Positions 1 to 64,000 of a stretch of DNA of 64,000 bases are shown here, piece after piece (position 1 is the first letter of the stretch; each line of letters starts with the position of its first letter). Origin of the DNA: Cytobacillus firmus (lineage in GTDB: Bacteria; Bacillota; Bacilli; Bacillales; Cytobacillaceae); NCBI RefSeq assembly GCF_023612095.1, contig NZ_CP086235.1, forward strand, positions 889,001-953,000, in the 5' to 3' direction. A program made the position numbers and the translations under genes. The notes beneath the pieces are model-generated. The model did no database searches, was not told the origin of the DNA, and worked only from the letters and a program-made list of their open reading frames with translations.

Positions 1-69
1 TGTAGTTTAGTGGTAAAACCTCAGCCTTCCAAGCTGATGATGAGGGTTCGATTCCCTTCACCCGCTCCA
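1..69 (+). tRNA. tRNA-Gly(TCC), 5' end cut by window edge
   Basis: The anticodon loop cttccaa carries TCC, and the T arm, 3' acceptor strand and encoded CCA (67-69) are present. The first five or so acceptor bases lie before the window. It is the first visible member of a five-tRNA cluster. Confidence 0.93.
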
Positions 70-80
70 AAATGAAATGC

Positions 81-114
81 GTAGGCGACTGTTCACAGGA
101 GCCGAAGCTAGACA
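81..114. repeat. Remnant of a dispersed repeat between tRNA genes
   Basis: The spacer holds GTAGGCGACTG followed directly by CAGGAGCCGAAGCTAGAC. These two blocks match the two ends of the repeat lying at about 38868-38992 on the opposite strand (ends GTCTAGTTGCGGCTCCT and CAGTCGCCTCC), with the roughly 80-base middle missing. It looks like an internally deleted copy. Confidence 0.6.
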
Positions 115-119
115 CATAT

Positions 120-196
<77 letters not shown>

Positions 197-209
197 TTTT
201 AATTATTGT

Positions 210-284
210 TCCGCAGTAGCTCAGTGGTAGAGCATTCGGCTGTTAACCGAACGGTCGTAGGTTCGAATCCTACCTGCGGAGCCA
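210..284 (+). tRNA. tRNA-Asn(GTT)
   Basis: Acceptor TCCGCAG pairs with CTGCGGA. The anticodon GTT lies in CTGTTAA, the T arm is GGTTCGAATCC, and CCA is encoded at the 3' end. Confidence 0.96.
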
Positions 285-289
285 TATAT

Positions 290-380
290 GGGGAAGTACT
301 CAAGTGGCTGAAGAGGCGCCCCTGCTAAGGGTGTAGGTCGGGCAACCGGCGCGAGGGTTCAAATCCCTCCTTCTCCGCCA
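290..380 (+). tRNA. tRNA-Ser(GCT)
   Basis: This is a class II tRNA with a long variable arm (GTCGGGCAACCGGC region). The anticodon is GCT. Acceptor GGGGAAG pairs with CTTCTCC, with one G-U pair, and CCA is encoded. Confidence 0.95.
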
Positions 381-384
381 TATT

Positions 385-456
385 GGCCCCTTGGTCAAGC
401 GGTTAAGACACCGCCCTTTCACGGCGGTAACACGGGTTCGAATCCCGTAGGGGTCA
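385..456 (+). tRNA. tRNA-Glu(TTC), CCA not encoded
   Basis: Acceptor GGCCCCT pairs with AGGGGTC, the anticodon is TTC (CTTTCAC), and the T arm is GGTTCGAATCC. The discriminator A at 456 is followed by TAC, so unlike its neighbours the 3' CCA must be added after transcription. Confidence 0.95.
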
Positions 457-459
457 TAC

Positions 460-495
460 AAAAAAGCTGTCAACAATTTGTTGGCAGCTTTTTTG
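460..495. terminator. Bidirectional terminator after the tRNA cluster
   Basis: AAAAAGCTGtCAAC, a short loop, then GTTGgCAGCTTTTTT. T runs on both strands let it end both the tRNA operon and the leftward small gene at 539-736. Confidence 0.85.
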
Positions 496-538
496 TTGTC
501 TTTGTGCAGATCCCTTTTGCGTTCCGTCCGCTCTCCAT

Positions 539-736
539 TTAATCAAATTTCTCTTCTTCCCTGCTTAATTTATTGCCTGGATTATTCAGATCAATTTCAG
601 AAGTTATTCCCGTATAGGGACCTCTAAACATATCGCCGGTGGCCATAATCTTTCCATCCGGTGCTTCAAATAGCGGGATTCTTATTTCCTTTTTGGAAGC
701 CTCATTCAATAAAAACTCCTCTTCTTTATTGCTCAA
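539..736 (-). CDS. Small hydrophilic protein of unknown function (65 aa)
   Basis: The gene runs leftward from a TTG start at 736. An AAAGGAG ribosome binding site lies about nine bases before it, so the frame looks real although the product is only 65 residues. The protein is acidic and hydrophilic, with no signal peptide or membrane segment, and its middle is rich in Gly, Pro and Asp (APDGKIMATGD). I do not recognise the family. It stands alone between the tRNA terminator, which faces it, and the divergent glg operon. A spore or stress role is possible for such small proteins but nothing here shows it. Confidence 0.7.
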   Translation of the reverse strand: MSNKEEEFLLNEASKKEIRIPLFEAPDGKIMATGDMFRGPYTGITSEIDLNNPGNKLSREEEKFD

Positions 737-959
737 AATATTATTCTCCTTTCATTTCTTACTTGCATACTTTGTTTTATTTTGTCTAAGTTTCCCGGAG
801 ATTATGTCGAAGGCTGTTAAAATGGGCAAAATGCTATCGTTTATTAGCAGAATATGAACGTTGTTGTCATAAAATTAAAAAAACTTTTACAAGGACTTTT
901 CCCAGGTGCAGCGAATATAACAGGAAAGTCAAAAGAAACGAGACTGGGTGGGGAGAAGG

Positions 960-2905
960 ATGGTAGTGGATACTTTGTTTCCAACCGATTATCAGCTGCA
1001 TTTGTTCCATGAAGGGACGCTTTATGAGAGTCACCAGTTATTTGGTGCACATGTAGTTTCAAACGGAGGAACAGTGATTACCCGTTTTTGTGTATGGGCA
1101 CCGAATGCTGAAATTATCAGATTAGTCGGTGATTTCAATGATTGGAATGGAGAAGGCTATACCTTACATAGAGTGAATAATGAAGGTGTCTGGATTATTC
1201 AGCTTGATGGAGACATGGAAGGTGCCTTGTATAAGTATGAAATTACAACAAAGAAAGGAGAGCGGTTATTAAAGGCTGATCCTTATAGCTTTTTTTCAGA
1301 AGTAAGGCCGAATACAGCATCTAAAGTATATTCGCTGGACGGTTATCAGTGGAATGACGGTAAATGGATGCAAAAAAAGAAAAGAAGCCTATTTTTACAG
1401 AGTCTGCTGTCATTTATGAGGTCCATCTTGGTTCGTGGAAGCAAAAAGAATCGGGCAGTCTCTATACGTACCGGGAGCTTGCAGGTGAATTAATACCATA
1501 TGTAGTGGAGCACGGGTTTACGCATATAGAATTGCTTCCTTTAATTGAGCATCCGCTCGACGCTTCCTGGGGCTATCAGGGAACAGGTTATTACTCGGTT
1601 ACCAGCCGCTATGGCAGTCCGCATGATTTTATGTATTTTGTTGATCAATGCCACCAGCATGGTGTTGGGGTGATTCTGGACTGGGTGCCGGGGCACTTCT
1701 GCAAAGATGCGCATGGCCTTTATCAGTTTGATGGTTCGTATTTGTATGAGTATGAAACAGAAGGCGACAGAGAGAACCGGGTATGGGGCACCGCCAATTT
1801 TGATCTCGGCAAAAATGAAGTGCAGAGCTTTCTTATTTCCAACGCTGTTTTTTGGATGGAGAAATACCATATTGACGGCTTCAGGGTTGATGCGGTTGCT
1901 AATATGATTTATTGGCCGAACCGGGATGGAAAAACAGAAAACCCGTTTGGTACCGGTTTTCTGCAAAACCTCAATAAAGTGGTTTCACAATATGATTCTT
2001 CCTTTCTCATGATGGCAGAGGATTCAACAGACTGGCCGCAAGTGACTGCACCAGTTCAATATGGGGGGCTTGGCTTTCATTACAAGTGGAATATGGGCTG
2101 GATGAATGACGTTCTTACATATATGGAAACAGAACCCGAGAGGCGATCTGTTGTCCATGGAAAAATGACATTTTCACTTTTGTATGCTTTTACAGAGAAC
2201 TTCATACTGCCTTTTTCACATGATGAAGTTGTCCATGGGAAAAAATCGCTGCTGGATAAAATGCCGGGAGATTACTGGCAAAAGTTCGCCCAATACAGGC
2301 TCCTGCTAGGCTACATGATTGCCCATCCCGGCAAGAAGCTTCTTTTCATGGGGAGTGAGCTCGGGCAGTTTTCCGAATGGAAAGATAAAGGTCAGCTTGA
2401 TTGGCATCTGCTTGATTACGAGATGCATCAAAAAGCCAATGATTATGTAAAAGAATTAATAAAGGTATATAAACGTTCCAAGCCTCTTTTTGAGCTTGAT
2501 CACCTTCAGGATGGCTTTGAATGGATAGATTGTCATAATTCGGACCAGTCCATCTTCTCTTTTATCAGGAAAGGCTCCAAAGAGGATGATTATCTCGTGA
2601 TTGTCTGTAATTTTACACCGGCTATATATCCAAAATACCGTATAGGCGTACCAAATATGGGATCTTATCGGGAAATCTTTAACAGTGACAATGATATTTT
2701 TGGAGGATCAAATTGCACTAATAAGAGGGTCCTTAAGAGTGAGGAAATTGAGTTTCATGGCAAGCCGTTCAGTTTGGAAATGTCTATTCCGCCATTTGGC
2801 ATTTCAATATTACGCCCTGTAAAACATCGGAAGGAGAGGAAGGAAAATGGGAAAGAAAAAGTGCGTCGCAATGCTGTTAGCAGGAGGGAAAGGGAGCAGG
2901 CTTAG
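960..2905 (+). pseudogene. glgB: 1,4-alpha-glucan branching enzyme GlgB, one-base frameshift
   Basis: GlgB makes the alpha-1,6 branches of glycogen (GH13). The first part (to about 1378) encodes the N-terminal CBM48 domain, with FCVWAPNA and GDFNDW. The rest encodes the catalytic barrel: nucleophile Asp in [10 protein letters not shown], acid Glu in AEDSTDWPQ, and [11 protein letters not shown]. The two parts lie in different frames. Reading must shift -1 at the A7 run 1372-1378, where the zero frame reads A AAA AAG. Either one A is missing or ribosomes slip. Total length, about 650 aa, suits the family. The start is ATG 960 or GTG 966 behind GGGGAGAAGG; GTG 948 is also open. The 3' end overlaps glgC. 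First gene of glgBCDAP. Confidence 0.88.
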
Positions 2906-3992
2906 CTCTCTGACAAAAAGCCTGGCGAAACCGGCAGTTCCTTTTGGAGGAAAGTATAGGATCATTGATTTTACATTGAGCAATTGCACCAATTCCGGAA
3001 TTGATACAGTCGGTGTTTTGACACAATACCAGCCGCTGGTTCTGAATTCGTATATTGGCATAGGCAGCGCATGGGATCTTGATAGAAAGAACGGCGGTGT
3101 GACAGTGCTGCCCCCTTACAGCGAATCATCGGAAGTCAAATGGTATACGGGAACAGCCAGTGCCATTTATCAGAACCTCAATTATCTAAAGCAATATGAT
3201 CCAGAATATGTCCTGATCTTATCCGGTGATCATATTTATAAAATGAATTATGAGCTGATGCTTAAGTATCATATTGAAAAAGGCGCGGATGCCACAATTT
3301 CAGTAATTGAAGTGCCTTGGCCGGAGGCAAGCAGATTCGGCATCATGAACACGGATGAGGAAATGCGGGTCGCAGAATTTGAGGAAAAACCAGCAAACCC
3401 AAAAAATAATCTGGCCTCCATGGGAATATATATATTTAATTGGTCTGTTTTAAAGGAATATCTGGAAATGGATGACCGCAATCCGGAGTCAAGTCATGAC
3501 TTTGGGAAGGATATCATTCCATTAATGCTTGATGAAAATAAAAAGCTGTTCGCTTACCCATTCAATGGCTACTGGAAAGATGTCGGTACAGTCAAGAGCC
3601 TGTGGGAAGCCAATATGGATTTACTGGATGATGAATGCGAGCTGAATCTTTTTGATCATGATTGGCGGATTTATTCGGTGAATCCGAACCACCCTCCACA
3701 GTATATTTCAACTCAAGCAGAGGTTGTAGAGTCCTTGATAAATGAAGGCTGTACGGTTGAGGGCGAAGTTGAAAAGTCAGTGCTTTTTCAAGGGGTTCGG
3801 GTTGGGAAGAATACGGTGATCCGAGAATCGGTCATCATGCCTGATGCTGTGATTGGCGAAAATGTCTATATTGAAAAGGCGATTGTGCCAAGCGGAATGA
3901 ACATACCTGACGGCTTTGTGATTAGTGCTTCCGAAGAAGATGATGGAATTATTCTGATAACACAGGAAATGATACAGGGAATTTATTCTTAA
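2847..3992 (+). CDS. glgC: Glucose-1-phosphate adenylyltransferase, catalytic subunit GlgC
   Basis: GlgC makes ADP-glucose from ATP and glucose-1-phosphate, the committed step of glycogen synthesis. At the N-terminus [11 protein letters not shown] is the nucleotide-binding loop. [21 protein letters not shown] and [19 protein letters not shown] are the usual catalytic and sugar-binding blocks. A left-handed beta-helix tail (residues about 290-370) follows. 381 aa is the normal length and the frame is intact. The ATG at 2847 follows GGAGAGGAAGG and overlaps the end of glgB by 59 bases, so the two are likely translationally coupled. In Bacillus it pairs with GlgD. Confidence 0.96.
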
Positions 3993-4045
3993 TATACAGC
4001 TGGATGCCGAAATGGCGCCTGGCCACTTAAACGGGAGGGAATGTC

Positions 4046-5073
4046 ATGAAGAAGAGAATGCTTGGTGTGATAGATGCAACAACCTACCATGAGGATTTAG
4101 AGGAATTGACAGTACACAGGTCGCTCGCAGCTGTTCCGTTTGCAGGCCGCTACAGGCTGATCGATTTTGTTCTCTCCAATATGGTCAACTCGGATATTGA
4201 GAGTGTAGCCATATTTCCGAAGTATCAATATCGCTCTTTAATGGATCACCTTGGCTCAGGGAAGAACTGGGACTTAAACAGAAAAAGGGATGGACTATTC
4301 TTTTTCCGTCCCCTTTGCTGGATAGTCCAAGTAAAGGGATCGGATCCTTCAATCTCTTTGCTGCCAATTTGGATTATTTTTATCGCAGCAAGCAGGAGTA
4401 TGCCTTGATCTCAAACTGTTTCACCGTTTTTAATATGGATTTCAGGCCTGTTCTGGATAGACATATTATGACGGGGTGTGATATTACAGTTGTTCGCCAG
4501 GATGGACGGTCGCTGGAAATGTACCTTGTAAAAACCTCGCTGCTTATTAGTTTAATAGAAAATAGAAACGAAACAGGATACACGTGCATGAGTGATGTTG
4601 TTACAGATATCCACCATTCGTACACGATATGCAATTATGAATATACAGGCTTGGCCGTTATGATTGATTCCATTGAAAATTACTTTGCTGCCAGCATGGG
4701 GCTATTGGAACCGGAGGCATGGAAAAATATATTTCTGCGCAGCCAGCCCATTTATACAAAAGTAAAAGATGAACCGCCAACCCGATATGTAAAAGGTGCG
4801 AGCGCAAAGAATTCAATGATTGCAAATGGCTGCATGATTGAAGGAACAGTCGAGAACAGCATTATCTCCCGCGGGGTCAAAATTGGCAAGGGCTCAGTCG
4901 TGAAAAATTGTATAATCATGCAAAAAACCCAAATTGGAGAGAACTGTGTTTTAGACTCTGTTATTTTAGATAAAGATGTTAAGGTAGAATCCGGTGCCAG
5001 AATTGAGGGAAGAAGTGAAATGCCTCTGGTAATACGCAAAGGTACCGTACAAGGAGCGCTGATGAACTCGTGA
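4046..5073 (+). pseudogene. glgD: Glucose-1-phosphate adenylyltransferase subunit GlgD, one-base frameshift
   Basis: GlgD is the non-catalytic partner of GlgC in Bacillus. Its start, MLGVIDATTYH, lacks the GGxGxRL loop that GlgC has, as expected. Fragment one (4046 to about 4305) runs through HLGSGKNWDLNRKRDGLFFF. The rest continues in another frame from about 4315 (LLDSPSKG) to the stop at 5073. One C is missing near 4306: TTTTTCCGTCCCC should read TTTTTCCCGTCCCC to restore FFFPSPLLD. Repaired length would be about 342 aa, normal for the family. The stop overlaps the glgA start (GTGA). The AGGGAGG site before ATG 4046 is good. Confidence 0.88.
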
Positions 5074-6521
5074 AAGTATTGTTTGCTGTTTCTGAATGTG
5101 TTCCATTCGTCAAATCCGGAGGTCTTGCCGACGTAGCCGGCTCTCTCCCGAAAGAGCTTGCCAAACAGGGGACTGACGTACGGGTGATTCTTCCCAAGTA
5201 TGGTTCCATATCAGATGATTTTAAAAAGAAAATGTCAAAAAAGTGCGAGTTTACAGTTCAGGTAGGCTGGAGAAACCAGTATTGCGGAATTGAAGAACTT
5301 GAGCACCAGGGAATCACATTCTATTTTGTGGATAATGAATATTACTTTAACCGTGAAAAATTATACGGCTATTTTGATGATGGAGAGAGGTTTGCCTATT
5401 TTAACCGGGCCGTGCTGGATGCTCTTCAGCATATAGATTACTGTCCAGATGTTATTCACAGCCATGATTGGCATACCGGGATGATTCCTTTTCTCCTCAG
5501 GGTTGAGTATCGTGCGAAAAAGGGGTATGAATTTATTCGGACAGTCTTCACCATTCATAACCTTCAATTTCAGGGGATTATGCCAGGGACTGCTTTAGGG
5601 GATCTATTAGGGCTTGACTATAGCCATTTCCATCCGGATAAGCTTGAATTCTTCGGAAACATCAATTTCATGAAGGGCGGACTTGTCGCTGCTGATAAAA
5701 TTACCACAGTCAGTCCTACGTATAAAGATGAAATTCAAACGGAGTATTACGGTGAGAAGCTGCATGATTTGCTGAAACGCAGAGCTTGTGACCTGGAAGG
5801 AATCTTAAATGGGATTGATGATGAATTTTATAATCCTGAAAAGGATCCATATATAAAAGAGAACTATATTGCTGAAAAGCTGCAGATTAAAAAAGAGAAT
5901 AAAGTTCATCTTCAGAAAAAATTCGGCTTGCCGGTGAAGGAAAAGGTTCCTTTGATAGCCATGGTTACGAGGCTTACAAAGCAAAAGGGCCTGGACCTTG
6001 TAAAATGTGTGTTCCATGAGCTTATGCAGGGTGATGTTCAAGTCCTGATTCTAGGGACTGGAGACCGTGAGTTTGAGCAATTTTTCAGGGAGATGGAAGC
6101 GGGCTACCCGGATAAATGCAAAGCATATATTGGGTTTGATGAAGGGCTTGCACATGAATTCTATGCAGGGTCCGATTTATTCTTAATGCCTTCACAATTT
6201 GAGCCCTGCGGGTTAGGGCAGATGATTGCGATGAGATATGGCTCCATTCCCATCGTCAGGGAAACAGGCGGTTTAAATGATACCGTCCATTCTTACAATG
6301 AATACACAGGAGAAGGAAACGGTTTTTCCTTCAGCCACTTTAATGCCCATGACATGCTGTACACCATTCGAAGAGCAATAAGCTTTTACAGTGACAGCAA
6401 ATTATGGGAGCAGATTATGAAAAATGCGATGGGTATGGATAACAGCTGGGCACAATCTGCTTTCAAATACAATCAGCTATATGCAGGCCTTGTTTCAAGG
6501 AGTGAAAGCCATGTTTTCTGA
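5070..6521 (+). CDS. glgA: Glycogen synthase GlgA
   Basis: GlgA transfers glucose from ADP-glucose to the growing glycogen chain (GT5 family). KSGGLADV near the N-terminus is the KxGGL ADP-glucose site. [28 protein letters not shown] and, near the C-terminus, [12 protein letters not shown] with ETGGLNDTV are family hallmarks. 483 aa is full length and the frame is intact. The GTG start at 5070 overlaps the glgD stop (GTGA) behind AAGGAG at 5051. The 3' end overlaps the start of glgP, so all five glg genes are tightly packed. Confidence 0.96.
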
Positions 6522-8926
6522 TCGCGATGAGTTCAAAGAGGAATTCCTGAAGAAACTGGAGATGACCTGTGGAAAAAGCTTTGGCGAAAGCACAGAAAGA
6601 GATCATTACTTCACTCTCGGAAATATGATCAGGGAACATGTGAGCACAGAGTGGATTAATACAAATGAGCGGTACCGCATCGACCGTGAAAAGCAGGTAT
6701 ATTACTTATCCATTGAGTTTTTATTGGGCCGCCTGCTTCATCATAATCTGATAAACCTGGGAATTGAGCAGGTTGTAAAAGATGGTCTGGCAGATCTGGG
6801 CATTGACCTGAAACCGCCTTGAAGAAATCGAAGCAGATGCAGGGCTTGGAAACGGGGGACTGGGACGTCTGGCGGCCTGTTTTATGGACTCGCTGGCATC
6901 CTTAAATCTTCCGGGCCATGGCTGCGGAATTCGATATAAGCATGGCCTGTTTGAGCAGAAAATTGTGGATGGCTACCAGGTAGAGCTTCCGGAGCAGTGG
7001 CTGCGGAACGGCCATGTATGGGAAGTTAGAAAAGCAGACCTGGCAATCGAAGTTCCCTTTTGGGGTAAAGTTGAAACGGCTGAAGACAGAGGCAGGCTTG
7101 TGTTCCGCCATGTGAATGCTGAGACCATTTCGGCAGTTCCATACGATATGCCTGTGGCTGGGTATCAAACAGATACGATTAACACTCTCAGGCTTTGGAA
7201 TGCTGAGCCGTCTCCTTATCCTGTAAATCATGATATTTTAAAATATAAACGGGAAACCGAATCTGTTTCGGAGTTTCTCTATCCTGATGATACCCATGAT
7301 GAGGGGAAGATCCTAAGGTTGAAGCAACAATACTTCCTTGTTTCGGCCAGTATCCGATCCATTGTGCGTTCCTATCGAAAGCAGCATACCAGTTTAAGAG
7401 ATTTCCATGAATATGTGAGCATTCATATTAATGATACACATCCGGTTCTTGCCATTCCTGAACTTATGCGGATTCTGCTGGATGAAGAGGGAATGGGCTG
7501 GGAGGATGCCTGGGATATTACGGTCCGGACGATTGCCTATACGAATCATACAACTCTTTCAGAGGCATTGGAGAAATGGCCTGTCCGCATATTCCAGCCT
7601 TTGCTGCCGCGGATTTTTATGATCGTGAACGAAATCAATGAACGCTTTTGCCGCGATCTTTGGGAGAGATTCCCGGGGGACTGGAAGCGGATTGAGGATA
7701 TGGCGATCATCGCGCACGACCAGGTTAAGATGGCCCATCTTGCTCTTGTCGGGAGTTCCAGCGTAAATGGTGTTGCCGCCCTTCATACAGAAATCTTAAA
7801 GAAGCGGGAAATGAATCAGTTCTATGAAATTTTTCCTGAGAAATTTAATAATAAAACCAATGGGATTACACATAGAAGATGGCTTCTGAAAGCCAATCCG
7901 CTTTTATCTGGTCTTATAAATGAGAGCATTGGGGCAGGCTGGATTCGGGAACCGGAAAAGCTTCGCGAACTGGAAGATTTTAAGAATGATAGGGTTTTCC
8001 TTGGACAGCTGCATCAGATTAAGCAATTGAACAAGGAAAGATTGGCAAAGCGCATTCAGGAGCAGCAGGGCATTAAGGTTGATACGTCTTCCATTTTTGA
8101 CATTCAGGTTAAGCGTCTGCATGCTTATAAACGCCAGCTGTTAAATATTCTTCATGTTATGCACTTATATAACCGGCTGAAGGAAGATTCCAATTTCCGC
8201 ATGCATCCGCGGACTTTTATTTTTGGAGCAAAAGCTTCCCCTGGCTATTACTATGCAAAGAAAATCATCAAATTAATTAATACCGTTGCTGAAAAGGTGA
8301 ACAATGACCCACAGACAAGAGAGGTGCTAAAGGTTATCTTTCTTGAAAATTATCGGGTTTCGCTGGCAGAGGAAATTTTCCCCGCTGCAGATATCAGCGA
8401 GCAGATTTCTACAGCAAGCAAGGAAGCTTCCGGTACAGGGAATATGAAATTCATGATGAATGGCGCTTTGACAGTTGGTACACTGGATGGAGCCAATATT
8501 GAGATAAAAGAAAAAGCAGGAGATGACAATATCTTCATCTTTGGATTAACTGCAGATGAGGTGCTCAGCTATTACCAGAATGGCGGTTATAATTCCAGAG
8601 AGTATTACCATCATGATAAGAGAATCCGCCAGGTCACCGACCAGCTTGTGAATGGATTTTTCCCGGATGCTGATGATGAGTTCGAGCCCATTTTTGACTC
8701 ACTGCTGATGGAAAATGACCAGTATTTTGTATTGCGGGATTTTGCTTCGTATGTCAATATCCAGAAAGAAGCCGGAAAGGCATATGAGGATCGGAATCAT
8801 TGGCTGAAAATGAGCTTAATGAACATTGCCGGCTCAGGCTATTTCTCAAGCGACCGCACAATCAGCGAATATGCGCGCGAAATCTGGAAAATCAAACCCG
8901 CTGGCGTTGAGATGATGAATAAGTAA
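6511..8926 (+). pseudogene. glgP: Glycogen phosphorylase GlgP, one-base frameshift
   Basis: GlgP releases glucose-1-phosphate from glycogen with pyridoxal phosphate. The ATG at 6511 lies inside the end of glgA behind AAGGAG (6497-6502). The first 100 or so residues (YYLSIEFLLGRLL) end at a stop near 6822. The rest (GLGNGGLGRLAACF onward) is in another frame up to 8926. One extra C at about 6814 (AAACCGCCTT for AAACGCCTT) explains it: without it the reading is DLKRLEEIEADAG. The PLP-binding block EASGTGNMKFMMNG and the HAYKRQLLN block are intact. Repaired length is about 804 aa, normal. Last gene of the operon, followed by a terminator. Confidence 0.9.
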
Positions 8927-8931
8927 AAAGA

Positions 8932-8965
8932 AAAACAGCCTTCTTGTGAGAAGAGGCTGTTTTTG
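8932..8965 (+). terminator. Terminator of the glg operon
   Basis: AAAACAGCCTTCTT, loop GTG, AGAAGAGGCTGTTTTTG: a strong stem followed by a T run directly after the glgP stop. Confidence 0.88.
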
Positions 8966-9022
8966 TTTAGTAGTGCCAATAACGCTCAAAAAGGCGTTTT
9001 TCTGAGAATCTATAATCATTAT

Positions 9023-9871
9023 TTACCCTTTACTGCGCCTAACCGGCAACGTACAGCAGCGGAAGGCACCTCCGGATTTAATAATTTCAGTAATGTCTAC
9101 CTCAATGACTTCATAGCCCCTGGACCTGAGCTCTTTATTGACATTTTTATTAACGGGAAGACTGAATACTTTCTTATTGCCAATGGAAAGGACGTTCGTT
9201 CCGAGTGTGAATTGCTCCTCTTCCGACACTTTTATTAAATCATAGCGTGATTCCAGCATTTTAACTTTTTCCCCGTGGATCTCTCCTGGGAAAATAAGAG
9301 CTTCTTCAGGTGAAAGGATATTAAATACACAATCAAGGTGAAGATAAGTATCAGTGAAAGGGATGGATACGACCTCATAATCAGGCATAAGGCTGCGAAG
9401 ATGCTCAATCGCATCCTCATGGGTCCTGCTGCTCACTCCGGCATATATAGTATGGCCGTCAATGAGAACATCGCCACCTTCTATACGATCACCCGTAAGA
9501 TTGTAAAAAGGAACCTGACTTGCTTCCAGCCATTGTTTCAGAACATTTTCCTCTCCCTGCCGGATATCAGTAGCCATTTCGGCAACGTAAACTTTTTCTC
9601 CAAGCGTAAATCCAATATCGCGGGTAAAAACCTGTTCAGGATATTTTTCCAGCGGGGGCAGCAGAACGACTTCGATTCCCTGATCCTTCAATGCGCTGAC
9701 AAAATGCCTGTGCTGTTTCATCGCCACGTCGATATTAATTCCCTCTTTTTCATAATGCTTCTGCGTTTCATTAATGGTATCCACAATCGTCATGTACTTT
9801 GGTTCACATAACACTACTTGCTCAAGTTTGTCATATTCTGAAAAGCATGCTGCTTTCATTTGTGCGGACAT
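9023..9871 (-). CDS. Dimethylarginine dimethylaminohydrolase-like protein (YkgA type)
   Basis: The protein belongs to the amidinotransferase/DDAH superfamily, whose members hydrolyse arginine or methylarginine derivatives at the guanidinium carbon through a catalytic cysteine. Seen here are FTRDIGF and GGDVLIDG (substrate Asp/Glu blocks), TYLHLDCVFN with the catalytic His, and GGAFRCCTLP near the C-terminus with the catalytic Cys. 282 aa fits B. subtilis YkgA. The ATG at 9871 follows GGGAGG. It is monocistronic, convergent to the glg operon. The actual substrate is not known from sequence. Confidence 0.85.
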   Translation of the reverse strand: MSAQMKAACFSEYDKLEQVVLCEPKYMTIVDTINETQKHYEKEGINIDVAMKQHRHFVSALKDQGIEVVLLPPLEKYPEQVFTRDIGFTLGEKVYVAEMATDIRQGEENVLKQWLEASQVPFYNLTGDRIEGGDVLIDGHTIYAGVSSRTHEDAIEHLRSLMPDYEVVSIPFTDTYLHLDCVFNILSPEEALIFPGEIHGEKVKMLESRYDLIKVSEEEQFTLGTNVLSIGNKKVFSLPVNKNVNKELRSRGYEVIEVDITEIIKSGGAFRCCTLPVRRSKG

Positions 9872-10025
9872 AATGAACCTCCCAGCAAATTATTCTAAAA
9901 CTAATATTTCCTTTGTGGAGAAGTTTTACTCTGCAAAGTAACAATATTAACAATAATTTCCACTACAAAAAAGGTTTAAAAACCCTGATAATGAAATCAT
10001 TAGATATAAAGGGGGTAGCTGTTAA

Positions 10026-10238
10026 GTGTACCAAATCGAGAGAGGATCTATGGAAGAAGTTTTGCTGCATCTTCAAAATATTGGACTGCAACTAAATGAA
10101 TTCGAGAAAACAAGTGATTCTATTCCGGTGAAAAATTATAAAGAACTGCTGGAATTCAGCATCTCCATTGCCCGCCGCACAAACGATGTTTCCGATACTA
10201 TTGATGAGATTATCCAGGATATCGAATCCAAACTATAA
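10026..10238 (+). CDS. Small helical protein of unknown function (70 aa)
   Basis: A short rightward gene with a GTG start at 10026, about ten bases after AAAGGGGG. An ATG at 10050, close to AGAGGA, is an alternative giving 62 aa. The product looks all-helical and acidic, with no cysteines, signal peptide or membrane segment (MEEVLLHLQNIGLQL near the start). I do not recognise the family. It is followed at once by the bidirectional terminator shared with yteA, so it forms its own transcription unit. Confidence 0.65.
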   Translation: MYQIERGSMEEVLLHLQNIGLQLNEFEKTSDSIPVKNYKELLEFSISIARRTNDVSDTIDEIIQDIESKL

Positions 10239-10272
10239 ATATATAAGGGTATCTTATTTTGCCATTTGACAT

Positions 10273-10301
10273 AAAAAAGCGATGCAGCTGCATCGCTTTT
10301 A
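10273..10301. terminator. Bidirectional terminator between the small gene and yteA
   Basis: AAAAAAGCGATGCA / TGCATCGCTTTT is a palindromic stem with T runs on both strands, between convergent genes. Confidence 0.85.
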
Positions 10302-10303
10302 CT

Positions 10304-11068
10304 TTAATCCTTATCTTTCTTATCTTCATCCACATAGCCGTCAGTCTCATGATACGGCACATCCCCGAAAGGTGCTTCGATATCATTTTCATCCAGCATG
10401 GCTTCATACTCTTCATGTTTCTTGGAAGGATAGATTTTTCTCTCCTTGCCTTCAAGGTCATTTCCGACAAATGTCTCATAATCTTCTGTAAAACCTTCGT
10501 CATCATGGCCTTCATTATAAAGGGAATTGTAATCTTCATAGTCCCCCCTTAAATCAGAGGGTGTCTCAGAAGTGCCAAAACGGGCAACTTCCTGAAAGCT
10601 GTCTTCATTATCTACTACTTCCCTGAATTGATGATGCTGAAAGGTATTCCCATGAGCAGGTTCAAGCACATCTTCCTCAACAGGACGGTCTCCCGGCACA
10701 TTTTGTTCAGGACTATGATCCATACAGTAAAGGGTTGCCGGAATCACTTCCAGCCGCTCATATGGAATATCAGAACCGCACTGTTTACACTTGCCGTATG
10801 AACCATCTTCAATTGCCTTTAATGCAGCATTCACTTTATTGAGTTCAGAGTCATGGTGCTCTTCCAATGCAAAATCCTTTTCGCGTTCATAAAGTTCAGA
10901 ACCCATATCTGCGGGATGGTTATCATATAGAGATAGCTCTCCTACTGCATCTCTGGCGCTTGCTCCTTCCAGACTGCCTTCTTTATTGCCCTGCAGCTGG
11001 GACTCCAGTGATTCCTTTTCATCATTCAATTCCTTTTTTAAAGTACTGATCTGTTCATTGGTCAACAT
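10304..11068 (-). CDS. yteA: YteA family DksA/TraR-type zinc-finger protein
   Basis: The N-terminal 75 or so residues form a charged helical hairpin. The motif CKQCGSDIPYERLEVIPATLYC (spread over about residues 93-115) is a DksA/TraR C4 zinc finger. A long acidic tail follows. DksA-like proteins bind in the secondary channel of RNA polymerase; whether YteA does so is not established by this sequence. B. subtilis has yteA in the same place, next to menA. The ATG at 11068 follows AAGGATG. 254 aa, close to the family length. Confidence 0.85.
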   Translation of the reverse strand: MLTNEQISTLKKELNDEKESLESQLQGNKEGSLEGASARDAVGELSLYDNHPADMGSELYEREKDFALEEHHDSELNKVNAALKAIEDGSYGKCKQCGSDIPYERLEVIPATLYCMDHSPEQNVPGDRPVEEDVLEPAHGNTFQHHQFREVVDNEDSFQEVARFGTSETPSDLRGDYEDYNSLYNEGHDDEGFTEDYETFVGNDLEGKERKIYPSKKHEEYEAMLDENDIEAPFGDVPYHETDGYVDEDKKDKD

Positions 11069-11069
11069 A

Positions 11070-11324
11070 CTATGTCACATCCTTAGTTTTGATGATTTTT
11101 ATAAATGCCTGTTGATCTGATAGTCAAGCTTATAATAAAGACGAGCTCTGACAGTTTTGCTCCGCCGGATATCAAATCTTAGTCCATATGGGTTTAGTAT
11201 GGACGTAGTTTGCAAAATCATAACGGAAGAAGTAATTTTACGGCCTGTATCTTCCTTACGTAAAAATTACCCGTTAAAAATGGGATGAAACCAAGGTGAC
11301 GCTTTCTGCTGGTTTTTTCCAAAC
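11070..11324. other. Intergenic region yteA-menA with a long imperfect hairpin
   Basis: No gene seen. It should hold the yteA promoter. At 11221-11276 lies a nested inverted repeat: TAACGG ... CCGTTA outside and GTAATTTTACG ... CGTAAAAATTAC inside, with a loop of about 13 bases. Its role is unknown. Confidence 0.5.
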
Positions 11325-11356
11325 AAAAAACCCCTGCCATAGAAGCAGAGGTTTAT
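11325..11356 (-). terminator. Terminator of menA
   Basis: On the minus strand AAACCTCTGC, loop, GCAGGGGTTTTTTG: stem plus T run directly after the menA stop. Confidence 0.85.
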
Positions 11357-11363
11357 TAAATGA

Positions 11364-12296
11364 TTATAGTAGATATCCGAGGAACAGGCCTACTGATAAA
11401 AGGAAGCCAAAGATTGTATTTGTCTGTGCAGTTGCTTTCATCGCAGGCATCATTTGCATCGGAAGTGTATTGCCGATGAAGCCTTTCGTTGCTTTAATGG
11501 CCTTAGGCGCACTAAGGACAACGATAGCAAGCCATGGTGTTATGATGCTTATGGCGATTAATATGAAGACCCATGCATAAGACACGATGAACATACCGGC
11601 AAGCAGGTTAATCGCTCCTTTTTTTCCTAAAAGAATAGCCAATGTCTTACGGCCGAACTTCTTGTCGCCATCCAAGTCCCTGATATTATTGGCCAGCAGA
11701 ATGGCGCCAACAAGAATCAATATAGGGAACGAAACTAAAACACTTGTTGCGGTTACGGTTCCTGCCTGGATATAGAAAGATATAAGAATGATTAGCATGC
11801 CCATGAAAAAACCTGCGAATAATTCACCAAATGGTGTGTAGGCAATCGGAAGAGGACCGCCTGTATATAAATATCCTACTGCCATGGAGGCAAGTCCGAT
11901 TGCTGCAATCCACCAGCTTGTGTTCATGCAAATATAGAAACCAAGTAATATCGAAATCCCGTAAAGCCCAAAAGCCAAATTCAGGACCGTTTTTGGTTTG
12001 ATTCCTTCACGGACAATCGCTCCGCCGATTCCAACAGAGTCTTCCGTATCAAGCCCTCTTTTGAAATCATAATATTCGTTAAACATATTGGTAGCAGCCT
12101 GAATTAGCAGACTTGCTGCCAGCATGGCAAAAAACAGGCTGAAATTTATTTCGGTAAGTTCCATTGCAAGAGCTGTTCCAAGTAAAACGGGAACAAAAGC
12201 AGCGGTCAAAGTATGCGGCCTGGTCAGCTGCCACCAGACTCTCCAGTTCTTTGAGCTCGAAGCAGGCGGAAAATTGGTCTGTGCTTGTGGTTGCAT
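11364..12296 (-). CDS. menA: 1,4-dihydroxy-2-naphthoate polyprenyltransferase MenA
   Basis: MenA attaches the isoprenoid chain to 1,4-dihydroxy-2-naphthoate, making demethylmenaquinone in the membrane. It is a UbiA-family protein of about eight or nine membrane helices. The two Asp-rich prenyl-diphosphate/Mg sites are visible: NMFNEYYDFKRGLDTED (residues about 68-85) and DLDGDKKFGRKT (about 207-219). 310 aa is the usual length. The ATG at 12296 follows AAGGGGAG. It is divergent from menFDHBEC, which makes its substrate. Confidence 0.95.
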   Translation of the reverse strand: MQPQAQTNFPPASSSKNWRVWWQLTRPHTLTAAFVPVLLGTALAMELTEINFSLFFAMLAASLLIQAATNMFNEYYDFKRGLDTEDSVGIGGAIVREGIKPKTVLNLAFGLYGISILLGFYICMNTSWWIAAIGLASMAVGYLYTGGPLPIAYTPFGELFAGFFMGMLIILISFYIQAGTVTATSVLVSFPILILVGAILLANNIRDLDGDKKFGRKTLAILLGKKGAINLLAGMFIVSYAWVFILIAISIITPWLAIVVLSAPKAIKATKGFIGNTLPMQMMPAMKATAQTNTIFGFLLSVGLFLGYLL

Positions 12297-12361
12297 GATA
12301 ACTCTCCCCTTAATTATCTATTCTGTAATGGTATCAATGATTGAATCATTCAAACTTGTTT

Positions 12362-12390
12362 ATTTTAACTGATTATCAGGGTATTGTCAA
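12362..12390 (-). promoter_or_regulatory. SigA-type promoter of menA
   Basis: Read on the minus strand: TTGACA (12390-12385), 17-base spacer, TAAAAT (12367-12362), about 65 bases upstream of the menA start. The -35 box and spacing are consensus. Confidence 0.7.
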
Positions 12391-12691
12391 AGTAAACCCC
12401 CATAAGCCAACTATACCAAACACCTTAAGTTTAGGTAAATACCGCAGGAGTGTCAACGTATTATTGCCGTAAAATGTACCGGTATTTGCCATGAATGCTG
12501 TAACGTAACAGTTATTTACAGTGAACCTGAGTTAATTGATATTATAGATGCCGAAAGTAAGCTATAATATAAAGGATACAATAAAGGAATGACCGGATTG
12601 ACATCATTGACATTCCTTGAATCACAGGTGTATCTTAGAATAAGTTTAAAGTAGGATAACGGCAATTTAAGCTGTTATTGGAGGGATTTTT
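12391..12691 (+). promoter_or_regulatory. men regulatory region with an inverted repeat
   Basis: No gene is seen between the divergent men units. GGTAAATACCG at 12434-12444 is mirrored by CGGTATTTGCC at 12480-12490. A candidate menF promoter is TTGACA (12607-12612), 18 bases, TATCTT (12631-12636). A TATAAT at 12563 lacks a well-spaced -35 box. Confidence 0.45.
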
Positions 12692-14101
12692 TTGGTTACG
12701 ATACAAGATACGGAACTAAAAGAAGGGATCCAGGAGGCGATTGAGAGGGCCAAAGCCTTATCAAAGCCTGTTTTAGTGAGTGAAGTGAAAAAAATAAATC
12801 ATATAGACCCCCTTTCTTTTTATGCGGCAGGAAAGAGCCGTTTTTTTGGTGAACGCTTTTTCTGGAAGGATCCTTCCAGTGAAGCTTATATAATCGGGCT
12901 TGGCATCTGCAGGCAAATCCAGTCAGACGAAAATATAGACAGATTTAATCGGGTTGAAAAGGAATGGAAGCGTTTTATTAATAACAGTATTATTTTTAAC
13001 TCTTATAATGAAAATGCAACCGGGCCCGTAATGTTTGGCGGTTTTTCTTTTGACCCGCTGAAGCAGAAAACAAAGCTTTGGTCGAAGTATTCCAATTCCC
13101 TTTTTCATGTGCCGGCTTATATGTACAGTGAAATCAATGGACAAGCTTTTTTGACAACAAATGTTGTCTGTACACAGCATGATAGTGAATCACTTTTTGA
13201 AAAGATAGCCGCTGAAAGAAGCATGCTAATAGGTTCAATTAATGATTATCATCCTGAGAGTGCAAACACTCTTCAGGAAGAAGCGGATATCAATCCTGAA
13301 AAATGGATGGAGACAGTGGATGAAATTGTTGATGAACTAAAATCAGGATCCCTATTAAAAAAGGTTGTGCTTGCGAGGGAATCCAGGCTCATTTATGAAA
13401 AGCCGATTGAGATTGAAAGAGTTCTTCAGAATTTGATGAAAATGCAGAGTGAAAGCTTTATCTTTGCGTTTGAATCGAACGGTGACTGCTTTATTGGAGC
13501 CTCTCCTGAACGACTTATAAAAAAATACGGGGAAAACGTGTTTACAACTTGTCTGGCAGGTTCCATCCCCAGAGGCAAATCGGAAGAAGATGATCATATC
13601 CTTGGAGAAACATTACTGCATGATCAAAAGAACTTGACTGAACATCAATATGTGGTGGATATGATAAAGGAAGCTATGGAAGAATCCTGCACAGAAGTTG
13701 AACTGCCGAATGAACCACAGCTGATGAAGATGCGGGATATTCAGCACCTATATACCCCTGTAATAGGAAAGACCAAGGAAGATGCTTCACTTCTTGCTTT
13801 AGTCGACCGTCTTCACCCGACTCCTGCTCTTGGAGGCCTGCCTAAAAGAGAAGCTGTAGAAAAAATCAGAGAAGCAGAAGAACTGGATCGCGGCTTTTAT
13901 GCTGCTCCGTTAGGATGGATGGATTTTAGAGGAAATGGCGAATATGCTGTTGCGATAAGGTCCGGTTTAATTCAGGGGAATGAGGCATCCTTATTTGCAG
14001 GCTGTGGAGTAGTACAGGATTCAAATGCCGAAAGCGAATACCAGGAAACAAAGATTAAATTCCGGCCTATGCTTACGGCTCTTGGGGGTTATGAAAAGTG
14101 A
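12692..14101 (+). CDS. menF: Isochorismate synthase MenF
   Basis: MenF isomerises chorismate to isochorismate, the entry to menaquinone synthesis. The chorismate-binding domain fills the C-terminal half: KVVLARES, GASPERL, LAGSIPRGKS, HLYTPVIG, HPTPALGGLP, FYAAPLGWMD and GCGVVQDSNAESEYQET, with the Mg-binding Glu residues in the last block. 469 aa is normal. The TTG start at 12692 follows GGAGGG. First gene of the men operon; its stop overlaps the menD start. Confidence 0.95.
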   Translation: MVTIQDTELKEGIQEAIERAKALSKPVLVSEVKKINHIDPLSFYAAGKSRFFGERFFWKDPSSEAYIIGLGICRQIQSDENIDRFNRVEKEWKRFINNSIIFNSYNENATGPVMFGGFSFDPLKQKTKLWSKYSNSLFHVPAYMYSEINGQAFLTTNVVCTQHDSESLFEKIAAERSMLIGSINDYHPESANTLQEEADINPEKWMETVDEIVDELKSGSLLKKVVLARESRLIYEKPIEIERVLQNLMKMQSESFIFAFESNGDCFIGASPERLIKKYGENVFTTCLAGSIPRGKSEEDDHILGETLLHDQKNLTEHQYVVDMIKEAMEESCTEVELPNEPQLMKMRDIQHLYTPVIGKTKEDASLLALVDRLHPTPALGGLPKREAVEKIREAEELDRGFYAAPLGWMDFRGNGEYAVAIRSGLIQGNEASLFAGCGVVQDSNAESEYQETKIKFRPMLTALGGYEK

Positions 14102-15843
14102 ATCATCAGGAAGCTTTAACTTCATATATAGCCGCATTTGTGGCTGAATTAGTAAAAAGCGGGGTAGAGGATGTCGTGGTCAGTCCCGGCTCCCGTTCTA
14201 CCCCAATGGCAATGGTAATGGCAGAGCATCCGGCGCTTCGTGTGCATATTCATGTAGACGAGCGTTCGGCTGCCTTTTTTGCGTTGGGCATTGCTAAAGC
14301 ATCCCAGAAACCGGCAGCTTTGCTGTGTACATCCGGAACAGCTGCTGCCAATTACTACCCGGCCATTGTGGAAGCCAGGTATTCCAGGGTGCCGCTAATC
14401 GTGCTTACAGCGGACCGGCCTCATGAACTAAGGGACGTAGGCGCTCCACAGGCGATCGATCAAATCCATTTGTATGGTAATAATGTAAAGTGGTTTGTTG
14501 AAATGGCCCCTCCCGAGAATTCTGCAGAAATGCTTCGTTATGCCCGGACAGTATGTGCGAGAGCTGCTTCCGCCGCAAAGAGTTCACCGGCTGGACCTGT
14601 TCATCTTAATTTCCCTTTCCGTGAGCCGCTAGTTCCGAAGCTGGATCGTGCTGATTTATTCGAGCTTAGTGAACGGACGGAAGGGTATGTAAATATTCAG
14701 GGTGGCAAGCTTTGTTTGCCTAACGAAGAGTACAAAGAAATGGCACAGATCTTAAACTCTGCCCATAAAGGGATTATAATCTGCGGCCATCTGGAAAAGT
14801 CCGGCTTTCCGGCTGCCGTTATTAAACTGGCGGAAAAGCTGAACTTTCCGATCATTGCCGATCCATTATCACAGTTGAGAAGCGGACTGCACGATGGCAG
14901 CTTCATTATGGATGCATATGATACCTTTTTGAAAAATGACGATGCAAAAAAAGCGCTTAAGCCGGATGTTATCATTCGCTTCGGTGCTATGCCTGTATCA
15001 AAGCCATTGTCCATTTTCATGAAAGAAAACAGTACTGCCCGGCAGATTATTGTTGATGGAGGCGGCGGATGGCGTGATCCTTCACTGCTCTCGACCGAAA
15101 TGATTCATTGCGATGAGCTGCTGTTCTGTGAATCTGTCACGTCATATTTAAACACCTCAGAAAATGATGAATTCATTGCACTTTGGAAAAAAATCAATGA
15201 ACTTACAAGAGTGAAGCTTGCTGATATTAATGAAGCAGATGAAATGAGCGAGGGTAAATTGTTTTTCCAGCTCGCTGAAATGCTTCCAGAAGGCTCAACC
15301 TTATTTGTAGGAAACAGTATGCCTATACGGGATCTGGATACTTTTTTCCATTTTAATCAAAAAGGCATTAAAGTAATGGCTAACAGGGGAGCAAATGGCA
15401 TTGATGGCACTGTTTCAACTGCTCTTGGTGCCGGGATGGCTTCTCAGCCGCTCTATCTTGTGCTCGGTGATTTAACCTTCTTTCATGATTTAAATGGTTT
15501 AATTGCCTCTAAGCTGTATGGAATTGATATTAATATTTTGCTGATTAATAATAATGGAGGCGGAATCTTCTCATTTCTTCCTCAGGCGAATTATCCCAAT
15601 AACTTTGAAAAACTGTTCGGAACACCGCTGGATCTTGATTTCAGCCATGCCATTAAGATGTTTGGCGGACAATATGATTTAATATCAGATTGGGAACATT
15701 TTATTTCCGCCTTCAAACGGAACATGGACATACCTGGCTTGAAGGTAATGGAAATTACGACAAATCGGGACAGGAATTTAACCGAGCATCGAGAATTGTG
15801 GAATTCTGTTTCCCGGGAAATAAGTCGATTGCTGGAAGGGTGA
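14098..15843 (+). CDS. menD: SEPHCHC synthase MenD
   Basis: MenD is a thiamine-diphosphate enzyme that adds the succinic semialdehyde unit from 2-oxoglutarate to isochorismate. VSPGSRSTPM and HVDERSAAFFALG near the N-terminus hold the ThDP-activating Glu. CTSGTAAANYYPA follows. GDLTFFHDLNGL near residue 460 is the Mg/ThDP-binding block. 581 aa is full length. The GTG start at 14098 overlaps the menF stop (GTGA), which suggests translational coupling. Confidence 0.95.
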   Translation: MNHQEALTSYIAAFVAELVKSGVEDVVVSPGSRSTPMAMVMAEHPALRVHIHVDERSAAFFALGIAKASQKPAALLCTSGTAAANYYPAIVEARYSRVPLIVLTADRPHELRDVGAPQAIDQIHLYGNNVKWFVEMAPPENSAEMLRYARTVCARAASAAKSSPAGPVHLNFPFREPLVPKLDRADLFELSERTEGYVNIQGGKLCLPNEEYKEMAQILNSAHKGIIICGHLEKSGFPAAVIKLAEKLNFPIIADPLSQLRSGLHDGSFIMDAYDTFLKNDDAKKALKPDVIIRFGAMPVSKPLSIFMKENSTARQIIVDGGGGWRDPSLLSTEMIHCDELLFCESVTSYLNTSENDEFIALWKKINELTRVKLADINEADEMSEGKLFFQLAEMLPEGSTLFVGNSMPIRDLDTFFHFNQKGIKVMANRGANGIDGTVSTALGAGMASQPLYLVLGDLTFFHDLNGLIASKLYGIDINILLINNNGGGIFSFLPQANYPNNFEKLFGTPLDLDFSHAIKMFGGQYDLISDWEHFISAFKRNMDIPGLKVMEITTNRDRNLTEHRELWNSVSREISRLLEG

Positions 15844-15849
15844 ATACCG

Positions 15850-16695
15850 ATGAAATATGTCATGAATGGGGTTCACTATAATGTCGATACGTGGGGTAAG
15901 GGATTTCCGCTTCTTCTCCTTCATGGCTTCACAGGAAATAGTGAGGGCTGGAAAGAGTTCGCTCCCTTCTGGAAAGGACATTCGAAAGCCATTGCTTTGG
16001 ACATAATCGGGCATGGGAAGTCTGGAGCCCCATCTGATATTGGCCATTATCAAATAGAAGAGTGTGCCGCTGTGATAAACAGTCTCTTAGAAAAGATGGG
16101 AATCGAGAAAATTGATGTTCTTGGATATTCCATGGGGGGGCGGCTTGCGCTGACTTTTGCAGTTAAATATCCTGAAAAAATCCGCACGCTGATTTTGGAA
16201 AGTGCTTCCCCAGGGCTTAGGACAGAAGAAGAAAGGCATGAAAGAAAAGTGCAGGATGCCAGGCTGGCTGACAGAATCAGGAAGGAAGGCGTTGTGGATT
16301 TTATCGGCTATTGGGAGAATATCCCGTTATTTCAGAGCCAAAGGAATCTTCCTGAACAAATCCGCACACGAATAAGGAATCAGCGTATGGCCAATTCTAT
16401 TGTTGGTCTGGCAAACAGCCTGAATGGAATGGGCACCGGCTCACAGCCATCCTGGTGGGGGGAGCTCGGTAATCTGAAAATGCCAGTCCTTCTATTGACC
16501 GGGGAGCTGGACCAAAAATTCTGCAGAATTGCAGAAGAGATGTCGAAAGCATTGCCAAATGTTCAGTGGAAGTCCGTCAAAAATGCAGGACATGCAATTC
16601 ATGTGGAGAAACCTGAATTATTTGGTACAATAGTAAGTGGGTTTTTGTCGCAATCAGGGGAGATTAATACAAAAGCAGTAAAGATTGAGGAATGA
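15850..16695 (+). CDS. menH: SHCHC synthase MenH
   Basis: MenH removes pyruvate from SEPHCHC to give SHCHC. It has an alpha/beta hydrolase fold: oxyanion block LLHGFTGNSEGW, nucleophile elbow GYSMGGRLA (Ser), and the C-terminal catalytic His in NAGHAIHVEKP. 281 aa is typical of the Bacillus form (YtxM). The ATG at 15850 follows GGAAGGG and lies six bases after menD. Confidence 0.93.
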   Translation: MKYVMNGVHYNVDTWGKGFPLLLLHGFTGNSEGWKEFAPFWKGHSKAIALDIIGHGKSGAPSDIGHYQIEECAAVINSLLEKMGIEKIDVLGYSMGGRLALTFAVKYPEKIRTLILESASPGLRTEEERHERKVQDARLADRIRKEGVVDFIGYWENIPLFQSQRNLPEQIRTRIRNQRMANSIVGLANSLNGMGTGSQPSWWGELGNLKMPVLLLTGELDQKFCRIAEEMSKALPNVQWKSVKNAGHAIHVEKPELFGTIVSGFLSQSGEINTKAVKIEE

Positions 16696-16770
16696 TGTCC
16701 TTTGCTGGCGTTAAGCTGTGCGGCAATTATCGAGCTATCTAATACAATACATATTGAGGAGGAATCATGT

Positions 16771-17592
16771 ATGTCAGCTGTAGAATGGGTTGCAGGAAAA
16801 AAGTACGAAGAGATTATGTATGAAACATACAATGGAATAGCGAAAATTACTATTAACAGACCGCAAGTCCACAATGCCTTTACTCCAAGAACGGTAATGG
16901 AATTAATTGATGCATTTGCGTACGCGCGTGATGATGAAAATGTAGGTGTTATTGTCCTAACTGGTGCTGGAGACAAAGCATTTTGTTCAGGCGGAGACCA
17001 ATCTGTCAGAGGACATGGCGGATATGTAGGGGATGACCAGATCCCTCGTTTAAATGTTTTGGATCTTCAGCGCTTAATCCGTGTCATTCCTAAACCGGTT
17101 ATTGCGATGGTAAAAGGCTATGCGATTGGCGGAGGACATGTCCTTCATATCGTATGTGACTTAACGATTGCAGCTGATAACGCTGTATTTGGACAAACAG
17201 GACCTAAAGTGGGAAGCTTCGATGCAGGTTACGGTTCAGGATATCTTGCAAGAATCGTCGGCCATAAGAAAGCACGCGAAATTTGGTATCTGTGCCGCCA
17301 GTACGGAGCTCAGGAAGCTCTGGATATGGGTCTTGTTAATACAGTTGTTCCGCTTGAGAAAGTGGAAGAAGAAACAATTCAGTGGTGTGAAGAAATTCTG
17401 GAGAAGAGCCCGACTGCTATCCGTTTCTTGAAGGCTGCCTTCAACGCGGATACAGATGGACTTGCTGGAATCCAGCAATTCGCCGGTGACGCAACCCTTC
17501 TATACTATACAACGGATGAAGCGAAGGAAGGCCGTGACGCATTCAAAGAAAAGCGTAAACCGGACTTTGGTCAATTCCCGCGTTTCCCTTGA
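16771..17592 (+). CDS. menB: 1,4-dihydroxy-2-naphthoyl-CoA synthase MenB
   Basis: MenB closes the second ring of naphthoyl-CoA from o-succinylbenzoyl-CoA. It is a crotonase-fold protein: [42 protein letters not shown] (oxyanion hole) and [16 protein letters not shown] are diagnostic. The frame is open back to 16702, but ATG 16771 sits eight bases after GAGGAGG and gives the usual 273 aa starting MSAVEW. A terminator follows before menE. Confidence 0.95.
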
Positions 17593-17613
17593 TTTCAGGG
17601 GAATACTATTTTT

Positions 17614-17646
17614 CAGCTTGATGGCCAGTCCATCAGGCTGTTTTTA
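17614..17646 (+). terminator. Hairpin terminator between menB and menE
   Basis: CAGCtTGATGG, loop CCAGT, CCATCAgGCTGTTTTT. It lies inside the men cluster, so it should reduce or end transcription before menE. Confidence 0.75.
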
Positions 17647-17679
17647 TATGAAAAAATCGCATGAAATGAGGTGATTATG

Positions 17680-19167
17680 ATGGAAGCGCAAATAGTGCCG
17701 AATTTCCTTCAAAAACGGGCGTTTTTAACACCTGAACGCCCAGCCCTTTCTTTCTTGGAAAAAACCTATACATTTTCCGAAGTATATGAGCGTGCATACA
17801 TGATAGCAGGACAATTACAGGCAGCTGGATTAAAGAGAGGCCAGTTTGCAGGGGTGCTTCTGAGAAATCATGAAGACAGTGTTTTTATCCTTTTGGCTCT
17901 GCAGCTAATCGATGTGAAGGCCGTTATATTAAATAACAGGCTGACTGCCGAGGAATTAATTTGGCAGCTGGATGATTCGAAGTCCGCTTTCCTTATAACG
18001 GAGAGTTCTTTTGATGGAGTTAGCCAAAAGGTTGTAAACTCTTTACGGGGAATTTCGACGATACATAAAGAAGACCTCTTCAGGAAAGCTCCTGCCGAGC
18101 CGGCATTAATAGAAGAAATAAGTCTTAATGAAGTTTGTACTGTCATGTATACATCCGGTACAACAGGGAATCCGAAAGGTGTTCTGCAAACCTACGGCAA
18201 TCATTGGTGGAGTGCAGTGGGGTCTGCATTAAACTTAGGGCTGAATGAAAACGACAGCTGGCTGTGTGCTGTTCCGATTTTTCATATTAGCGGCTATTCC
18301 ATTTTAATGCGCAGCATCATCTACGGCATGAAAATGGTTCTTTTTGAATCTTTCCATGAGAAAAAAGCCATCAAAGCCATTTCCGCCGAAAAGGTGACCA
18401 TCATGTCTGTTGTGAGTACGATGCTCACCCGGATTGCAGATGAATTAAAAAATGAGCAGATGCCGGACTATTTCAGATGTATGCTTTTAGGAGGAGGTCC
18501 AGCAGCAAAATCTCTTCTGGAGGTTTGCAGGGAGAAGGATATTCCTGTTTACCAGACTTACGGAATGACGGAAACTTCGTCACAGATTGTTACTCTGCCT
18601 CCGGAATACAGTTTCAGCAAATTAGGATCAGCCGGAAAGCCATTATTTCCTTCCCAGCTGAAAATTTTTAATCCGAATGGGGGGCTTGCGGACCCTGGAG
18701 AAGCGGGTGAGATTCTTGTGAAAGGCCCGAATGTGACAAAAGGGTATTTAAACCGTGAAGAAGAAACTGCGAAAAAAATAAAAGATGGCTGGCTCTCAAC
18801 CGGAGATATAGGCTATGTCGATCAAGAAGGATTTTTATATGTACTAGACCGGCGTTCAGACTTGATCATTTCAGGCGGAGAAAATATTTATCCTGCTGAA
18901 ATTGAGGGCGTTCTTGCTTCACACCCCCAAATATCGGATGCAGGGGTTATTGGCATGAGGGATAATGTTTGGGGTGAAGTGCCGGTCGCCTTTATTGCCG
19001 GAGAAGAAAGCCTGGATAAAAAAGAAGTGACAGATTACTGCTTAGAGAGGCTGGCAAAGTATAAAGTGCCTAAAAAGATCATCATGATTAATGAAATTCC
19101 CAGGAATGCTTCTAAGAAGATATTAAGAAGGAAGCTCCGGGAACTGCTCGGGGAAAGCGGGAAATAG
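17680..19167 (+). CDS. menE: o-Succinylbenzoate-CoA ligase MenE
   Basis: MenE activates o-succinylbenzoate with ATP and CoA. It is an ANL-superfamily adenylate-forming enzyme: P-loop MYTSGTTGNPKG (residues about 149-160), YGMTETSSQ, GWLSTGDIGY, DRRSDLIISGGENIYP, and the C-terminal catalytic Lys near RNASKKILRR. 495 aa from ATG 17680, about five bases after GAGGTG; ATG 17677 and GTG 17671 are alternative starts. It ends two bases before menC. Confidence 0.94.
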   Translation: MEAQIVPNFLQKRAFLTPERPALSFLEKTYTFSEVYERAYMIAGQLQAAGLKRGQFAGVLLRNHEDSVFILLALQLIDVKAVILNNRLTAEELIWQLDDSKSAFLITESSFDGVSQKVVNSLRGISTIHKEDLFRKAPAEPALIEEISLNEVCTVMYTSGTTGNPKGVLQTYGNHWWSAVGSALNLGLNENDSWLCAVPIFHISGYSILMRSIIYGMKMVLFESFHEKKAIKAISAEKVTIMSVVSTMLTRIADELKNEQMPDYFRCMLLGGGPAAKSLLEVCREKDIPVYQTYGMTETSSQIVTLPPEYSFSKLGSAGKPLFPSQLKIFNPNGGLADPGEAGEILVKGPNVTKGYLNREEETAKKIKDGWLSTGDIGYVDQEGFLYVLDRRSDLIISGGENIYPAEIEGVLASHPQISDAGVIGMRDNVWGEVPVAFIAGEESLDKKEVTDYCLERLAKYKVPKKIIMINEIPRNASKKILRRKLRELLGESGK

Positions 19168-19168
19168 C

Positions 19169-20275
19169 ATGGATATTAAAACAGTTACTTTGTATAAAAT
19201 TGCGATGCCCCTAAAAACGCCATTTTCCACTCATTTAGGAACTGTTAAAGATAGAGAGGGAATCATAGTTGAAGTAATTGATACGGAAGGACGGAAGGGA
19301 TATGGGGAAGGAGTCGCTTTTTCTTCCCCCTGGTATACAGAGGAAACGGTTGAGACGAGCTATCATGTGCTAAAGAAGTTTCTTATCCCGATCCTGCGTA
19401 TAGCTGGTATTAAGCATCCTTCAGATGCAGGACGTGCTTTTGAAGCCCTGCGAAGAAATCAAATGGCAAAAGCAGCGCTGGAAACGGCTTTATGGGATCT
19501 GGCTGCTAAAAAAGAAAATAGCTCTCTTTCTGAATTTATAGGAGGTAAGAGGGAACAAATCCTATCCGGCGTGGTTGTTGGCGCCAAAACAAAGGAAGAA
19601 GTAAGAAGGCAAATTGAAAGCTATCTGGAGAGCGGCTATCAAAGGGTCAAAATAAAAATCAGCCCCGAAAATGATTATGAATTGATCTCAGACATCCGCC
19701 GCTATTATCCCGATTTGCCAATCATGGCTGATGCTAATTCAGCTTATTCATTAGGGGATATAGACCAGTTAAAAAGGCTTGATGACTTCGGGCTCTTGAT
19801 GATTGAACAGCCGCTTGAATATGATGATATTGTTGATCATGCAAAGCTTCAGAAGGAATTGCAAACACCGATCTGCCTGGATGAAAGTATTGTTACCTTT
19901 AATGATGCCAGAAGAGCTGTCGAGCTTGGAAGCTGTAAAGTAATTAATATTAAGATTGGCCGGGTTGGAGGTCTGGGGACAGCAAGGAAAATTCATGATT
20001 ATTGCCTGGATAAGGGGATCGCAATCTGGTGTGGAGGTATGTTGGAGTTTGGAATCTCCCGTGCCCATAATATTGCGCTGGCTTCTCTGGAGGGCTTTGC
20101 TATTCCCGGTGATATTTCAGCGTCAGAAAGGTATTGGGAAGAAGATATTATTCTTCCTGAGGTCACCGTAAAGAACGGAATGATTAAGGTTCCTGATAAA
20201 CCGGGAATTGGTTTTGAGATTAATGAGAAAAGACTGAGTGAAGTTACCATCTCAAAGGAAAGCTTTATCCTGTAG
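19169..20275 (+). CDS. menC: o-Succinylbenzoate synthase MenC
   Basis: MenC dehydrates SHCHC to o-succinylbenzoate. It is an enolase-superfamily protein. VKIKIS holds the catalytic Lys pair (residues about 161-165). The metal ligands lie in DANSAYS, MIEQPL and DESIVT, and KIGRVGGLG supplies the second Lys. 368 aa is normal. Start ATG 19169 follows menE after one base. Last gene of the men operon, followed by a terminator. Confidence 0.94.
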   Translation: MDIKTVTLYKIAMPLKTPFSTHLGTVKDREGIIVEVIDTEGRKGYGEGVAFSSPWYTEETVETSYHVLKKFLIPILRIAGIKHPSDAGRAFEALRRNQMAKAALETALWDLAAKKENSSLSEFIGGKREQILSGVVVGAKTKEEVRRQIESYLESGYQRVKIKISPENDYELISDIRRYYPDLPIMADANSAYSLGDIDQLKRLDDFGLLMIEQPLEYDDIVDHAKLQKELQTPICLDESIVTFNDARRAVELGSCKVINIKIGRVGGLGTARKIHDYCLDKGIAIWCGGMLEFGISRAHNIALASLEGFAIPGDISASERYWEEDIILPEVTVKNGMIKVPDKPGIGFEINEKRLSEVTISKESFIL

Positions 20276-20276
20276 A

Positions 20277-20316
20277 AAAAAACCGCAGTTCTATCCGGCA
20301 GAAACTGCGGTTTTCG
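20277..20316 (+). terminator. Terminator of the men operon
   Basis: AAAACCGCAGTT, loop, AACTGCGGTTTTCGTTT directly after the menC stop. Confidence 0.88.
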
Positions 20317-20324
20317 TTTGAGTG

Positions 20325-20353
20325 CAAAAAAATAAGACGCATACCCAGCGCCT
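20325..20353 (-). terminator. Probable terminator of the 35-aa gene
   Basis: On the minus strand GGCGC, loop TGGGTAT, GCGTC (one G-U pair), then TTATTTTTTT. Confidence 0.55.
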
Positions 20354-20364
20354 TTTATGATCAG

Positions 20365-20472
20365 TTATTGAGTAATTTCGTCTTTAATAAATGAATCTTC
20401 CTTAATGGCAAAGGAGCTTAATCCAGCAGCAGCGGCAAAAGCAGCTCCAAGCAAAATAACGGTTGATAACAT
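20365..20472 (-). CDS. 35-residue hydrophobic microprotein
   Basis: A leftward frame: ATG at 20472 and TAA at 20365, with TAGGAGTG seven bases upstream. The product begins MLSTVILLGAAFAAAAGL, a single Ala-rich hydrophobic segment, and ends with a short charged tail (KEDSFIKDEITQ). It has the look of a small membrane protein. The good ribosome binding site and the hairpin after it support a real gene. I do not recognise a family, and function is unknown. Confidence 0.6.
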   Translation of the reverse strand: MLSTVILLGAAFAAAAGLSSFAIKEDSFIKDEITQ

Positions 20473-20542
20473 ATGTATCACTCCTATAGGTTATTGTTAT
20501 TCTATACATTCCCGCTAAAAAAAATAATAAACTTATTTATTT

Positions 20543-20577
20543 AAAAAAAAAAGCGGTGCAGCCCATGCACCGCTTTT
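20543..20577 (-). terminator. Terminator of the DUF1540 gene
   Basis: On the minus strand AAAAGCGGTGCA, loop, TGCACCGCTTTTTTTTTT: strong stem and a long T run. Confidence 0.85.
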
Positions 20578-20639
20578 GCAGTATTATGCAAAAATGGAAC
20601 TGCCGGAATTCGACAAAATTCGGGCGGTGCCTGTCACCA

Positions 20640-20792
20640 TTAATGCGGTTCGAACGTTTGGCAGTCTGTTTCTTTGGTGTCGTCTGCCGTTTTGCCAGTA
20701 TGGCTGACTACGTATATCTGGTCTGCGCTGCATCGGTTTCCATCTTTCCAGAAAGTGCAGTTGTTTACTTCACATAAAACATCTTTTGCCAT
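20640..20792 (-). CDS. DUF1540-type cysteine-rich small protein (50 aa)
   Basis: A leftward frame with ATG at 20792 behind a full AGGAGG (TAGGAGGAATAATT) and TAA at 20640. The product starts MAKDVLCEVNNC and carries Cys residues in the pattern C-x4-C-x(8)-C, with TFWKDGNRCSA between, plus a fourth Cys near the end (ETDCQTF). This matches the DUF1540 pattern, thought to bind a metal. The terminator lies about 65 bases downstream. The neighbour upstream is a zinc-binding lipoprotein, but no functional link can be shown. Confidence 0.8.
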   Translation of the reverse strand: MAKDVLCEVNNCTFWKDGNRCSADQIYVVSHTGKTADDTKETDCQTFEPH

Positions 20793-20873
20793 TAATTATT
20801 CCTCCTAAGCAGAAAAAATATGACCAGGCCGAAATCGCGGGGTCTTTTATATTTTCTGCAATGCCCGCCAAAT

Positions 20874-20906
20874 CAGTCATGGCATTTGAAGGAATGTCAT
20901 GACCTG
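20874..20906. repeat. Inverted repeat downstream of the zinc lipoprotein gene
   Basis: CAGTCATGGCATTT, GAAGG, AATGTCATGACCTG: arms differ by one or two bases and no T run follows. Meaning unclear. Confidence 0.4.
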
Positions 20907-20915
20907 CATTTCAGA

Positions 20916-20941
20916 TGAAAAAACCTCCCAGGGCGGGAGGT
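20916..20941 (-). terminator. Terminator of the zinc-binding lipoprotein gene
   Basis: On the minus strand CACCTCCC, loop GCCCT, GGGAGGTTTTTTC, ten bases after the stop. Confidence 0.85.
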
Positions 20942-20950
20942 GGAATGTGA

Positions 20951-21913
20951 TTATTCATTTAAAGCTTTTTTTAGGGCCGACAGATTGTCTTGCATAAGGG
21001 TAAAATACGTTTGGTTCTCTTTTAGATCTTCTTCCGTTAATACGGATAAATTATGCAGCAGTAAAGGACTTGCGCCAATTTCCTTTTGCAGAATTTCCGT
21101 CAGTCTTGAGCTGACATTCTGTTCAAAAAATACATATTTTAAGCCATGTTCTTTTGCTTCTGCAATGATTTTCTGCAGTTCTTTCTGAGTAGGCTCACTG
21201 GAGGAATTCAAGCCTGATACACTGATTTGATCCAGACCATATCGGTCTTCCCAATAACCATAGGCTGCGTGTGAAACAATGAATTCCTGATGCTTTGCAC
21301 TTTGAACCGTCTGTTCATAATCTTTATGAAGATTATCAAGCTCCTGGGCAAGCTCCATATAATTTTGTTCAAACTGCTCTTTCTGATCAGGCATCTGTTC
21401 CACTAAAGCATCTTTAATTGATTCTGCCAATTCCTTCGAGTATAAAGGATCCAGCCAAACATGGGGGTCGATATCCCCGTGATCATGCCCGTCTTCAGCA
21501 CCAGCTTCGTGGTCATCTGCATCTTCCTCATGCGCAGGATCATGATTTACATCTGAGTGGACAAACTCCAGGTTTTCTCCAGCTGCCACCATTTTAACAT
21601 TCTCATTTTTCAATGTGTCTTTTGCCTTTTCCACAAATCCCTCAAGACCCAGCCCTATAAAAATAAACAGATCCGAATCGGCCAGCTTCATCATATCTTT
21701 TTGAGAAGGTTCAAAGGTATGTTCATCCGACCCGGGCGGGTAGATGGTCTCAACCTCTATCGCTTTTCCTCCGATTTGTTCAGTAAAGTATTGAAGAGGA
21801 TAAACTGTTGTATAAACTATAGTTTTGCTGCTGCTTTCCTCTGTCTTTCCCCCTGTACAGCCGGAAAGAATAAGGATTAGCCCCAGAATATATATTAAAA
21901 ATGCCTTTTTCAT
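20951..21913 (-). CDS. Zinc ABC transporter substrate-binding lipoprotein (ZnuA/AdcA family)
   Basis: The protein captures Zn(II) outside the cell for an ABC importer. It has a lipoprotein signal (LILILSGC, Cys19), a cluster A-I domain with the ligand-type His in GSDEHTFEP and DPHVWLDP, and a His/Asp/Glu-rich loop at residues about 118-150. HAAYGYW and FEQNVSS follow. 320 aa. The ATG at 21913 follows AAAAGGAGGAG. No permease or ATPase gene is adjacent, so it must work with a transporter encoded elsewhere. Two Zur-like boxes lie just upstream, which fits zinc-starvation control. Confidence 0.93.
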   Translation of the reverse strand: MKKAFLIYILGLILILSGCTGGKTEESSSKTIVYTTVYPLQYFTEQIGGKAIEVETIYPPGSDEHTFEPSQKDMMKLADSDLFIFIGLGLEGFVEKAKDTLKNENVKMVAAGENLEFVHSDVNHDPAHEEDADDHEAGAEDGHDHGDIDPHVWLDPLYSKELAESIKDALVEQMPDQKEQFEQNYMELAQELDNLHKDYEQTVQSAKHQEFIVSHAAYGYWEDRYGLDQISVSGLNSSSEPTQKELQKIIAEAKEHGLKYVFFEQNVSSRLTEILQKEIGASPLLLHNLSVLTEEDLKENQTYFTLMQDNLSALKKALNE

Positions 21914-21933
21914 TATTCTCCTCCTTTTATAAA

Positions 21934-21948
21934 GCGTAGTAATTACGA
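21934..21948 (-). promoter_or_regulatory. Zur-like box 1
   Basis: GCGTAGTAATTACGA (7-1-7 dyad), close to the Bacillus Zur consensus TCGTAATNATTACGA. It lies about 20 bases upstream of the zinc lipoprotein start, where a bound repressor would block transcription. Confidence 0.7.
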
Positions 21949-21976
21949 TTTATAGAACGGTTAAATGATATTTAAT

Positions 21977-21991
21977 ACGGAATCATTACGA
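21977..21991 (-). promoter_or_regulatory. Zur-like box 2
   Basis: ACGGAATCATTACGA, a second 7-1-7 dyad whose right half is the exact Zur half-site ATTACGA, 43 bases from box 1. Confidence 0.6.
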
Positions 21992-22180
21992 TTTCCTTAG
22001 TTATCTTACAAAATATCCAGCTAAAAAGCAAGGGAAAAATTTGTTTGGAGCTTCTACTTTATGTATCATAATTTTAGAGGCCAGTGAAAGGTCTCTATTA
22101 GTATTGACATTTTTTCGTCAAGCAGGGAGCAAATAGCTCTTACAATCAAAGTATTCACAAAAAGACAGGGAGTGGAACAA

Positions 22181-22743
22181 TTGAAACTTTTAGAAGAGAT
22201 CTTAAACCATAACCAGCAATTTGTTGAAGAAAAAAGTACGAAGAGTTTGAAACAACGAAGTTTCCTAATAAGAAAATGGTTATTCTGACTTGCATGGACA
22301 CACGTTTAGTGGAGCTTTTGCCAAAAGCGCTTAATGTAAGAAACGGTGATGTGAAAATCATTAAGAACGCAGGAGCTTTAGTAACCCACCCATTTGGAAG
22401 TATTATGAGAAGCATATTAATAGCTGTTTATCAGCTGCAGGCGAAAGAAGTGTTTGTTATTGGCCATCGTGACTGCGGCATGAGCGGAATGAAGGCTGAT
22501 GCGGTTGTCAGCAGCATGAAGGAGAGAGGCATTACTGACGATGCACTGGATACGATGACATACTCAGGAATCGCTGCCGATGATTGGCTAAGAGGTTTTG
22601 AAAATGTAGAGAATAGTGTATCCCATAGTGTACATATGGTGAAAAAGCATCCGCTGATGCCGGCAGATGTGCCTGTGCATGGGCTTGTTATTCATCCTGG
22701 CACAGGCAAGCTTGACCTTGTAGTGGACGGATACGAGGGTTAA
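22181..22743 (+). pseudogene. Beta-type carbonic anhydrase (YtiB-like), one-base frameshift
   Basis: A beta-class carbonic anhydrase interconverts CO2 and bicarbonate at a zinc site. CMDTRL (Cys and Asp) and GHRDCGMSG (His and Cys) supply the ligands. The start is TTG 22181 behind AGGGAGTGG (LKLLEEILNHNQQF). The frame breaks in the A6 run 22230-22235. One more A would give EEKKYEEFETTKFPNKKMVIL and restore about 187 aa like B. subtilis YtiB. As it stands only the part after about 22240 (in-frame ATG 22276) could be made. Its stop overlaps the stop of yidD. Confidence 0.85.
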
Positions 22744-22979
22744 TTCTTTTTCTTTTTGGGCCATTGCTCGGGAACCAGGTCGACACCGCCCGGATGAAGG
22801 GGATGGCATTTAAGGATCCGTTTTATTGTCAGCCAGCCGCCCTTGAAGGCGCCGAATCGTTTAACTGACTCCAGCCCATAATGGGAACATGTCGGATAAA
22901 ACCGGCATGTTGGAGGCTTGAGCGGGGAAATCACAACTTGATAAAAACGAAATATTGAAATGAGTATTTTTTTTAGCAT
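22740..22979 (-). CDS. yidD: Membrane protein insertion efficiency factor YidD
   Basis: YidD is a small amphipathic protein that aids YidC-type insertion at the inner face of the membrane. Family blocks: [29 protein letters not shown] (over about residues 15-36) and [13 protein letters not shown]. The frame is open to 23033, but ATG 22979 with GGAAAGG seven bases before it gives the usual 79 aa. The stop codon overlaps that of the convergent carbonic anhydrase gene. Confidence 0.92.
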
Positions 22980-23120
22980 GGCATTACCTTTCCCGGTTAA
23001 ATCATATTTTCTTTTAAAATAACATATTATCATAAAAAAGTCATAATTTTCATATTAATTCGATGAATTTAGTCGGGTATTATGTTATAGTAAAAGGAAA
23101 ACTTTAGGGGAGTGTTTTGT

Positions 23121-23594
23121 ATGCCTTCAGTAGAAAGTTTCGAGTTGGATCATAATGCTGTAAAAGCGCCTTACGTGAGGCACTGTGGTGTCCATAAAGT
23201 GGGCAGTGATGGATTAGTGAACAAGTTTGATATCAGGTTCTGCCAGCCAAATAAACAGGCGATGAAGCCGGATGTCATACACACACTTGAGCATCTGCTT
23301 GCTTTTAATATCCGTACTCATGCAGAAAAATATGGCCATTTCGACATTATTGATATTTCCCCGATGGGCTGCCAGACCGGCTATTATTTAGTGGTAAGCG
23401 GTGAGCCGTCAGTTGAAGAAATAATTGATCTGCTGGAAGCTACAATGGAAGATGCAGTTGAAATTACCGAAATCCCCGCTGCAAATGAGAAGCAATGCGG
23501 TCAGGCAAAGCTTCATGATCTTGAAGGGGCAAAGCGTCTTATGAGATTCTGGCTGCAGCAATCAAAGGATGACTTGAAACAGGTTTTTGCTTAA
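23121..23594 (+). CDS. luxS: S-ribosylhomocysteine lyase LuxS
   Basis: LuxS splits S-ribosylhomocysteine into homocysteine and the AI-2 precursor DPD, and so recycles the product of SAM-dependent methylation. The iron ligands are seen in HTLEHLLAF (HxxEH) and the Cys in [19 protein letters not shown] and [10 protein letters not shown] are also typical. ATG 23121 follows GGGGAGTG and gives 157 aa; upstream codons to 23112 are open but less well placed. It stands alone, with a terminator shared with cls. Confidence 0.96.
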
Positions 23595-23596
23595 AG

Positions 23597-23626
23597 AAAA
23601 CGGGCTGATTTTTTCAGCCCGTTTTA
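23597..23626. terminator. Bidirectional terminator luxS/cls
   Basis: AAAACGGGCTGA, TTTTT, TCAGCCCGTTTTA between convergent genes; the cls stop codon lies at its right edge. Confidence 0.88.
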
Positions 23627-25072
23627 TAATATTGGCGAAAGCAGCCTTGAAATGGATTCCTTCAACTTTATCTTCAATGGCCTTTTTCTGTAATCTCCTG
23701 CAGTCAGGTTTGTTGAAAGCCGAACATCTTCCTTAAAGCTCTCAGTCAGTTCTTTTGAAACTTCCTGATCATAAATAAAAGCATTTACCTCAAAATTGAG
23801 CCTGAAACTTCTAACATCTATATTCGCAGTTCCTACCGATGATACTTTTTCATCCACTATCAGGGTTTTTGCATGTATGAAGCCATTTTCGTATATATAG
23901 ATATTTGCATTTACTTTTAGCATCTCCCCAATATAGGAATAAGTGGCCCAATAAACAAACATGTGATCAGGTTTATTCGGAATCATAATATTTACTTCCA
24001 CACCTGACAATGCAGCTATTTTCAAGGCGTCAAGAAGACTTGCATCAGGAATGAAATATGGGGTTTGGATATATATGGACTTACGTGCAGACGAAATCAT
24101 TTTAATATAACCATTTTTAATTTGTTCCCATTCAGAATCCGGGCCGCTGGTAACAATCTGCATCCCTACGCTATCCTGGGACTCGCAGAGCGGGAAAAAC
24201 TCAGGAGCATAGAAAATGTCATGGCGGTAGGAAGCCTGGTTCCAGTCCAGGATAAAGCGGGTCTGCAGAGAATGGACAGCACTTCCTCTGATTCTTAGAT
24301 GGGTATCACGCCAATACCCGAACTTCGGATTCAGCCCGAGATATTCATCCCCAACATTAAAGCCGCCAACATACCCAATCCGTCCGTCAATGATGGCAAT
24401 TTTCCGGTGGTTCCGGTAATTGATTCTTAAATTGATAAAATGCAGCCGCGAAGGGAAAAAGGCCTCAATTTCTCCTCCTGCAGCAATCAGCTCTTTAAAT
24501 GCCCTTTTATGCAGGCTCCTTGAGCCAAGTTCATCATAGAGAAGCCTGACTTTAACGCCTTCCCTGGCTTTTTCCGTTAAGAGAGTGATTAAGCTTTTCC
24601 CAAGATTGTCTCTTTTGAAGATATAATATTGCAGGTGGATATGATCGGTTGCACTTTTTATATCCTCTACAAGTGAATTGAATTTATCTTTCCCGTCTGT
24701 AAAAATTCTGACCTCGTTATCCTGGGTCAATACTGAATCATTGTTTACAAGATGCATGTAAATAAGGTCTTTGGATTTTTCAATGATCTCATTACGAAAA
24801 TGGAAATCCTTTTCCTTAATCCCTCTGATTTGGTTGTTCAGCAGTTCATCAATTCCAATTTTTTTGCGGTCTTCCCATTGGAACATCTTCCTTCGGGTTA
24901 AATTCTGTCCAAAGAAGAGGTACATGAAAAAACCAAGAAGAGGAAGAAAGAATAAAACCATGAGCCATGCCCATGTGGCGCCTGCATCCCTTCGCTCCAG
25001 AAAGATAACAAACACAGCCAGGATAATATTTAATACTAAAAATACTGTAAGCATCATGGAGTATATATCCAT
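23624..25072 (-). CDS. cls: Cardiolipin synthase
   Basis: Cardiolipin synthase joins two phosphatidylglycerols at the membrane. There are two N-terminal membrane helices (residues about 4-22 and 32-54) and two phospholipase D motifs: HRKIAIIDGRIGYVGG near residue 215 and HAKTLIVDEKVSSVGTAN near residue 395. 482 aa is the usual length. ATG 25072 follows GAGAGGAC. Monocistronic. Bacillus genomes carry several paralogues, so the exact B. subtilis equivalent is not certain. Confidence 0.93.
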   Translation of the reverse strand: MDIYSMMLTVFLVLNIILAVFVIFLERRDAGATWAWLMVLFFLPLLGFFMYLFFGQNLTRRKMFQWEDRKKIGIDELLNNQIRGIKEKDFHFRNEIIEKSKDLIYMHLVNNDSVLTQDNEVRIFTDGKDKFNSLVEDIKSATDHIHLQYYIFKRDNLGKSLITLLTEKAREGVKVRLLYDELGSRSLHKRAFKELIAAGGEIEAFFPSRLHFINLRINYRNHRKIAIIDGRIGYVGGFNVGDEYLGLNPKFGYWRDTHLRIRGSAVHSLQTRFILDWNQASYRHDIFYAPEFFPLCESQDSVGMQIVTSGPDSEWEQIKNGYIKMISSARKSIYIQTPYFIPDASLLDALKIAALSGVEVNIMIPNKPDHMFVYWATYSYIGEMLKVNANIYIYENGFIHAKTLIVDEKVSSVGTANIDVRSFRLNFEVNAFIYDQEVSKELTESFKEDVRLSTNLTAGDYRKRPLKIKLKESISRLLSPIL

Positions 25073-25109
25073 CTTAATGTCCTCTCCACATGTATTTTTC
25101 CGTCCCTTT

Positions 25110-25143
25110 AAAAAGAAAACCTCCGGCTGTACGGAGGCTGTTT
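25110..25143 (-). terminator. Terminator of the YtzI-like gene
   Basis: On the minus strand CCTCCG, loop TACAGC, CGGAGGTTTTCTTTTT. Confidence 0.82.
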
Positions 25144-25159
25144 ATATAATAGTGTATGC

Positions 25160-25342
25160 TTACGAACGGCTTTGGTTATCTTCTTGCTCCTCGTTAGCCT
25201 CTTTTTGTTCCTTGCCGCTGTCAGGAAGCGGATCAATCGGGTCTACCGTATGCTTGAATTGGTAAGCCTTTGAAGTAGTAATGACGCTAAGCAGCAGAAC
25301 CACAATCACGATAATGATCGATATGACTAATACCGTATACAT
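25160..25342 (-). CDS. Small single-span membrane protein, YtzI-like (60 aa)
   Basis: One membrane helix (about residues 3-23, rich in Ile and Val) is followed by SKAYQFKHTVDPIDPLP and a very acidic, Glu/Gln-rich tail. ATG 25342 follows AAGGGGGAG; an ATG further out at 25360 lacks this spacing. Small proteins of this form, such as B. subtilis YtzI, lie at the same place in related genomes, but I name the family only by resemblance. Function unknown. Confidence 0.7.
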   Translation of the reverse strand: MYTVLVISIIIVIVVLLLSVITTSKAYQFKHTVDPIDPLPDSGKEQKEANEEQEDNQSRS

Positions 25343-25419
25343 ATTTCTCCCCCTTTTCACTCAATATTCTACCATGAAAGCAGCTCAATAATGAAAAATT
25401 TCGCCATGGCCCTGTACAG

Positions 25420-25444
25420 GTTTTAATTCTGCCAAGGTGGGTAT
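25420..25444 (+). promoter_or_regulatory. SigB-type promoter of dps
   Basis: GTTTTA (25420-25425), 13-base spacer, GGGTAT (25439-25444): close to the Bacillus general-stress consensus GTTTAA-N12-14-GGGTAT, 25 bases before the dps start. Confidence 0.72.
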
Positions 25445-25468
25445 TCTATTGTTGGGAGGATGATTATT

Positions 25469-25906
25469 ATGAGTAAAGAATTAGTAAAAGCTGTTAACCA
25501 GCAAGTAGCAAACTGGACAGTTCTATATGTAAAACTTCACAATTACCATTGGTACATTAAAGGAAAAAACTTTTTTACCCTACATGCAAAATTCGAAGAG
25601 CTTTATAATGAAGCCAACGTACATGTAGATGAACTGGCTGAGAGAATCCTTGCTCTTGAGGCTAAACCGGTTGCAACAATGAAAGAAGTTCTGGAGACCA
25701 GTTCTCTTAAAGAAGCGACAGGAAAAGAAAACGAAGAACAAATGGTTCAATCTGTCGTTGACGACTTTGAAAAAATGGTGGACGAGCTTCAGGAAGCAAT
25801 CGAGCTTGCAGAAGAAGCCAAAGATGAAGGAACAGGCGACATGCTGATTGCTGTAAAGCAAAGCTTAAAAAAACATATCTGGATGCTTAAAGCATACCTT
25901 GGATAA
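25469..25906 (+). CDS. dps: Dps/ferritin-like DNA-binding stress protein
   Basis: Dps forms a twelve-subunit shell that oxidises and stores iron and shields [18 protein letters not shown] and [22 protein letters not shown] carry the inter-subunit ferroxidase ligands (His, His, Asp, Glu). 145 aa is the family size. ATG 25469 lies nine bases after GGGAGG; ATG 25460, on the edge of that site, is unlikely. A SigB-type promoter upstream points to general stress control, as for B. subtilis dps. Confidence 0.94.
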
Positions 25907-25910
25907 TAAA

Positions 25911-25938
25911 CAAAGACTGGCTGCAAAGCTGGTCTTTT
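25911..25938 (+). terminator. Terminator of dps
   Basis: AAAGACTGGCT, loop, AGCTGGTCTTTTT right after the stop; arms are mostly paired. Confidence 0.75.
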
Positions 25939-25950
25939 TATGTGGGAAAA

Positions 25951-25977
25951 AATTAAAAAAGCGGCTTAGCGCCGCCT
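25951..25977 (-). terminator. Terminator of the 26019-26276 gene
   Basis: On the minus strand GCGGC, loop, GCCGC then TTTTTTAATTTTT. Confidence 0.7.
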
Positions 25978-26018
25978 TGGAGTATATGGATCGTTATTCT
26001 AATTCGGATATGTATAGT

Positions 26019-26276
26019 TTAGTGTATGTTTCGGTGGTGAATGATCGGGCTTCTGCGCTGGCCGTAATTTTCACTGGCAAACTTCCCTTTTAAGCTCTCG
26101 ATCAGATAAAGCCCCATTAAATCATATAATTCCTGATTATCAAGGTCCTTGATAATATTCAGCAGGTCTTCTCTGTCCATTTCTTCTAAGAAGGCAAAAG
26201 CGAGCATATCGATATCTTCTTCATCACCAGTCAGCTTATTCCTGTAAAGTTCATATAGCTCATCAATCAGTTTCAT
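26019..26276 (-). CDS. Conserved small acidic helical protein (85 aa), unknown function
   Basis: ATG 26276 lies behind a perfect AAGGAGGTG. The product is acidic and helical (MKLIDELYELYRNK, MLAFAFLEEMDREDLLN, ELYDLMGLYLIESLKGK). The last 15 residues are basic and His-rich (RRSPIIHHRNIH). No signal peptide or membrane segment. It resembles small uncharacterised Bacillus proteins, but I cannot name the domain with certainty. Own transcription unit with a terminator. Confidence 0.75.
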   Translation of the reverse strand: MKLIDELYELYRNKLTGDEEDIDMLAFAFLEEMDREDLLNIIKDLDNQELYDLMGLYLIESLKGKFASENYGQRRSPIIHHRNIH

Positions 26277-26556
26277 GATAACACCTCCTTAAAAAATTCT
26301 CCGGTTTTCTATAGTATACTTAATTAATACCCCTGATGCAGAAAAATATTCACCCCATGCCAATTGGAAAAGCGGACTTCCAATTTGTTTAACTTAGTAT
26401 ATGTCAGCTTAAGAAGAATGATCGTAATTTTGTATAATTTTATCATAAATGTGGGATACGATAACTAAAGAAATGAAAAATATCGTGATATGTAAAGAAA
26501 AACTAACCGGTGTTGAATCTGCGTCACAGCAATGAACAATAAAGGGGCTGACAGGA

Positions 26557-26886
26557 TTGGAAGGAAATAAAAAGACGTATTATATAACGCTTGGTTCGGG
26601 TGAGATATCTCAAAGTGCCACTGACTCCACCTGGAATTATAAAATTGAGGCAAATGATGATGAAATTATTGCACTAAGAGAATATTTTGACCAGAACTAT
26701 TCAACAGAATGGCAAAATTTTTTCAGAGCCCATGTTCCTTATGTTCAATACCATTATGACCGTGAAAACGATGCCTATGACGAAACAATGAAACGAATAT
26801 ATGGAATGATATATGATCTTGGAGATGATGAAGCAAGAAAGCATATTGAAAGCATGGGAATCCTGACAGAGGATGAGCATAAATAG
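26557..26886 (+). CDS. Conserved protein of unknown function (109 aa)
   Basis: The TTG start at 26557 lies about ten bases after GGGG. The product is acidic and rich in Tyr (TYYITLGSGEISQ, YVQYHYDRENDAYDETMKRIYGMIYDLGDDEA). It has no Cys, signal peptide or membrane segment and looks globular. Similar proteins lie near ytkD in other Bacillus genomes, sometimes labelled 'hydrolase', but no catalytic motif is visible here. A dispersed repeat follows directly after the stop. Confidence 0.75.
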   Translation: MEGNKKTYYITLGSGEISQSATDSTWNYKIEANDDEIIALREYFDQNYSTEWQNFFRAHVPYVQYHYDRENDAYDETMKRIYGMIYDLGDDEARKHIESMGILTEDEHK

Positions 26887-26956
26887 AAAAGCGGAAGCGA
26901 CTTGCCCACCCCGACAAGCTTGTAACCTCGAGGGGGTAGGCGCTGTAGCTAGACAG
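26887..26956 (+). repeat. Dispersed repeat, short copy A
   Basis: AAAAGCGGAAGCGACTTGCC ... GGGGGTAGGCGCTGTAGCTAGACAG. It matches the reverse complement of the copy at 32526-32648 at both ends but lacks about 55 bases of the middle, so it is a deletion form of the same family. Confidence 0.8.
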
Positions 26957-26986
26957 CTCTCAAAGTACTAAGTTAAAAATTATATA

Positions 26987-27022
26987 GTAGAAAAGCTGAG
27001 GCAAGCGCCTCAGCTTTTCTAC
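26987..27022. terminator. Perfect 16-bp-arm hairpin terminator
   Basis: GTAGAAAAGCTGAGGC, loop AAGC, GCCTCAGCTTTTCTAC: a perfect palindrome between convergent genes. Its right arm contains the stop codon (27019-27021) of the leftward lipoprotein gene. Confidence 0.8.
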
Positions 27023-27882
27023 ATTTCCATTTCCACAGCTGTATCAAGAACTTCCTGTGGAACGGCAATAGCCTCAACTTTATTATAGTTTGAGTATTGG
27101 CCGTTCATGTTCTGCTTCATGGAGATTGTTTGGCCTTCAGCCGTGATTTCCATGTCCATAATCATATTCAGCACGCTCGGGTAAAAAGTTTCTTTATCAA
27201 TCACAATTTCATATTCCACTCCCTTGATGTTCATGTTATCAAGCATTTCACCATTGGCGGCCAATTCAGGAGGGAGTGTTTCTGCTGCCGTTTCCTTCAC
27301 GAAATCATTAAATTTTTCTCCATCGGCTTTCAATTTCAGGATATAGCTTTTTGCATCCTGTTCAAAGGTGAAATCGTCCACAAATTCCTGCAGTTTCTTC
27401 AATTCCTCACCAGGATTCGTCTGCTGGCTGGACATTTGAAGCAAATCATCAGACATTTCTTTAGGGAACTTCATCCACTGCTGTTTGGCAGCTTCATAAA
27501 GAAACATTCCTTCTTCCGTAAAATAGCTTTCAATATCATAAGATTCTTCTGCCATGGACATAGTCATTTTTTGATAAAAAGCCATCGGCTCTGTTGTGAC
27601 ATTCATGTCAATGACAGAATCGATATTCATATTTTCCCCTTCAGCACCAGAGCTCATTTCCTGGCTCATATCCATTTTTACTGAGAAGCTCTTTAGCTCT
27701 TCCGAAGCCTCCGTTGATTTCTTTAAAACTTCCTCCAATGTCATTTCAGAAGCTTCTTCTTTTTTTGCTTCTTCATTTTCTGTGCCGGCTGCTGATTCAT
27801 TAACAGGTTTGGCTGTTTCATTGCATGCAGTCAGCATTAAAACCATTAAGAAGCCGGTAAGGATTGCGAGAGATTTTTTCAA
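27019..27882 (-). CDS. Secreted lipoprotein of unknown function (LppX/DUF6612-like)
   Basis: The TTG start at 27882 lies eight bases after GAGGAG. A lipoprotein signal (MKKSLAILTGFLMVLMLTAC) precedes an acidic linker of Glu, Lys and Ala and then a beta-rich domain of about 230 residues. This has many Met residues (QKMTMSMAEESYDIESYF, MFLYEAAKQQWMKFP). The pattern resembles DUF6612/LppX-type lipoproteins, which bind lipids or lie near the cell wall, but I assign it by look only. The stop lies inside the terminator hairpin. Divergent from ytkD. Confidence 0.82.
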   Translation of the reverse strand: MKKSLAILTGFLMVLMLTACNETAKPVNESAAGTENEEAKKEEASEMTLEEVLKKSTEASEELKSFSVKMDMSQEMSSGAEGENMNIDSVIDMNVTTEPMAFYQKMTMSMAEESYDIESYFTEEGMFLYEAAKQQWMKFPKEMSDDLLQMSSQQTNPGEELKKLQEFVDDFTFEQDAKSYILKLKADGEKFNDFVKETAAETLPPELAANGEMLDNMNIKGVEYEIVIDKETFYPSVLNMIMDMEITAEGQTISMKQNMNGQYSNYNKVEAIAVPQEVLDTAVEMEM

Positions 27883-28046
27883 GATATACACTCCTCTATT
27901 TATGTTAGTCACCTAATTTTACGGGCAAAAAAGGAAAAAAGTTTCAAAAATATGTAATTTGATACTTTAGCCCCAGAAGTTTTTAAAAATGTGATTAACC
28001 TTTATAATGGAAACATCAAAATTTATTTATCGAGTGAGGGAATAGC

Positions 28047-28514
28047 ATGGAAACCTTTTTGGACGAAAACGGCGGGAAAGTGCGCTTTTCTTTTAATAGA
28101 AGAGCATTTGAAACCGAGCCTGAACATGTTCTGGTCATTTGCCGCTATGGTGACCAATGGCTGCTGACGAACCATAAAAAGAGGGGATGGGAATTTCCTG
28201 GCGGTAAAAGAGAACAGGGTGAGTCTCTTGAGGAGGCAGCCAGAAGAGAAGTATATGAAGAAACAGGAGCAGACTTAAATAGTCTGCATTTTATTGGTGA
28301 ATATGAAGTTAACCTGGGTAAAGAGCATTTTGTCAAAGCTATTTTTTTCTCAGAAGTGAAAAGTCTCAACAATACAAATCATTATTTTGAAACAAACGGT
28401 CCCATATTGACAGGGGAAAACCTGCTTGAAGACAGGTGGAACAGCCAGTACAGCTTCATCATGAAGGATAAAGTAGTTGAAAAGAGCCTCGAGAGAATTT
28501 TGAAGGAAAAATAA
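28047..28514 (+). CDS. ytkD: Nudix hydrolase YtkD
   Basis: YtkD-type Nudix proteins hydrolyse nucleoside triphosphates such as 8-oxo-dGTP. The Nudix box, GGKREQGESLEEAARREVYEETGA at residues about 48-71, contains the REVYEE core that binds Mg. The surroundings (FETNGP, YSFIMKD near the C-terminus) match B. subtilis YtkD. 155 aa. ATG 28047 follows GAGTGAGGG. The ABC transporter genes converge on it from the right. Confidence 0.9.
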   Translation: METFLDENGGKVRFSFNRRAFETEPEHVLVICRYGDQWLLTNHKKRGWEFPGGKREQGESLEEAARREVYEETGADLNSLHFIGEYEVNLGKEHFVKAIFFSEVKSLNNTNHYFETNGPILTGENLLEDRWNSQYSFIMKDKVVEKSLERILKEK

Positions 28515-28543
28515 AAACGGCATGCGGTTTGCCGTTTTTTTTA
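28514..28543. terminator. Terminator of ytkD, also facing the ABC operon
   Basis: AAAAACGGCA, loop TGCGGTT, TGCCGTTTTTTTT. A-rich on the left, so it may serve both strands. Confidence 0.82.
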
Positions 28544-29350
28544 TGAACCATTCTTAATTAGTTTTCTCTCCAGGAGTTCAACCAGCTGATACATCACTGT
28601 TGCAAAAACAGCAATTACAAGCAATGAAAGCATAACAAGCGTGAAGTTGAATACTTGAAAGCCGTAAATAATCATGTAGCCAAGACCCTTTGAGGATACA
28701 AGGAATTCGCCGACGATCACCCCAACCCAGGATAACCCCACATTCACCTTTAAAGTTGAAATGATGGTCGGGAATGAAGCAGGCAAAATGGCTTCCCTGA
28801 AAATTTGAAATCGGTATGCCCCAAAAGTCTGAAGCACTTTAATATAATTGGGGTCTACCTCTTTGAAAGCCGTATACACGACAATGGTTGTGATGATGAT
28901 CGAAATAATCGCACCCATGGCAACGATTGAAGTAAAGCTCGGGCCTAAAGCTACGATTAGGATAGGGCCAAGAGCAACCTTAGGCATTGAATTAAGGATA
29001 ACCAAATAGGGATCCGCTATTTTTGAAAGCATAGGTGACCACCAGAGGATGGCTGCCAGGAATGTGCCTAAAAAAGTGCCCAAAATGAATCCAAATACGG
29101 TCTCAGACAAAGTGTAGCCTAAATCCACCATCAAGGTGCCATCCTGTATTTTGGTTAAAAATAATCCCCATACTTTAGAAGGTGCACTGAAAATCAGCGG
29201 GTCAATCCATTGCTTTTGGCTTGCCAGCTCCCACCCTGAAAAAAACACGATAAAGATGACAGCCTGATAGAAGCGGACCCACTTCTTTTCACGGTTCAGC
29301 GACCGGATATACTTCTGGTGGAGGAAGTTAACGTTCTCCTGCGGGTTCAA
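28541..29350 (-). CDS. ytlD: ABC transporter permease (YtlD/SsuC family)
   Basis: A BPD-type inner-membrane permease for a taurine/sulfonate/nitrate-class importer. About six membrane helices are visible ([53 protein letters not shown], others). The ATPase-docking loop [20 protein letters not shown] is clear. The start is chosen as TTG 29350 behind AAGGAG/GGAG, giving 269 aa and overlapping the ATPase gene by 23 bases; the frame is open to 29428. Substrate not shown by sequence; in B. subtilis the same trio is ytlDCA. Confidence 0.85.
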
Positions 29351-30107
29351 GGGACTCCAGCTCCTTCCATATAGTTTGAAAAATCGCTGGATATGCTTCA
29401 TGATTTCTTGCGTTAAAAGGGGTTTCATCTCTTAATTCTTTCGGTATTTCAAATGTTTTATGAAGCTGTCCGGGCCTTGCGGAGAATAGAAAAACGCGAT
29501 CACTCATGCTGATTGCCTCGCCAATATCATGGGTAACCAGTATGGCTGTTTTTCCGAAAGATTTAAGCGTGTCAGAGACCAGATCCTCAAGCTTTAGTTT
29601 GGTTTGATAATCCAATGCGGAAAAGGGTTCATCAAGCATTAGCAGCTTTGGACCGGTTGCAAGTGTTCTTACAAGGGCAACCCGCTGGCGCATTCCCCCT
29701 GAAAGCTGCTTCGGAAACTGTGACTCTACACCTTTTAGACCCATCTCCTGAAGGAGCTTCAGTGCATAAGCTTTTTTGTCAGGAGTAAGGCTATTCCCGA
29801 TTTTTAGCCCCAGCAGTATATTTTCTTCAATGTTCTTCCAGGGAAAAAGATAATCCTGCTGAAGCATATACCCAATTTCATTTTCTGCTGTTTCAACCCG
29901 CTTTCCTTCAAGTGTGACAGTGCCCTCTGTGGGTTCCAGCAGGCCAGCTATGATGGAAAGCAATGTTGTCTTACCGCATCCGCTTGGACCAAGGAAGGAG
30001 ACAAATTCTCCTTCCTCCACGTCAAGCGAAACATCGGAGAGGGCCGTGACAGCAGATGTTTTCGTAAAATAAGTGTGGTGGACAGCATCAACCTTCAGAA
30101 AATCCAT
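29328..30107 (-). CDS. ytlC: ABC transporter ATP-binding protein (YtlC)
   Basis: The energy-coupling subunit of the importer. Walker [11 protein letters not shown] (residues about 39-48), signature [14 protein letters not shown], Walker [13 protein letters not shown] and the switch His in LVTHDIGEA are all present. 259 aa is normal for the SsuB/TauB group. ATG 30107 follows GAGGAGG. It lies between the binding protein and the permease, in one operon. Confidence 0.92.
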
Positions 30108-30129
30108 GTCGGCCTCCTCTTTCGTTTAG

Positions 30130-31125
30130 TTACTTCATTACCCCTTCAGCAATCTCTGTGTTGACAAGTGTGCCATGCTCTATGCGCTTAGGGAGTTCTC
30201 CTGCTTCTTCCATAATGTTCTGCAGGTTAGCCCATTCTTCAGTATCCAGAATAGGATCTGTTGCAAAAGATCCCTGGCTCTTATAGCGGTCAACTACCAT
30301 TTCAATGATTTCAAGCTCAGTGTTGTCAAAATATCCTTGAATAGCTTCTGCCGTTTCTTTCGAGCTATGCTGCTCAACCCATTGCTGTGCTTTATAAATC
30401 GCTCTTGTGAATTTCTCGACTGTTTCCTGATTTTCATCAATATAGCTTTGTTTCGTCATGAATGTGGTATAAGGTATATGTCCGGATTCGGTTCCAAAGG
30501 AAGCAACAATATATCCTTTGCCTTCTTTTTCAAATACACTTGCAGTAGGTTCAAAAAGCTGGACAAATTCACCGGTGCCGGATGCGAAAGCAGGAGCAAT
30601 ATTGGCATAATCAATATTTTGGATTAAATCCAAATCCTGGTGCGGATCAATGCCATGCTTTTTCAATACAAACTCGCCGGCCATCTGCGGCATGCCGCCT
30701 TTACGCTGCCCGAGAAATGTTTTGCCTTCCAGCATATCCCATGAAAAGTTTTCGATTTTATTGCGGGAAACGAGGAATGTTCCATCCGTTTGGGTAAGCT
30801 GTGCAAAGTTAATGACCGGATCATTGGAGCCCTGTGCCGAAACGTAAATGGAAGTTTCGGACCCTACAAGCGCAATTTCAGCGCTATCCGACAGAAGCGC
30901 GGTCATTGTTTTATCTCCGCCGGCTGTTGTTGTAAGCTCTACTTTAAGTCCTTCTTCTTCAAAGAAACCTTTCTCAAGGGCTACATACTGTGGAGCATAG
31001 AAGATGGAACGTGTCACTTCAGCAATGCGGACGGTTTGCATTTCATCCTTCCCGCAGGCTGCCAATGGAACGATCAGTATCACTGCAAGCACAAGAAGCA
31101 TGCTTGTTTTCATCCATTTTTTCAT
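30130..31125 (-). CDS. ytlA: ABC transporter substrate-binding lipoprotein (YtlA, NMT1/THI5-like)
   Basis: The solute-binding lipoprotein of the importer. The signal peptide ends LIVPLAAC (Cys24). The mature part has the NMT1/SsuA fold: RSIFYAPQYVALEKGFFEEEG near the start, then TTAGGDKTMTALLS and YANIAPAFASG. This superfamily binds nitrate, sulfonates, taurine or thiamine precursors. No thiamine or S-box element is seen upstream, so the ligand stays open. 331 aa. ATG 31125 follows GGGAGG at about 11 bases. First gene of the leftward operon. Confidence 0.88.
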   Translation of the reverse strand: MKKWMKTSMLLVLAVILIVPLAACGKDEMQTVRIAEVTRSIFYAPQYVALEKGFFEEEGLKVELTTTAGGDKTMTALLSDSAEIALVGSETSIYVSAQGSNDPVINFAQLTQTDGTFLVSRNKIENFSWDMLEGKTFLGQRKGGMPQMAGEFVLKKHGIDPHQDLDLIQNIDYANIAPAFASGTGEFVQLFEPTASVFEKEGKGYIVASFGTESGHIPYTTFMTKQSYIDENQETVEKFTRAIYKAQQWVEQHSSKETAEAIQGYFDNTELEIIEMVVDRYKSQGSFATDPILDTEEWANLQNIMEEAGELPKRIEHGTLVNTEIAEGVMK

Positions 31126-31280
31126 AAGTCATAAGACCTCCCTTATGCTAAAAAAGTCAGATTAAAAGCCTAGGATATCGTATGAAAATCGAAAAAATGT
31201 GTGAATGCCCATGGAATTATTTTTAGAGGAAGGTCTAAAAGCTCAGACTAAAAGGAAGCCTCAAGAGGGAGGAAGACAAC

Positions 31281-32066
31281 ATGGAATTCAAAAACGGCCA
31301 AATCATCAATAAACAGAAATTTCCTTCGCCAAATCCGGCAATTGAATTATCGGTTGTTACGTATCAGGCAAATGGATTACATATAAAAGGCCTGCTGGCA
31401 GAGCCAAAGGGAGAGGAGCTATATGATGGATTCCTTTACCTGAGAGGAGGCATAAAAAATGTCGGAAAGGTACGGCCTTCCCGGATTGTCCAGTTTGCCT
31501 GTGAAGGTTTTATTGTATTCGCGCCTTTTTACAGAGGAAATCAAGGGGGAGATGGAAACGAAGATTTTGCAGGGGAGGACAGGCAGGACGCGTTTGCCGG
31601 GTTTACTCTTCTTCAGGAGCATGCCCGGGTAAAGAGAGTCCATGTTTTTGGTTTTTCACGTGGCGGTGTGATGGCATTGCTTACTGCAATCGAGTTTCCG
31701 CAAGCAGCCTCCATTGTCACATGGGGAGGGGTCAGTGATATGTTTCTCACCTATGTGGAGCGCAAGGATCTCCGGAGAATGATGAAACGGGTAATCGGCG
31801 GAACTCCGGTAAAGTTTCCGGAACGGTATAAATACCGCACCCCGCTTTTTCAGCTGGAGCAGCTGCAGGCACCTGTCTTAATCATTCATGGTGAACAGGA
31901 TCATAATGTTTCGGTGGAGCATTCCTATCGCCTCGAAAAAAGGCTGAAGGCTCTTAATAAAGAAGTGGATAGCTGGTATTTCCCTGACTATACCCACTAC
32001 TTTCCGCCAGCCGTGAACCGGAAGACGGTAGAGGATTTGGGTGCGTGGATGAAAAGTCATGAATGA
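31281..32066 (+). CDS. ytmA: Prolyl-oligopeptidase-type alpha/beta hydrolase YtmA
   Basis: A serine hydrolase of the S9/dienelactone-hydrolase group. The nucleophile elbow is GFSRGGVMA (Ser at about residue 126), the acid Asp is in IIHGEQDHNVS and the His in YTHYFPPA. 261 aa, no signal peptide, so cytoplasmic. ATG 31281 follows GGGAGG. It matches B. subtilis YtmA, which has the same neighbour ytmB. Natural substrate unknown. Confidence 0.88.
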   Translation: MEFKNGQIINKQKFPSPNPAIELSVVTYQANGLHIKGLLAEPKGEELYDGFLYLRGGIKNVGKVRPSRIVQFACEGFIVFAPFYRGNQGGDGNEDFAGEDRQDAFAGFTLLQEHARVKRVHVFGFSRGGVMALLTAIEFPQAASIVTWGGVSDMFLTYVERKDLRRMMKRVIGGTPVKFPERYKYRTPLFQLEQLQAPVLIIHGEQDHNVSVEHSYRLEKRLKALNKEVDSWYFPDYTHYFPPAVNRKTVEDLGAWMKSHE

Positions 32067-32152
32067 CGGATGATTTTCGCTTAAAGGCTTTCAGAGCAAG
32101 AAAAGCTGGGGTAAAATAGAGAAAAGTATAAAGAATGAAGGAGAGATATCCA

Positions 32153-32395
32153 ATGGGTATGCCTTTAGAGCTGAACACAATGATCGTGACAAAGGGAAGG
32201 GAAAATAGACTTGATGAGAATTACTTTTCACTTGTCAAAGAAGGGTACAGATTATATCCCCTCGATATCCCGGTCGAAGTAAAAAGAACAATTGACGGCG
32301 ACCTGAACGGAATGGGAGTCATCCGAAAAGTGGAATGGGAAAACAGCCGGACACTCATAACTTATCAGCTTGTTTCCTTAAACTCAACAAACTAG
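32153..32395 (+). CDS. ytmB: DUF2584 family protein YtmB
   Basis: A small protein of 80 aa (MPLELNTMIVTKGREN, EGYRLYPLDIPVEVKR, GMGVIRKVEWENSRT), matching B. subtilis YtmB and the DUF2584 family, of unknown function. ATG 32153 lies seven bases after AAGGAGAG; the open frame back to 32135 begins within that site. It follows ytmA and has its own terminator. Confidence 0.87.
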   Translation: MGMPLELNTMIVTKGRENRLDENYFSLVKEGYRLYPLDIPVEVKRTIDGDLNGMGVIRKVEWENSRTLITYQLVSLNSTN

Positions 32396-32400
32396 AAGAG

Positions 32401-32431
32401 CGCGCCTGGACAGAGTCCGGCGTTTTTTTGT
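32401..32431 (+). terminator. Terminator of ytmB
   Basis: CGCCtGGA, loop, TCCgGCGTTTTTTTG. Confidence 0.82.
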
Positions 32432-32455
32432 TCAATGTGTTTCTGCTAATTCAAA

Positions 32456-32489
32456 AAAGAATTGCCGCGCAAACGGCAATTCTTTCTCT
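32456..32489. terminator. Second hairpin between ytmB and pckA
   Basis: AAGAATTGCCG, CGCAAA, CGGCAATTCTTTCTC. It can act on either strand and probably ends pckA transcripts that read through the dispersed repeat. Confidence 0.6.
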
Positions 32490-32525
32490 AAAATGATAAG
32501 AAAGTATTAATTTTAACTTTGAGAA

Positions 32526-32648
32526 CTGTCTAGCTCCAGCGCCTACCCCCTCGAGGTCACAAGCCAATCCTCCCAAAAAGGCGAAGAACGCCTTTCTGTG
32601 AGGCTCGTCTTGTGCTTGTCGGGGTGGGCAAGGCGCTTGCGCTTTTCT
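32526..32648 (-). repeat. Dispersed repeat, full copy B
   Basis: CTGTCTAGCTCCAGCGCCTA ... GGCAAGGCGCTTGCGCTTTTC, about 123 bp with an internal hairpin (AAAGGCGAAGAACGCCTTT). Same family as copies at 26887 (shortened) and 38831 (interrupted). It ends within three bases of the pckA stop. Confidence 0.85.
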
Positions 32649-32650
32649 TA

Positions 32651-34237
32651 TTAGGCGATTGGTCCGCCTTTTTCTTCGATGTCAGATGAAACGCTTGAAA
32701 ACTTCTTGAAGTTTTCACGGAATTTAGCAGCAAGTTCTTTTGCTTTCGCTTCATAAGCAGACTGATCTGCCCATGTTTTGTTTGGCTGAAGAACTTCATC
32801 AGGCACTCCTGTCACGTGCTGAGGAATTTCCAAGCCGAAAATCTCGTCCTTGATTGTTTCTACGTTGTTAAGTTCACCTTCTAGTGCAGCTTCCACCATA
32901 GCGCGGGTGTAGGCAAGCTTCATGCGTTCGCCGACTCCATACTCTCCGCCAGTCCATCCTGTGTTTACAAGGTAGACTTTTGCATTATGCTCATCGATTT
33001 TCTCGCCAAGCATTTCAGCATAACGATTTGCAGGAAGCGGAAGGAAAGGTGATCCAAAGCATGTAGAGAACGTTGCCTGTGGTGATGTTATGCCGCGCTC
33101 AGTTCCTGCAAGCTTGGATGTATAGCCGCTTAAGAAATGGTACATTGCCTGCTCTTTTGACAGTTTGGAGATTGGAGGCAATACGCCAAATGCGTCAGCT
33201 GTTAAAAATACGATTGTATTAGGATGTCCGGCAATGCTTGGGTCAACGATATTATCGATGGCCTGAAGCTGGTATGCCGCACGTGTATTTTCTGTTAAAG
33301 TGCTGTCATCGTAATCTGCAACCCGGGTTTCGCTGTTTACCACTACATTTTCCAGCACAGCTCCAAAGCGGATTGCATCAAATATTTGCGGTTCTTTTTC
33401 ACGGGATAGGTTGATGCATTTCGCGTAGCATCCGCCCTCAATATTGAAGACGCCATTCGCAGACCAGCCATGCTCGTCATCACCGATCAGCTTGCGGTTC
33501 GGGTCTGCAGATAAGGTTGTTTTTCCAGTGCCGGATAAGCCAAAGAATAAAGCCACATCACCTTCACGTCCAACGTTTGCTGAACAGTGCATTGGAAGGA
33601 TTCCGTTTTCTGGAAGCATATAGTTCATAACAGAGAAGATGGCCTTTTTTATTTCACCTGCGTATTCTGTTCCGCCAATTAAAACAGTGCGGCGCTCGAA
33701 TGAGATAATAATGAATGTTTCGGACTTTGTGCCGTCAACAGCAGGGTCTGCTTTGAAATTTGGAGCAGAAATGACTGTGAACTCTGCCTGATGATCCAAT
33801 AGCTCGTCTTCTGCCGGGCGAATGAATAACTGGTGTGCAAAAAGGTTATGCCAGGCATATTCATTGATCACCTGGATAGGCATGCGATGTTTTTTATCAG
33901 CACCTGCAAAGCCTTTGAAAACAAATACTTCTTCTTTTTCTTTTAAGTAATTGATTACTTTATTATAAAGATTGGAGAATGCTTCTTCAGAGATGGGCTG
34001 GTTTACGCTTCCCCAGTCCATTTTATCTTTATTCGATGCTTCTTCAACGATGTATTTATCTTTAGGAGAACGCCCTGTATACTTTCCTGTAGTAGCGCGT
34101 ACAGCACCAGTGGAAGTAAGGCACCCTTCATTGCGGTTTAAAACTTTTTCCACAAGCTGAGGAACGGATAATTGCACTTGAATGTTGCTGCCATTTAATA
34201 ATTCACTCAATTCGTTTGATATGCTTACAGAGTTCAT
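32651..34237 (-). CDS. pckA: Phosphoenolpyruvate carboxykinase (ATP)
   Basis: PckA makes phosphoenolpyruvate from oxaloacetate and ATP, the first step of gluconeogenesis. The kinase loop [15 protein letters not shown] (residues about 240-254), LIGDDEHGW and [12 protein letters not shown] are diagnostic. 528 aa is normal. ATG 34237 follows AAGGAAGG. A cre-like TGAAAGTGATTACA lies upstream at 34272-34285 but lacks the central CG, so glucose repression through it is doubtful. The 3' end abuts repeat copy B. Confidence 0.96.
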
Positions 34238-34455
34238 CTGATGAATACCTTCCTTTTTCCCGATTTTTTTGTGAAAGTGATTACATCTCGAAATTAGTAT
34301 AACACATTGAAATGATTAGTCTATACTATTACGAAACTTTTTTGTCTCTGTTAATAAATTGTCACAATTGGACAGCTAATCCACTTTGGCCGCCTTATAA
34401 CCGATATATGCTATTATAGAAGAAAGTGTTAATTTTACAATGGGACTGATCTTAA

Positions 34456-34830
34456 ATGAAAACAATTGCCCTATATGATGAAACTTGCTCGTTATGCAAG
34501 GAAACAAAGAGAATATTTAAAAAACTCGATTGGTTGAATAAAGTGGAGTGGATTTCCCTGCAGGAATATGAAAAAATGCCGGGTTCTTTATCATTTTCCA
34601 GACAAGATTTGCGCAAAGAGCTTCATCTTATTACCCCCTCGGGCAGCGTGAAAAAGGGTTACTATGCAGCACGGAGACTGCTGCTCCTATTTCCTGCATC
34701 CTTTTTGGTCAGCACCTTTTTATATTTACCTTTCACCGAACTTCTGGGCGATCCTGTCTACAAATGGATTGCTAAAAACAGGCATAAATTTCTAAAGAAA
34801 AAGTGTGATGATGGAAGCTGTTCCCTGTAA
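34456..34830 (+). CDS. DCC (DUF393) family thiol-disulfide protein
   Basis: The N-terminal YDETCSLCKE (Cys11 and Cys14) is the DxxCxxC motif of the DCC family (YuxK-like), thought to have a thioredoxin-like redox fold. A hydrophobic segment (LLLLFPASFLVSTFLYL) follows, then a basic tail ending CDDGSCSL with two more Cys residues. 124 aa. ATG 34456; the site before it is weak. Divergent from pckA and just upstream of the metK S-box. Function in the cell unknown. Confidence 0.82.
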   Translation: MKTIALYDETCSLCKETKRIFKKLDWLNKVEWISLQEYEKMPGSLSFSRQDLRKELHLITPSGSVKKGYYAARRLLLLFPASFLVSTFLYLPFTELLGDPVYKWIAKNRHKFLKKKCDDGSCSL

Positions 34831-34886
34831 GGGGGAAACTGAATTATCCAAATCGTAATTTTACAGTTTAAATTAATGAAAATCTG

Positions 34887-34916
34887 TTGACATAGTTCGA
34901 TAAAATACGGTATGAT
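34887..34916 (+). promoter_or_regulatory. SigA-type promoter of the metK leader
   Basis: TTGACA, 18 bases, TATGAT, about 18 bases before the S-box. Confidence 0.75.
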
Positions 34917-34933
34917 TCAACCTTGAACGGATA

Positions 34934-35110
34934 CTCTCTTATCCCGAGCTGGTGGAGGGACAGGCCCTATGAAACCCAGCAACCTGCTAAAGGCAATAAT
35001 CAGCAAAGGTGCTAACCTGACGCAAGGACGTAATTCCTTGAACGATAAGAGTGAAAGGCGCGAATCGATTTGCTTTCAACCTTTTCACTAATGAGAAGGT
35101 TTTTTATTTT
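34934..35110 (+). ncRNA. SAM-I (S-box) riboswitch with terminator, metK leader
   Basis: P1 arms CTCTTATC (34935) and GATAAGAG (about 35044) enclose the conserved S-box core: GAGCTGGTGGAGGGA, GGCCCTATGAAACCCAGCAACC and AAAGGTGCTAA. Downstream AACCTTTTCAC/GAGAAGGTTTTTTATTTT (35078-35110) is the terminator formed when SAM is bound. It switches metK off when SAM is plentiful. Confidence 0.95.
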
Positions 35111-35357
35111 GCAATGAAATGAACGGCTTTTGGAATGTACTATTTATGTGAGTTTTTGGCACGCTTATGAATGATGGACACATGGCATACTTGCCGGCGC
35201 TGTCTATTTTTCTAATAAAAACTCCATGTTTATTTCATACTACTAAGGGAATGAGTTCCGTATCAAACAGAGATCCATGAAATGACAGGGAAAATTATTT
35301 TTCCGCTTCCCCATTTCTTATTCTCGCTCAATTTTCTATTTATAAGGAGGAAGCCAG
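35111..35357 (+). promoter_or_regulatory. Long metK leader after the riboswitch
   Basis: 247 bases lie between the S-box terminator and the metK start, with no gene of note. The ribosome binding site AAGGAGGAAGCC is at its end. I see no clear second promoter. Confidence 0.5.
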
Positions 35358-36554
35358 ATGTCAACAAAACGTCGTTTGTTTACTTCTGAATCAGTTACTG
35401 AAGGTCATCCGGATAAAATCTGTGACCAAATTTCTGATGCAATCTTAGATGCGATTTTAGCTAAAGATGCGAATGCCCGTGTTGCTGCAGAGACTTCTGT
35501 AACAACTGGACTTGTATTAGTTGCAGGTGAAATCACAACATCTACATACGTAGATATTCCAAAAATCGTTCGTGAAACGGTAAAAGAAATTGGTTATACC
35601 CGTGCTAAGTATGGTTTCGATTCCGAAACATGTGCAGTTTTAACTTCCATTGATGAGCAGTCTGCAGATATCGCAATGGGTGTTGACCAGGCACTTGAAG
35701 CACGCGAAGGACAAATGAGCGATCAGGAAATCGAAGCAATCGGTGCAGGAGACCAGGGCTTAATGTTCGGTTTTGCCTGCAACGAAACGAAAGAGCTTAT
35801 GCCTCTTCCGATTTCTTTAGCACATAAAATTTCCCGCCGCCTGACTGAAGTTCGTAAAGAAGAAATCCTTCCTTACCTTCGTCCGGATGGAAAAACTCAG
35901 GTAACTGTTGAGTATGATGAAAATGACAAGCCTGTCCGCATCGACACAATCGTTATTTCTACTCAGCATCACCCTGAAATCAGCCTGGAGCAAATCCAGC
36001 GCAACCTGAAGGAACATGTTATTAACCCGGTTGTTCCGAAAGAACTAATCGATGAGAATACTAAGTACTTCATCAACCCGACTGGACGTTTTGTTATCGG
36101 CGGACCTCAAGGGGATGCTGGTCTGACTGGACGCAAAATCATTGTTGATACTTACGGCGGATATGCACGCCATGGCGGCGGCGCGTTCTCCGGAAAGGAT
36201 CCTACAAAGGTAGACCGCTCTGCTGCTTATGCTGCACGTTATGTAGCGAAGAATCTTGTAGCAGCCGGATTGGCAGATAAAGTTGAAGTTCAGCTTGCTT
36301 ATGCGATTGGTGTGGCACAGCCTGTATCGATTTCTGTTGATACATTTGGAACAGGCAAAGTGGATGAAGATGTTTTAGTTGATCTGGTAAGAAAGCATTT
36401 TGATCTTCGTCCTGCAGGAATTATCAACATGCTCGGCCTTCGCCGCCCAATTTACAAGCAGACAGCTGCTTACGGACATTTCGGACGTACAGATGTTGAC
36501 CTTCCTTGGGAGCGTACTGACAAGGCAGAAATTCTTCGTTCTGAAGCGCAATAG
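35358..36554 (+). CDS. metK: S-adenosylmethionine synthetase
   Basis: MetK makes S-adenosylmethionine from methionine and [18 protein letters not shown] holds the ATP-binding His. [12 protein letters not shown] and [19 protein letters not shown] (residues about 271-289) are the family signatures. 398 aa is full length. ATG 35358 follows AAGGAGG. The S-box upstream gives feedback by SAM. A strong terminator follows. Confidence 0.97.
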
Positions 36555-36559
36555 TAAAT

Positions 36560-36610
36560 TTAAAAAGCGGGAGTTGCATTTACTGTGTAACTCCCGCTTT
36601 CTTTTTTGCG
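36560..36610 (+). terminator. Terminator of metK
   Basis: AAAAGCGGGAGTT, 12-base loop, AACTCCCGCTTTCTTTTTT. Confidence 0.88.
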
Positions 36611-36848
36611 TCATAATACATATAGGGTGTTATTCGCTTTTCGGTCTTTATGCTCTATAGTCGTTTATCATTTTATGGTATCGTATAAACTTCGGATAAT
36701 GGCTTAATTTTCCGTACAGAAACATTTTATATTCTGCGTGCTAATTATTAGCGATTAGTGGTAGTATTATAGGGTATGTTTTCTAAGACAAAGAGCCGTT
36801 AGGCTATATCTAAATATTGAGAATAGAATGGAGTAGGTGACGTACATA

Positions 36849-38753
36849 ATGTGTGGTTTTATTGGTTGTGTACATGAAAAGGCACAAAATTACCGTGACG
36901 CAGATAAAGAACAATTTCAAAATATGAATGATATCATTACACACCGGGGTCCGGATGACTCAGGATACTATTTTGATGATCATATTCAATTTGGCTTCCG
37001 CCGGCTGAGCATTATTGATATTGAAAGCGGACACCAGCCGCTGACTTACGAGAATGAACGTTATTGGATTATCTTTAATGGTGAAATCTATAATTATGTG
37101 GAACTTCGTGAAGAACTTCTCAAAGCGGGCTTAAGCTTCGAAACAAGCTCAGATACAGAAGTCATCATTGCTCTTTACAGCCATATGAAAGAAAAAGCTG
37201 TTGAAAAATTGCGGGGTATGTTTGCGTTTGTCATTTGGGATAAACAGGAGCAGTCTTTATATGGAGCCAGAGATCAATTTGGGATTAAACCTTTCTTTTA
37301 TTACGATAAGGGAGACCAAACGTTCTTTGGATCAGAGAAGAAAAGCATTCTATTGGCCCTTCAGAATGATGTATTAAACTATGACTCCCTGCAGCATTAT
37401 CTGACCTATCAGTTTGTGCCTGAGCCAAACACGATGTCAGAGGGAATCAACAAGCTGGAGCCAGGCCATTATTTTACTAAAAAAATCGGTGCTCCGATGG
37501 ATATTAAGCGCTATTGGAAAGCTGCTTTCCACCCTGTGCAGAAATCAGAAGCTGATTTTACAAAAGAAATCAGAGATGTGTTATTCGACTCGGTCAAAAT
37601 GCATATGCGTGCCGATGTTCCTGTAGGTTCTTTCCTTTCAGGCGGAATTGATTCTTCCATCATTGCGTCGATTGCGAAGGAATTCCATCCTGCTATTAAA
37701 ACATTCTCTGTCGGTTTTGAGCGCAATGGCTTCAGTGAGGTGGATGTAGCGAAAGAAACAGCGGAAAAGCTGGGTGTCGAAAACATCAGCTATATCATTA
37801 CTCCTGAGGAATACATGAATGAAATTCCGAGAATCATGTGGCATATGGACGATCCGCTTGCCGACCCGGCATGTGTGCCTCTTTATTTTGTGGCAAGAGA
37901 AGCACGCAAGCATGTAACGGTTGTACTTTCAGGTGAAGGAGCCGATGAGCTGTTTGGCGGCTATAATATTTACCGTGAACCACAATCCCTGGAGGTCTTC
38001 AATAAAATTCCTGCCATCGGCAAAAAGCTTCTTCGCTTGATTGCAAGCATAATGCCAGAGGGAATGAAGGGTAAAAGCTTTATCGAACGCGGTGTCACGC
38101 CAATGGAAGAGCGCTACATCGGAAACGCAAAAATGTTTACAGAGCAAGAGAAGCGCAATCTGCTTCATGTCTATAAAGACAGCTTAAATTATACGGATAT
38201 CACGAAACCTTTATATGAAGAAAGCCGCGGCTATGATCCGGTTGACCGCATGCAGTATATCGACATTCATACCTGGATGCGAGGAGATATTTTATTAAAA
38301 GCGGACAAAATGACGATGGCTCATTCTCTCGAGCTTCGTGTTCCTTTCCTTGATAAAGAAGTGTTTGAAGTGGCTTCCAAAATTCCGACCAGCCTGAAAA
38401 CAGCAAATGGCACCACGAAATATATTCTTCGCAAAGCTGCCGAGGGAGTCGTTCCGGATCATGTACTGAACCGCAAAAAGCTTGGATTCCCTGTGCCAAT
38501 CCGCCATTGGCTGAAGGACGAGATGAATGAGTGGGCGAAAAATATCATCCGTGAAAGCAATACAGATCACCTGATTAATAAGGACTATGTATTGCAGCTG
38601 CTTGAAGATCATTGTCAGGATAAAGCGGACAACAGCCGCAAAATCTGGACAGTTCTGATGTTCATGGTTTGGCATCAGGTATATGTGGAGAAAAAATACT
38701 CCTTTGAAAAAGAATACTTGTTAGATAAAGACTTGCAGCCTCTTAAAGGCTAA
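36849..38753 (+). CDS. asnB: Asparagine synthase (glutamine-hydrolysing) AsnB
   Basis: AsnB makes asparagine from aspartate, using ammonia released from glutamine. The mature protein starts at Cys1 (MCGFIGC), the glutaminase nucleophile of the class II amidotransferase domain, with HRGPDDSGY, RRLSIIDIESGHQPL and FNGEIYNY. The synthetase domain begins with the ATP pyrophosphatase loop SFLSGGIDSS, and ALSGEGADELFGGYN-type sequence follows. 634 aa. ATG 36849 is fixed by the need for Cys at position 2; the open frame to 36837 would bury it. It follows metK, as in B. subtilis. Confidence 0.96.
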   Translation: MCGFIGCVHEKAQNYRDADKEQFQNMNDIITHRGPDDSGYYFDDHIQFGFRRLSIIDIESGHQPLTYENERYWIIFNGEIYNYVELREELLKAGLSFETSSDTEVIIALYSHMKEKAVEKLRGMFAFVIWDKQEQSLYGARDQFGIKPFFYYDKGDQTFFGSEKKSILLALQNDVLNYDSLQHYLTYQFVPEPNTMSEGINKLEPGHYFTKKIGAPMDIKRYWKAAFHPVQKSEADFTKEIRDVLFDSVKMHMRADVPVGSFLSGGIDSSIIASIAKEFHPAIKTFSVGFERNGFSEVDVAKETAEKLGVENISYIITPEEYMNEIPRIMWHMDDPLADPACVPLYFVAREARKHVTVVLSGEGADELFGGYNIYREPQSLEVFNKIPAIGKKLLRLIASIMPEGMKGKSFIERGVTPMEERYIGNAKMFTEQEKRNLLHVYKDSLNYTDITKPLYEESRGYDPVDRMQYIDIHTWMRGDILLKADKMTMAHSLELRVPFLDKEVFEVASKIPTSLKTANGTTKYILRKAAEGVVPDHVLNRKKLGFPVPIRHWLKDEMNEWAKNIIRESNTDHLINKDYVLQLLEDHCQDKADNSRKIWTVLMFMVWHQVYVEKKYSFEKEYLLDKDLQPLKG

Positions 38754-38755
38754 TC

Positions 38756-38793
38756 AAAAGCGTCCATCAGGGATACCCTGGTGGACGCTTTTA
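38756..38793 (+). terminator. Terminator of asnB
   Basis: AAAAGCGTCCATCAGGG, ATA, CCCTGGTGGACGCTTTT: long strong stem. Confidence 0.9.
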
Positions 38794-38830
38794 GGAATAA
38801 GAATGTATAAATTTCTTAATTTAGATAATT

Positions 38831-39075
38831 GTCTAGCTCCAGCGCCTACCCCCTCGAGGTCATAAGCTTGTCTAGTTGCGGCTCCTAGTGACTCGGGGTC
38901 ATAAGTCGTTTCCTTTCAGAAGGGAAAAACGCCTTCTTACAGGAACCGTCTTATGCCTGTCGTCCCTGGGCAGTCGCCTCCACATTTCGGGCACCCCTCC
39001 CAAAAAGGCAAAGAACGCCTTTCCGGAAGGTTCGTCTTGTGCTTGTCGGGGGTGGGCAAGGCGCTTCCGCTTTTC
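38831..39075 (-). repeat. Dispersed repeat copy C, interrupted by a second repeat
   Basis: The ends GTCTAGCTCCAGCGCCTACC (38831) and GGCAAGGCGCTTCCGCTTTTC match copy B. At the middle, after CATAAGC, about 125 bp of a related but distinct repeat is inserted; the host resumes at CCTCCCAAAAAGGC. It ends beside the C39 peptidase stop. Confidence 0.82.
38868..38992 (-). repeat. Second-type dispersed repeat nested in copy C
   Basis: GTCTAGTTGCGGCTCCTAGT ... CCTGGGCAGTCGCCTCC with an internal hairpin (TCAGAAGGGAAAAACGCCTTC). Its ends match the remnant in the tRNA cluster at 81-114. The right boundary is uncertain by about ten bases. Confidence 0.7.
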
Positions 39076-39933
39076 TTATGGGATATAGGTAATAGCCTGC
39101 TTGCCCATCTGCACCCATGCTTTTTCAAAATCATTTATGGGTGCTTTTTTATTTTTCTCACCTGTGAGCGGGTCGTTGAAGTACATGAATTCCTGATCAT
39201 AGCCTGTTAGCAGGACAGAATGCTCTTTATAGGTGATCTGAATTTTTCCGCTCGGAGTATGCCAGGTCTGAAAAAGGTCATCAGAAAGCTGTTTATAGGC
39301 TGTGTTGATAATGATCCATACAGGTCTGCCATCTGACAAATGAATCTTTAAGTCTTCAAAATCGGATCCGGTAAGGTCTTCAATGGAGCCGGGCATGTAC
39401 TTTTCCGCAAGCTCTTGTATGGGTTTATGATAAACACCAAGCCCGGGATTATCAAAGGAATACATATCGCCTATGAAGCCTTCATTCGGATGTCCGAAAT
39501 AGATTTTTCCGTCTTCTACACGGTAAGGCTCAGGATTTTTCTTTATTTCTTTAGCCAATGTCAGTTTATCTGCCTGGATCCCCGCGTGATAGAGGAGCAT
39601 GGATAAGCTCGTGACTTCGCATCCTCTGGGGAGCTCTGGGAACTGATTGATTGCGGGCGCATCTATAATTATTTTTTCCTTGATCTTAATAACTGACGTG
39701 CTGTTTCCAAGGAAAACAGTTGCTTTTTCAGCTGGTTCAGACAGCCATGATTTTATTGTGTTCACGGCTGATGGAGGACTGCTTCCTGCAAGGTTGTCAT
39801 AAACAAATGCTGCAGAAACAAGGATGAAGACAAGTAAAAACATGGGTGCTGTTTTTACTATGGTTTTTCTGAATATCACTATTAATAATATGAATAGAAC
39901 AATTGCCCCGATATAAATCTTCAATTCCTTCAC
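39076..39933 (-). CDS. Membrane-anchored C39-like peptidase domain protein (YvpB-like)
   Basis: Two hydrophobic segments at the N-terminus (IYIGAIVLFILLIVIF; APMFLLVFILVSAAFVY) anchor a papain-like C39_2 domain. LPRGCEVTSLSMLLYHAG carries the probable catalytic Cys (residue about 105) and EHSVLLTGYDQEFMYFNDP the His and Asp. No ATP-binding cassette is attached, unlike bacteriocin exporters. 285 aa. The start is GTG 39933 or TTG 39924; neither has ideal spacing. Substrate unknown. Confidence 0.82.
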   Translation of the reverse strand: MKELKIYIGAIVLFILLIVIFRKTIVKTAPMFLLVFILVSAAFVYDNLAGSSPPSAVNTIKSWLSEPAEKATVFLGNSTSVIKIKEKIIIDAPAINQFPELPRGCEVTSLSMLLYHAGIQADKLTLAKEIKKNPEPYRVEDGKIYFGHPNEGFIGDMYSFDNPGLGVYHKPIQELAEKYMPGSIEDLTGSDFEDLKIHLSDGRPVWIIINTAYKQLSDDLFQTWHTPSGKIQITYKEHSVLLTGYDQEFMYFNDPLTGEKNKKAPINDFEKAWVQMGKQAITYIP

Positions 39934-39997
39934 CCGCCAATAACTGTTGCCTTATATTTAATATCGGCCTATTTCCCATTCTATTAAGGCTGGAGAG

Positions 39998-40519
39998 TTA
40001 TTTTGGGTTTTTCTGCAAAGACTTATAGTATTGGCCTTTTTCAGCGTATTCCCTGCTGATCCGTTCCATATCTGTTATATCTTCCGGTGTCAGTTCACGG
40101 ATCACTTTTGCAGGCCTGCCGAATGCTAGTGTATTGGGCGGAATTTTCTTTCCCTGCGGAACTAGGCTGCCTGCCCCAATAAATGCTCCCTCCCCGATTT
40201 CTGCCTGATCTAAGACAATCGAGCCCATCCCAATTAGAGCTTTCTTGCGGATAATACAGCTATGAAGGATTACCTGATGGCCTACTGTTACTTCGTCTTC
40301 CAATATCAGCGGGTTATTCGGGCTCTGATGCAGGACGGAATTATCCTGGATATTGACCTTCCTGCCGATGATAGTTGGTGCTACATCCCCGCGTATGACG
40401 GAGTTGAACCAGACACTGGAATCCTCCCCAATTTCAACATCTCCGGTAATGGTAGTGAAATCTGCAATAAATGCGGATTCTGCAATTTTAGGTTCTTTAT
40501 CTTTATATGGATAGATCAT
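39998..40519 (-). CDS. ytoA: Gamma carbonic anhydrase-like hexapeptide protein YtoA
   Basis: A left-handed beta-helix protein built from hexapeptide repeats (IGEDSSVWFNSVIRGD, VNIQDNSVLHQ, VTVGHQVILHSCIIRK, IGMGSIVLDQAEIGEGAFIGAG). The His residues in VLHQS, VGHQV and LHSC match the zinc ligands of gamma carbonic anhydrases, though many members have no shown activity. 173 aa, full length. ATG 40519 follows AGGAGTG. Confidence 0.9.
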   Translation of the reverse strand: MIYPYKDKEPKIAESAFIADFTTITGDVEIGEDSSVWFNSVIRGDVAPTIIGRKVNIQDNSVLHQSPNNPLILEDEVTVGHQVILHSCIIRKKALIGMGSIVLDQAEIGEGAFIGAGSLVPQGKKIPPNTLAFGRPAKVIRELTPEDITDMERISREYAEKGQYYKSLQKNPK

Positions 40520-40690
40520 GTGAAAAACACTCCTGTATTTAGTTGGATTATTTTGATTTTATCATATGAGGCTGGATAAACGTTATTTTGGTAAAAGAGT
40601 TTTTTAAGGGGCAGATTCATGAACAATTTTTGCATCTAGGCTATAATATATTTACATAAGATCGTACGTAAAAAGCTGGGAGGATTGACT

Positions 40691-41494
40691 ATGTGGAAGT
40701 GGGAAACTGAAGGAGAGGCAAAAGGCGTTATTGTCATGGTTCATGGGGCAATGGAGCATCACCGCCGTTATGGCTGGCTGATTGAAATGTGGCGCTTGGC
40801 CGGTTTCCATGTCATTATGGGAGATCTTCCCGGCCAGGGAATGACTACAAGATCCAGAAGGGGCCATATTGATTCCTTTGATGAATATATCATTGAAGTT
40901 AAAGATTGGGTACAGGCTGCCTGTGAATTTGAATTGCCGGTTTTTCTTTTGGGACACAGCATGGGCGGCCTGATTGCCATCCGTCTGCTGCAGGAAGAAA
41001 GAATGAATCTCGCTGGAGTGATTTTATCATCCCCTTGTTTAGGTTTAGTTCAGCAGCCTTCGAAATTACTGAACTTTTTATCGCTTGGACTCAATTCAGT
41101 GATGCCCGGCCTGAAAATGGATGCAGGTTTGTCAGTGGACATGGCGACGCGTAATCAGGATGTCCTTGATGCTGATTTAAATGATTCACTGTATGTGACA
41201 AAGGTTTCGGTCAGATGGTACAGGGAACTTGTTTATGCCATGAAGCTGGCCTTTGAGAATCTTGATAATATCCAGGATGTACCCCTTCTCGTAGTTCAGG
41301 GCGGCGATGATAAAATCGTGAATAAAACAACTGTCAGAGAATGGTTTAACCTTGCGCCTTTCTCAGAAAAAAGGTTCAAAGAATGGCCAAAGTGCTACCA
41401 TGAAGTCTTCAATGAACCTGAACGTGAAGAGGTATTTGAATATGCGAAGGATTTCGTGAACAGCCAATTAAAGGCGCTGGGTTATGTGGTTTAA
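40691..41494 (+). CDS. ytpA: Lysophospholipase/monoacylglycerol-lipase-like YtpA
   Basis: An alpha/beta hydrolase, equal in length and motifs to B. subtilis YtpA, a phospholipase that yields the lysophospholipid antibiotic bacilysocin. Oxyanion block VMVHGAMEHHRRYGWL, nucleophile elbow GHSMGGLIA (Ser), acid QGGDDKIV and His CYHEVFNEP are present. ATG 40691 lies seven bases after GGGAGG; TTG 40685 is less likely. 267 aa. ytpB follows after 50 bases, probably in the same operon. Confidence 0.92.
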   Translation: MWKWETEGEAKGVIVMVHGAMEHHRRYGWLIEMWRLAGFHVIMGDLPGQGMTTRSRRGHIDSFDEYIIEVKDWVQAACEFELPVFLLGHSMGGLIAIRLLQEERMNLAGVILSSPCLGLVQQPSKLLNFLSLGLNSVMPGLKMDAGLSVDMATRNQDVLDADLNDSLYVTKVSVRWYRELVYAMKLAFENLDNIQDVPLLVVQGGDDKIVNKTTVREWFNLAPFSEKRFKEWPKCYHEVFNEPEREEVFEYAKDFVNSQLKALGYVV

Positions 41495-41544
41495 TGATTT
41501 CCTTAAAATATTCACAGACCTGATCAAAAGGAGGTATTGCTGTC

Positions 41545-42639
41545 ATGAGTGTCCCTTCCATGCCAATTAGCTTGATGTCACATGTCTACCGGAAGGTTCT
41601 GCCTGCTGTCCATAAGGAGCTTGCATACTGGAGGAGCCGGGCGGAAGCAATTCCCGATCCGGAGTTAAGAAAGCAGGCTCTTGCCAGCATTGAACATAAA
41701 ACCTTCCACTGTGAAGGCGGAGCTATTATGTCATTGATGGCAATGGGAAAATATGAACAAGCGATTAAGTTCATTGTCGCATATCAGACAATCAGTGATT
41801 ATTTGGACAATCTTTGCGACCGGAGCACCTCGCTTGATCCCAGAGATTTTGCCGCACTTCATGAGTCAATGGAGGATGCACTGGATATTGACGCAGAAGG
41901 AAAAAATTATTACCGGCTGAGAAGTGAGCAGGATGATGGAAATTATCTTGCAGATTTAGCAGCTTCCTGCAGGGAAGTGTTGTCGAGTCTCGAGCAATAC
42001 CCCCATATAAAAAGACATCTGCTCGAATTATGCCGTTACTATTGTGATCTGCAAATACATAAGCATGTCGCGGTCGAAGAACGAGTACCCCGGCTGCAAA
42101 ACTGGTTCGGCCAATATCGTTCAGATATACCTGAGATGGAATGGTATGAGTTTTCTGCCTGCTCGGGTTCGACACTTGGGATTTTCTGCCTTGTTTCCTA
42201 CGCACTGAGAGATGATTTTAAAGCAGAGGATGCGGTAAATATAAGAAATGGATATTTTCCTTACATCCAGGGCCTTCACATTCTGCTTGATTATCTGATT
42301 GATCAGGAAGAGGACAAAGCCGGGGGAGACTTGAATTTCTGCTTTTATTATGAAAACGAAGAGAGGTTGTTTTCGAGATTGAAGCACTTTGTTGCAGAGG
42401 CAGACAAGCATACGGAAAAGCTGCCTCATAAGCATTTCCATAAACTGATTAATCGCGGCCTGCTGGGGGTCTATCTATCTGATGATAAGGTCCGGAAGCA
42501 GCGGAATGTCAGAAGATTAGCCAAAAGCATGATCAGGACAGGCGGAATGGTGAGCTATTTCTTTTATGTGAATGGAAGGGCTTACCGGACAGTACAGAAG
42601 ATGCTGCCTTCCGGATTTGCAAAAGTTTTTGTGAAATAA
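41545..42639 (+). CDS. ytpB: Tetraprenyl-beta-curcumene synthase YtpB
   Basis: YtpB (DUF2600) is the large class IB terpene synthase that cyclises heptaprenyl diphosphate (C35) to tetraprenyl-beta-curcumene in Bacillus. The protein is all-helical. YQTISDYLDNLCDRSTS (residues about 80-96) supplies the first Asp-rich region, and LLDYLIDQEEDKAGGDLN the second. 364 aa, normal. ATG 41545 follows AAAAGGAGG. It lies behind ytpA as in B. subtilis; the next step uses a terpene cyclase not in this window. Confidence 0.92.
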   Translation: MSVPSMPISLMSHVYRKVLPAVHKELAYWRSRAEAIPDPELRKQALASIEHKTFHCEGGAIMSLMAMGKYEQAIKFIVAYQTISDYLDNLCDRSTSLDPRDFAALHESMEDALDIDAEGKNYYRLRSEQDDGNYLADLAASCREVLSSLEQYPHIKRHLLELCRYYCDLQIHKHVAVEERVPRLQNWFGQYRSDIPEMEWYEFSACSGSTLGIFCLVSYALRDDFKAEDAVNIRNGYFPYIQGLHILLDYLIDQEEDKAGGDLNFCFYYENEERLFSRLKHFVAEADKHTEKLPHKHFHKLINRGLLGVYLSDDKVRKQRNVRRLAKSMIRTGGMVSYFFYVNGRAYRTVQKMLPSGFAKVFVK

Positions 42640-42640
42640 G

Positions 42641-42672
42641 CAAAAGCCTGCAATTTTTTTGCAGGCTTTTAC
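42641..42672. terminator. Bidirectional terminator ytpB/ytqB
   Basis: AAAAGCCTGCAA, TTTTT, TTGCAGGCTTTT between convergent genes. Confidence 0.87.
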
Positions 42673-42678
42673 ATCATA

Positions 42679-43251
42679 TTAACGTTTTTCAATTGCAACG
42701 ATAAACGGCGGGTTATTTTTTTGATTAATAAACTGATACTGCAAAACATGGACGAGGCTTTGGTCCAGCAGCTTGACATATCGGAGCAGGTAATCGCGCT
42801 CTACAGCACCTTCTATATGGCCGTGATAAATCACCAAAAGAATAATCCCTTCCGGAGCCATCAATGCTAGGAGCTGATCTATGGCAGAAATGGTTGTCTG
42901 CGGACGGGTGACAATATCTTTATCGCCCCCGGGCAAGTACCCTAAATTAAATATGGCCGCTGTAATTTTTCCATGGTGGACAGGAGGTACATTCTCAAGA
43001 ATGTGTTCATGGCCTGTATTGAAAAGGGTAGCCCTGTCTGACAGTTCGTGATCAGTCAGGCGTGTTTTTGTGCTCAGGACAGCCTCTTCCTGAATATCGA
43101 ATCCATAAACTCTGCCGTTAGGTCCCACCAGATCAGCCAGAAATACGGTATCATGTCCGTTGCCCAGAGTGGCATCAATAACGATATCTCCAGGTGATAC
43201 TGCTTTCTCAAGGAGCTGTCTTGCATATGGTAAGATTCTTTCAAGCTTCAT
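42679..43251 (-). CDS. ytqB: SAM-dependent methyltransferase YtqB
   Basis: A class I methyltransferase. VIDATLGNGHDTVFLA (residues about 24-39) is the SAM-binding glycine loop, VYGFDIQEEA the ribose-binding acid, and NLGYLPGGDK the NPPY-like motif IV. It belongs to the rRNA-methylase-like YtqB group. 190 aa. ATG 43251 follows GGAGG and overlaps the ytqA stop by four bases, so the two are co-translated. The true RNA or other target is not shown. Confidence 0.88.
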   Translation of the reverse strand: MKLERILPYARQLLEKAVSPGDIVIDATLGNGHDTVFLADLVGPNGRVYGFDIQEEAVLSTKTRLTDHELSDRATLFNTGHEHILENVPPVHHGKITAAIFNLGYLPGGDKDIVTRPQTTISAIDQLLALMAPEGIILLVIYHGHIEGAVERDYLLRYVKLLDQSLVHVLQYQFINQKNNPPFIVAIEKR

Positions 43252-44216
43252 GACAATGCCTCCACTTGGATTGGATTGTAAAATTTACCTTGCCAGCTGT
43301 TTCTTCGATTTAATTCTGCATCAATGCCATTAAGGACTTCCCACTTATTGACACTCCACATTGGCCCGATCATCAAGTCGATTGGCCCATCACCGGTGAT
43401 GCGGTGTACAATCATTTCCGGCGGTAAAATTTCCAGCTGGTCACATACTAAATTTATATATTCATCAAGAGACAGAAACTCAAGCATGCCCTTTTCAAAT
43501 TGTTTAACCATCGGGGTTCCCTTTAATAAATGAAGGAGATGGATTTTAATTCCCTGTACATCCAGCTTCGCAACTTCCCGAGCGGTTTCCATCATCATTT
43601 CCGGTGTTTCAAGCGGAAGCCCATTAATGATGTGGGAACAGATGCTGATTCCATGTTTGCGGAGCTTGTTTACTCCCTCCACATAGCACTGATAATCATG
43701 TGCGCGGTTAATTAAAAGGGCAGTTCTTTCATGTACAGTCTGCAGGCCAAGCTCTACCCAGAGATAGGTCCGTTTGTTAAGCTCTGCCAGATAGTCAACT
43801 ACATCATCAGGCAGGCAGTCCGGGCGGGTCGCAATAGACAGCCCGACAACCCCTTCCTGCTCAAGCACCCGCTCATACATATCACGAAGCACTTCAACAG
43901 GGGCATGTGTATTTGTAAAAGCCTGAAAATAGGCCATATATTTACCGTCTTTCCATTTATGATGCATTTTTGTTTTGATTGCATTAAACTGTGTGTCCAA
44001 ATCATCAGTGCGATTCCCGGCAAAGTCCCCCGAACCTGCGGCGCTGCAGAACGTACATCCTCCGTGTGCGACCGTGCCATCACGGTTTGGGCAATCAAAG
44101 CCGCCATCAAGTGCCACTTTAAAAACCTTATGCCCAAATTCATTGCGCAAATGATAATTCCATGTATGGTACCGTTTATTATCGGATGCATATGGAAAAG
44201 GATTCACTTTTTCCAC
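43248..44216 (-). CDS. ytqA: Radical SAM protein YtqA (TIGR01212/YhcC family)
   Basis: The iron-sulfur motif is CPNRDGTVAHGGCTFC (residues about 38-53), the widely spaced Cys triad of the YhcC/YtqA group. NTHAPVEVLRDMYERVL, GLSIATRPDCLPDD and WVELGLQTVHERT form the rest of the radical SAM barrel. 322 aa from GTG 44216, six or seven bases after AAGGAGGG. The ATG at 44222 touches that site and is unlikely. Reaction unknown; the coupling with ytqB suggests RNA modification. Confidence 0.9.
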   Translation of the reverse strand: MEKVNPFPYASDNKRYHTWNYHLRNEFGHKVFKVALDGGFDCPNRDGTVAHGGCTFCSAAGSGDFAGNRTDDLDTQFNAIKTKMHHKWKDGKYMAYFQAFTNTHAPVEVLRDMYERVLEQEGVVGLSIATRPDCLPDDVVDYLAELNKRTYLWVELGLQTVHERTALLINRAHDYQCYVEGVNKLRKHGISICSHIINGLPLETPEMMMETAREVAKLDVQGIKIHLLHLLKGTPMVKQFEKGMLEFLSLDEYINLVCDQLEILPPEMIVHRITGDGPIDLMIGPMWSVNKWEVLNGIDAELNRRNSWQGKFYNPIQVEALS

Positions 44217-44418
44217 AATCATCCCTCCTTAATCAAAGAATAATCTATATGATGAAAATCATTATGAATGCTTTCATAAAATTAATCTTATCATGACGCA
44301 AAACCTTATAAAAGGGGAATTGGCAGGAAATACAGTGGTAAGAATTACGGAGAATGAACAAACTAATTTATGAAGCATGCAAGCTTCTAGACCCATTCTT
44401 CAAGGAGGGGAACATACC

Positions 44419-44682
44419 ATGGCAACCCGTGAATCAATGGATACACTTCTTCAGCAGTGTGAGGATGCAATCCGTTTTGCGCAGGAGCAGTTTGAATCGG
44501 GAAGAACGCAGGAGCATTATAATGATTTTGAATACTCCAATGCGCTTCAGTCTTTGGAAGCTGCCTATAATGATATAACCCAGATGGCCCATAGCGCCAA
44601 CTCCCAGCAGCGGGAACAGCTTCACCGGATGAGGCTCCAGCTGCAGCAGCTCCAAAATCAGATGATAATTCTTCCTCATTAA
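44419..44682 (+). CDS. ytzC: Small conserved protein YtzC (DUF2524)
   Basis: An 87-aa helical protein (LLQQCEDAIRFAQEQFESG, QEHYNDFEYSNALQSLEAAYND, QQREQLHRMRLQLQQLQNQM), the pattern of Bacillus YtzC. ATG 44419 follows a strong AAGGAGGGG; upstream in-frame codons precede that site. No signal or membrane segment. Function unknown. The next small gene starts 14 bases after its stop. Confidence 0.88.
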   Translation: MATRESMDTLLQQCEDAIRFAQEQFESGRTQEHYNDFEYSNALQSLEAAYNDITQMAHSANSQQREQLHRMRLQLQQLQNQMIILPH

Positions 44683-44696
44683 GGAGTGATCCATAG

Positions 44697-44879
44697 ATGG
44701 TGAAAAAGCGTTCAAAACAAAACAATCCTGAACAAAAGACCCGGAATGGCGCCAATAGCCAGGATGTTGAATTAGGACGGGATTACGATCCGGTAAAGCA
44801 GTCGAAAAAGAAATATGAAAAATCAGGCGGTCAGCCTGTTAAATCAAAATTCCATCCTGAACCGGAACAATCTTCATAA
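44697..44879 (+). CDS. Small very hydrophilic basic protein (60 aa)
   Basis: ATG 44697 follows AAGGAGTG, 14 bases after ytzC. The product is rich in Lys, Gln, Asn, Ser and Pro, has no hydrophobic residues to speak of (MVKKRSKQNNPEQKTRN at the start), and is probably disordered. Such composition is common in small Bacillus spore proteins, but no known motif is seen. Likely co-transcribed with ytzC. Confidence 0.75.
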   Translation: MVKKRSKQNNPEQKTRNGANSQDVELGRDYDPVKQSKKKYEKSGGQPVKSKFHPEPEQSS

Positions 44880-44889
44880 ATAATTGTGG

Positions 44890-44928
44890 CAAGGCCCCGA
44901 TCCACCAAGGATCGGGGCTTTACTTTTT
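44890..44928 (+). terminator. Terminator of ytzC operon
   Basis: AAGGCCCCGATCC, ACCAA, GGATCGGGGCTTTACTTTTT. Confidence 0.9.
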
Positions 44929-45085
44929 ATGTGGAAAAGATGAAGTATTCTGTCTATTAAAATCGATTGAAAACCTATTGCAAGGACAGGAAAAACCGAC
45001 TAAAATTATTTTGGATTTCGAAATAGTGTCCGGGAGACAATGTACCGGCTAAACATAAATTATACGAAAAAAGGGGCGTTATCTT

Positions 45086-46266
45086 ATGCCGCGGACCTTA
45101 TGGCTTTTAATTATTGGGATGGCAGTGAATGTAACCGGATCTTCTTTTTTGTGGCCTCTTAATACCATCTACATTCATGACCACTTAGGAAAATCTTTAT
45201 CGGTAGCGGGTCTGGTTCTAATGGTGAACGCAGCGGCCAGTGTCGCAGGAAATCTAATTGGGGGGAGCCTCTATGATAAAATAGGCGGCTATCGTTCGAT
45301 TCTTCTTGGAATTGTCATTACGGTTATGGCGCTCCTCGGCTTGACCTTTTGGCATGGCTGGCCTGCCTATGTGGTGTTTCTCACATTTGTGGGATTTGGA
45401 TCGGGGATTGTTTTTCCTTCGATGTTTGCGATGGCCGGATCAGTCTGGAAAGAGGGAGGCCGCAAAGCTTTCAATGCCATCTATGTAGCCCAGAATGCCG
45501 GCGTTGCCATTGGTGCTGCTCTTGGAGGTCTTGTAGCCTCGTACTCTTTTCAATTAATTTTTCTGGCCAATACTGTCATGTATATCATTTTTTTATTGAT
45601 TGCCGTTTTTGGCTACCGGGGAATAAACACAGTTTCCGGTCAGCAGACCTCCATTCTTCAGGAAAATGGCATGGTTAAAAATCATACCAAGCTTTATGCG
45701 CTGCTCATCTTATGTGCGGGCTATTTATTGTGCTGGGTTGGATATGTCCAATGGCAATCGACTATTGCCGCTTATACACAGGAGCTGAACATTTCTTTAA
45801 AGCAATACAGTTTGCTGTGGACTATTAATGGAGCCCTGATTGTTTTGGGGCAGCCGGTTATCAGCGCAATAGTAAAATGGTTTAAAACATTAAAGATTCA
45901 GATGGTCGCGGGAATGGTTATATTTATTGGCTCGTTTGCTGTTGCAGCGACCGCAGAACAGTTCTCCGCATTTGTCACTAGCATGGTTATTCTTACAGTA
46001 GGCGAAATGCTGATATGGCCAGCTGTACCGACCATTGCCAACCAGCTTGCACCTAAAGGAAGAGAAGGGTTTTACCAGGGAATCGTAAACAGCACAGCTA
46101 CAGGCGGAAGAATGATCGGCCCTTTACTGGGGGGATCCTGGTTGATCTTTATGGAATTTCCATGCTGTTTGCTGTATTAATGGTTCTATTTGTTTTTGCC
46201 ATTCTGACGACTCTTGTATATGACCGGAAATTAAAGGAGTCTAAAGAATTGGCGCATGCATCATAA
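45086..46266 (+). pseudogene. MFS transporter (YttB-like), one-base frameshift near the 3' end
   Basis: A major facilitator exporter or importer of unknown substrate. GGSLYDKIGGYRSI (residues about 58-71) is the loop 2-3 motif. About 11 membrane helices read through intact. Near 46140, after GPLLGGS, the frame breaks: GGATCCTGGTT lacks one base. Restored, the end would read SLVDLYGISMLFAVLMVLFV (helix 12) and stop at 46266, about 393 aa. As given, a stop at 46180 replaces the last helix with about ten foreign residues. ATG 45086 behind AAGGGG. Confidence 0.85.
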
Positions 46267-46283
46267 GAATAAGCGAAAGAAAG

Positions 46284-46318
46284 AAACCTGCAGTTTTGAG
46301 CTGCAGGTTTTACTGTTT
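46284..46318 (+). terminator. Terminator of the MFS gene
   Basis: AAACCTGCAG, TTTTGAG, CTGCAGGTTTTACTGTTT. Confidence 0.85.
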
Positions 46319-46330
46319 CAATTAATTAAT

Positions 46331-46681
46331 TTAACCTGCGCCTTCAAGAGAGTTCTCTTTTTGGTTAGTGCAAAATACAACCTCATTGAAGAAGCTTTTC
46401 AGAATCAGCCATCTCGCCGGATAAGAATTAATAAAGTCTTCAAAGACCTCTTCAGAATAAAGAAGAAGGATATCCAGCTCTGCTTTCTTTTTCTTCAAAT
46501 CATACAATAGGGCATGTGGAATGGTGTAGTAGTCGTTCAGCTGCCATTGATTTAGCTTTACTGTATAAATATTATGGTTCTCAATATAGGATTCCAGTGC
46601 CTGTTTTTGCAGCTGAATACATTCTTCTTTGGACTTGTTTAGAGATTGCCAGTGAGGATTGATCAGATATATGCCTTTCAG
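46331..46681 (-). CDS. Unknown protein (about 117 aa), perhaps a relic of a recombinase-like fold
   Basis: The frame is open to a GTG at 46690, but that codon overlaps the GGGAGG site. A CTG at 46681 lies exactly eight bases after it, so a rare CTG start is proposed. The product has IYLINPHW at its start, then QLQKQALESYIENHNIY and LLYDLKKKKAELDILLLY. The order faintly recalls the N-terminal part of serine recombinases, but the catalytic Ser/Arg motifs are not seen. No known function. It converges on the MFS gene. Confidence 0.6.
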   Translation of the reverse strand: MKGIYLINPHWQSLNKSKEECIQLQKQALESYIENHNIYTVKLNQWQLNDYYTIPHALLYDLKKKKAELDILLLYSEEVFEDFINSYPARWLILKSFFNEVVFCTNQKENSLEGAG

Positions 46682-46828
46682 CTGAAACACCTCCCGTGTC
46701 TTTCGCAGATTACTAATGGTATGGACAGTAAAAGCAATTAGAATACCTATTGAAATGAATTTGTTGTCAGAAGAATATGATAAAATGGAGTTTATACTAT
46801 TAGAATGTCCTAAATGAGGGGATCAAAA

Positions 46829-48190
46829 ATGAAAAGTGCATTATTTGATTTGCCTGTTCAAATGGTTGAAACCATTGTAGAAAATGCCTTTGGGTGGCTT
46901 GTCGTTGTAAATAAAGAAGGAACGATCATTTACATTAATAAAAATTATTGCGATTTCCTTGAGGTGGAGAGGGAACAGGTTCTGGGGAAGCATGTATCCG
47001 GGGTTATTGAAAATTCAAGAATGCATCTGGTGGCAGAATCAGGCAAGGAAGAAATTGCGGACCTGCAATTTATAAGAGGCAACTATATGATAGCGAACCG
47101 TATTCCCATTTTTTCTGATGGCGAGGTAATTGGCGCATTCGGGACGGTTTTCTTTAGAGATACAAAGGAATGGATGCAGATGAACAGCCATGTAAAGAGC
47201 ATGCTGACAAAAATCCAGAGCTATATCCAGGGAATTGATCCAAGTGTAAAATACAGCCTCGATGATATATTGGGAAGCTCAAGCCAGATTCACAGTCTGA
47301 AAGAAAAGGTGAAAATGGTGGCAGCCAGTGATATTTCCGTTTTAATCCGCGGGGAAAGCGGGACTGGGAAAGAACTGTTTGCCCACAGCATTCATCAGCT
47401 AAGCAACAGAAGCCATCAGCCATTTGTAAAAATTAACTGCGGGGCCATTCCTGAACATCTGTTGGAGTCTGAACTGTTTGGCTATGAAGAGGGAGCTTTT
47501 ACAGGAGCGAAAAAGGGCGGTAAAAAGGGGAAATTTCAGCTCGCCGATGGAGGGACTTTGTTTTTGGATGAAATCGGGGATATGCCTCTTAATATGCAGG
47601 TGAAGCTATTGCGTGCCCTGCAGGAAGGCGAGATTGAAAGTGTTGGATCGACTTCTCCGGTTAAAGTGGATGTCCGGATTATTGCTGCAACTAACAGACC
47701 GCTCGAAAAAATGATGGAGGAAAAGCGTTTTAGGGAGGATCTATTTTATCGGATTAATGTTGTGCCGTTCATGGTTCCATCCTTGCGCGACAGGATGGAG
47801 GACCTACCGATTCTGATCGACAGCTTTATCAAGAAAATAACGAAAAAATCTGGAAAAAGAATAAGTGCAATTGAAGAGGAAGTCTTAGAAAAGTTTCATC
47901 AATACAGCTGGCCGGGAAATATCAGGGAGCTTGAAAATGTAATAGAGGCATCTATTCACTTAACAAGCAATGAAACCATTAACACTGAATCATTGCCGGA
48001 TTATATGAAAGAAACGGCTGTATATCCGGTTGGAAAAAAGAATCTGAAGGATATCCTTGAGGAAACAGAGAAACGGATTCTGTCACAAAGCTTGAGCAAA
48101 TATAATAATGACCGAATAGCAGCAGCAAACGCTCTTGGCATCAGTAAATCGTCCATGTACGAAAAGTTAAAGAAATATGGAATTGTATAG
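46829..48190 (+). CDS. Sigma-54-dependent transcriptional activator with PAS-like sensor
   Basis: Domains in order: PAS-like sensor (residues about 10-110, VVNKEGTIIYINKNYCDFL), AAA+ domain (Walker A GESGTGKE, the sigma-54 contact loop ESELFGYEEGAFTGA, Walker B LFLDEIGDM, the second-region FREDLFYRINVVP, R-finger region), and a C-terminal Fis-type helix-turn-helix (AAANALGISKSSMYEKLKKYG). 453 aa. ATG 46829 lies seven bases after GAGGGG; the open frame back to 46814 precedes that site. The next operon has a -24/-12 promoter with dyads upstream, so it is the probable target; the inducer is inferred to be 3-hydroxybutyrate or a similar acid. Confidence 0.93.
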   Translation: MKSALFDLPVQMVETIVENAFGWLVVVNKEGTIIYINKNYCDFLEVEREQVLGKHVSGVIENSRMHLVAESGKEEIADLQFIRGNYMIANRIPIFSDGEVIGAFGTVFFRDTKEWMQMNSHVKSMLTKIQSYIQGIDPSVKYSLDDILGSSSQIHSLKEKVKMVAASDISVLIRGESGTGKELFAHSIHQLSNRSHQPFVKINCGAIPEHLLESELFGYEEGAFTGAKKGGKKGKFQLADGGTLFLDEIGDMPLNMQVKLLRALQEGEIESVGSTSPVKVDVRIIAATNRPLEKMMEEKRFREDLFYRINVVPFMVPSLRDRMEDLPILIDSFIKKITKKSGKRISAIEEEVLEKFHQYSWPGNIRELENVIEASIHLTSNETINTESLPDYMKETAVYPVGKKNLKDILEETEKRILSQSLSKYNNDRIAAANALGISKSSMYEKLKKYGIV

Positions 48191-48194
48191 GTGT

Positions 48195-48240
48195 AAATAG
48201 TCCAGAATTCCGGAATGCATTCCAGATTTCTGGACTATTT
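48195..48240. repeat. 46-bp near-perfect palindrome: terminator and activator sites
   Basis: AAATAGTCCAGAA ... TTTCTGGACTATTT with the inner TCCGGAATG/CATTCCAGA. It directly follows the activator gene and could terminate it. It also contains two copies of the dyad seen again at 48333. Confidence 0.65.
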
Positions 48241-48347
48241 TGATTCTAGGAATCTTTAATGCGGATAACCCTCTGTTAGACGGAATTATCAGAAAACTAT
48301 TCTATGAAATTCGAGGACTTGCTCCCTGTCCGTTCCAGATTTCCGGA
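48200..48347 (+). promoter_or_regulatory. Three candidate enhancer sites of the sigma-54 activator
   Basis: Copies of TCCRGAWTTCYGGA: 48200-48214 (GTCCAGAATTCCGGA), 48220-48234 (TTCCAGATTTCTGGA) and 48333-48347 (TTCCAGATTTCCGGA). The first two are 20 bases apart, about two helical turns. They lie about 60-200 bases upstream of the -24 element, where such enhancers usually sit. Confidence 0.6.
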
Positions 48348-48398
48348 AAAATAATTCATTAAATGTTCACCAGACCCTTCACCAAGAAGTATCTTATG

Positions 48399-48416
48399 TT
48401 GGCACACTTCTTGCAT
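48399..48416 (+). promoter_or_regulatory. Sigma-54 (-24/-12) promoter
   Basis: TTGGCACACTTCTTGCAT matches TGGCACG-N4-TTGCW almost fully, with GG and GC separated by exactly ten bases. It lies 104 bases before the GntP permease start. Confidence 0.88.
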
Positions 48417-48451
48417 TATCATTTCACAAGAAGTTATTTTTCAGTTTTTTT

Positions 48452-48465
48452 TGAAAACGTTTGCA
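48452..48465 (+). promoter_or_regulatory. cre site (CcpA) in the permease leader
   Basis: TGAAAACGTTTGCA fits the Bacillus consensus TGNAANCGNWNNCA. It is about 25 bases past the expected transcript start, where bound CcpA would block elongation: glucose repression of the operon is inferred. Confidence 0.75.
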
Positions 48466-48519
48466 AAAGGAGGGGTGACAAGGTTATTTTCTTATATTTA
48501 AAACAAAGGGGGAAATGAA

Positions 48520-49839
48520 ATGCTAAGTATGATTGGGTTAATAGGCGGGCTTGCCCTTCTGATATACCTGACGATGCGGGGAATGAACCTGCTGGTGGTC
48601 GGACCGTTATCTGCGCTGTTTGTAGCTCTTTTTAGCGGTATGCCTTTATTTCCGCAGCTGGCAGGTGAAGGAGAGGCCAACTTGGTCGGGAACTATATGT
48701 CCGGCTTTTCGGGATTTGTCACATCATGGTATCTGATGTTCCTATTGGGTGCTATTTTTGGAAAGGTAATGGAGGATAGCGGTGCTGCTGACAGTGTATC
48801 CAAAATGGTGGTTGATAAGCTTGGAATGAAATATGCCGTTCTTGCCATAGTCGCGTCCTGTGCCATTTTAACTTATGGCGGAGTCAGTTTATTCGTTGTC
48901 GCCTTCTCTGTATATCCAATGGCGTTAAGTTTATTTAAGCAGGCGAATCTGCCGAGAAGATTTATCCCTGCAGCACTGGCTTTTGGATCTGTAACATTTA
49001 CGATGACTTCTGCCGGTTCACCTGAAATTCAAAACTGGATTCCAATCGAATTTCTAGGAACAACTCCATATGCGGGCTGGGAAGTCAGCTTAATTGTGGC
49101 TGTGTTCATGATGATCTTCGGCTACTGGTGGCTGAAGCGCATGATTACCAAGGCTGTAAACAAAGGAGAAACGTTTGAAACCCGCAAGCAGGATCCTGTA
49201 ACAGAAAATAAGGATTTACCGCATCCAATTATGGGTGTTGTACCATTAGTTGTAGTTTTAATTATTTCCTTTGTTTTTCATGATTCACTTGCACAATCTG
49301 CACTTATTCTTGCCTTGCTGGGTGGAGTCATTGCCACATATCTATTGAACCGAAAGTATTTCACTAATTTCTGGAATGCTGTGTCTGATGGGACATTAGG
49401 TGCATTGATTGCTATAGGCAATACGGCTGCTGTCGTTGGGTTTGGCGGCGTAGCAAAAGCAGTGCCTGCTTTTGCCACAGCAGTTGATTGGATGACGAGC
49501 ATTCCTGGCAGTCCGCTGATAGGCGGTGCCATAGCCGTAAGTGTGATCGCCGGGATGACTGGGTCAGCTTCAGGCGGCCAGGCAATCGCACTGCCAATTC
49601 TGGCCCCGCATTATATGGACATGGGCGTTAATGCAGAAGCCCTGCACAGAACGGTTGCCATTTCTTCCGGAGCCCTGGACTCACTGCCGCATAATGGCTA
49701 TGTTGTTACCACTGTACGTGCAATCTGCGGTGAAACCCACCAGGCAGCATATGGAGCAGTGGCTGCTGTTACGGTAATTGTCCCGCTGATTGGCTTAGCG
49801 CTTGCGATTGTTTTATTCTCATTTGGATTAGGAATCTAG
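48520..49839 (+). CDS. GntP family permease, probably for 3-hydroxybutyrate or a related acid
   Basis: A membrane carrier of about 12 helices with the GntP/YxjC pattern (LALLIYLTMRGMNLLVVGPLSAL near the start, SGSASGGQAIALPIL-type loop near residue 350, SSGALDSLPHNGYV). 439 aa. ATG 48520 follows AAAGGGGG. It is the first gene after the -24/-12 promoter, followed by a 3-hydroxybutyrate dehydrogenase, hence the inferred substrate. Gluconate is less likely, as no gluconate kinase is present. Confidence 0.87.
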   Translation: MLSMIGLIGGLALLIYLTMRGMNLLVVGPLSALFVALFSGMPLFPQLAGEGEANLVGNYMSGFSGFVTSWYLMFLLGAIFGKVMEDSGAADSVSKMVVDKLGMKYAVLAIVASCAILTYGGVSLFVVAFSVYPMALSLFKQANLPRRFIPAALAFGSVTFTMTSAGSPEIQNWIPIEFLGTTPYAGWEVSLIVAVFMMIFGYWWLKRMITKAVNKGETFETRKQDPVTENKDLPHPIMGVVPLVVVLIISFVFHDSLAQSALILALLGGVIATYLLNRKYFTNFWNAVSDGTLGALIAIGNTAAVVGFGGVAKAVPAFATAVDWMTSIPGSPLIGGAIAVSVIAGMTGSASGGQAIALPILAPHYMDMGVNAEALHRTVAISSGALDSLPHNGYVVTTVRAICGETHQAAYGAVAAVTVIVPLIGLALAIVLFSFGLGI

Positions 49840-49847
49840 TTACAGCA

Positions 49848-49878
49848 GGGGCTCTTATGGTTGAGCCCCGGCTTTGTT
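49848..49878 (+). terminator. Intercistronic hairpin between permease and dehydrogenase
   Basis: GGGGCTC, TTATGGTT, GAGCCCC then GGCTTTGTTTTT. It may lower expression of the downstream gene or shield the permease message end. Confidence 0.5.
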
Positions 49879-49896
49879 TTTGAAAGGAGTTTATTC

Positions 49897-50673
49897 ATGG
49901 TACAAAATAAAGTCGTTTTTATCACTGGTGCAGCGCAGGGAATCGGGTATGAAATTGGTAAGAGATTTGCTGAACATGGCGCGAGAATTGTTCTGACAGA
50001 TATTCAGGAGGATGCCGTGAAAAAGGCTGCAGAAAACCTGCAGAATAAAGGCTATCAAGCACTTGGGCTAAAATGTGATGTGACATCAGAGTCCGATATA
50101 CAGGCGGCCATCAATGAAACTGTCAGCCGATTCGGTGCTTTGGATGTGCTGATCAATAATGCAGGGCTGCAGCATGTTTCCTTTATTGAAGATTTTCCCA
50201 CTGAGAAGTTTGAATTTATGATCAAAGTAATGCTGACTGCTCCATTCGTGGCAATAAAGCATGCGATGCCAATCATGAAAAAACAAAAATCAGGCCGGAT
50301 ACTCAACATGGCTTCCATTAACGGGCTTGTGGGGTTTGCTGGCAAGGCAGCATATAACAGTGCAAAGCATGGTGTTATAGGATTGACTAAAGTCGCGGCA
50401 TTGGAGGCTGCTGAACATGGCATTACGGTTAATGCCATCTGTCCGGGCTATGTAGACACACCACTCGTAAGAAATCAGCTGAATGACCTTGCTAAAACAA
50501 GAAATGTCCCCATCGAAAAAGCACTGGAGGAAGTCATTTATCCATTAGTGCCGCAAAAAAGGCTTCTGAAGGTGGAGGAGATTGCAGATTATGCGATTTT
50601 TTTGGCAGGTGATGCAGCTAAAGGAATTACGGGCCAGGCGGCAGTTATTGATGGAGGCTATACAGTTCAATAA
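49897..50673 (+). CDS. 3-Hydroxybutyrate dehydrogenase (short-chain dehydrogenase)
   Basis: Oxidises 3-hydroxybutyrate to acetoacetate with NAD. It is a short-chain dehydrogenase: TGAAQGIGYEIG (cofactor loop, about residues 9-20), NNAGLQHV, Ser in NMASINGLVG, YNSAKHG (catalytic Tyr and Lys) and CPGYVDTPLVRNQ with the family's HBDH-like tail. 258 aa. ATG 49897 lies seven bases after AAAGGAG; the frame is open to 49861. It matches B. subtilis YxjF. Second gene of the sigma-54 operon; a structured element lies just after the stop. Confidence 0.9.
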   Translation: MVQNKVVFITGAAQGIGYEIGKRFAEHGARIVLTDIQEDAVKKAAENLQNKGYQALGLKCDVTSESDIQAAINETVSRFGALDVLINNAGLQHVSFIEDFPTEKFEFMIKVMLTAPFVAIKHAMPIMKKQKSGRILNMASINGLVGFAGKAAYNSAKHGVIGLTKVAALEAAEHGITVNAICPGYVDTPLVRNQLNDLAKTRNVPIEKALEEVIYPLVPQKRLLKVEEIADYAIFLAGDAAKGITGQAAVIDGGYTVQ

Positions 50674-50675
50674 AG

Positions 50676-50960
50676 TGAAACTTCAATCAGTGGGGTTATC
50701 CCCCACTGATTGTTAGTTGAGGCCCACGGGAAGTGGGTCACAAAGACGTTGCCACAGGACAAGGAAAGCAACCGGCAGCGATACATCGCACGACCGAAAG
50801 CGTTAGCTTTTGGGAGGATGTGGCGTTCTTAGTCTTTGTCCATTTTTCGGGCATTTACGGGCAGTTTGACCCCCGCCTATCCTCCTTTGTGATTCCTCTG
50901 AGTCTTGAAGTGGGGGTCTTACTGCCCGTTAGACTGCAATAAGAATGCGCATAGCAGTTT
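50676..50960 (+). mobile_element. Compact structured element, HEARO/omega-RNA-like, IS605-type ends
   Basis: No transposase gene. Left palindrome CAATCAGTGGGG/CCCCACTGATTG (50684-50712). Right hairpin GGGCAGT-tt-GACCCCC paired with GGGGGTC-tt-ACTGCCC (50859-50927). Between them a folded RNA-like core. A GTGA lies at the left edge (50675-50678), the kind of target HEARO elements favour. Boundaries are estimates. It separates the dehydrogenase gene from its apparent terminator. Confidence 0.6.
50712..50840 (+). ncRNA. Putative HEARO/omega-RNA-like structured RNA
   Basis: Stems visible: GCCCAC/GTGGGT (50722-50738); AAAGAC/GTCTTT (50742 with 50832) continuing as GCCAC/GTGGC (50751 with 50820); inside, GCGA/TCGC (50778-50789) and AAAGC/GCTTT (50797-50810). 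Such a closed multibranch fold with terminal palindromes resembles RNAs that guide IscB/TnpB nucleases. No iscB or tnpB gene is nearby, so any function would be in trans. Family assignment is inferred. Confidence 0.5.
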
Positions 50961-50963
50961 TTT

Positions 50964-50995
50964 AGAGAGGGCAGAGAATGGCCCTCTTTTTCTAT
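50964..50995 (+). terminator. Terminator, probably of the dehydrogenase operon
   Basis: AGAGGGC, AGAGAATG, GCCCTCTTTTTC. It lies about 290 bases after the dehydrogenase stop, apparently moved there by insertion of the structured element. Confidence 0.75.
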
Positions 50996-51078
50996 TGTCC
51001 AGTAATGCGAATAAAACCTCTGAAAGTATGGGTATATTGTTGATACTGAATTGATGGCAGATAATTGGTGGAGATATT

Positions 51079-51597
51079 GTGTATTTATTATTGGTTGTAC
51101 TTGTCTATATTTTTTTTGCCTGGAAATTCGTCGATTGGAAAAGATGGAAAGAATACTATCCAACTGTCCAATTTTATATCATTGCCAACTTTCTATATAA
51201 TTTTTTATTTTATAATCATACCCTATGGGCCTATAGAGCAGTTACGCTGGATTGGCTGAATCACACGTTTATTGAAATCACCTTCACTTTGTTGATTATT
51301 CCAGTCGTCGTCATGATTTACCTTCGCTATTTTCCGGAAAAAAATCTAAAGAAAAAGATTTTTTATACTGGCGTGTGGATCGTTTATTTCTCAGTGCTGG
51401 AGTATTTGTTTTCTAAAAAGGGATTGTTTGTTTATGATAATGGGTGGAATTTCTGGTGGTCTGTGCTGTTTAATCTCATCATGTTCATCATGCTGCGAAT
51501 GCATTATAAAAAACCGGGAATTGCTATGGCAGTTTCGCTTCCTATCATTGCGATTCTATTATGGCTCTTTCATCCGCATCTGATCGATTTGAAATAA
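51079..51597 (+). CDS. Multi-pass membrane protein (CBO0543-like), unknown function
   Basis: GTG 51079 lies about five bases after GGTGGAGA. Five or so membrane helices are visible, separated by short aromatic loops (YLLLVVLVYIFFAWKF; YIIANFLYNFLFY; LLIIPVVVMIYL; VSLPIIAILLWLF). It has the form of the CBO0543 family of Firmicute membrane proteins. 172 aa. No catalytic motif. It lies between the structured element and leuS and is its own unit; 166 bases without a gene follow. Confidence 0.8.
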   Translation: MYLLLVVLVYIFFAWKFVDWKRWKEYYPTVQFYIIANFLYNFLFYNHTLWAYRAVTLDWLNHTFIEITFTLLIIPVVVMIYLRYFPEKNLKKKIFYTGVWIVYFSVLEYLFSKKGLFVYDNGWNFWWSVLFNLIMFIMLRMHYKKPGIAMAVSLPIIAILLWLFHPHLIDLK

Positions 51598-51706
51598 TGA
51601 TTAAATGGTTTCGGAAACATTTTGCCCTAAAGAAAATGAAACATGGTGCACAATTTTAAAAGCCTTGCATATTCTAAGTATTAAATTCCTGTCAGGATAA
51701 GCCTAC

Positions 51707-51735
51707 TTGCATCCTGGCGGGAAATTTATTACAAT
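51707..51735 (+). promoter_or_regulatory. SigA-type promoter of leuS
   Basis: TTGCAT, 17 bases, TACAAT, about 25 bases before the T-box leader. Confidence 0.7.
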
Positions 51736-51756
51736 AGTCATATTCTTATACTAAAA

Positions 51757-51998
51757 TGCTTAGATAAGGAGCAGTAGTGGTGCAGCGCCCGTTTTAAGAG
51801 AGTTGACGGCAGGTGCAAGTCAGCCGGGCACATCATGAACTCGCCTTTGAGCAGCAAGTGTGAAATACCAGTAATGCTTGCCGTTTTCCGCGTTAAGGAT
51901 GAATGAAGCGAGTGACATGTTCACTAATGTGGGTGGTACCGCGGGAGATTTATACATAATCCTCTCGTCCCTTTTTTGGGATGAGGGGTTTTTTTATT
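51757..51998 (+). ncRNA. Leucine T-box leader of leuS
   Basis: The T-box sequence GGTGGTACCGCG lies at 51932-51943. The specifier codon CTC (Leu) is at 51840-51842 in the internal loop GAACTCGCC. The terminator CCTCTCGTCCC/GGGATGAGGGG plus T7 is at 51961-51995. Uncharged tRNA-Leu stabilises the antiterminator and switches leuS on. Confidence 0.93.
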
Positions 51999-52025
51999 TT
52001 ATTTTCATTAATAGGAGGAAACAAA

Positions 52026-54443
52026 ATGAGTTTCAATCATCAGGAGATTGAAAAAAAGTGGCAGGGCCACTGGGAAGAAAATAAAACATTCAAAACAACT
52101 GAAGATAAAGGCAAGCGCAAGTTTTATGCACTTGATATGTTCCCGTATCCTTCAGGCGCAGGTCTACACGTTGGCCACCCGGAAGGATATACGGCAACAG
52201 ATATCCTTTCCCGCATGAAGCGCATGCAGGGCTATAATGTCCTTCATCCGATGGGCTGGGATGCATTTGGTTTACCTGCAGAGCAATATGCACTTGATAC
52301 AGGGAATGACCCGGCAGAATTCACAGAACAGAATATCAACACCTTCCGCCGCCAGATCAAGGCGTTAGGCTTCTCCTATGACTGGGATCGTGAAGTAAAC
52401 ACAACAGACCCTGAATACTATAAATGGACTCAATGGATCTTCTTAAAGCTTTATGAAAAAGGGCTTGCTTATATCGATGAAGTAGCTGTTAACTGGTGTC
52501 CTGCACTTGGAACAGTACTTGCAAATGAAGAGGTTATCGACGGAAAAAGCGAGCGCGGAGGCCATCCGGTAGAACGCCGCCCAATGAGACAGTGGATGCT
52601 GAAAATTACGGCTTATGCGGATCGCCTGCTTGAAGATCTTGATTTATTGGATTGGCCAGAGAGCCTTAAGGATATGCAGCGCAACTGGATCGGCCGCTCT
52701 GAAGGAGCCGAAGTGACATTCAATATTGAAGGACATGATGGCACATTCACCGTATTCACAACACGTCCTGACACATTATATGGTGCAACATATGCTGTAC
52801 TTGCTCCAGAGCACGCGCTTGTTGATAAGATCACCACAGAGGGGCAGCAAGAAGCAGTTCAGGCTTACATTGACAAAGTAAAGAGCAAGAGCGATCTTGA
52901 GCGGACAGATCTTGCTAAAGAAAAAACGGGTGTCTTCACTGGTGCGTACGCGATCAACCCGGCCAACGGCGAAAAAATGCCAATCTGGATTGCAGATTAT
53001 GTACTAGTCAGCTATGGAACAGGTGCCATCATGGCGGTTCCGGCACATGACGAGCGCGACTATGAGTTCGCCAAGCAATTTGATCTGCCTATTAAAGAAG
53101 TCGTTGCCGGGGGAGATGTTGATAAAGAAGCATACACTGGCGATGGCGAGCATGTGAATTCAGGTTTCCTTGATGGTTTAAACAAAGAGGACGCTATTGA
53201 GAAAATGATTGCCTGGCTTGAAGAAAAAGGTATTGGCACTAAGAAGGTTACTTACCGTCTTCGTGACTGGTTATTCAGCCGCCAGCGCTATTGGGGCGAG
53301 CCGATTCCAGTCATCCACTGGGAAGATGGCACAATGACTGCCGTGCCGGAAGATCAGCTTCCATTAGTGCTTCCAAAAACAACGGAGATCAAGCCATCCG
53401 GTACTGGTGAGTCACCATTAGCCAACATCGATGATTGGGTTAATGTTGTGGATCCGGAAACTGGTAAAAAAGGCCGCAGGGAAACGAACACAATGCCGCA
53501 ATGGGCAGGCAGCTGCTGGTACTACCTTCGCTATATTGATCCGAAAAATAGTGAAGCTCTTGCAGATCCCGAGAAATTAAAAGAATGGCTTCCGGTTGAT
53601 ATATATATCGGAGGAGCTGAACATGCGGTTCTTCACCTTCTATATGCCCGCTTCTGGCACAAGGTCCTTTACGATGTGGGAGTTGTCCATACGAAGGAAC
53701 CGTTCCAAAAGCTATTCAACCAGGGTATGATTCTTGGGGAAAACAATGAGAAAATGAGTAAATCAAAAGGCAATGTCGTTAACCCGGATGAAATCGTAGA
53801 GAGCCATGGTGCAGATACTCTTCGTCTATACGAAATGTTCATGGGGCCGCTTGAAGCTTCCATCGCCTGGTCTGCAAATGGATTGGATGGCTCAAGAAGA
53901 TTCCTTGACCGCATCTGGCGTTTGTTTGTGGAAGAGACTGGTGAATTGAGCCCGAGAATTCAGGACATTGAAGAAGGCAGCAGTCTTGAAAAGGTTTACC
54001 ACCAAACGGTGAAAAAAGTAACTGAGGACTACGAAGGACTTCGTTTTAACACAGCTATTTCTCAAATGATGGTATTCATCAACGAAGCATATAAAGCGGA
54101 TGTGCTTCCTAAAACTTTTGTAGAAGGTTTTGTTAAAATGCTTTCACCAATCGCACCTCATATTACAGAAGAGCTTTGGTCGAAACTGGGCCATGGTGAA
54201 TCCATTGCTTACGAAGCATGGCCGGCATTTGATGAAGCCAAAATGGTGGATGACGAGGTCGAAATCGTTATTCAAATCAACGGCAAAGTCAAAGCGAAGC
54301 TAATGGTTCCGGCCGATGCTAAAAAAGACCTATTGGAGCAGATCGCAATGGGTGATGAAAAAGTAAAAGAGCAAATTGACGGAAAAACTGTCCGTAAAGT
54401 AATCGCAGTACCGGGCAAGCTTGTAAATATCGTTGCAAATTAA
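52026..54443 (+). CDS. leuS: Leucyl-tRNA synthetase
   Basis: Charges tRNA-Leu. Class I synthetase: HIGH-type motif [12 protein letters not shown] near residue 45, CP1 editing domain with [12 protein letters not shown], and [12 protein letters not shown] near residue 575. 805 aa, the bacterial LeuS size. ATG 52026 follows TAGGAGG; the frame is open to 51981 inside the leader but lacks a site. Controlled by the T-box upstream. Confidence 0.97.
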
Positions 54444-54457
54444 GTTATATGAGATGA

Positions 54458-54491
54458 AACCACCTCTAGTTGATCAGGGGTGGTTTTTTTG
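54458..54491 (+). terminator. Terminator of leuS
   Basis: AACCACCTCT, loop, CAGGGGTGGTTTTTTT. Confidence 0.87.
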
Positions 54492-54609
54492 TATTTGTGA
54501 TAAAGAAACTTCTCATTTTTTTTTTCGTGCCATATAGGGTATTATAGGAGTGGCAGTATAAGTAAATGCAAAGTGCTATTTAAAAAGATTTCCGGAAAGG
54601 GTGTTAAGT

Positions 54610-54915
54610 TTGGACCGTATTGAAGAGATTACCACGGATGAATTGCAAAAAAAGCTGGAGGCTGGAGAGAAGCTTGAGCTTGTAGATGTTAGAGAAGATG
54701 AAGAAGTGGCATCCGGAATGATTCCTGGAGCCAGACATATCCGCATGGGCACGATCCCTGAGAATCTGGATAAATTTGATAAAGACACTGAGTATATCAT
54801 TATCTGCCGCTCTGGCGGCCGCAGCGGAAATGTATGTCATTACTTGCAGGAACAAGGATATAAGGTTCGCAATATGGCTGGCGGAATGCTGGACTGGCAG
54901 GGGAAAACAGAATAA
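54610..54915 (+). CDS. ytwF: Single-domain rhodanese YtwF
   Basis: A rhodanese-like sulfurtransferase domain: ELVDVREDEE, GARHIRMG and the active-site loop ICRSGGRSGN (catalytic Cys at about residue 63). TTG 54610 lies nine bases after GGAAAGG; GTG 54601 directly abuts that site. 101 aa, fitting B. subtilis YtwF. Sulfur acceptor unknown. A terminator follows. Confidence 0.88.
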   Translation: MDRIEEITTDELQKKLEAGEKLELVDVREDEEVASGMIPGARHIRMGTIPENLDKFDKDTEYIIICRSGGRSGNVCHYLQEQGYKVRNMAGGMLDWQGKTE

Positions 54916-54918
54916 ATT

Positions 54919-54950
54919 ACAAACGGGGCCAATTAGGCTTCGTTTTTTTT
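54919..54950 (+). terminator. Terminator of ytwF
   Basis: AAACGGGGCC, AATTA, GGCTTCGTTTTTTTT. Confidence 0.75.
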
Positions 54951-55018
54951 CGGATTGTTATTTTAAAAATTCCGAAAATTGTCCAAGCTAGTAAAAAATA
55001 CTGGGAGGAAACAACTCT

Positions 55019-55201
55019 ATGATTAAGGTAAAGTTATTCGATCATGAGCATGAAAAAGACCTGGAAAAGGATATGAATCATTTTCTTGAGAAAATTGAGG
55101 AGAAAAAACTTCTGGATATCAAATATAATGTGGCCGCAGTGCATGAGGATGAAGACGAACAGATTTATTGTTTTACTGCCATGGTAATATATAGAGCCTG
55201 A
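55019..55201 (+). CDS. cse60: Sporulation protein Cse60
   Basis: A 60-aa acidic protein (MIKVKLFDHEHEKDLEKDM, VHEDEDEQIYCFTAMVIY), close in length and sequence to B. subtilis Cse60, a SigE-dependent protein of unknown function. ATG 55019 follows GGGAGGAAACAACTCT. No clear SigE promoter could be picked out. Its stop lies within the terminator hairpin. Confidence 0.85.
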   Translation: MIKVKLFDHEHEKDLEKDMNHFLEKIEEKKLLDIKYNVAAVHEDEDEQIYCFTAMVIYRA

Positions 55202-55228
55202 CTCTAATGCATCAGGCTCTATTTTTAT
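55190..55228. terminator. Bidirectional terminator cse60/ytfP
   Basis: ATAGAGCCTGA, loop, TCAGGCTCTAT then TTTTATT: perfect 11-base arms overlapping the cse60 stop, adjoining the ytfP stop. Confidence 0.85.
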
Positions 55229-56496
55229 TACACGGTATGTGCAGATGCAGCTGCGTTTAATCCGGCTAACCGGCCTGTTACAAGTGCCGAAGTGATATTG
55301 TAACCGCCTGTGTAGCCATGGATATCCAAAATTTCTCCGCAGAAGAAAAGACCTTCCATCATTTTTGATGCCATTGTCTGCGGTTCAATTTCTTTGACGG
55401 AAACACCTCCGCCCGTAACAAAGGCTTTATCAAGAGGCAAAGTGCCGTTTACTTTAAACTGAAAAGATTTGCAGCCCTTAACAAAGCTTCTGATTTTTTC
55501 ATTGGAGATTGCAGCCCCTTGTGCAGATGGATCAATTCCGTTCTGTTCAAGAAGAAATAGCAGATACCTTTCCGGAAGCAGTCCTTTTAAGAGGTTTTTA
55601 ATGATTTTCTTCGGTTCTTCTTTAATCTTTTTGGACACTTCCTGAAAAAGAGGTTCTTCCTTTATATCCGGGAGTGCATCCAGGTTCATGGTTACTTCTT
55701 TTAAATTCCATTTCTTCATCGCTTTCACCGCATACTGGCTGCAGCGCAAGACTGCCGGGCCGCTTATGCCGAGATGTGTGAAGATCATATCCATCCGATG
55801 GGTGATGAGCGCTTTTCCTTTAGGGTTTAACACACTAAGTGCCACACTCCGCAGCGACAAGCCCTGCAGCGCTTTTTCTTTAATAAAGCTCTCTGAAGAA
55901 GTAAGCGGCACTTCAGTTGGAAAAAGCTCTGTAATCGTATGGCCTGCTTTTTCCGCCCATGCATAGCCGTCACCGGTTGAGCCGGTGTGAGGAACTGATT
56001 TTCCTCCGACGGCTATCACAACAGAGTCTGCTTCATAAACATCGCCTGTTTTTAATTCTACCGATTTCACCCTGCCGTTTTCATAGTGAACATCCTGGAT
56101 CGGGCTGTCTGTTTTGATATCGACCTTCAGTTCCCTCAGCCTTGAAATTAAGGCATCAACAACCGACTGCGCTTTGTCGGTAACGGGAAACATTCGCCCA
56201 TGATCTTCCTCTTTCAGCTCAATTCCCAAATTCTCAAAGAAGCGGATAATATCTTCATTGCTGAAAATCGAAAAAGCACTGTACAAAAACCTCCCATTGC
56301 CGGGAATATGCTTAATGATTTCATCTACTGGAAGCCGATTTGTGACATTGCAGCGACCCCCGCCGGAAATGGCAAGCTTCCTGCCAAGCTTGTTTCCTTT
56401 GTCAATCAGCAGAACCTTTGCCTTTTTCTCCGCAGCACCGATTGCTGCCATCAATCCCGAAGGACCTCCGCCTATCACTATTACATCATATTTCAT
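55228..56496 (-). CDS. ytfP: FAD-dependent oxidoreductase YtfP (HI0933 family)
   Basis: A flavoprotein of the HI0933/BaiN-like group. The N-terminal [18 protein letters not shown] binds [14 protein letters not shown] (residues about 44-54) and the C-terminal [10 protein letters not shown] ... [16 protein letters not shown] are family blocks. 422 aa. ATG 56496 has a weak site (GTTGGTG). Reaction not known for YtfP. It converges on cse60 and is divergent from ytgP. Confidence 0.9.
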
Positions 56497-56725
56497 GGTT
56501 TCACCAACTTATCTAAATTCGCTAAGTAAACAATAGATTCATTATAAATCAAATATCCTATTTCTAAAAATAATCCCTCATTATACGGTATTGCAAGTGG
56601 AATTTCCCCGGCAAGAAGAGTACACTACAAATAGTGTGTCTAAAAAGATAGAAAAATGACGAACGCAGCTCGGCATTCATATACTGTTCTAGATTAATGC
56701 GCAGTTTTTTTAAGGAAGGGATTAT

Positions 56726-58342
56726 ATGTCATCTAAGCTTTTAAAAGGAACCTTCATCCTTACGCTTGGCACCATTATCTCGAAGGTTCTTGGTTTGTTT
56801 TATGTTATTCCTTTTTATCAAATAGTCGGGAAGGAAGGGACAGCCCTTTATTCCTTTTCGTATACACCTTATACAATCTTTATCAGTATCGCAACTGCAG
56901 GGGTTCCGCTGGCAGTTTCAAAGTTTATCTCTAAATACAATGCTATAGAGGAGTATGCTGTCGGCAGAAAGCTGTTCAAGTCAGGTTTGGTGATCATGAC
57001 GGCAAGCGGAGTCATCTCATTCCTGATCCTGTTCTTCCTTGCTCCGGCTGTTGCTGAAATGACCCTGGCAGGGAAAGATGTGGAGGTAAGTGTAGAAGAT
57101 GTTACAACCGTAATCAGAGCGGTATCATTTGCCCTGATTATTATTCCCTTCATGAGTTTGATAAGAGGATTTTTCCAGGGTCATCAGTCTATGGGGCCAA
57201 CTGCGGTTTCACAGGTAGTGGAGCAGATTGTCCGCATCCTGTTTGTGCTTGCAGGTGCATATGTGGTCTTAAATGTGATGGAAGGCTCGCTCACTGCAGC
57301 AATCAGTGTCGCCACTTTCGCAGCTTTTATTGGAGGACTCGGAAGCCTCGGGGTGTTATTCTGGTACTGGTATAAACGCAAGCCGCATTTGGATAAAATG
57401 CTTGAAGAAGATAAAGGAACAGTGGACATCTCTCTAAAGGAGATATACAAAGAAATCATTCTTTATGCTGCACCTTTTGTGTTTGTAGGTCTTGCAAATC
57501 CGCTCTTTCAGTTTATTGATCAGATTACATTTACCAGAGCGATGGACGCTATTGGCGAAGCAGGCAATGCTGTAGCAGCATTTTCTGTCCTGAACTTTGA
57601 GACCCATAAGCTGGTCATCATTCCGGTCTCACTTGCCACAGCCTTCTCGCTGACGCTTGTGCCGAGTGTGACGAAAGCATTCATGGAAGAAGACCGGGCA
57701 GACTTAAATCGCCAGCTGAACCAGACGTTCCAGGTGCTTTTATTTCTGACTCTTCCTGCCGTGGCAGGATTGTCCCTGCTTGCAGAGCCCGTTTTTACCC
57801 TATTCTATGAGCATAAAGATTTGGGTACTGAAGTGTTGAGAACTTATGCACCGGTGGCGATTCTCTTTGCTTACTTTTCGGTAACAGCAGCTATTCTGCA
57901 GGGAATCAACGAACAGCGGTTCACAATTTTGAGCTTGCTGACAGGCCTGCTTGTAAAGCTGTCATTGAATATTCCGCTCATAAAACTGTTCGAAACACAG
58001 GGAGCCGTATTTGCAACCGCACTTGGCTATATTGCGGCGATCTTAATTAACCTGTATGTAATAAAAACATATGCAAAATATCCATTCAAACTTGTCTTAA
58101 GACGAGGTACGCTGATTGTATTATTTACTGCATGCATGTACATTGCTGCAGGCATTGTTTATAAAATCATAACTGTCTTTTTATCCCCGGCATCCAATGT
58201 CCAGGCAATAATTATTGTCATCATCTGCGCAGCAGCAGGAGCCGGAGTTTATTTCTACCTAAGCTTCAGAACAAAACTAATCTATCTCCTCTTCGGATCA
58301 AGGGTTGATAGAATGCTGAAGAAATTAAGACTGAAAGCATAA
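56726..58342 (+). CDS. ytgP: Lipid II flippase-type MOP protein YtgP (MurJ)
   Basis: A 538-aa membrane protein of about 14 helices in the MOP/MviN superfamily (GTFILTLGTIISKVLGLFYVIPFY at the N-terminus, then SLIRGFFQGHQSMGPTAVSQ). B. subtilis YtgP is one of the lipid II flippases (MurJ) that carry cell-wall precursors outward. ATG 56726 follows AAGGAAGGG. It is monocistronic with a terminator. Confidence 0.92.
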   Translation: MSSKLLKGTFILTLGTIISKVLGLFYVIPFYQIVGKEGTALYSFSYTPYTIFISIATAGVPLAVSKFISKYNAIEEYAVGRKLFKSGLVIMTASGVISFLILFFLAPAVAEMTLAGKDVEVSVEDVTTVIRAVSFALIIIPFMSLIRGFFQGHQSMGPTAVSQVVEQIVRILFVLAGAYVVLNVMEGSLTAAISVATFAAFIGGLGSLGVLFWYWYKRKPHLDKMLEEDKGTVDISLKEIYKEIILYAAPFVFVGLANPLFQFIDQITFTRAMDAIGEAGNAVAAFSVLNFETHKLVIIPVSLATAFSLTLVPSVTKAFMEEDRADLNRQLNQTFQVLLFLTLPAVAGLSLLAEPVFTLFYEHKDLGTEVLRTYAPVAILFAYFSVTAAILQGINEQRFTILSLLTGLLVKLSLNIPLIKLFETQGAVFATALGYIAAILINLYVIKTYAKYPFKLVLRRGTLIVLFTACMYIAAGIVYKIITVFLSPASNVQAIIIVIICAAAGAGVYFYLSFRTKLIYLLFGSRVDRMLKKLRLKA

Positions 58343-58347
58343 AAAAT

Positions 58348-58376
58348 AAAAGGTCTCCATGATGGGGGCCTTTTCT
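58348..58376 (+). terminator. Terminator of ytgP
   Basis: AAAAGGTCTCC, ATGAT, GGGGGCCTTTTC (two wobble or mismatch pairs). Confidence 0.75.
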
Positions 58377-58424
58377 AAAGAATTCTTAGGGTTTGTTTTA
58401 GTTGCCTTTATACCAAAGCACTGA

Positions 58425-58552
58425 GTTGATTGGAGCGGAGGTTACTTGACTCCTGCGGGAGTAGCAGGACAGGTGAGACCCCGCAGGCGCGAAGCGACGA
58501 GGAGGCTCACCGCCTGCCCCGCGGAAAGCAAGTGACCCGTGCTGAAATCAAC
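58425..58552. repeat. GC-rich dispersed repeat D
   Basis: Bounded by GTTGAT and ATCAAC, with GACTCCTGCGGGAGTAGC, GGTGAGACCCCGCAGG and GGAGGCTCACCGCCTGCC inside. About 128 bp, much richer in GC than its surroundings. It looks like a widely spread Bacillaceae intergenic repeat, unrelated to copies A-C. Confidence 0.7.
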
Positions 58553-58629
58553 GGGCAGAATATTTAAGGTGTTTTAATAACGGACTTAAAACTAAATTGG
58601 AGTAAATTTGATTAATAGGGAGGGTCATT

Positions 58630-59349
58630 ATGAGAATAGACAAAATGCTCGCCAACCTCGGCTACGGCAGCCGTAAGGATGTTAAAAAGCTATTAAAAGA
58701 TGGAGCCGTAACCGTTAATGATGAGAAAGTAAAGGATCCAAAACACCATGTCGATCCTGAACAGGATGCCGTTATCATCAACGGCGAAAAAGTTGAATAC
58801 AAGGAATTCATTTATTTAATGATGAACAAACCGCCTGGCGTCATTTCGGCAACAGAGGACTCACAATCTGAGACCGTGGTGGACCTGCTCGAAATGGAAG
58901 ACCTAGTGTTTTCTCCTTTTCCGGTAGGGCGTCTCGATAAGGATACAGAAGGACTTTTGCTGCTGACGAATGATGGCCAGTTGTCCCATCGCCTGCTTTC
59001 ACCCAAAAAACATGTCCCCAAAACCTATTTTGCAGTCATAGACAGTGAAGTTACAGCAGAGGATATAGCCGCATTTCAAAAAGGGGTTATATTGGATGAT
59101 GGCTATGAAACCAAGCCCGGAACATTAAAAATTCTTAAGTCCGGGATCACCTCTGATATAGAATTAACAATAACAGAAGGCAAGTTCCATCAAGTGAAAA
59201 GGATGTTCGAAGCTGTGGGAAAGAAAGTTATTTACTTAAAGAGACTTTCCATGGGCCCGCTCGAGCTGGATGAGACATTGGAATTGGGAGAATATCGGGA
59301 ATTGACGGAAGAAGAGCTTGATATGCTGATGAATTATGAAGTGGGATAA
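58630..59349 (+). CDS. 16S rRNA pseudouridine synthase, RsuA family
   Basis: RsuA-type enzymes make pseudouridine 516 in 16S rRNA. An S4 RNA-binding domain (MRIDKMLANLGYGSRKDVKKL) is followed by the synthase domain: NKPPGVIS, GRLDKDTEGLLLLTNDG with the catalytic Asp (residue about 104), and EGKFHQVKRM. 239 aa. ATG 58630 follows AGGGAGG. The B. subtilis equivalent lies between ytgP and ytzE as here (ytzG). Confidence 0.92.
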   Translation: MRIDKMLANLGYGSRKDVKKLLKDGAVTVNDEKVKDPKHHVDPEQDAVIINGEKVEYKEFIYLMMNKPPGVISATEDSQSETVVDLLEMEDLVFSPFPVGRLDKDTEGLLLLTNDGQLSHRLLSPKKHVPKTYFAVIDSEVTAEDIAAFQKGVILDDGYETKPGTLKILKSGITSDIELTITEGKFHQVKRMFEAVGKKVIYLKRLSMGPLELDETLELGEYRELTEEELDMLMNYEVG

Positions 59350-59356
59350 GACATGA

Positions 59357-59389
59357 AAATCGCCCTGAGAGCAGGGCGATTTTTTATTT
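59357..59389 (+). terminator. Terminator of the rsuA-type gene
   Basis: AAATCGCCCT, GAGAGC, AGGGCGATTTTTTAT. Confidence 0.88.
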
Positions 59390-59413
59390 ATTATGCTGTT
59401 TTCGCTTTAAGTA

Positions 59414-59635
59414 TTATGATGACATCTTTACTTTCTTTTGAGTAATAGTCCATTTCCCTCTGCTCGGACTCTTAACCAAGTCATTGTAGGCGAGGACATT
59501 TAAATCTCTTTGAATGGTGCGAGGAGTGATCCCAAATTCCTCTACAAGCTCCTGAGTTGTTACAGTTCCGCGCTTACTTATAAACATGTAGACGGATTTT
59601 ACACGGTTTAACATCCGGTTAGTCGAAGGTTTCAA
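59414..59635 (-). CDS. ytzE: DeoR-type HTH regulator YtzE
   Basis: A short regulator made up almost only of a DeoR-family winged helix (TTQELVEEFGITPRTIQRDL, residues about 27-46). 73 aa from TTG 59635, eight bases after AGGGAG; this gives MKPSTNRML, as in B. subtilis YtzE. There is no effector-binding domain. Its targets are unknown; a perfect palindrome lies 60-80 bases upstream and could be its own operator. Confidence 0.87.
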   Translation of the reverse strand: MKPSTNRMLNRVKSVYMFISKRGTVTTQELVEEFGITPRTIQRDLNVLAYNDLVKSPSRGKWTITQKKVKMSS

Positions 59636-59644
59636 AAAAACCAC

Positions 59645-60076
59645 TCCCTATCCTTTTTTCAAACCCCATGGCAATTTTCTGCAACCGACAGCTACATTGA
59701 AGGTTAACCTTCAATCGTATGTAGTTTTCTTTTCCCCAGACAACCCCTTTATATTCGGTTTTTAGTCAAGATGTCATACCTCTGACTATATTGTAACTCT
59801 ATTATCTGATTATTTCTACTTCAAGGCGAAAATTTTACAAAATATTTATAATGGTGCTTCTTTTTCTAGTCTTTGCGTTCCCTCCTTTTTTAATGTATGT
59901 TTAATTCCCTAAATTACTGCAATTAAACTTCGATTGAAAAAGACACGATTACTATAGCTTATGGCAGAAGGGGCTTGTAATATGTACAGAAAATTCTAAA
60001 ATATTTTCCGGATTTGCCTATATCCTAAAATTTGTTTTTTGATTATAATCAATTGGTATATTTATATGTAAGATTG
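59645..60076. other. 432-bp intergenic region with a perfect 20-bp palindrome
   Basis: No gene is seen. ATTGAAGGTTAACCTTCAAT lies at 59696-59715, flanked by CTAC and GTAG. The remainder is AT-rich and should hold promoters for ytzE (leftward) and the protease-ankyrin gene (rightward). Confidence 0.6.
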
Positions 60077-60091
60077 AAAGGAAGAAAAGTT

Positions 60092-61366
60092 ATGGAAGCT
60101 CACACTCTGAGAGATCGACTGGTATACCCGAAGGAAAGTATTTATTTTGCATTTGTTGCTTTATTTAGTATTGTGTCTTATATTTTTCTCGCATTTTCTA
60201 TTATTGGGATTGTTATTATTTTTACTTTGATCCTTGTATCTCTCTTGTTCCATGGGATTATGATGGGTGGCATCAGAAGAAACGGGGTAAGAATAAGTGA
60301 GAAACAGTTTCCGGAGATTTATGAAAAAGCAGTAATGACTGCGAAGGAAATGGGTTTACAGGATCTGCCGGATATTTACGTCATTGAGTCTGAAGGGGTT
60401 CTAAATGCCTTTGCCACCAGATTTTTCAAAAGAAATATGGTTGTCTTATATTCTGGTATTTTTGAGCTGGTTGAGCGGGGAGCTGAAAAGGAAGTGCTGT
60501 TCGTCCTGGCCCATGAGTTCGCTCATTTAAAAAGAAAACATGTTATCATAAGTCTCCTCCTGCTTCCTGCTATGTGGGTTCCCTTCCTGGGGAATGCGTA
60601 CCTGAGAGCTTGCGAGTATACATGTGATCGTTATGCTGCCTTTTATATAAAATCTTTTGAAGCATCAAGGGATGCTTTAACCATGCTTGCCATTGGAAAA
60701 GACCTTTATCCTAAGGTCAATAAACAGGCATATATGGAGCAGCTTCAAACAGAAACTGGATTTTTTGTCTGGCTGAATGAAAAACTATCCACGCATCCCC
60801 ACTTGCCAAAAAGAATATATGCCCTATCGAAGTTTTTTGCCAATGAATCTACAATTGAATTAACAGAACCGAAGGGCAGAGTTTGGATTGGAGCAGCAGT
60901 GTCAGTCCTGTCTTTGACGATTTTATCCGCAGGACTCTGGTTTGGCTTTAAAACACTTGAAAAAATGGATTTATGGACTGAAACAGTTATGGGGATTGAA
61001 GGTGCCACAGCACTAATGAACGCAGCGAGCGAAAATGATACTGACATGGTTCACACATTATTGACTGATGGTGCGGATATTGAAGAAACGGATGCAGACG
61101 GGACTACTGCATTACACTGGGCTGTTTCTTATGGCCAGTATGACAGCGCTGCTCTTCTGCTCGAAAGCGGGGCCAACCCTAATGTGATCGATAACTATCA
61201 AACCTCTCCTTTAATGAGTGCAGTGTTTAATGATGATATTGAAATGGCTGCGCTGCTTCTGGAGTATGGCGCTGATCCCTCTGTGAAAGATGCCGAGGGC
61301 TATACAGCCTATGATTACGCAAAGGACTTTGAAAATATAGAATTAATGGAAATCCTCCAGCCATAA
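60092..61366 (+). CDS. Membrane M48 metalloprotease fused to ankyrin repeats
   Basis: Residues about 14-65 hold two membrane helices. The M48 domain follows: HEFAHLKRKH (HExxH, residue about 155), and the third-ligand region ACEYTCDRYAAF. A further helix (IGAAVSVLSLTILSAGLWFGF, about 270-292) leads to three or four ankyrin repeats (TALMNAASENDTDMVHTLLTDGAD; TALHWAVSYGQYDSAALLLESGA; SPLMSAVFNDDIEMAALLLEYGAD). 424 aa. ATG 60092 lies seven bases after AAAGGAAG. The ankyrin part may bind a protein substrate or partner. Role unknown. Confidence 0.88.
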   Translation: MEAHTLRDRLVYPKESIYFAFVALFSIVSYIFLAFSIIGIVIIFTLILVSLLFHGIMMGGIRRNGVRISEKQFPEIYEKAVMTAKEMGLQDLPDIYVIESEGVLNAFATRFFKRNMVVLYSGIFELVERGAEKEVLFVLAHEFAHLKRKHVIISLLLLPAMWVPFLGNAYLRACEYTCDRYAAFYIKSFEASRDALTMLAIGKDLYPKVNKQAYMEQLQTETGFFVWLNEKLSTHPHLPKRIYALSKFFANESTIELTEPKGRVWIGAAVSVLSLTILSAGLWFGFKTLEKMDLWTETVMGIEGATALMNAASENDTDMVHTLLTDGADIEETDADGTTALHWAVSYGQYDSAALLLESGANPNVIDNYQTSPLMSAVFNDDIEMAALLLEYGADPSVKDAEGYTAYDYAKDFENIELMEILQP

Positions 61367-61397
61367 AAACTGCCTCTTTGAAGGGGCAGTTTTTTTA
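61366..61397 (+). terminator. Terminator of the protease-ankyrin gene
   Basis: AAAACTGCCTCTTT, short loop, AAGGGGCAGTTTTTTT. Confidence 0.85.
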
Positions 61398-61463
61398 TGC
61401 CTTTATTAAATTAGTGCAAACTTTTTCCAGTGATATTCGTATGTATAGTCAGGAGGAGAGAAA

Positions 61464-62180
61464 ATGAAGCTATTAAACGTTGAAATTGCATCAGCAGGCT
61501 ATGAAAATGAAAAACCGATCATACATAATATTCGATTTGATTTACAGGAAGGGGAATTGATCGGCCTGATAGGGCCAAACGGCGCTGGAAAAAGCACAAC
61601 GATTAAAACCATTCTGGGATTGATGGAGCATAAAAAGGGAGCAGTGGAATTTAAGCATGGTGTGAAATATTCCTATATCCCGGAACGGCCTATTTTTTAT
61701 GATGAGCTGACACTTTGGGAACACCTGGATTTTACAGCGGCAGTGGAAGGATTGCCGGAATTACATTATAGGAAGAAAGCAGAGGAGCTCTTAAAAGAGT
61801 ATAATCTGTCTGAACATGCTCACAAGTTTCCCGGAACCTATTCAAAAGGAATGCAGCAAAAGGCTATGCTGATTCTTGCGATGATTGCCGTTCCGGATGT
61901 TTATATCATTGATGAACCGTTTATTGGGCTTGATCCTAATGCAATGAAACTGTTTCTGGAATCAGTTGACCGGGAAAGGAAAAGAGGCGCAGGCATTCTC
62001 ATGTCCACGCATGTTCTGGATACGGCAGAGAAAGTATGCAGCCGCTTCTTAATTGTGCATGAGGGGCAGTTGAAGGCTTCAGGCACAATATCTGATATCA
62101 GGGAGAAATGCAATCTTCCCGCTGGGTCACTTTATGAATGTTTTCATCAGATCGCAGAGGGAAACGGCAATGAAAAGTAA
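61464..62180 (+). CDS. ythP: ABC transporter ATP-binding protein YthP
   Basis: ATPase of an exporter-type ABC system. Walker A GPNGAGKSTT (residues about 33-42), signature TYSKGMQQKAML, Walker B VYIIDEPFIGLD and H-loop STHVLDTA are present. 238 aa. ATG 61464 follows AGGAGG. The 3' end overlaps ythQ. In B. subtilis YthPQ is linked to exoprotease/EcsAB-like functions only by similarity; substrate unknown. Confidence 0.9.
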   Translation: MKLLNVEIASAGYENEKPIIHNIRFDLQEGELIGLIGPNGAGKSTTIKTILGLMEHKKGAVEFKHGVKYSYIPERPIFYDELTLWEHLDFTAAVEGLPELHYRKKAEELLKEYNLSEHAHKFPGTYSKGMQQKAMLILAMIAVPDVYIIDEPFIGLDPNAMKLFLESVDRERKRGAGILMSTHVLDTAEKVCSRFLIVHEGQLKASGTISDIREKCNLPAGSLYECFHQIAEGNGNEK

Positions 62181-63348
62181 CTCTCTCTTCCTCAGAAGGC
62201 TAATAAACAGCTGGAGTTACCAGTTTGGTATTTTCCGTTCCATTGCCGATTGGACCATCATGGTCTATCTCATTGTTCCGGGAACTGTCATCTTTGGAAT
62301 GAACTATCGCTCCTGGTGGCTGGAAACTCCGGAATGGATGGCTGGCATGCCATTGTTTCTCCTTTTCTTTCTGTTCTATATTTTTTCATGGATTGGAAAT
62401 TTCCGCCCATTTGTATTAGAGGCAGATAAGGTATTTCTGGTAAAAAATAAGACCCTCTTTATGGGAATGAGAAAATGGGGATTTGGTTACTCACTAATCT
62501 TTCAGGCAATCAGTACAGCAGCAATGATTGCTATTTTTCTTCCTTTTTTAAAGAACAGATATCTTTTAGATTGGGGCCAAATCGCTGTCATGCTGCTCTT
62601 TTTCATCTCACTGAAATGGTCTATTATGACAGTTTCTTATTTTTTGAAAAGGATTGAAGGGAAATTTAAAAGATATGTGGTCACCTTTGTGCTGTTTGTA
62701 CTCTTAAGCTGGTTCAGCCAGCTTGTATATTCACTCTGGTCTATCGGTGCAGACTTTCCGGTTATAATTGCATCAGCATTGCTGATTTCCGGCGCACTTA
62801 TAAGAGCTTCCCGGCTGCTGAAAAAAATCTCGGCCTTAGAGTTTGAGGTCATGCTTGAACAAGAAGAAAAAACAAAGTATATAAAATGGATATTTATGAT
62901 GGCTCCTGATCTGGAAAAGCCGGTTGTTTATATGCGGACAAAACCGCTATTATTCAGAAACTCCAGAAGGGTCTTTAATAAGAGAACACCCATAACGGGA
63001 CTGGCGGAATTATTTTTAAAGATTTTTATTCGAAACCCCTCGTATATTTTCGGTTATTTTCAAATCATTTCCGTGAGCGCTGCCGGCATTCTTCTTATAC
63101 CGCCTTTATGGATAAAGGTAATTGTATCAGGTGTCTTTCTTTTCCTGATGTATTCCTGGCTCTCTCTTACTTGGGATAAAGCCATTATGTCTCACCCCTT
63201 TACTAAAAAATACAGTGAAAAGGATTTTTACTTTACTGCGAGAAATAGGACGGTCTTAGCCCTTTTTCTCCTCTCCATTTTACTGTTAGGGCTATTTTTA
63301 GGCGCATCAACGCTAATCTTGGCAAGATTCAGCTTTCCTGGTGCATAA
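62170..63348 (+). CDS. ythQ: ABC transporter permease YthQ (EcsB-like)
   Basis: Membrane partner of YthP: a 392-aa protein with about eight helices (ADWTIMVYLIVPGTVIFGM, GMPLFLLFFLFYIFSWIGNF and others) in the pattern of EcsB. The start is ATG 62170, eight bases after GAGGG, overlapping ythP by 11 bases. The frame is open to 62134 but without a site. The operon ends here; pepV follows after about 97 bases. Confidence 0.87.
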   Translation: MKSNSLFLRRLINSWSYQFGIFRSIADWTIMVYLIVPGTVIFGMNYRSWWLETPEWMAGMPLFLLFFLFYIFSWIGNFRPFVLEADKVFLVKNKTLFMGMRKWGFGYSLIFQAISTAAMIAIFLPFLKNRYLLDWGQIAVMLLFFISLKWSIMTVSYFLKRIEGKFKRYVVTFVLFVLLSWFSQLVYSLWSIGADFPVIIASALLISGALIRASRLLKKISALEFEVMLEQEEKTKYIKWIFMMAPDLEKPVVYMRTKPLLFRNSRRVFNKRTPITGLAELFLKIFIRNPSYIFGYFQIISVSAAGILLIPPLWIKVIVSGVFLFLMYSWLSLTWDKAIMSHPFTKKYSEKDFYFTARNRTVLALFLLSILLLGLFLGASTLILARFSFPGA

Positions 63349-63445
63349 TAAATGTATGTTTTATTAAACGGTCCCATAAGCAAAAGGCGGACAAAGTGGG
63401 TTATAATGGGGAAATCATAAGTGTTCAAGTCAAGGAGGCAACTGT

Positions 63446-64000
63446 ATGAACGTATTGGATTGGCAAAAAGAGGTTAATAAGAGAAAAGATGAATTAATTA
63501 AGGATACTCAAAACCTTTTGAGAATCAGAAGTCTGCTGGACGAAGAGAATGCAACAGATGAGGCTCCCCTTGGGGAAGGGGTAAAAGAAGCGCTCGATTT
63601 CATGCTTGCACTTGGTGAAAAGGATGGATTCACTGCAAAAAACGTCGGCAGCCTGGCTGGTCATCTGGAATTCGGCGAAGGCGAAGAAATTGTTGGAGTA
63701 CTTTGTCACGTTGACGTGGTTCCTGAAGGGGATGGATGGACTAGCGATCCTTTTGGTGCAGAAATCCGCGATGGAAAGATCTTTGCCAGAGGGGCAATTG
63801 ATGATAAAGGCCCAACAATGGCAGCTTATTATGCCATGAAGATTGTAAAAGAATTGGGGCTGCCATTAAGCAAACGGGTGCGAATGATTATCGGAACAGA
63901 TGAAGAAAGCGACTGGCGCTGTGTTGAGCATTATTTCAAACACGAAGAAATGCCTTCAATTGGATTTGCTCCGGATGCAGATTTCCCAATTATTTATGCT
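63446..64000 (+). CDS. pepV: Dipeptidase PepV, 5' part only (cut by window end)
   Basis: An M20 zinc dipeptidase that cleaves peptides brought into the cell. The visible 185 residues contain VGVLCHVDVVPEGDGW (first metal His and Asp), GAIDDKGPTMAAYYAMK (bridging Asp) and GTDEESDWRCVEHY (catalytic and metal Glu). ATG 63446 follows AAGGAGG. The frame is open to the last base; a full PepV would be about 465 aa. Confidence 0.95.
   Translation, partial: MNVLDWQKEVNKRKDELIKDTQNLLRIRSLLDEENATDEAPLGEGVKEALDFMLALGEKDGFTAKNVGSLAGHLEFGEGEEIVGVLCHVDVVPEGDGWTSDPFGAEIRDGKIFARGAIDDKGPTMAAYYAMKIVKELGLPLSKRVRMIIGTDEESDWRCVEHYFKHEEMPSIGFAPDADFPIIYA

Follow-up and report, generated by a model that had tools for sequence, protein, structure and literature searches.

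What is the strongly folded segment that separates the 3-hydroxybutyrate dehydrogenase gene (NF009093, 405 bits against a cut-off of 258) from its terminator in Cytobacillus firmus, and how did it come to lie there? A sequence-only reading of the window (the whole 64,000-nucleotide stretch of DNA analyzed here) had taken it for a stand-alone HEARO/omega-RNA whose guide would act with an IscB or TnpB supplied from another locus, citing a multibranched fold and a GTGA beside the left end, which is indeed present at 50675–50678. The Rfam analysis does not support this identity. When positions 50600–51000 were scanned on both strands with cmscan against the full set of 4227 families in Rfam, with E values up to 10 allowed, neither the HEARO covariance model nor any other omega-RNA family was matched, and the one match above its gathering score was RF01690 (56.1 bits) on the minus strand, opposite to the strand of the proposed guide. 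The protein searches lend the guide no support either: TnpB (PF07282) gave no match at E≤0.001 in the strain's own genome, with a control search positive in 6 of 14 genomes, so that a TnpB-linked element was rejected, and IscB (PF14239) gave no match in 19 genomes, a result that proves little as its control was silent in all of them too. Moreover, the branched core is missing altogether from 28 of the 39 complete copies of the segment in this genome. A guide RNA of the HEARO type is thus scarcely credible here, and the segment is instead an inserted, gene-less mobile repeat with hairpin ends. The other half of the earlier proposal, namely that the segment is an inserted, non-autonomous element standing alone and resembling IS605 in its features, is supported by the comparisons described below.

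The segment recognized by the sequence-only reading is real, while the limits assigned to it (50676–50960) had to be redrawn: the insertion comprises 265 bp at 50674–50938 (plus strand, in the orientation of the finding), as delimited by empty sites in two congeners and by about 40 copies in the same genome, and is followed by a right ATAA at 50939–50942 (plus strand), placed by sequence and by the empty-site and junction comparisons. On its other side lies the left ATAA (50670–50673, plus strand; TTAT on the bottom strand), which contains the TAA stop codon of the dehydrogenase gene and occurs once in the empty site GTTCAATAAGAATG and twice in the filled one. The perfect 12-bp palindrome noted earlier forms the left hairpin (50684–50712; arms CAATCAGTGGGG/CCCCACTGATTG, loop TTATC), recognized from sequence and fold and maintained by compensatory changes across 123 unique copies. 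The long right hairpin (50857–50929) has 9 bp, a 2x2 internal loop, at least 7 further bp and a long loop; its arms are ACGGGCAGT/ACTGCCCGT plus the 7+7 pairing GACCCCC/GGGGGTC already described, and its stem shows compensatory changes in 137 unique copies. The tetranucleotide CTAA stands on the minus strand at the 5′ foot of both hairpins (50713–50716 and 50929–50932), and the corresponding TTAG of the top strand is found at the left foot in 143 of 155 anchored copies (7 of 162 being without an anchor) and at the right foot in 159 of 162. Between the hairpins lies the branched core closed by AAAGAC/GTCTTT and GCCAC/GTGGC, which the earlier reading had described correctly as branched without separating from it a 59-nt loop insert at 50760–50818; the surrounding structure is a Bacillaceae-1 module (RF01690; 50723–50848, minus strand). 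The fold surpasses that of dinucleotide shuffles (z = −6.65 on the plus and −5.54 on the minus strand, with 0 of 200 shuffles as good on either strand). No transposase-sized ORF is present in the element copies, and the only other ORF of at least 90 aa overlapping the element (50855–51163, minus strand) crosses the right end and runs out of it. Beyond the insertion, a terminator-like hairpin at 50964–50989 (plus strand), identified by site scan and in orthologous loci, has been displaced from the dehydrogenase gene. Elsewhere in the window, the plus strand carries five tRNA genes in a row (1–456, the first cut by the window edge), a SAM riboswitch (S box; 34936–35051, 78.1 bits) and a T-box leader (51752–51975, 123.6 bits) directly upstream of an ORF at 51981 that, named by eye, is presumably leuS-like.

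Precise empty sites show that the segment is not ancestral. Among 10 congener loci (L094–L103) whose dehydrogenase genes are 90–97% identical, the element is absent within 130 bases of the stop codon in all 10; two of these, in genomes G001 (L094) and G010 (L095), can be aligned beyond the gene, the other eight being too different downstream to tell. In both, the empty site is exact (GTTC-AATAA-GAATGCGC) and the terminator closely follows the stop codon: these loci read GTTCAATAAGAATGCGC, and the window reads GTTCAATAA, then the element, then AATAAGAATGCGC. The same terminator hairpin lies about 25 bases past the stop codon in the two empty loci, in agreement with the earlier suggestion that it had been pushed away. 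Seven distinct loci, drawn from 27 pairs examined among 143 flank matches spanning a junction, carry a single ATAA when empty and ATAA on both sides when filled; the remaining spanning matches had diverged, represented tandem junctions or duplicate orthologs, or held a partial element at the site. The base before the left ATAA follows the target, and the base before the right ATAA is nearly always G. Since the target is ATAAG and the left junction ATAAA both in the dehydrogenase copy and in L002, only ATAA is repeated, and the A that follows it is part of the element. The left ATAAA is found in 142 of 158 copies and the right GATAA in 148 of 158, the latter figure being biased by a scan that required the right end. 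Tandem head-to-tail copies have one ATAAA in common (L118 and others). The ends themselves (AGTGAAAC on the left, GACTGCR on the right) form no terminal inverted repeats.

The sequence-only reading had named the lack of a HEARO match, the lack of other copies and an ancestral locus as findings that would count against it; the first was obtained, and the empty sites, together with the many further copies that a search of the same genome returned, contradict the second and third. This genome (one contig, 4.38 Mb) contains 104 whole or partial matches to the element, corresponding to about 40 dispersed copies, from which 39 complete left–right copies were assembled. Of these, 28 consist of the two hairpins only and measure about 155 bp (153–165 bp including a few flanking bases), four carry Bacillaceae-1 between the hairpins, two (the dehydrogenase copy and L002) carry Bacillaceae-1 with the loop insert, and five hold another module. 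The flanks of the 39 resemble one another no more than random sequences do (mean identity 0.27 on the left and 0.26 on the right), and all 39 copies lie outside the ORFs as called, many being near gene ends. A lone left hairpin was also seen (L034). The longest copy, L062 (about 616 bp), combines modules with a tandem repeat inside its left-hairpin loop and was for that repeat excluded from the 39; the repeat, at 1500–1790 of the locus (near 1616261 of the genome), consists of about five direct repeats of a unit of about 50 bp and is another large insertion into a loop.

Beyond this strain, some part of the query was matched in 16 of 18 congeners; in G016 the short-form query found nothing, and its matches are probably to the core only. 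Among the matches listed, the right end occurs in Cytobacillus firmus, C. oceanisediminis and another Cytobacillus, and also in strains labelled Bacillus, Paenibacillus or Sporosarcina globispora, and parts of the element were found in genomes of other families (G021, G025 and G029). A Pseudalkalibacillus plasmid carries the element with both stems altered and yet still paired. Spread by phage or plasmid was considered and set aside, there being no phage match and this one plasmid record. Two further loci deserve mention: a mini-derivative in C. firmus DS1 (L226), its left arm joined to the right end at a GTGGGGG that both have in common (ATAAAGTGAAACTTCAATCAGTGGGGGTCTTACTGCCCGTTAGACTGCGATAAA), and a group II intron (RF02001, RF01998, RF00029; L085 1876–2432, genome G029) about 170 bases beyond a divergent element copy. 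Within the open-licence papers searched, we did not find the repeat described.

The interior of the element is itself composite. The RF01690 match covers the full model (positions 1–67) and, at 56.1 bits against a gathering score of 35, makes the core a Bacillaceae-1 member by score, one that differs from the family in holding a 59-nt insert in one AGGA/UCCU loop and in being the passenger of a mobile element rather than a free gene. Medium-length copies, in which that loop is without the insert, read GCCACAGGACGTGGC, and the dehydrogenase copy reads GCCACAGGA, 59 nt and TGTGGC, with AGGA at both junctions of the insert (50756–50759 and 50815–50818). Across 92 raw core occurrences, of which a few were false matches inside genes, the spacing in loop 2 clusters at 9 (empty) and 67 (a 58-nt insert). 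Loop 1, too, is found with and without an insert, and the two loops occur in all four combinations. The position of the 58–59-nt module is thus precisely at AGGA, in one or the other Bacillaceae-1 loop or in both. It has 3 matches in the strain's own genome, 51 in G001 and 32 in G010; in 20 further regions examined among the 51 of G001 it lies nearly always in AGGA loops, six of these regions (L320, L324, L328, L331, L333 and L334) looking like loop-1/loop-2 hybrids. The inserts of loop 1 and those of loop 2 look like two distinct subfamilies, and this points to a few old events followed by copying of the whole, and the modules may either have entered the loops by insertion or have left them by slippage between the AGGA repeats.

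Bacillaceae-1 in turn occurs in three settings: between the element ends, within the loop of the left hairpin, and in an unrelated repeat. The case in the left-hairpin loop comes from G013 (L079), where the match reaches 33.6 bits and so falls slightly short of the gathering score (35); L085 was rejected as a second such case because the Rfam search gave no RF01690 match at that locus. Another common Bacillus repeat (CTAGCTCCAGCGCCTACCCCCTCGAGGTC...AAGGCGCTTCCGCTTTTCTT) hosts both Bacillaceae-1 and the 58-nt module (L031–L040, L110, L111, L126–L128), and at L332 and L334 a module copy stands at its base. This hairpin-inside-hairpin build is unusual. It is possible, and we offer the idea tentatively, that hairpin loops serve as docking sites for smaller hairpin modules, nested and loop-targeted, which would move on single-stranded DNA, with RF01690 as one such mobile DNA module.

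A working Bacillaceae-1 small RNA, of which the hairpins would merely be the ends, could instead be the selected function. Bacillaceae-1 was introduced as an RNA in the part of the original description available to us (PMC2864571), Rfam types RF01690 as an sRNA gene, and the core stems show compensatory changes in the 83 cores kept for stem counts (53 for the first stem). Because core and end stems alike show such changes, the pairing is selected. The G.U test in the core, however, gives counts of 42 and 20 that come mostly from one lineage and favor the strand opposite to Rfam's, so that the G.T versus A.C counts name no clear RNA strand and lean toward the top strand, which is neither the strand assigned by Rfam nor the active strand proposed below. 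A strand-specific sRNA was further set aside for want of a promoter-like site within 50600–51100. With the core absent from 28 of 39 complete copies and the same core present in an unrelated repeat and in the left-hairpin loop of G013, we judge this explanation improbable.

The reading that we favor, and hold to be somewhat probable, is that of a non-autonomous, MITE-like repeat that was inserted beside the ATAA/TTAT overlapping the stop codon and moved as a single strand in the manner of IS200/IS605 elements. Under this model, the bottom strand, which would be the active one, would be exposed on the lagging-strand template and fold into the two hairpins; a trans-acting transposase of the Y1/HUH type, now rare or lost, would bind both; CTAA at the 5′ foot of each would help to select the TTAT cleavage sites; and the resulting circle would be pasted in behind a TTAT. 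The interior would be passenger DNA, and the loops would tolerate further inserted modules. From its sequence, CTAA at both feet may be a guide tetranucleotide whose TAA could pair with TTA. This arrangement recalls IS608, for which the portion of PMC5934647 consulted describes insertion 3′ of TTAC, a guide tetranucleotide 5′ of each hairpin and site choice by T:A pairs.

The distribution of copies with respect to replication is consistent with such movement. The bottom strand lies on the lagging-strand template in 27 of 39 copies in the strain's own genome, 31 of 41 in G001, 22 of 30 in G010 and 26 of 40 in G018, and other plausible positions of origin and terminus give 26–27 of 39, 29–32 of 41, 21–22 of 30 and 26–28 of 40, respectively. 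The bias is moderate, two of the four genomes are not significant alone at some settings, and the genomes have some copies in common. In the strain's own genome the origin was placed by GC skew at about 0.1–0.33 Mb, which leaves the count of 27 of 39 the same as with the origin at contig base 1, and gene orientation was only partly controlled (13 '<E<' versus 9 '>E>'); in G001, G010 and G018 the best 40 candidates were scored, G010 contributing the 30 of 35 matches that lie on its main contig. IS608 is known for a bias toward the lagging-strand template.

The enzyme required by this model was sought without finding a parent that has the same ends. Samples comprising 134 left–right pairs in loci of other genomes (none longer than 480 bp), the 39 own copies with L062, and the surroundings of 30 Y1 loci yielded no autonomous version. 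The strain's own genome has a single REP-type Y1 tyrosine transposase gene (L064 1291–1863, minus strand, at 443 kb; 191 aa), which scores 62 bits, below the NCBIfam cut-off of 80. No convincing similar ends surround it or 29 other Y1 loci (the best being 13 bases at E = 0.26), and PF01797 has no match in G001, G004, G010 and G013, all of which carry the ends; the resident REP-type Y1 was rejected as parent on the lack of such ends and of agreement with element presence. An IS200-like tnpA element of about 755 bp was observed in G008 (L251, L269) and G011 (L254), G008 having nine Y1 matches of equal score. All three copies begin right after or with TTAT at the left junction, so the genus may possess a Y1 enzyme that targets this tetranucleotide; their hairpins are unlike those of the element, and a TTAT-CGCAG-CTAA string near L254 was dismissed as an element end because no hairpin like the element's follows it.

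The element is short, non-coding and present in scattered copies, and its empty sites are precise, as in a MITE. With IS200/IS605 ends (IS608, ISDra2) and their MITEs it shares subterminal hairpins, the lack of terminal inverted repeats, a fixed AT-rich tetranucleotide beside the end, a possible guide 5′ of each hairpin and the lagging-strand-template bias; it departs from IS200/IS605 in that no tnpA or tnpB was seen in its copies, the left and right junction tetranucleotides are the same and no coding parent was found. REP/REPIN sequences with their RAYT (TnpAREP) likewise have palindromes whose 5′ foot carries a fixed tetranucleotide, and the genome has its one REP-type Y1 gene. The foot of the element, however, is CTAA and not GTAG, its two hairpins are larger and unlike each other, four end-carrying genomes have no Y1 match, and the RAYT-like gene at L064 has no similar hairpin beside it, so that GTAG/CGTC-tagged palindromes flanking a RAYT gene are not what is seen here.

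Because no transposase was found for the single-strand model, a mechanism like that of bcr1, with a duplicated TTTAT, is a serious rival. Here a conventional transposase or site-specific recombinase would make or use the TTTAT/ATAA duplication, and the hairpins would be recognized as double-stranded DNA or simply tolerated. Within the excerpts available, bcr1 of the B. cereus group measures 147 or 167 bp (Table 3, PMC2267715), about the size of the element, and is tied to TTTAT motifs and said to occur on plasmids (PMC6542083); like the element, it is short, non-coding, hairpin-rich and dispersed (PMC6542083, PMC2267715, PMC3733652). The junctions resemble a 4-bp duplication, TTAT at both of them being equally expected from one, several end-carrying genomes are without a Y1 match, and the G.T versus A.C counts in the end stems (98 vs 58) favor the top and not the bottom strand, which, like the modest extent of the orientation bias, weighs against the single-strand model. 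Yet a duplication predicts no asymmetry between the junctions, and departures from ATAA in the strain's own genome number 6 of 39 in the right tetramer against 1 of 39 in the left; it also leaves the fork-orientation bias unexplained, and terminal inverted repeats are absent. B. cereus-group plasmid records gave no match at E≤0.01, and, as far as its description goes, bcr1 would differ from the element, which has two different hairpins, a common foot tetranucleotide and exchangeable modules. We therefore consider the bcr1-like mechanism unlikely, while keeping it as the rival to be reckoned with. A resident structural repeat that acts in mRNA stability or termination and is not mobile would fit the absence of all 39 copies from called ORFs and the closeness of many to gene ends; given the precise empty sites in sister species, the unrelated flanks and the tandem head-to-tail copies with one common ATAAA, it is very improbable.

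These results correct the HEARO call for this segment and describe an orphan family of hairpin MITEs whose empty sites are clean and whose proposed single-strand mechanism can be tested. They further suggest that RF01690, at least in Cytobacillus, is largely a passenger of hairpin repeats, and annotations of it as an sRNA gene need care. The element is also relevant to the question of how Bacillus repeats of the bcr1 type spread when no transposase is visible.
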